Shown here: one piece after another, positions 1-27,377 of the stretch
Numbering within the stretch: the first letter of the stretch is position 1
How the letters are laid out: each line of letters starts with the position of its first letter
NCBI GenBank assembly: GCA_964058805.1
Contig: CAXKVV010001046.1
Coordinates: forward strand, 1-27,377
From: Schoenoplectus triqueter
Taxonomy: Eukaryota; Streptophyta; Magnoliopsida; Poales; Cyperaceae
Length of the DNA stretch: 27,377 bases
Direction: 5' to 3'
Made by a program: the position numbers and the translations under genes
Notes under the pieces: generated by a model
What the model saw: the letters and a program-made list of their open reading frames with translations, nothing else
Databases searched by the model: none
Told to the model about the DNA's origin: nothing

Positions 1-460
1 ATTAGTAAAATATTATATAAAATTTATGGAGGTTCAGATACATATCATAATTGAAAATTAAACTATGTTAGTACAGATTTTATCAATGTAGTAATTATAA
101 ATAAAAAAACAAATAGAGGATATTGACCCATTGGGTATACTTAATCTGCCCATGATTGTTAAAATATAAACAATTGTTTAAGTATTCATCATAAGAAGTA
201 TCGCTATTAATTATGAACCGATTAATGATGGAAATATTGTCTTCATATTTGCATTAAAAATATGAACTCTAATTAAATGCTGGGGGAAATATATAGATTT
301 AGATGCCTTCTTGTAATATATTGGAGTCCATAAACCACAGTAAGACCTTAATTAAGACAACTTTGTTAACTAATAATGGAGAACAGCTGGCAGTAGAACT
401 TCACATGTAGCAGGAACAAACACTTCAAATTTCGAGAACCAATACATTTTTAATAAATTT
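1..460. other. AT-rich intergenic DNA, no gene seen
   Basis: I see no reading frame with coding character, no RNA gene and no clear terminal repeats here. The sequence is AT-rich and borders the Tourist-like element that starts at 461. Confidence 0.6.
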
Positions 461-1144
461 AGGGTTTGTTTGGCAAATTAAGGAATTGTTTTGGAAGAGT
501 GATAATTTTGAAAGAGTTGTAAAATAGTGTATTTTTTAAAGAGTGGTATTCTTGATTATTCGGAAGAGCGAAAATATCGTTTGACAGTTTTTAATCAGAA
601 TAGTTAAAATATAAATAATTATGATACTAACAATGATGATGATAATAGTAATAATAATAATAATAATGATAATATAATAATAATAAATAATCATAATCAT
701 AATCATAATAATATAATGTAATAATAATCAATAATCATAATCATAATAATATAATAATAATATAATCATATTTATAATCATAATATAATAATATAATATT
801 AAAATCATAATTATTATAATATAATAATAATAAAATTAATCATATAATAATAATACTAACAGTGATGTTAATATAATAATAATAATTATTATATTTATAA
901 TAATAAATAGTCATCATAATATTAATATAATAAAAAATCATAATATAATAATATAATATAACATAATCAAATAATAATCATTATTCCAACTAGAGCAAAT
1001 CCGGTATACCACCTATAACTTGGTATACTGGATTAGTACACTTCTGCACTCTTCTACTTAGTCTAGAATTCGTTTAGCAAATTAATTCGTCGAAATAGCT
1101 CTATTCTAACTTTTTGTTATTCCACCAAGTGCCAAACAAACCCT
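461..1144. mobile_element. Tourist-like (PIF/Harbinger) MITE candidate
   Basis: The two ends are a 15-nt inverted repeat: AGGGTTTGTTTGGCA at the left and its reverse complement at the right, ending at 1144. Ends of this GGGTTTGTTTGG type are common in plant Tourist-like MITEs. The flanking triplets are TTA on the left and TCA on the right, so the expected TWA duplication is imperfect. No coding capacity is seen. The middle is taken up by an AAT-type microsatellite, which may have expanded after insertion. A hAT origin is not excluded, because no 8-bp duplication was found to decide it. Confidence 0.5.
604..984. repeat. AAT/ATC-type imperfect microsatellite
   Basis: Nearly continuous trinucleotide-like runs of AAT, ATC and ATG with occasional ATA interruptions. 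It lies inside the Tourist-like element. A similar tract is found in SEC61 alpha intron 1 at about 24660-24770. Confidence 0.85.
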
Positions 1145-1373
1145 CAGAATTCTAACATGAGTATACTAATATATGTTTAGAACATCACATGCAGCAGGAA
1201 ATTTATTATTTCAACACGCTTACCTCCACTAAAATATGTAGGATTTAAATAAAAATATATATTTCAACTTCCATATTTATTAAGCTCCAACTCCATCAAC
1301 GCAAAAAGCAATTTTATGTCCTCTCATTTCTCTAAGAGATTTGTCCTTATTTTACTTCATTTTTTTATAAGAA

Positions 1374-3623
1374 CACTACTAGAATTTGAGTTATTATCGT
1401 GGTTACTTGATATTTTTTCCGTGATAAATCTGGGTTCTACGGAAATAAGGAGACTGACGCGTGATGCTTATCATTTCTGTAGGCAAGTCCGCGAAAAAAA
1501 TTTACACGGAAATAAAATCCACGGAATATAGTCTATCTTTTCACGGAAATACTTCAGAACTCTCTATTTCACGGAAATAAGTACAGTCTTTCATGGAAAT
1601 ACTCTACTCTGTCACACCTATTCTTTTCCAATTTATTTTCCCGCCTCTTTCATTTTCAGCCATAACAATTCCTTTCTTTAACATAAATGAAATTTCAATT
1701 TCCGCCAAAAAATTTGGAGATGCCGCCTGTTTTACTCCAATCTTTTTTAAGGATCGATTGGATCCCTATTTTTTTAGTTAACCCAAAATTTGAAGATGTC
1801 GTCTCTTTCATCGTCCTCTCCTCACCTCCTCCGTTCTCTAACCAAAACCAAATCCTCCACCTCCTCTGTCCTCTTCCTCTCCATTTCTCAAGAACACGAA
1901 ACAATCCAACTCTTTCTCGCCGAACGGTTGATATTTCGCCGCTCTCTCTCCTGAATCAACCTTAAAGGTGAGAGCTTTATTTTTTTTTTCACAATTCGTT
2001 TCAAATATGTGCTTAATTTGACTGTAATTTTCTGAAATTTGTTTAATATTCTTTAATATTTAGGTATGGGATACGAGCTCTGGAGAAATCATGGCTTATT
2101 GGAAGGATCCCGACTCAGTTGCCGTCTACTCTTGCATTGTGTGCTCTAATAGAAGAAAGAAGGTATTTGTGATGATATTTTCTTCTCTCAGTAAAATTTT
2201 GATGAACCTCAATTATGATTCAAAGATTAACTTCTTTTCAAGTTAAGATGAAAAATATTGTCCTGGTTGCTTTGGGTACTGCTATTAGAGATGTCAAATT
2301 CTTATTTGCAAATCGTTTTTATGATAATGATTTATTCATTAATTTTATCTTGTTAAAGTCATCAAAGTCCTAATTCTATCTATATTGGGTATCTATATTG
2401 GCATTACTACAGAACTTCAATATTTCTTACAGAATTATTGACATTACTCACAGGAATATTGACATTACTCACAGAAATAATAACTCTAATTTTTTTTACA
2501 GTTGGTGTCATATTTGTTCTTCTAATAGAAGAAATAAATCAAGTAATTAATATTTATTGGCTCTTCTATCTCTATCTTATTACAGCTCTAATTTTTCTTT
2601 CTTGTCCAAATCAAACATGCAGAAACCTATTTTATTTTCTTAAATTTGATATTAGGAGGTATTGCTTTGTTAGGAGTTCAACATCCTGCTTTTCAGGTAA
2701 CAAAGATTGAATTTAAGATAATTATTGGGAGGTACTACTTTGTTGATAACATACTAATTTATATTACTAATTTCACTCATAGGATCATCATGGTCTCATT
2801 CCTCAGTCATTTCAAAGAGTTATGAGGATGCATGTAGCTTTAACTCAGGTGAATTTTCAGCTCTATATAGTGAGAATTGTGTGCAGACAAATAAGATTTT
2901 GATGTTTCACAATACTAATTTTTGTTGTTCACTGTATGTTGTGCTTGTAGGGTCATAATCTCATTTCTCAGCCAACTCAAGGACATCATATGCTTTTAAA
3001 TTATATCAATATAGTAGTTGATATAAGGGTTTATATTTTAGCAGTTCAATACCTGTATTTTCTGATTTGATGTATTTCTAATTGATGTTTTTATATGATA
3101 CATTATTTTTCTGAAGTTATTTTCAATGCTTGATTATTTTAATTTGTCATCAGTTGTCAATTGGAAAACAAAATAATTCACATTACTGACAGCAATAATC
3201 AAAAGTTACTGAACAATGTGGTGTTACTGAACAAATAATGTGGTGTTACTGTCCGAAATAATGTGTTTTTACTGACAGAAATAATGAGTTCACCTATTGT
3301 ATTTTTCTTAAAATCTGCGTAAATTAATTAACAATAGAAAAATAATAATGTGGATGAATAGAATTATTCCGTGACTTGAAAGTTATTTCCGTGGAAGTAA
3401 GAACCATGAGACGTGAAACTATTTCCGTAGAATCATTTCCGTGCTTAATTCCTTGGAAAAGGATTATCTCTGTGGTATTCTACGGAAATGATATTTGTTC
3501 TGACGATGAAAGTACCGTGGAAGTCTTTCCGTGGGTAATTCACGGAAATGACGTCTTTTCCGTGCTTGAGTCCACAGAATAAGCGTTTTTCGTTCCACGG
3601 TAATAACAATAATTCTAGTAGTG
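1374..3623. mobile_element. Non-autonomous CACTA (En/Spm) transposon
   Basis: The left end begins CACTACTAGAATT and the right end is its inverted copy, which is the hallmark CACTA terminus. Both ends are flanked by the triplet GAA (1371-1373 and 3624-3626), matching the 3-bp duplication of this superfamily. The subterminal regions (about 1425-1605 and 3366-3605) are crowded with short copies of TTTCCGTGG and its complement CCACGGAAA in both orientations. This is the usual layout of transposase-binding repeats in En/Spm elements. No TNPA- or TNPD-like transposase frame is present in the 2,250 bp, so the element would need transposase from elsewhere. Its interior holds exon-like blocks, annotated separately. 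Confidence 0.9.
1796..3000 (+). pseudogene. Captured host-gene fragment inside the CACTA element
   Basis: Several blocks read like exons bounded by GT and AG. The first (1796-1967) opens with an ATG and encodes a Ser/Leu/Thr-rich start (MSSLSSSSPHLLRSLTKTKS) resembling an organelle transit peptide. That frame stops at 1952-1954, before the donor GT at 1968. Further blocks lie at 2064-2162, about 2656-2696 (reading GIALLGVQHPAFQ), 2783-2848 (66 nt, reading DHHGLIPQSFQRVMRMHVAL and two more residues) and from 2951 (GHNLISQPTQGHHMLL). The last three join in frame. I do not recognise the source protein. A multi-exon fragment on one strand inside CACTA ends suggests transposon capture of host sequence. 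Whether it is transcribed cannot be seen. Confidence 0.5.
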
Positions 3624-3626
3624 GAA

Positions 3627-5728
3627 CATGTCCGCGGTTATTATATTATCTACAATGTCTAGATCAACATTTTTTTGGCGAAAAGGGACAAAAAGTAGGT
3701 CGAAATTATTAAAATTGCCTGATCGATCGAGTTTTTTTTTTATTTTAATTAAATTTAATCTGTATCGTGAGAGTCGTGAAAAATTAAGAAAAAAAACTAG
3801 TCTAATCGATGAATCTGAAGTCATGGACGATTTTTAAGTTTTGTTTGCTTATATTTGTTAACATCAAATTATCATCCAATTTTCAATATCTAAAGCTGAA
3901 TTTTCATTTGAATAACAAACTTATGATTTTTTTAACACAAAATGTATTGCTTTTTTTTGCCACTGTCATATGTTAGTTCGAATTATTTTGTTTACTTTGA
4001 ATTACATTTTTGCTAAATATATAATTTTTATAATGTTGCCATGAATGTATGTAGTTCGTTATATTTATTTTCAAACAAAAAAGGACTACAAAGTCCTTGG
4101 CCAGTTGTTCAAAGGCATTGCAAGAATGGTCCAAAAATGAATCATTTGGCAGATATCTAATTTTCAACGTTGCGTTTGGTTCGTACCAAAAAGACATAAA
4201 TGCCTGATATATATGCTCCGGCCGTGACAATTTATTTGGCAAAACAGAGGGCAGTTGTGTACTTGTGTTCCCTTGGACTCGGCTTTGCCTTTGCATGTGA
4301 TTAGAAAGAAACAACCGGATCCAGTTTAGTCAAATTGCCAGTGCAGATACAATGTGACAATTCAACAGTAGTTTCACGTACGGATCAATTTTTTTTTAAT
4401 CCATATACATCATTTATTTTTTAAATCATTCTTAATCATATCATATCGACCCATTGAATCAGATCAAATTTTGACAATCCTATTTATACATAACACGATT
4501 AATCTCGACGATTCAACTCCAAAAAGTACAACCTTTAGAATTCAGCTTGATTAGTTATGAATTGGATCTTGTTTTTTTGAAATATTTTGGTGTAAAGTTG
4601 AAGAAAGATCGAGCAAAATTTTTAATTATGAATAGGGATATTAAAAAAATTATAAATTGATAGCTATGTTATTATAATTAAGAGAGGAGATTTGTACAAG
4701 TGGCATTCAATACCTTCAACATTTTGAAATATATTTCAAAATTTAATACTCAAATTTTTAGTATGAACTATTGATTTTGTTTCATTTTTACGATATATGT
4801 ATCATGTATGATTTGTGAAATTGAATGATTTTAATTTGGAGGACATTTTATAATAAATCAAATATAATAAAATGAGTGAACCTAATTTATTATGATTGTT
4901 TGATTTTTATGCACTTATTTTATTACCATTCAACCTAGCATAAAATGACCTTAAAAAAACTATGAAAAAAATTTAAGAGCATACATCTATCACAAAAATT
5001 AACAAGATTTATATTTAGATTCAAAATTTGATTAATGAAATTTTAAATATTAATTAAAAAAATAAGTGGTATAGGACATCACTAAAAATAGTGACACTGG
5101 ATATCTTCCCTGTAAGTAATATGCTTTCTTGTTATTTATTTATTTTTATTCAGAAATTGTACGTTTCATTAATTAAAATAAGCCATTCTTATTTCATTTT
5201 TAATTATAATTTAATAACTTTTTTCAACGACAAAATTGTAAAATTAGGAAAACACCATTGCTCGAAGTAAATTCAGATTTAATGGTTTTCAATCACAATA
5301 TCGATTAGTCGATTAGCATATTGTGATTAGTTACGGATCTAATATGTTATAATCGGAGTATAGTGAATCGGATTGTTAGATTTAATGATTTTCGTCGAGT
5401 GCTTTCAGTAGCGGGTCAGCAGATATGGACAGATTTAATCTTATTTATAGAAAAATTTAGCTCTCAATTAATATATTCATCAATAAATAGACTCTGCCTC
5501 ATTTATTGGGCTATATAAATTACTAATTTGAATTATTTTTGTGAAAACTTTTGTACGTTTTCTGATGTTATATTATATTTGATTATCTTTATTCAATTCA
5601 ACAATTAAAATTTTAAATTTTAAATTTAATAAATAGTTACGTCTTATACAGAACAAAGTTGGGAAAAGAGTCATGATATAGAGGAGGGTATAAATGCCTT
5701 TAATTTTTTTGTCTGCTCCATTATATCT
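3627..5728. other. AT-rich intergenic region, no supported gene
   Basis: Long AT-rich stretch. A 113-codon minus-strand frame at 3973-4314 has no recognisable domain, lies in a slightly more GC-rich patch and shows no surrounding gene structure, so I do not call it a gene. That patch (about 4080-4330) could be an old transposon or gene remnant. Nothing else could be resolved. Confidence 0.5.
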
Positions 5729-6003
5729 CCATTTTTAAATTTTTAATAACTCAAAAATTAAAATTAAAATATCAAAATAAAAATATTCATTTTTTACACT
5801 ATCATTTTTCATGAATCAATGAATTAACAAATTAACGTTCAAAAATCATTTATACTAATGCTTTTGTTTCAAGTTGTTGATGTCATATAAAATAATATTT
5901 AAATTTTATTTTTTTATCTATACATAAATAAAATGATCAAATATAACAGTTTGTTTTGAGATTTTAATTTTAATTTTTGAGTTATTAGAAATAAAAAAGG
6001 TGA
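5729..6003. mobile_element. MITE-like inverted-repeat element
   Basis: A segment near 5735-5778 (containing TAATAACTCAAAAATTAAAA) recurs inverted at 5954-5998, giving arms of about 40-45 bp around a 175-bp AT-rich core. No coding sequence is seen. The outer edges and any target duplication could not be fixed, so the superfamily is undetermined. It could also be a simple fold-back of AT-rich DNA, but the arms share a long specific match. Confidence 0.5.
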
Positions 6004-7458
6004 TGGCGCTGATGGGTTTCCACTATGGCTAATAAATACTCTAATTGATTTCTAATTTTGGCCGCAAGCGCATGATCTTATCAGATAATAATTAAAGTGT
6101 TGAACCACAAGGAAATTAATCAATCAATATTTGGTTTAGATAATCAATCAATCAATATTTATTTGGTTTGAAATTAAACTATATTAAAAAAAACTAAAAT
6201 AAACAACAAACTAAAATTGTGGGATTGAAATCATATGATGAATACTAAGGTTCCGGATTTTCTATCCACTCGAAAGTTAATTTACTCAAGAATTTTCTTT
6301 TACTAATTTATCTATGTTAAGGTTGTTATCATAAAACTAGTATTGACTAACGCTCTCGCACACCAACGTCTTATCTAAACCGTTTGAACTTCTCAATTAA
6401 ATGTCTACGAACTTAAATGATTTAAGCTTGGTTTATCTATATCATATCAAAGACTAACACTTCACAATTACATACCTCACATCAATATTTGATCTAATTC
6501 ATGGTTACCCACCTAAGTTGAAAATCTACCGCTAAATCTCATACTTAAATCTAGATTTTACCTTTAAGAGCGAAGATTACAGTAATTACTTTCATTAATA
6601 TACTACAACTCTTAAGATTTCGTACACATACAATTATAAAAAAAAGTTCATACAAACATACAATTTAAATCAGAGATAAACCACAACCAAATAATGGAAA
6701 TTTCAAGTATCAGATAAAATTAACCTAAAAAGTTTCAAAAACTGCATGCCGTCACCTTTCTAAAAAATCTAGTCATACATGTTAAAATCCAAATCATAAA
6801 AAAAATCATCACAAAACTAAAAAAGTACATAGCACAAAAAAAATAAAAATAAAGATACTCCAATAATCTCGCTCCTCCTAAATTTGTTCCTAGACTAAAA
6901 AACTGCTCAAAACATTGCTCTGTGGCGGCTGGGGTGTAGGAGAAGAGGAGATCCGTCTCCTTTTTATTTCTTGTACATAAATTTTCCTAAAACTTGTCAA
7001 ATTCTTGAAACAGGTGAGAAGTCTGGGTTGGACTAGCTTGAGTCCGTGTTGGAACCAGACTGATTTCAGCATTTCATGAATTTTATCATCTCCTAAGGAC
7101 TCCCAATGTCCAACCCGCACCAGTGTCAGTGTGGTACAAATACGATCCATAACATGAGAGTTGTGTTTTCCTCATATATCTTGTTTCGCTTTTTATCGCT
7201 CGTTTCTCACTCTGCGCTCTGTTTCACCTCTAATATGTTCCAAGTTGCTCTAATTCCTGAAATCATAAGTAAGACATGACAATATTTCCAACTCAAAATG
7301 AAAATAAAATGAACTAAATACAATAAAAACCGATAAAATTTTGAGATTAACCTTCATTCATAAAAATACATTTAATTGCGACTTATGAGACGGAAGACAA
7401 AAAAGTGAAGTCATCTTAGATAATGGTAGTGAACCAAATTGATTATAAATGCTGATCA
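6004..7458. other. Intergenic region, no supported gene
   Basis: This stretch lacks recognisable genes. A minus-strand 86-codon frame at 6890-7150 has no known domain and no supporting splice context. The part at about 6220-6620 is less AT-biased than its surroundings and may be a degraded repeat, but I cannot assign it to a family. Confidence 0.5.
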
Positions 7459-7735
7459 CGGCTGCATACGAAATAAATTCGATCGAACTAGTTAATGTTT
7501 TAATTTGATTTAAAATTAATTCGAACTAAATCAAACTTGAGCTAAATCAAACTTAAATTAAAATCAAACTTTAAACGAATTCAATTATTTAAATTTTCAT
7601 ATTTATTTTTATATTATTATAAATAAATAGAGCTAAAATAATTAATATTTTATTAATAAAAATAACTAATATTTATTAATTTAGTAATAAATTAGTAATA
7701 TTTTATTAATTTTATAATAAAAATAATTATATTAT

Positions 7736-8197
7736 GAGTGAGGCTATGGTGCTTTGTGAAGTACAAAATCTCGCCTGTTTCACGTCTATATCTCGAATTT
7801 AAAAGTTCAAACGGTCGATCCAAATCATTGAACATGATCTTCATATTGAACTATTTTTGGAGATCAAAATTTATATTTTTTTAAAGTTTTTTTGCTATTT
7901 TTTAGTTGGGTACAAATCACTAGTTTTGGAAGGTGCAAAAATCATTAGATCAGTAAATTTTATATCCATTTAAAAAATAATAAAAAAATTCAAAAAAGTA
8001 TAAAATTTGATCTCTAAGAATATTTAAATTTTGTATCCATTTAAAAAATAATAAAAAAAATTCAAAAAAGTATAAAATTTGATCTCTAAGAATATTTCAA
8101 TATGAAGATGATGTTCAACGGTATAAATCGGTAAGTTCGAGATACGTACGCAAAACACAAGAGATTTTGTGGTTCGTGAAGCACCATAGCCTCACTC
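7736..8197. mobile_element. 462-bp MITE with about 115-bp TIRs (Mutator-like style)
   Basis: The left end GAGTGAGGCTATGGTGCTT is inverted at the right end. Homology between the arms continues for over 100 bp, through the words ACAAAATCTC and CATCTTCATATTGAA. The element is flanked on both sides by ATTATATTAT (7726-7735 and 8198-8207), a 10-bp direct repeat. The long TIRs and a 9-11 bp duplication fit a MULE-derived MITE, but the flank is so AT-rich that the duplication alone is weak proof. There is no coding capacity. Confidence 0.75.
7955..8097. repeat. Tandem duplication of about 71 bp inside the MITE
   Basis: Two nearly identical units lie head to tail (7955-8025 and 8026-8097). Each contains TATCCATTTAAAAAATAATA and GATCTCTAAGAATATTT. 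They differ by one base in an A-run and a few substitutions, so the duplication is later than the founding of the MITE family or was carried by its progenitor. Confidence 0.85.
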
Positions 8198-8602
8198 ATT
8201 ATATTATTATATATATCATTGACTAAATAATTAAAATATATGTAAATAATTATATATTAAATTATTATGAATTAAACTCAAACTAATTCATTAAAATATT
8301 ATGAAATAAAATTTAAATCAAACTGACAAAAAAAAACTAATTGAACTAATCAAACTGAATTAAAATCAAACCGATCACTGAATTTTTCTTACAGCTCTAA
8401 TTTTAATTTTAATGTCCCATTCGTCTTTGAGGCTAGTATGAAAAAATAGGTCATATTGAAAAGAAGCCATATTTCTAGATTTTGCAAGGGTCAAACAAAA
8501 AGAAACTCGGAAACAGAATGTTCTGACACAAATTTCTTTCATTCAAATTGACCCAGCAGGCCATCATCACCCATGGCCATGATAGATTGATAGTTGTAGA
8601 CG

Positions 8603-8733
8603 GACCTTTGCAAAGTCTCCCTCCCTCTCAATCTCAAGAACGGACTCCTCTTCCCCCACTTGAACTTCCAAAAACATAGAAAATTACTAACAAACGAAAA
8701 CAAACAGAGCAACCAGCGCCGCCAACAACCTCC
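8603..8733 (+). promoter_or_regulatory. PP2C 5' leader and core promoter area with pyrimidine patch
   Basis: Just upstream of the PP2C start is a pyrimidine-rich stretch (TCTCCCTCCCTCTCAATCTC, about 8616-8635), typical of plant Y-patch core promoters, followed by CTCCTCTTCCCCCACTTG. No convincing TATA box was found in the 100 bp before it. Transcription start is therefore inferred only roughly to lie near 8620-8660. Confidence 0.4.
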
Positions 8734-11700
8734 ATGGGGAGCAGCGCCTCTCGGCTGCTATCCTGCGTCCGCCCCTCCGCCTCTGCCGCCGACGCTCCTC
8801 CGCCACTCGACGAAACCCTCGGCCATTCCTTTTGCTACTTACGCTCTTCATCTCTCGACGACCCCGCCTCAGACACTGCCTTCCTCTCCATTTCCGGTGC
8901 CTCCGTCTCCGCCAACTCCTCCGCACCTGTTCCCATCCACTCCTCCGACTCCTTTCTCCCGACCTCCCATTTCCATTCCTCTTCTTCTTTCTCCGCTCTC
9001 CCTCTCCAAGTCGCCCCCTCTGCTACCTCGGTCCCTCTTGACCGCGGATTTTTCCTATCCGGACCGATTGAGCGAGGGGCTCTCTCTGGCCCTCTGGACC
9101 CTCTTCAGTTCTCGGGCCCACTAGTCAGTGACAAGCAAAAACCGAAGTCTCTTTCTAAAAGGTTCCGGAGGAGGAGGCCAGCGAGTTTTTCTCTGAGAAG
9201 GTCTGCGTCAGAGAAGAACCAGTACCGGCCCTGGGTCGTGCCGATACCAACCAGTGTTGGTGCGGGAACAGGTACTATTACCGGAACCGGCATGGAAGGG
9301 GTGCAGTGGGCTCATGGTAAAGCAGGGGAAGACAGGGTCCATGTGGTGATCTCAGAGGAGCACAGGTGGCTTTTTGTGGGGATTTATGACGGATTCAATG
9401 GTCCTGATGCTCCTGATTTCTTAGTATCGCATCTGTATCAATCCCTGCATGTGTACCTGCGCGGCTTGTTTTGGGAAGAAGGAGAAGGGGAGGAGAGAGG
9501 AAAGAGGAGCGAGAAGAATGGGAGGCAGTTGTGGCAGTTTTTAGAAGAAGACGAATGCGGGTTGGAATTTTCGGGTACGGGTCGATTCGCATTTTCACTG
9601 TCAAAAATAAGGTATGGGAAAGTGGTATTCGATTTTCTTCATATTCATTTGGGTTAAATGATAATACACGTAGTAAACTATTTTAGGAATAAATTAGTAC
9701 GTTTTGGTGCTAACTAATGGTCTTATTTTGGACGGTTTTCATGCTTAGTATTTTGAAAATCTTTATTTTGCTATTGATTTGATATTTTTGTGCAAGTACC
9801 TTCTATTTCGTGGCCTTTTGTTGGTTACTAATTTGTTATTGGTTAATATTTTTTTGACCAGCATTTCGCAAACTAGCACAAGTGCTATTGCAAAAATATC
9901 CATATCAGGGATATTTGCCCATCACTCCCTACATTTTTTCACGTGTATTCCTGGTAATATCTGCCTGTTTCCAAAGAAGTTTTAAGTCAATTGAAAATTA
10001 CCTTAGCCGCCTTAATTATTTCACTGAAGTATTGAAAGATCCAATGTAGAAAATGGGATCCATCATTTTTCAGTTTAGTTTAAACAAGAATAAAGCTTAA
10101 TTTTAGGACCTTTATTGTCAAGAATAATGCTTAAACAAGATCCAATGAAGTACTGTTTAGGAGGGGTATCACTTGGCAATTCTTTATATTTTACAATCAT
10201 GAAAACCCAAAATTTTAAACCCAACTTTATGGGCATGATCTATGCTATCCACATATCATATCTACAAATTGCGACGAGATTTGGTGTATGTTTCACCATA
10301 TATCAAGAGGCTTGAATTTTCGACAGTCCAAAATTGGTGGTCCTCGATGCATCATAAAAGAACATATTCCTTTGACATACCTATAAATTTACTTTCTAAT
10401 TTTTAATTTTATTGAAGTTTTTTTGCAAGTTCATTGTCAATGTTGTTACAATAACCATTGTCCATTGATCCCTCTGTTTTAATACTTTAAAATAATCTGC
10501 TCTGTGCTCATTCCATTATGATTTCTATGTTGCTTTCAACTTTTTGACTTTAGAATGTATGATTTATTGAAGTGTCAAAGAATTGTAAAATTTAGCTAAT
10601 GTATCGGTTGATTCCACTAAGGTAATGGTTGGGTAGTATTTGTGAGTAATCCTCAAAAAAAGTTTAGACCATAATGCACCATGGAAAGATAATGTTTTAT
10701 CAAATACACTAAAATTGTTGGGTTCTGCTCATGAAGGTATCATTGTGAGCTGCTTGGTAGTAAGTTGCGAACACACTAAATTGTAGGGCTTCGACTCTTT
10801 ATGAGTTGGTTGATACAGACGGGAAGTAGACTTGGTCCTAAGCTCTCCATTGCATTTCAGGTGCAGGAGGAAAACAAGCAAATCCAAAGAGGAGATACTG
10901 ATGCCAACACATTCAAAAGGAGCTATAAGTGTAAAAAAATTGGGTCCCATTAATGACCACAACACAGTCCTCAATGCACTAGCGCAATCACTGGAGAGCA
11001 CTGAGAAATTATACCTGGAGATGGCAGAGAAATTGATGGCCTCAAATCCTGAGCTTGCATTGATGGGTTCCTGTCTGCTTGTTGCTTTAATAAGGGATGA
11101 TGATGTTTATGTGATGAATATTGGGGATAGTAGAGCTATTATTGCACAATGTTCAAGTAATGACGGTAATGAAAAGGATGAGGAAATGGAGGGGACAGAG
11201 AGAGATGGAGATGGTTTAGTTGCAGTTCAGTTGTCAACTGATCATAGCACCAGCATTGAAGAGGTTACTCTGGATTAAAACATTAGTATATTTCTCATTA
11301 TGCATTATTATCTGCCTCACACTGCAGGATAATACTGGTCAATAGTTGTAGTACTTCTTTGAATATCTACGCAATGTAGTCTGATACTCCCTCTTACATC
11401 TTGTTTGAAAGTTAAATTGAAGTTCAGATGCTTTGTTTAAAGCTTAAATTGAAGTCATAATTGTTTTGTTTTTCTTTATTTTATGATTCCATTTAATGTG
11501 CAGGAGGTGCTCAGGATAAAGGCAGAACATCCAGATGACAACAAATGCATAGTAAATGACAGAGTCAAGGGGAGATTAAAAGTGACACGTGCCTTTGGAG
11601 CTGGATATCTCAAACAGGTAATACAATATCAGATAGAGTGATGTCTGAAGAGAAAATGAATATTGGTTCTACATAACTTTTACCTTTTATCTGATCTCCC

Positions 11701-12961
11701 ATATATCGTCTAAAATCAGATATACTTTTTTAACATATGCCAACAGCTATAAGAAGTACAATAGCAATTACAATACTCTTTGATTTTATCTCTTTTCTTT
11801 TGTTTATTGTCCTTGCCTCAGGTACTTGGTTGTACATTTGATAACATATTGTGTGCACATGTGTGTTTGCTTTTTTCTGTTATGGATTTATAAGCAGTCA
11901 AGTAGTGAATTGTACACCACTACTGAGTATTGTCTTTGTGATTATTCTTAACATTTTGTACCATAACTAGAAAAAAAGTTGATTTATCCAGAGTATAGTT
12001 AAATTTGCATGTGTTTTCTTATTGATTTATTTGTTTGTTATTTAATTCTGTGCTTCTTGTATGCATTTTAGGCAAAGTGGAACAATGGTCTGTTAGAGAT
12101 GTTCAGAAATGAGTTTATCGGGACAGCACCATATGTAACATGCACACCTTCTCTCTGCCACTACAAGCTGGGACCAACTGACCAGTTCTTGGTTCTCTCT
12201 TCTGATGGTCTTTACCAGTACTTAAGCAATGAAGAAGTCATTTGGCATGTAGAGAATTTCATGCAGAGATTCCCTGACGGTGATCCTGCTCAAAGCCTCC
12301 TAGAGGAGCTTCTTTTTCGTGCTGCTAAGAAAGCTGGTAAGAACTAAATTTTAGTACCTTTGTTAGAATTATTATATTTAACTATGCAAAATCTGAAAGT
12401 GCCTCCTGTAAGCTACAACTGGAATTGTACCTTGGATGCCCACAAATTGGGTAAAACTACTGTTGTATCTGTGAATAGTTTTATCTCTATGGACTGGAAG
12501 ATATTCTTTTTCCCAAGCACCAGTGAGCAACCCTTGTGGCCTTGTTTATTTTCTTTAATTTGTGGAGATTAGTTTACTTAAATTTCATTGAACTAGACTT
12601 TCTGGCTAAATCAATTAATTACTACACAGGAAGTTGAGTTGAGATTTAAATCTATAGTTGAATACATGGGGGACCTTAATTTGAGTATAATTGCTGCACA
12701 CTTGTCTTAGTTGATGCAGTGGTTTGCATTAAAGCCTTAATTGCAGTTTTTGGTGATTGCTTGATCTTCATGGACTTCTGTTATTCTAAATTAGTTATTA
12801 GCCTCCTGTTAATGGAAAACAAAATTTGTATTGTAGGAATGGATTTCTATGAATTATTGGATATACCTCAGGGAGACCGTAGAAAATACCATGATGATGT
12901 CACTGTCATAGTTATCTCTCTTGAAGGGAGAATTTGGAAATCTTCAGGGAGGTACTTGTAA
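8734..12961 (+). CDS. PP2C-type Ser/Thr phosphatase, POLTERGEIST-like group, 594 aa, 5 exons
   Basis: Metal-dependent protein phosphatase of the plant PP2C group that includes POL/PLL proteins. Exons are 8734-9611, 10861-11263, 11504-11617, 12072-12336 and 12837-12961. All junctions are GT-AG and the phases join to an unbroken 595-codon frame. The N-terminus [11 protein letters not shown] fits an N-myristoylation site (G2, S6) with a possible palmitoyl Cys11, as known for POL/PLL1 at the plasma membrane. A linker with the group's repeated PLDRG/GPIERG/SGPLD motif follows at about residues 100-130. Catalytic motifs in order: [63 protein letters not shown] and [13 protein letters not shown], all with metal-binding acidic residues intact. 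The start is the first ATG and gives the acylation signal. Known members act in CLAVATA stem-cell signalling, leaf development and receptor-kinase dampening. Which paralog this is (PLL or PP2C40-like) cannot be settled. It looks intact and functional. Confidence 0.93.
9612..10860 (+). other. PP2C intron 1 (1.25 kb), no other gene inside
   Basis: Bounded by GTATGG at the exon 1 end and TTGCATTTCAG before exon 2. Splicing joins AAATAAG to GTGCAGG, giving SKIRCRRK across the junction. The intron is AT-rich with several short chance frames, none with coding character, and no transposon ends were recognised in it. Confidence 0.85.
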
Positions 12962-13114
12962 TATTGGATAATGCATCTTGCTTGAAGGGAGAATTTGGAG
13001 ATCTTCAGACTGAGTAACAAGCAGAAAGCAGTATTTGCTCATGCAATGGATTTTGAAGGATTAAAGAAGATGATGCTAAGGTGCAGAACATAGAATTTTA
13101 GCAGAAAGACCGAG

Positions 13115-13120
13115 AATAAA
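13115..13120 (+). terminator. Candidate polyadenylation signal AATAAA for the PP2C gene
   Basis: An exact AATAAA lies about 155 nt after the PP2C stop codon, a usual distance for a plant 3'UTR. Plant signals are loose, so cleavage could also occur nearby. Confidence 0.45.
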
Positions 13121-13200
13121 GCAAGGATACTGGGTACATGGAGATCAATATCAATCTGATAAAGGAAAAGGAGAATATCAGATATGCAAATGTATGTCGC

Positions 13201-13218
13201 GGGGGGGGGGGGGGGGGG
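13201..13218. repeat. Homopolymer of 18 G
   Basis: Eighteen consecutive G (C on the minus strand) about 240 nt after the PP2C stop codon, just past the candidate polyadenylation signal. Such a run is rare in AT-rich plant DNA and its true length is easily misread by sequencing. It could form a G-quadruplex on the plus strand. Confidence 0.95.
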
Positions 13219-13795
13219 TGTAAAACTCCTAGGTTCATTTGTTTTTTACCAGTTTTGTAAATTTTGGGCAATGAGCCAATTTTTTTTATTTCCACCTTTA
13301 TTTTTAAATTTTTTGCAAAACCTGAAAGCTCTTTAGAATGACTAAGTTTGTTTCATTTTTTGGGGCTTAAAACGAGTATAGAAAGAACTTTCGGCAAGAA
13401 ACTAAAAGCTTATATTACATCATGAATGTCTATGGATGGATCAGTATGTGTTACTTCTTTTTATTATCATTTTATAAAAACAGAGCTCCTATAGATTCTG
13501 ATATATATTATTTTTCATGTAATTTCTCGAGATTGAATCTGCGTCGTTTCACTCATTTCACAGAGAGACTGGCTTTCGTCAGTATATATTACTCCAAGCA
13601 GTTGGGCATTACGGTATTGTCGTTTTGATGGAAATGCAGACAGATCGAATCCTACAAATTTTGCCTGTCTTGGCCCATTTTTACATAGAAATGACAGCCT
13701 AAAATAGAAATAGAACCGGGCTGTCTTGGTTTCTCAGGGCCTCAGCAGACCACTTTGTAATGTACAGATATGCAGATTGCCGAAGGACAATTGTG

Positions 13796-14338
13796 TAGGG
13801 CTGCAAGAAATATTCGAAGTTCGTAGTTCGTTCGTGTTTGATTCGAAAAAAATTCGAAAAAAGTTCGTTCGATTCTAGTTCGAAATTAATTTCAAATCAA
13901 ACTGATTCGATTCGAAATTATATCGAATCAAACTCAAACCATGGTGAGTTCGTTCGAAATGTGTTCGCGAACTATTTTTGTTTGAATTTGTATTAATTAT
14001 TTGATTGTTTGAGACTTTGAGTAGTATGAATTTATATAAAATTTATTAATTTTTGTTGAATGAACTTTTAGTTTTGTATGAATTTATATTAAATTGACAT
14101 TTTTTGTATTTGATTCTGTTATTTTGATATGAATTGTGAAATTTGTTCACCTAATAATTCTATTTCAAACTATTTACGAATCAAATCAAACAGTTTGAAT
14201 ATTTAACGAATCAAATTTCAAACAATGGTTTGAGTTTGAAACTGCCTATCTATTTCAAATAAAACTAGTTCGAAATAGATTTCAAATCAAACTCAAACAC
14301 AAGTCAGTTCGTTCGTGTTCGATTCGTTTGCAGCCCTA
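13796..14338. mobile_element. hAT-type MITE, 543 bp, 8-bp TSD CAATTGTG
   Basis: The ends TAGGGCTGCAA and TTTGCAGCCCTA are inverted copies, and the direct repeat CAATTGTG flanks the element exactly (13788-13795 and 14339-14346). A TAGGG-type terminus plus an 8-bp duplication identifies the hAT superfamily. The interior is made of degenerate TTCGAA, GTTCGTTCG and CAAATCAAAC words in both orientations, so the whole element can fold. There is no coding capacity. Confidence 0.92.
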
Positions 14339-14361
14339 CAATTGTGTGATGCTTAATCTTT

Positions 14362-14816
14362 CACAAATTTTACAATTTATTAATTAGTTAAATCGTTTCA
14401 TTAAAAATGATAACGAATTTTTTTAATTTTAATACTAAAAATGGCAGTGCGCCACTATCATTGGAGACAAAAAAATGCGCTACTCCCAGTGACTTTCCAT
14501 GAGTGCGCCACTATGACTGACGCATTTAGGGACCCAGCGACGTCTTTTTTTTTACGCTTTGCAATATAAATTGTGAAGAACTAAAAAAATCTTCATTTTT
14601 GCGGTTATTATAGTAGCCAGTGCGAGTGCGCCATTACCACTGGCGCATATGATATTTTTTTTTTTGCAAATTAAAAAAAGAAGACGTCACTAGGAGTGGT
14701 GCGTTTTTTGGCGTCACTCGCAGTGACGTACTGCCATTTTTAGTATTACAATTTTAATTTTTTCATTATTATTTTTAATGAAATAATTAACTAATTATTA
14801 GATTATAAAATTTATG
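14362..14816. mobile_element. MULE-type MITE, 455 bp, 9-bp TSD TTAATCTTT
   Basis: Arms of about 87 bp (14362-14448 and 14729-14816) are inverted copies, beginning CACAAATTTTAC at the left and CATAAATTTTAT at the right, and ending at TACTAAAAATGGCAGT. The exact 9-bp direct repeat TTAATCTTT flanks it (14353-14361 and 14817-14825), the duplication size of Mutator-like elements. The core between the arms carries imperfect palindromes of the type GCGCCACT/AGTGGCGC, also found at the ends of the MULE at 18982-23557. There is no coding capacity. Confidence 0.9.
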
Positions 14817-14825
14817 TTAATCTTT

Positions 14826-15304
14826 CTATTATAGTAAACATACCAGAGCCAGCTACGACGTGTTGGGAAACTGTAAAACTGAGATGTGTTTAGAGGCTGT
14901 CAATATGTCATAATAACCAATAAAAGATGATTAACCCACAAAATTAAAATGACAAGTAATAAAATGAGAGTTGAGAGGTGCCACAATTACTTTTATGCTA
15001 GTTTAAAGGGCTGTGCTAACTGTACCTTACAAAAATCTTTCAAAAAAAATCTCGCACCTTCTTATCAGCTGTATAAACATTTATACAGATATATGAACAC
15101 ATGTTAAAGACGGTATAAACACCTTTTGTTATAAAAATGAACATCAGGAGCCGACAAAAATTCATTCTTGAAGATGATCACCCATGGACGGAAAACCACA
15201 TTTCACCCAAATAACTAATTAGAAATGTGTTCTAATTAATCAACAATCCTTTTTAATTAATCACATATTAAATTAATTACTGTGCTAAATTAATCACGTT
15301 TAGA
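14826..15304. other. Intergenic DNA, no gene seen
   Basis: No coding frame, RNA gene or transposon ends recognised. The stretch lies between the MULE MITE and the degenerate minisatellite. Confidence 0.6.
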
Positions 15305-15770
15305 AAGCCTTCAGAGCACCATCAGCTGGGTGTTCAGAAAGACATAAGCGAGGCATTTAGAGAACATTCAAGGTACCTTCAAGAGTTTAGATCAACTTCA
15401 AGAGGTTTGAAACACTTTCTGTAGGGTGTCCAGAGCACCTTCTGCAGGTTGTCTAGAGCATATTCTACGGGGTGTTCAGATTGTCTTTCAGAGCACCTTC
15501 TATAGAGTATCCAAAGAACCTTCTGCAATATGTTCAGAGCGCTTTCACAGAATGTCCAGAGAACTTTCTAGAGGGCCTTTTAGACCACCTTCAAGACGTT
15601 GTTCATAGCACATTCTACATGATGTACAAAGCAACTTCTTCAGAGCATTTAGAACACCTTCAAGAGGGTCAGAACAACTTCTAAAAGGTGTTCAGAGCAC
15701 CTTCAAGAGATTGTTCATCATCTTCTACAAGGTGTTCAGATCAAATTCTACAGGGTGCTCAAAGTGCTAT
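15305..15770. repeat. Degenerate minisatellite, unit about 25-27 bp
   Basis: About 17-18 diverged copies of a unit close to GTGTTCAGAGCACCTTCTAC followed by a short AGG-type spacer. Copies such as TTCAGAGCACCTTCTATAG, TCCAGAGCACCTTCTGCAGG and GTTCAGAGCACCTTCAAGAG recur in phase. The array is GC-richer than its surroundings. Open frames within it (for example 15426-15608) follow from the repeat and are not called genes. Confidence 0.8.
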
Positions 15771-16133
15771 GAACACAGCGAGATAACCAGCTGCTCGAAC
15801 ACTGTGAGTGAAAGAGCTCTCTCTGAATCTTAAATTTATTTTGATTGGATTACAAGTCATTTGATTTTGAATTAGGTTGATTTCAAATAAGATCGAGTTA
15901 ATTTCTTTTCTTAAAAAATGAGCTTGATTAGATTCAAATCTGAATAAATCAGACGAATTTCTCGTATCAATCACCTCTATTATATCAGCTTTTGAGGAGT
16001 TTTCGTACATGATCATAAATGAAAACATACCTGACTGTTGAGGGTGTCTCACTTAACTAACGAAATAAATGTCATTCAATAATTAGTTTGATCCTTTTAT
16101 AAGACTAATTATTATACTTTTTTGATACAAGTG
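15771..16133. other. Intergenic DNA, no gene seen
   Basis: A 97-codon minus-strand frame at 15759-16052 has no recognisable domain and overlaps the minisatellite edge. I treat it as chance. No other feature was found. Confidence 0.55.
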
Positions 16134-16142
16134 TTTATTTTA

Positions 16143-16326
16143 GGAGGTGGGGAGGTTCAAAGCACTTTGAACCATTAATTTTGTATTGAGATTCGTAATA
16201 ATTATTGAAAGTACGAATTTTGAACTTAAATTTTATTAAAAGTACGAATCTCGATGCAAAATCAACAGTTCTATAAGGCTTTGAACTAATTTTTTTGGTT
16301 CAAAGTGTTTTGAACCCCCCACACTC
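16143..16326. mobile_element. MULE-type MITE A, 184 bp, 9-bp TSD TTTATTTTA
   Basis: The left end GGTGGGGAGGTTCAAAGC pairs with the right end, whose complement reads TGTGGGGGGTTCAAAAC. The inner arms (GGTTCAAAGCACTTTGAACC, itself nearly palindromic, and GAGATTCGTA) also match inverted. The direct repeat TTTATTTTA flanks it at 16134-16142 and 16327-16335. Small size, no coding capacity and the 9-bp duplication indicate a Mutator-like MITE. Its right duplication overlaps the left duplication of the next element. Confidence 0.85.
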
Positions 16327-16336
16327 TTTATTTTAT

Positions 16337-16701
16337 GGATGAGGATTGGTTGACAATGGTTATTTTGATAATTTTAAAAATGAGTTTCTTAATAAATACA
16401 AAAAAAATTAAACATGAAAAAAAATTATAGATATATTTTTTATCTATAGATTGATGGTCATTCAAATTTTATGTCATTTTATTATCATTTGAAAGTCTAT
16501 CAAATACCGTTAAATTAGAATCGTTATAATTGTATGATAATTTAATAATGTTTGATAGACTATCAAACGATAATAAAATTATATAAAATTTATATGACCA
16601 TCAATTTATAAGTAGAATAACACATTTATATTTTTTTTCTATTTATTAAAACGTTCATCATTAAATTTATCAAGATAACTCATTCTCAATCGATACTCAA
16701 C
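16337..16701. mobile_element. MULE-type MITE B, 365 bp, 9-bp TSD TTATTTTAT
   Basis: The arms are long diverged inverted copies of well over 100 bp: from GGATGAGGATTGG at the left and GTTGAGTATCGATTG (complement) at the right, through TTAATAAATA and ATTGATGGTCAT, to GTCTATCAAA near the centre. The exact direct repeat TTATTTTAT flanks it (16328-16336 and 16702-16710). There is no coding capacity. Its core shares words such as GTCTATCAAA and CGTTAAATTAGAATC with the element at 18561-18910, so the two belong to one family. Confidence 0.85.
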
Positions 16702-16710
16702 TTATTTTAT

Positions 16711-17329
16711 ATGCGTCACAACACAAGCATCCAACAAACAAATAATTAATAAATGAGGAAATCTTTAATTCCCCCATACCTTATCCCCTGGACGCGTCCC
16801 GACTAAGTCACAACTATCACATCTCAAATAACTTTCCATTTTTCAATGATTTAATGCGGTTGTAAATTTCGAACGTCATCCTCAAGTCGGATCATGCCAG
16901 TCTTCTCAGAGTTGCAATCGGTCTTTCCTTCTCCAGTCGCAATCTTTACTTTCCTTCTTTGACCGCAATCACTTTTTTTTTTCTGTTAATAGATCTAATC
17001 GGGTCGGGACGGGTCATCATTATTTTATTATTTTTTACTTGACCTTAATCCGATCTGATTACATTCGGATAATTTTTTTAACCCACACCCGACCCGATCC
17101 ATGTAAAATAATTAAATATTTTTATATTATTTTAAATAATTAAATATTAATTAATTTGTAATTAATTTTAATTAGTATATAATTAATATATATTTAAGAT
17201 TTAATTGGTACTAAATCATAAAATTATTTAGAAACATAATTAATCGGATTGGATCGACTTCGGATCAATAATTGTCACCCCTAGCATAATCATTCCTTCT
17301 TTCTTGTGCCGCAATTGCACATTTTTATG
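16711..17329. other. Intergenic DNA with possible degraded hAT end
   Basis: No gene was found. The words CGGGTCGGGACGGGTC (about 16999-17014), ACCCGACCCGATCC (about 17088-17101) and the complement of TAGGGGTGACAATTATTGAT (ending about 17283) resemble the ends of plant hAT elements with TAGGGGTG termini. No matching left terminus or 8-bp duplication was found, so no element is called. Confidence 0.35.
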
Positions 17330-18060
17330 CTCATTAATGAAAAATATAAACACATAACAAAGATAAATGAACACCTTGTTCGAAAATATAAACACCTAAT
17401 TTTAAAATGTAGAAATGATAAAAAATTGGATAACTTATGCTCTCATTTTTACACAAAAAAATATACAAATGAAATGAATATAAACACTTGAATTTTTGAC
17501 CTTTAAGAATCTTGAAATAATATGTAAACACTTAAAATTAAAATATAAACACCTGAAATTGAAATATAAATACTTAAATTTTTAACTTTAAGAATCTTGA
17601 AATAAGATATAAATACTTAAAATTAAAATATAAATATCTGACTTTGAAATGTAAACACCTACTTCTGAAATATAAATGTTTGATTTTTTTTAGTTTTTAA
17701 GAACTATGAAATAAGGCATATATAAATATACTTGAAATTAAAATATAACACTGTAGTTGAAATATAAGAGCATCTACATTCCATTGTTAAATCTCATTTG
17801 ATAATTGTCATTTGAATTTCAGGGATGTAGATACTAGACAAAATTAGATAATTGTCTAAATTTGACAAGCCACGTCAATGAAGAAGTAAAAAAATTAATT
17901 ACGAAAGTGTCATTTTGACAATTTCGTTCTATTTAGGGATGTCAGTTTTAAAATAAATTGTCAATTGATGATATAACATAAAAATTTAATTTTGATAGTC
18001 AACACCAATGCAGATGTTCTAAGTATCTTATTTTGAAATATAAAACTCTGAAACAAATTA
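17330..18060. repeat. Diverged short repeat array around AAATATAAACACCT
   Basis: Many loose copies of AAATATAAACACCT(G)AAATTG, with variants such as AAATATAAATACTTAAAAT, follow one another from about 17340 to 17760 and resume at about 18034 beyond an inserted MITE. Spacing is irregular, about 17-40 bp. Overlapping frames on both strands are low-complexity products of the repeat and are not genes. Confidence 0.6.
17768..18019. mobile_element. Tourist-like MITE, 252 bp, TAA target duplication
   Basis: The left end GAGCATCTACATTCCA pairs with the right end, whose complement is GAACATCTGCATTGGT. TAA lies directly outside both ends (17765-17767 and 18020-18022), the TWA target of PIF/Harbinger-type MITEs. 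Inner arms also match (TTTAAAATAAATTGTCAATTG opposite TGTCAAATTTAGACAATTAT-like words). It splits the surrounding diverged repeat. A 3-bp duplication is weak by itself, but the end sequence is typical. Confidence 0.7.
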
Positions 18061-18551
18061 AATGCCTTAAATAGCAATGATATTTGAACATGCAGTCTTC
18101 GGTGAACTTTTTTCACTTGGCTTGACGTTTTGATTTTCTTTGGAGAGAGCGGAGAGCATTGGTTATGCAGTCCACGAACCACATTTTCATTTATGTTGAA
18201 GTGAGAACCGATGTTTTGTCATAAATACTAAAAACAGTTAGGGGATGAACTCTGAGGGACTATTAGCATCACCCTTAATAAATTAGATGGAGGACAATCG
18301 GTCCAGATTGAAGCAACAAGAAAACTCAAGATGGACACCGACTTTCCATTTTTGTCATTTCCGGAAATGACACATGGGAAATACGGAATTGTAATTATTA
18401 CTATAAACAGGGAGCCGAAGTCCGGGATGAATTCCGAAGATGAAAGCGTAGGTACTAAAATATTTTCTCTAGTTTAAATATTGCACTTTTTTAAATTTAG
18501 ATACATAATTTCAAATAACTTATATAAATTAATATCCATAGCAGGTAGCCA
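18061..18551. other. Intergenic DNA, no gene seen
   Basis: A 73-codon minus-strand frame at 17961-18182 overlaps the Tourist-like MITE and has no domain. Nothing else is supported. Confidence 0.55.
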
Positions 18552-18560
18552 GGTATAAGG

Positions 18561-18910
18561 AGATGGTTCTACTAATCTATCAAAACAAATATAAAAAAAT
18601 TTTAAAAATAGAAAAAATATAGATATATTCTTTTACTTGTAAATTGATAGTCTATAAAATTTTATAAAATTTAATTAATATTTAATATTCTATTAAAAAT
18701 TATCAAATTTAATGGTTTTTCACTAATGTTTGTAATGATTCTAAATTAACGGGTTTTGATGGATTATCAAACGTTGATGAAATTACGTAAAATTTGACAG
18801 ACTATTAATTTATAAGTAAAAAAATATCCATAAGTTTTTTAATTTTTTTATATTTTTTAAATAAAATAATAAAACCTTTTATTCTCCAAAATAATATTAA
18901 ATTTTGATCC
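18561..18910. mobile_element. MULE-type MITE C, 350 bp, 9-bp TSD GGTATAAGG
   Basis: The exact 9-bp, non-AT-only repeat GGTATAAGG flanks the element (18552-18560 and 18911-18919). The arms match inverted through AAATATAAAAAAATT, TATAGATAT/TATGGATAT, TTTTACTTGTAAATTGATAG and AATTTTA words. The extreme ends (AGATGGTTC and the complement of GGATCAAAA) match only loosely, so the TIR tips have decayed. It shares family features with MITE B. There is no coding capacity. It lies 53 bp from the target duplication of the large MULE. Confidence 0.75.
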
Positions 18911-18981
18911 GGTATAAGGCATAATCAACCCATTTACCTCATTGCCTGTCGATTGGAAGAAGGTACATATTACGAAATCTC

Positions 18982-19100
18982 CAGTTTTTATTATAAATAA
19001 TAATTATTAAATTAATATTATTAAATATAAGAGTGATAACGGTGAAAGTGCAAAAATACGAATCGTAACGCGCCACTGCCATTGGCGCGGGTGAAACGCG
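18982..19100 (+). repeat. Left TIR of the MULE
   Basis: Pairs with 23440-23557. The first 26 bases are identical between the ends; the next part diverges by small indels within an AT-rich run. AATAAGAGTGA-type words, AAAAATACGAA and ACGCGCCACTGCC then re-align. Confidence 0.9.
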
Positions 19101-19126
19101 CCACTGCCAGTGGCGCGTTTCACCCG
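19069..19126. repeat. Left subterminal palindrome pair
   Basis: Two palindromes with centres at about 19079 and 19107. The first (19069-19089) is CGCGCCACTG, one spacer base and CATTGGCGCG, with one mismatch. The second is a perfect 39-nt palindrome (19088-19126): a 19-nt arm from CGGGTGAAA to CCACTG, one central C at 19107, then the complementary arm. The pair lies directly before a TATATATT word (19126-19133), the likely core promoter of the plus-strand gene. Confidence 0.9.
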
Positions 19127-19356
19127 TATATATTGTACCGCGCAACACACCTGCGCGTTGTTGACAGGAGAGAGAAAGAGAGAAACGAAAAGAGAGAGGA
19201 AGAGAGAAAGAGAGGAAGAGAGAGGAAGAGAGAGGAAGAGAGGAAGAGAGAGGAAGAGAGAGGAAGAGAGAAAGAGAGGAAGAGAGAGGAAGAGAGAGGA
19301 AGAGAACCGGAGGAAAAAAACGCACGCTAGCATTTCTGTGGATTTTGCAATTAAAG
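19126..19356 (+). promoter_or_regulatory. Inferred core promoter and 5'UTR exon of the PMD-like gene
   Basis: A TATATATT word at 19126-19133 is followed by a purine-rich leader. The leader ends in ATTAAAG followed by GTAATTTT at 19357, a good splice donor. An acceptor TTTTTTACTAG (ending 20636) lies three bases before the ATG at 20640. This implies a non-coding first exon and a 1,280-bp leader intron. It is inferred from motif positions only. Confidence 0.45.
19167..19306 (+). repeat. GA-rich low-complexity tract (GAGAGGAA type)
   Basis: About 140 bases almost wholly A and G, mostly GAGAGAGGAA and AAAGAGA units, ending near AACCGG. It lies in the inferred leader exon of the PMD-like gene. 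Long open frames on both strands here (Arg/Glu-rich on plus, Ser/Leu/Phe-rich on minus) are artefacts of the repeat. (GA)n leaders often bind GAGA/BPC-type factors in plants, which is a possibility only. Confidence 0.9.
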
Positions 19357-19377
19357 GTAATTTTTTATAAATATTAT

Positions 19378-20535
19378 TTAATTGTGTAGATTATTTAAAA
19401 TTTAATTTAATTGTGTAGATTAATTGTAATTTAATTTAATTATGTAGATTAATTATAATTTAATTTAATTTAATTGTGTAGATTAATTATAATTTAATCT
19501 AATTATGTAGATTAATTATAATTTAAACGTGAAATTATGTAGATTAATTATAATTTAATTTAATTTAATTATGTAGATTAATTATAATTTAATTTAATTA
19601 TGTAGATTAATTATAATTTAATTTAATTGTGTAGATTAATTGTAATTTAATTTAATTGTGTAGATTAATTATAACTTAATTTAATTATGTAGATTAATTA
19701 TAATTTAATTTAATTATGTAGATTAATTATAATTTAATTTAATTTAATTGTGTAGATTAATTATAATTTAATTTAATTGTGTAGATTAATTATAATTTAA
19801 TTTAATTGTGTAGATTAATTATAACTTAATTTAATTATGTAGATTAATTATAATTTAATTTAATTTAATTGTGTAGATTAATTGTAATTTAATTTAATTA
19901 TGTAGATTAATTAGAATTTAATTTAATTATGTAGATTAATTATAATTTAATTTAATTATGTAGATTAATTGTAATTTAATTTAATTTTGTAGATTAATTA
20001 TAACTTAATTTAATTATGTAGATTAATTATAATTTAATTTAATTTAATTGTGTAGATTAATTATAATTTAATTTAATTGTGTAGATTAATTATAATTTAA
20101 TTTAATTGTGTAGATTAATTATAACTTAATTTAATTATGTAGATTAATTATAATTTAATTTAATTTAATTGTGTAGATTAATTATAATTTAATTTAATTG
20201 TGTAGATTAATTATAATTTAATTTAATTATGTAGATTAATTATAACTTAATTTAATTATGTAGATTAATTATAATTTAATTTAATTGTGTAGATTAATTG
20301 TAATTTAATTTAATTATGTAGATTAATTATAATTTAATTTAATTGTGTAGATTAATTATAATTTAATTTAATTGTGTAGATTAATTATAACTTAATTTAA
20401 TTATGTAGATTAATTATAATTTAATTTAATTGTGTAGATTAATTGTAATTTAAATTAATTATGTAGATTAATTAAAATTTAATTTAATTGTGTAGATTAA
20501 TTATAATTTAATTTAATTGTGTAGATTAATTGTAG
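19378..20535. repeat. Minisatellite, 27- and 32-bp units, about 40 copies
   Basis: Head-to-tail copies of TGTAGATTAATTATAATTTA plus TTTAAT, 27 bp long, with a common 32-bp variant that adds TTAAT. Point variants (GTGTAG/ATGTAG, TTGTAA/TTATAA, AACTTAA/AATTTAA) recur in the same order in blocks of several units, for example around 19640-19840, 20000-20140 and 20080-20200. This shows higher-order duplication of multi-unit segments. The array lies inside the MULE, within the inferred leader intron of the PMD-like gene. It has no protein-coding sense. Confidence 0.97.
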
Positions 20536-20639
20536 AATTTATTGTAGAATTTATTGTTTATTTAATTATATGATAGATAGATTAAAAATGAAGTACAATA
20601 ATTATAAATTAATTATGAAATGAATTTTTTTACTAGATA

Positions 20640-20948
20640 ATGGCAGGCGAGCAACGAGATGAGAATATCATAATTTATCTCCCTGAAGACAAACATCGGA
20701 CACATTATAGTCAGGCACAGGTACATTATATTCTTAAAAATAATAATAAAATACATATATACGAGAAGCTAATTATGAAATGAAAATTACAGAGAGATAA
20801 CAATATCATTCGTTTCCGCACTCACCGTCCCACGATACCATACATCTCGCACATTCAGAGTAGGTTGCGAGTTATGGGATTTCTTCATCTCGCCAGATTG
20901 CGTGAGATTTATGTCCAAGAAGCGGAATTACGTTCATACGAGCTGTAA
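20640..20948 (+). CDS. Short two-exon gene resembling the start of a plant mobile domain (PMD) protein, 78 aa
   Basis: Exon 1 is 20640-20720 (ATG, 27 codons, starting MAGEQRDENIIIYLPEDKHR). Exon 2 is 20793-20948 (51 codons plus TAA), joined in frame across a 72-bp GT-AG intron. The joined product has HRTHYSQAQRDNNIIRFRTH and then LRVMGFLHLARL. This follows the pattern at the start of aminotransferase-like PMD proteins: an HRS..W.. segment, then a GVLR.R.H segment, then LRRMGFYG..RL. It stops where the family normally continues into the ALxERWRPETHTFH region, so it is a fragment of about 80 residues against the several hundred usual. PMD proteins (MAIN/MAIL1 family) act in silencing and genome stability, and related domains are carried by plant transposons. 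The gene converges on the transposase gene. It could be a remnant, or the exon could be chance on the strand opposite a lost transposase exon. Confidence 0.5.
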
Positions 20949-21014
20949 TTATTGAAACAAATACAAAAGATATCACGATATGTTAAAAATTTTGTAAAAT
21001 ATAGTAAAATAATA

Positions 21015-23231
21015 TCAACACGAACCTGCTTTGTCGTCACGTTTTGCCAAGATGTCATCAATTTTTTTTGGCCATTGCTTGCATGCTCTATGCAGGTTCA
21101 TTGCTTCCATTTCCCTCTTATCGAACCATTTAGCACATTTATACCATGTTCCCTCCACAATTGCTGCAACCGGTAAAGTTCGTTCAACTCTGAAGACGCT
21201 ATTCAGAGCTTCAGAACCATTGCTGGTCATTATACCCCATCGATGTCCTCCATCATACGTTTGTGCCCACGAAGCAAAATTAGGAGGTTCTTTATCATCA
21301 TTTTCTAATCTTCTGCCGACTTTTTTTAAAAAATCATAAGCTTTTCTATTTGATTTCCTCAAAATTCGCCATCTTTCTACGAAACGACGCGGTTTCTTTT
21401 TGTTCGCTAGTCTTCTTCGGAAATCATCTCTGAGATTATCTTCTTTCTTTCCAGTTTTTCCGGCTTCCTTATATAAATTCTCTGCGACGTGTTGCATGCA
21501 ATACCGGTGTACCGCCTCTCCATGTTGTACAGACCATCCCAAATGCGGTCGCTCAAAAACTCCCTTTATTCCCCTATGACGGTCGGATATAACACATATT
21601 TTCATATTACATTGGATCACTTCATTACGGACCCATCGCATGAACCAACCCCAATTGTCCACATTTTCTGCATCCACGATTCCAAATGCTAGAGGAATGA
21701 TTTTATTCTCTGCATCGTATCCACACGCCATCAATAATCTACCCTTATAACGACCCGATAAGAATCCAACGTCAATAGTTATAACGGGTCTTAAATGTTT
21801 AAACGCTGCAATGCACGGTCCATAAGCCCAAACTATGGATTTAAATATTTTTACATTATTATCCGAAGTATCACACGTCAATAATTTAAATTTTGTACCT
21901 GGAGTAGTCCGAGCAATCGCCTCCAATATCTGTGGAAGCAATGTATATGATCCTTCCCAAGTGCCAAATAATTGTTCAATTGCTCTTTCTCGGCCACGCC
22001 AAAGTTTACCGTATGTCGGTGCCACACCGGGATATTTTGTTTCTATAATCATACCGATTTGTTGAACTGTTAGAGAGAGATCCTTCTTTAAATGTTGTCG
22101 AACACATCCTGCAATCAAATTAGATGTGAGTTGTAAGTGTTTGCGGTCTCCTGGTGGTCTTCTACAGTTGTGGGGGTTTTTATTTGTGATGATCCTCCAT
22201 GTGGTCGAGCCCTCTTCAGGTCTAGCGTATAATCTCCAAGGACAACTATCTTCTTTGCATTTAATAATAAGTCGTGTTTTACAACTTTCTTGTACCCAAC
22301 ATTGAACGTTTTTCCTAACACTCCAATCACAAATTACCCACTTTAAAGCCGATTTAGAAGCAAATATTCTATTTTCAGCTAACTCATCATCGAGTCCTAA
22401 AAGATATTCATTCGCGCCTAAACGGTCAAACATCTCAAAATTATTTAACGCTTCTACGGGATGGTGTCTCTCAGTTCGTCCGGTAACTAACAATGTGGTA
22501 TCACATCTCTGAATTTCCTCATCTTCAGATTCATCGATCGAAAAATCCGAGTGGTCAGTGTAATCCTCTCCTGTTTCTTCTTCATTTGAATAATACGGAC
22601 CGCCATCATCTTGCTCATCCTGATCATCACTTAATTCCATTATCGTTGGATCAACACTACTTCTGTCATCAATATTATCAGCTAAATTACAGCCAGACGT
22701 AGTACTACTACTACCGCCAAAAAAATTATATAGTGGCACCGCTGGGTTTGGTTGTTGATAAATTATATTGTTACTGTAAATAGCTGGATACGGATATAAA
22801 TTGGTTTGATCGTAGGTAGGATAGGAATTGGTTTGATCGTAGGTTTGATAGGAATGAGTTTGATCGAGGGTTGGATAGGAATTGGTTTGATCGTAGGTTT
22901 GATAGGAATTGGTTTGATCGAGGGTTGGATAGGAATTGGTTTGATCGTAGCTTTGATAGGAATTGGTTTGATCGAGGGTTGGATAGGAATTGGTTTGATC
23001 GTAGGTTTGATAGGAATTGGTTTGATCGAGGGTTGGATAGGAATTGGTTTGATCGAGGGTTGGATAGGAATTGGTTTGATCGTAGGTTTGATATGAATTG
23101 ATTTGATCGTGGGTTGGATAGAAATTGGTTTCATTCTGGTTTGAAAATATTCCCGTCAAAAATTTACTGCCGCTCGGTTGTTCTGCAGTATAATTTTCTT
23201 TATCGGGATTATAATTTAAATCTGGTAGCAT
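21015..23231 (-). CDS. mudrA: mudrA-type MULE transposase, 738 aa
   Basis: DDE transposase of the Mutator superfamily that would cut and reinsert its own element. The frame opens at the ATG at 23229-23231, about 50 nt after the expected start from a TATA box. Residues 40-147 are Y/Q/N/T-rich decapeptide repeats, and an acidic stretch follows (about 187-240). The MuDR-type DNA-binding zinc finger is at about 285-395, with C325-x4-C330 and H354-x-C356. The MULE catalytic domain (about 475-690) shows D487 in TIDVGFLSGRYKG, D550 in CVISDRHRGI, the C578/H581 pair in HRYCMQH and E674 in TSNGSEALNS, so the DDE triad is present. The frame ends at DDKAGSC. A splice donor (CAG/GTTCGT) lies at this point, but no downstream exon with a CxC...CxH SWIM finger was found. 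The product is either truncated or naturally SWIM-less. Confidence 0.93.
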   Translation of the reverse strand: MLPDLNYNPDKENYTAEQPSGSKFLTGIFSNQNETNFYPTHDQINSYQTYDQTNSYPTLDQTNSYPTLDQTNSYQTYDQTNSYPTLDQTNSYQSYDQTNSYPTLDQTNSYQTYDQTNSYPTLDQTHSYQTYDQTNSYPTYDQTNLYPYPAIYSNNIIYQQPNPAVPLYNFFGGSSSTTSGCNLADNIDDRSSVDPTIMELSDDQDEQDDGGPYYSNEEETGEDYTDHSDFSIDESEDEEIQRCDTTLLVTGRTERHHPVEALNNFEMFDRLGANEYLLGLDDELAENRIFASKSALKWVICDWSVRKNVQCWVQESCKTRLIIKCKEDSCPWRLYARPEEGSTTWRIITNKNPHNCRRPPGDRKHLQLTSNLIAGCVRQHLKKDLSLTVQQIGMIIETKYPGVAPTYGKLWRGRERAIEQLFGTWEGSYTLLPQILEAIARTTPGTKFKLLTCDTSDNNVKIFKSIVWAYGPCIAAFKHLRPVITIDVGFLSGRYKGRLLMACGYDAENKIIPLAFGIVDAENVDNWGWFMRWVRNEVIQCNMKICVISDRHRGIKGVFERPHLGWSVQHGEAVHRYCMQHVAENLYKEAGKTGKKEDNLRDDFRRRLANKKKPRRFVERWRILRKSNRKAYDFLKKVGRRLENDDKEPPNFASWAQTYDGGHRWGIMTSNGSEALNSVFRVERTLPVAAIVEGTWYKCAKWFDKREMEAMNLHRACKQWPKKIDDILAKRDDKAGSC
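22790..23116 (-). repeat. In-frame 30-bp tandem repeats in the transposase N-terminus
   Basis: About 11 copies of a 30-bp unit keep the reading frame and encode alternating decapeptides YQTYDQTNSY and YPTLDQTNSY. The two variants alternate for much of the array, so 60-bp double units were probably duplicated. Because 30 is a multiple of three, unit number can change without breaking the protein. Other open frames over this array on both strands are shadows of it. Confidence 0.95.
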
Positions 23232-23310
23232 TTTTGAAGAAAAATGGATGTTTGTTGTAATTGGATGTTGGTTGTTTTTTTGGTTGTGATAAATGAACCG
23301 ACGGGGCTGG

Positions 23311-23318
23311 TATTTATA
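23311..23318 (-). promoter_or_regulatory. TATA box of the transposase gene
   Basis: The minus strand reads GCTATAAATACC. This puts the TATA box about 80 nt before the ATG, giving a leader of roughly 50 nt. It lies directly inside the right palindrome array, the nearest palindrome centre being about 24 bp upstream. Confidence 0.7.
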
Positions 23319-23329
23319 GCAAAGATAGG

Positions 23330-23473
23330 CGCCACTGGCACTGGCGTGGTCTGAGGAAACGCGCCACTGCCAGTGGCGCGTTTGGTGAAAGACGCCACTG
23401 GCAGTGGCGCGTTTGTGAAAGACGCCACTGGCAGTGGCGCGTTTCCAAACGCGCCACTGGCAGTGGCGCGTTT
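23330..23473. repeat. Right subterminal array of five phased palindromes
   Basis: Five copies of a CGCCACTG-N-CAGTGGCG palindrome have centres at about 23338, 23370, 23401, 23431 and 23460, spaced 29-32 bp. The innermost has one mismatch. Copies at 23360-23380 and 23450-23470 are perfect over 21 nt, and the last extends to 27 nt with flanking AAA/TTT. The array is markedly GC- and CpG-rich within an AT-rich element. It overlaps the inner part of the right TIR and the upstream region of the transposase. Confidence 0.92.
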
Positions 23474-23557
23474 TGGTTCGTATTTTTGTAAATGAAATGT
23501 TCTCACTCTTATTATTAATATTATTATTTTATTAATTATTATTTATAATAAAAACTG
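23440..23557 (-). repeat. Right TIR of the MULE
   Basis: Inverted counterpart of 18982-19100. The terminal bases on the minus strand are CAGTTTTTATTATAAATAAT, directly bounded by the target duplication CGAAATCTC at 23558-23566. Confidence 0.9.
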
Positions 23558-23566
23558 CGAAATCTC

Positions 23567-23923
23567 TGGTGCATGATGACGGTGGCTAAGATGAGAAGCA
23601 ACGTGATAAACTGCACCCAAAGCTCGGTAAGAAGGAAATCTATCGACTGAAGGAGGTGAAGATGATCAGGAAATGGGATCGCGTACCACCAATCTAGTGA
23701 ATGTCAGAATTATAAATCCCCTTTAATTTAGTCAGGTAGGAAAATGGGTGCAAGGGTGTAACGTTTTAGAATTTTAATACGGGCAAAGTAGGTTCTAATG
23801 ATTTACATATGAATGCTTCGAAAGTTGTAATGTAAGACTGTTTCGCGTAATACATGCCTACGGCCTTTCCTCAAAAAAACAAAAACGCGCAAAATAAAAA
23901 TAAAACAAACGAAATCATCGCAC
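23567..23923 (+). other. Upstream region between the MULE and SEC61 alpha
   Basis: This should hold the promoter and leader of SEC61 alpha, but no convincing TATA box, leader intron or in-frame ATG was found. The frame that continues into the conserved SEC61 region is open from 23802 without an ATG. An A-rich stretch (about 23873-23915) directly precedes the homologous coding sequence. The original promoter may be partly displaced beyond the MULE. Confidence 0.4.
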
Positions 23924-26900
23924 TGGTGGTTTTCGAGTTTTGCATCTTGTCAGACCATTTTTGGCATTTCTGCCTGAAGTGCAGAGTGCCGACAGAAAGA
24001 TCCCCTTTAGAGAGAAGGTGATTTACACTGTTATCTCGCTTTTCATCTTTCTCGTCTGTTCCCAGCTCCCTCTCTATGGAATCCACTCTACAACGGGTGC
24101 TGACCCGTTCTACTGGATGCGGGTAATCCTTGCGTCGAACCGTGGTACCGTTATGGAGCTGGGTATCACCCCGATTGTGACATCTGGACTAGTCATTCAA
24201 TTGTTGGTCGGTTCTAAGATCATAGAAGTCGACAACAGTGTCAGAGAGGATCGTGCATTACTGTAAGTGAAAGTCTCCTTGCCTTCAACAAATTGGATTT
24301 GGGTATCATCTATGTAAGTAAACAATAGTAAGCACATAGTACCAAATGGTCACAATATATTTGAGACATTTCATATGCCCAATTTTTATATAGTTTTACC
24401 AATAAATAGTGACCAACAAGGTCAAGTCAGATTTGCAATTATATTTGGGTTTATTCCGCAGATTACCTCTTAGAAGGGCTTCTTTTTGCTCGTTGAAACG
24501 TGTGAATGTTGCATGTCATTTTACAACAACAACAACAAAGCCTTTAATCCCAAATAAATTGGGGTAGGCTAGAAATAAAACCCAATCAAAAAGTATAAGA
24601 TCAAAGATCTAAAATATCAGTGATAATAATGAATATGATGAAAGAAAAAGAAAATAAATAAATAAAATAATAATAATAATAAATAAATAAAGATGATAAT
24701 GATAATGATGATGATAATATGCTAATAGTAATAGCAATAATAACAATAATAATAATAGTACAATAAACCTCTATTATAAAACCTATTTCTAAATCTTAAA
24801 ATCCTAAAAATCTAAGAATAGTTTTACAACAACAACAACAACAAAGCCTTTAATCCCAAATAAATTGGGGTAGGCTAGAAATGAAACCCAATCGGAAAAC
24901 AAATCTAAGAATAGTTTTAAAGCAGTAAATTTCAAATAGTTTCTGAAAGCCTTTTAATTATGAATTTTCCATAGGTATTTTAGTAATTGTATGAAAGCCT
25001 TTTAAAGGCTTTGTTGTTGTTGTTGTATACTTGTATTTGTGAGTTTGTTTTCTTATTGTATAGGTGAGTTACTTGTTCTTATGTAAAGATAATTGTGTTT
25101 ATATTTTTTTTGGCAGCAATGGTGCACAGAAATTGCTTGGTATATTGATAGCCATAGGAGAGGCTGTTGCATACGTTCTATCTGGGATGTATGGCAGTGT
25201 CAGCCAGCTTGGTACTGGCAATGCAATTTTGATCATACTTCAGCTTTTCTTTGCTGGTATCATTGTCATATGCTTGGATGAATTGCTGCAGAAGGGCTAT
25301 GGGTTGGGATCTGGTATCTCTCTCTTCATTGCCACCAATATCCGGTAATGTACTTGAATTATATCTTTTTGAAGCATGCATGCAAAATTTTGAGCCAATT
25401 TAGGGTTTTTTGATATGGCCAGTTTCAGAAATTGTAAAGCTAAGAAATTGATATGGATTTTATGGATCCAAGTTAAAACTTTTCAGCAGTTTTGGAGGAA
25501 ATTGCTGGAAATTTGTGCTCAGTCGGTTCTTATAAATTTTCCTAAATTGCCCAAATTTCAGTAAAGCCTTGATTATCCTCAAACTATCTTTCAGTAAAGC
25601 ACTGAAGAAGCCATATGAAAATGAAATGCTCCAAACTAAGTACAATGAAGTAACTTCATTGTTTTTAAATCAGAATATTTACTATAATGTTGGTCTGTAT
25701 TCTTCATATTGTCCAAGATCTCAAGATCAATGTGTCTATATCAGCCTTTTCAATCCTTATGTTTTGGTGAAGTTAAACATAACACTTAAATGCCACCATG
25801 TTAATGTCAACATTATAATAGAATATTAAACTAATCTCTTTATGGTGTCTTTGTCAACAATGCAGCGAGAACATCATATGGAAAGCCTTTAGCCCGACAA
25901 CAATCAACAGTGGTCGTGGTGCAGAGTTTGAGGGTGCTGTGATTGCTCTGTTCCACCTCTTAATAAGCCGAACTGACAAGGTGCGGGCCCTACGTGAGGC
26001 TTTCTACCGTCAGAACCTTCCCAATGTTACTAACCTCCTTGCTACTGTTCTTGTCTTCCTCATTGTAATCTACTTCCAGGTATGCATCTAATGTTTTTCC
26101 CACAGCTTGGGTTTACCATTGGCCTTAATGAAACTGGATTTAAGGAAAATTTATACGTTTAGGCTAACAGAGCCTTATGCTAAAAAAAAGGATAGTTCAC
26201 TAAATCACATTTTCCTATATAATTTGGTGTGATGCATTCATCATAATGTGTGATTCCTGCGATATACTTCCAGGGATTCCGTGTGGTCCTCCCAGTGCGT
26301 TCCAAGAATGCACGAGGTCAGCAGGGCTCTTACCCCATCAAACTCTTTTATACTTCCAACATGCCAATTATCCTTCAGTCTGCTCTTGTTTCCAACCTCT
26401 ATTTCATCTCTCAGGTAAATAACTGGTTCTATAATATTTTCTGCTGCCTATATTGAAGGTTTTGTCGATAATTTCTTGCATCTTCTAAACATCTTTGGGT
26501 CACTTAAGGAAAAATATTATGCCGGTGATGCAAAATATTGGTATATTCTTGTTTAAAAAAATGTCCTGGAACTTTTAATGGTGCAACTTCTATTTTTTGA
26601 TGATGCGTGTTTAGCGAGATAGTTTGGCTGAACTGGCGTTTATGAATCGTGCTTTAATGTACAGCCTTGTACTTCCATTTACTTCCTTAATGGATTCTCT
26701 AACTTCTATTAACGGTACAAGTATATTTTGGAGCTTATGCAAATTATGTTTTACTTACCAACAAAATAAATTATTGCTGTACCCAGTTATTATACAGGAG
26801 GTACAGTGGAAATTTCCTAGTAAATCTACTTGGCAAATGGAAGGAATCTGAGTACTCTGGTCAGTCTATTCCTGTTGGTGGTATTGCGTACTACATCACT

Positions 26901-27333
26901 GCCCCATCCAGGTTGTCTATCTATTTAACCACTCCTTTCTTTTTCAATGCAAAAAGAGGTTTGTGTGCACACCTGAATACTGTATCCCATAGCCCCAAAT
27001 ATTGTTGCAGGGCTATCTATAATAGTTTGTTCTTGTACAGCAGCATTTGAAGTTTTTTTTCCTTTGTTGCATCCATGGGTTTGGACTTTTTGATCAATAT
27101 TCCAGGAACAAAATTTTCATTATTGTGCTGTACAATATCAAGATTGTTTGGTCTCCAAAACTTCCCTGGGTTGATAGATCTTAATTCTGAACTGCAGCTT
27201 GGCTGACATGGCTGCAAACCCATTCCATACCCTCTTTTACATTGTTTTCATGCTATCAGCCTGTGCACTTTTCTCCAAGACTTGGATAGAGGTTTCTGGG
27301 TCATCTGCTCGAGATGTCGCCAAGCAACTTAAG
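23924..27333 (+). CDS. SEC61A: SEC61 alpha translocon subunit, 3'-truncated by the window; start disrupted (possible pseudogene)
   Basis: SEC61 alpha forms the protein-conducting channel of the ER membrane. Exons are about 23924-24262, 25117-25344, 25866-26079, 26274-26414, 26787-26911 and 27198-27333. All have GT-AG junctions and matching phases, covering about 400 of the family's roughly 475 residues. Recognisable blocks are [95 protein letters not shown] and [12 protein letters not shown]. The remaining C-terminal exon(s) lie beyond the window. Odd point: the family starts [11 protein letters not shown]. Here GGTGGTTTTCGAG is visible but is preceded by CGCACT rather than ATGGGT, and five T replace the expected four before GCATCTT, shifting the frame. 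Unusual residues (IQLLVGS, NIREN) occur at conserved sites. Either this copy is a young pseudogene, its start was remodelled, or the sequence has an error. Confidence 0.9.
24523..24600 (-). mobile_element. SINE-like 3' segment with (TTG)n tail, copy 1
   Basis: In SEC61 alpha intron 1. The minus strand reads a body ending in TAGCCTACCCCAATTTATTT, then a short stem and GGCTTTGTTGTTGTTGTTG. A (TTG)n tail after such a stem is typical of tRNA-derived plant SINEs. The same about 75-bp sequence recurs at 24826-24900. The 5' limit is unclear and may extend to about 24800 through the AAT-rich DNA. No tRNA-like A and B boxes were identified. Confidence 0.5.
24655..24775. repeat. AAT/GAT microsatellite in SEC61 alpha intron 1
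   Basis: Imperfect AAT, AAAT, GAT and AAC runs following the first SINE-like copy, with composition similar to the tract at 604-984. Confidence 0.8.
24826..24900 (-). mobile_element. SINE-like truncated insertion, copy 2, with 18-bp TSD
   Basis: The same sequence as copy 1 is flanked exactly by AAATCTAAGAATAGTTTT (24808-24825 and 24901-24918). A long direct repeat next to a (TTG)n tail is what target-primed reverse transcription leaves, so this is a 5'-truncated retrotransposed copy on the minus strand. It lies in SEC61 alpha intron 1, in antisense orientation to the gene. Confidence 0.75.
24993..25030 (+). repeat. Third (TTG)n tail remnant, opposite orientation
   Basis: Reads AAAGGCTTTGTTGTTGTTGT on the plus strand, the same 3' terminus as the two SINE-like copies but inverted relative to them. 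It is only a remnant of about 25-35 bases, 86 bp before SEC61 alpha exon 2. Confidence 0.6.
25345..25865 (+). other. SEC61 alpha intron 2, no other gene inside
   Basis: Bounded by GTAATG and a TGCAG acceptor. An 86-codon plus-strand frame at 25569-25829 has no coding character. No transposon ends were recognised. Confidence 0.85.
26415..26786 (+). other. SEC61 alpha intron 4, no other gene inside
   Basis: The donor is CAG/GTAAAT. The acceptor is CTGTACCCAG/TTATTATAC, chosen because it restores [10 protein letters not shown] after YFISQ in frame. The nearby ATACAG at 26793-26798 would delete LLY and shift the frame. Confidence 0.8.
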
Positions 27334-27377
27334 GTACAATTTCTATTTATTTGATTTCACACAATGTACAAGAATAC

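Follow-up and report, generated by a model that had tools for sequence, protein, structure and literature searches.

Borders and ends of the element

The window, i.e. the whole stretch of 27,377 nucleotides of Schoenoplectus triqueter DNA that was analysed (contig C1023 in our numbering of the assembly), contains at positions 18982–23557 an element that is flanked on both sides by the identical 9-bp TSD CGAAATCTC (18973–18981 and 23558–23566). Its inverted ends, a left terminal inverted repeat on the plus strand (18982–19123) and a right one on the minus strand (23415–23557), align over about 143 bp, and their first 25 bp are identical. Mutator-type borders had been proposed for exactly these positions in the initial annotation and are confirmed by the identical TSD together with the matching inverted ends. 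A TSD within the range of 8–11 bp that defines MULEs is present here as well as in a sibling element on contig C1158, which is flanked by GATGGGAAA on both sides. In addition, a Pfam profile search detected the MULE transposase domain in the window element (PF10551, E 5.3e-13, above the cut-off).

A 19-bp palindrome, GCGCCACTGSCAGTGGCGC, occurs in seven copies (with at most two mismatches) near both ends of the element. Two copies lie within the left terminal inverted repeat (19070–19088 and 19098–19116, together spanning 19070–19116) and five near the right end (23329–23469), while 100 shuffles of the window yielded none. These palindromes are possibly binding sites for a protein of the family. 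Between the left end and the first gene an AT-rich 29-bp minisatellite of 38.7 copies extends on the plus strand (19376–20531), across which the window and the C1158 sibling are aligned with many gaps. The window also carries a PP2C gene, whose hand-joined exons encode a protein 87% identical to that of Carex littledalei, 81% to that of Rhynchospora pubera and about 60% to those of palms and Typha. By this one gene the host is probably a sedge; a search for matK as a second marker of host placement had no match. A further frame, which we take to be Sec61-alpha-like, is located about 0.4 kb beyond the right end of the element (23940–24266).

Two truncated convergent genes

The element carries two genes facing each other, as the initial annotation had stated: a MULE transposase frame on the minus strand (21015–23231), to which the PF10551 match belongs, and a short spliced frame on the plus strand. 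The exon structures given here are predictions that combine GT-AG splice sites with open frames.

Exon 1 of the transposase gene (21026–23231, minus strand) encodes a repeat-rich N-terminus and the MULE domain at residues 483–585, and the MuDR-type DNA-binding domain (DBD_Tnp_Mut, PF03108) stayed under the cut-off of 25 bits with a score of 19.5. A 27-bp tandem repeat of 12.6 copies (22792–23131) lies towards the N-terminus of the frame, and many of the sibling matches break there. A predicted GT-AG intron of 83 bp (20943–21025, minus strand) separates exon 1 from a remnant of exon 2 (20872–20942, minus strand), which consists of 19 native bases followed by the antisense of exon 2 of the plant mobile domain (PMD) gene up to an in-frame stop. 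The window transposase is also truncated, a point absent from the initial annotation. Its conceptual spliced product comprises 758 residues and ends in this antisense stretch, and no SWIM zinc finger was detected in it by profile search, so that it does not represent a complete mudrA-type protein. The transposase of the C1158 sibling, encoded by two exons, has 1015 amino acids and a SWIM finger in the second exon (PF04434, E 1.4e-07).

The plus-strand gene starts with an exon of 27 residues (20640–20720), followed by a GT-AG intron (20721–20792) whose splice sites are common to ten aligned copies. The second exon (20793–20948) is truncated, with 45 native residues up to position 20927 and then the residues LRSYEL and a stop. 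Since LRSYEL and the stop are the antisense of transposase exon 2, 72 of the 78 residues of the joined product derive from the PMD gene. A Pfam search with the 78-residue product returned no family at E values up to 10, and PF10536, the PMD family to which it was expected to belong, was not matched. In the corresponding product of the sibling on C317 the PF10536 match begins at residue 73; the stub retains native residues 1–72 and therefore ends just before it. Of the proposal that a short spliced frame resembles the start of PMD proteins, the frame and its intron hold, whereas a Pfam match of its own does not, and the kinship with PMD becomes visible only through the sibling copies. The region 20620–20920 recurs without a single difference in 11 other contigs among the loci compared, as would equally be expected of a young copy.

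Sibling copies and the deletion joint

Sibling copies were searched for in the same assembly (82 Mb, 2086 contigs). The query 20620–21020 matched 39 other places at 95–100% identity, all ending at window base 20927 or 20928 (best 40 of 141 candidates), and for the query 20900–21600 the matches at 39 others begin at window bases 20921–20926 (best 40 of 81 candidates). The 7978-bp element on C1158 contains both pieces of the window without a change of order, separated by about 3.6 kb. Compared to an element of this type, the window thus lacks about 3.6 kb, corresponding to element bases of about 1792–5403 as derived from the alignment ends. The joint is marked by a GGAA microhomology (20924–20927), which is common to both flanks in C1158, and a 22-mer spanning it occurs once in the assembly when exact matches are considered.

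A single deletion of this size, closed at GGAA, would have taken the end of PMD exon 2, PMD exons 3–10 and transposase exon 2 except for 19 bases. The loss lies between the two genes, each of which now reads into the antisense of the other. The deletion would likely stem from interrupted gap repair after excision or from microhomology end-joining. Interrupted gap repair is known in MuDR. The portions available of the literature on MuDR internal deletions and gap repair held no direct precedent.

A joint alignment was run on eight copies including the window. Six other siblings carry different internal deletions (C732, 982 bp; C501, 1513 bp; C266, 650 bp; C898, 2903 bp; C1039, 2856 bp; C1162, 3465 bp). 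Overlaps at the joints amount to 3 bp in C732, 4 bp in C501, 4 bp with a mismatch inside in C266, 1 bp in C898 and 2 bp in C1162, while 17 bases remain unaligned at the joint of C1039. The copy on C831 aligned as a single piece without a joint.

Fuller siblings such as that on C1158 extend the PMD frame, and they encode PMD on the plus strand at this site; siblings whose sole coding strand here is the minus strand, with a transposase exon, had been named as the outcome that would speak against a PMD gene. The alternative already considered in the initial annotation, in which the frame is left over from a longer PMD gene, is supported, as the fuller siblings hold the rest of a ten-exon PMD gene at the same place. 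In the siblings the PMD gene lies inside the MULE and opposite to the transposase; the window retains only its start.

The pairing of the two genes was counted over 57 transposase places, each taken once from 86 rows, and the figures rest on the matches listed. A row for PMD exon 6 was present within 9 kb at no fewer than 31 of the 57 places, always convergent. Nine more places, the window included, show a 5′ part of the PMD gene without an exon-6 row among the matches listed; exon-5 rows exist for three of these (C732, C501, C997), and C266 aligns into exon 5. The genes are convergent at all 40 transposase places that hold a PMD piece. For the other 17 of the 57 places the matches listed include no PMD row within 9 kb; contig ends or the extent of the listing may account for some of these. 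Transposase identity is below 90% at 12 places, and five of them keep a convergent exon-6 row (C13, the second element on C42, C518, C1850 and C903).

Taken together, the window copy is almost certainly an internal-deletion derivative of a MULE of about 8 kb with two convergent genes, a mudrA-like transposase gene (MULE and SWIM domains, weak DBD match) and a full-length PMD gene. It has lost both the SWIM finger and the PMD domain. Because both of its ends are intact, the copy could still be moved in trans by the transposase of a sibling.

The full-length PMD gene of the family

In the fuller siblings the PMD gene comprises ten exons and is convergent with a two-exon mudrA gene bearing the SWIM finger. 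Six copies were read end to end, and the whole PMD gene is open in two of them (C317 and C1927). In C42 it is open until the last exon, where one base is missing, in C39 and C1542 it has early in-frame stops, and in C1158 exon 4 carries a frameshift that is absent from the nine copies in the same alignment. Of 17 copies read from exon 1 through exon 6 and into exon 7, 15 are open. The C317 product of 699 amino acids matches PF10536 with an E value of 1.5e-61 over residues 73–438, covering profile positions 8–346 of 347.

Variants in the PMD gene were counted over 444 codons in 20 of 23 copies; C1158, C1542 and C1135 were omitted for a frameshift or indels, codons with two or three base differences were skipped and three stops were counted as nonsynonymous. 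Variants common to more than one copy comprise 16 nonsynonymous and 21 synonymous changes (per-site ratio 0.21), and singletons 35 and 14 (per-site ratio 0.70). The shared variants differ from the share of sites expected under neutrality with p 4.6e-6 and from the singletons with p 0.014, p values that are optimistic because the copies are kin by descent and possibly by conversion. After removal of duplicate loci on the same contig, 17 copies remained for a part of transposase exon 1; their shared variants comprise 7 nonsynonymous and 5 synonymous changes (0.36, a small set), and their singletons 46 and 17 (0.70).

Thus, the PMD gene of the family shows signs of purifying selection. The full-length PMD might further be a selected, element-encoded counterpart of MAIN/MAIL1 that aids escape from silencing and is kept convergent with the transposase even where transposases have diverged to about 70% identity, with the deletion copies being free riders or at most makers of poison fragments; we offer this as a tentative suggestion that is rather unlikely to hold in full.

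Relatives of the PMD and transposase genes

Of 69 PMD matches, the best five come from Rhynchospora and Carex with 34–38% identity. Sedge PMDs among the matches listed show 30–41% identity, and PP7-fused proteins of grasses come next. The nearest transposases are also from Rhynchospora (up to 54% identity). A Setaria protein (P0067) combines PF10536 and PF10551. In a tree of 26 rows the MULE PMD groups with Rhynchospora PMDs at weak support (87/77), and the row of the Setaria fusion is short and long-branched; for both reasons we make no claim on the number of captures. Among the literature matches listed, none pairs PMD with sedges.

Many PF10536 matches are located elsewhere in the assembly, in long open frames of about 560–756 residues, which are perhaps retrotransposon-borne PMDs. 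Two further PMD matches, one on C1629 (L039) in an open frame of 452 residues with 39% identity to the MULE PMD and one on C261 (L041) in a frame of 337 residues with 41% identity, represent candidate host PMD genes.

Alternative interpretations

The initial annotation had put forward a mini-gene standing in for mudrB, whose truncated PMD peptide could modify host silencing or assist transposition as an accessory factor. The frame is indeed open, its splice sites are common to the siblings, the left end with what is likely the promoter is retained, and PMD proteins function in silencing in Arabidopsis according to the available part of PMC5418596. Nevertheless, a functional peptide is highly improbable, as exact matching found the joint only once in the assembly, the product does not match PF10536 and the match in the sibling starts after the native part of the stub, its last six residues are the antisense of a transposase exon, and other derivatives break elsewhere. 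The single occurrence of the joint and the lack of a profile match led us to reject the purpose-made mini-gene. If true, it would have pointed to very small silencing modifiers encoded by elements as a new class; the copies in the same assembly show a deletion scar. The 78-residue frame would then be a by-product of the deletion, and the stub is probably without function.

An origin of the window copy as a chimera, by recombination of two different elements, has even less in its favour. The top-scoring siblings differ between the two sides of the joint, though by a score of few bases, but both sides are present in the single sibling on C1158 in the same order and orientation, and further contigs show the same. 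A chimera of two families was rejected, the window being co-linear with C1158; recombination at the joint between siblings of the same family would give a product identical to that of the internal deletion.

A direct, Pack-MULE-like capture of a host PMD fragment into the window copy can practically be dismissed: gene-fragment capture by MULEs is known (PMC5418596, available part), but the fragment is 95–100% identical to at least 39 other places, the rest of the gene lies in fuller siblings and the transposase gene is largely retained. Pack-MULE status was rejected likewise, since transposase exon 1 is kept and the fragment is part of a sibling-borne gene.

Comparison with known systems

With internal deletion as the preferred reading of the window copy, the fuller family is the more interesting object: PMD-carrying MULEs in many near-identical copies, with fewer amino-acid changes in PMD than neutrality predicts. 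Like maize MuDR with mudrA and mudrB, these elements carry a transposase gene and a second gene of opposite direction (PMC9168764, as far as the available text describes it); they differ in that the second gene is here a PMD gene, as judged by profile match. In the barley element Hvu_Abermu the transposase frame is likewise faced by a second frame of opposite direction, ORFR, for which the available text of PMC9168764 gives no relation to PMD, unlike the family described here.

Ikeda et al. (2017) reported that MULEs captured PMD-C genes twice, as fusions that occur in Amborella and in several grasses, and a possible anti-silencing use of the MULE-borne PMD-C was proposed (PMC5418596, available part). 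The family shares with these cases a PMD gene carried by MULEs; in contrast to the transposase fusions described in that text, PMD is here a separate convergent gene. PMD-bearing and PMD-deleted siblings, lying side by side in one genome, would allow a test of the anti-silencing suggestion made there.

In the portion of PMC6446971 (2019) available here, whose table includes the groups MULE-Monocots, MDR, MUDRAVI2 and MUDR, antisense PMD is recorded in the majority of members of one plant MULE group, and in other groups often or sometimes. The fuller siblings resemble these MULEs in their 9-bp TSD, inverted ends, SWIM transposase and antisense PMD frame, and since antisense-PMD MULEs are already tabulated there, the architecture of the fuller siblings is known. 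The window copy departs from the antisense-PMD MULEs of that table in that its PMD domain and SWIM exon are gone; it is a non-autonomous copy, derived by deletion from a MULE of a kind already known.
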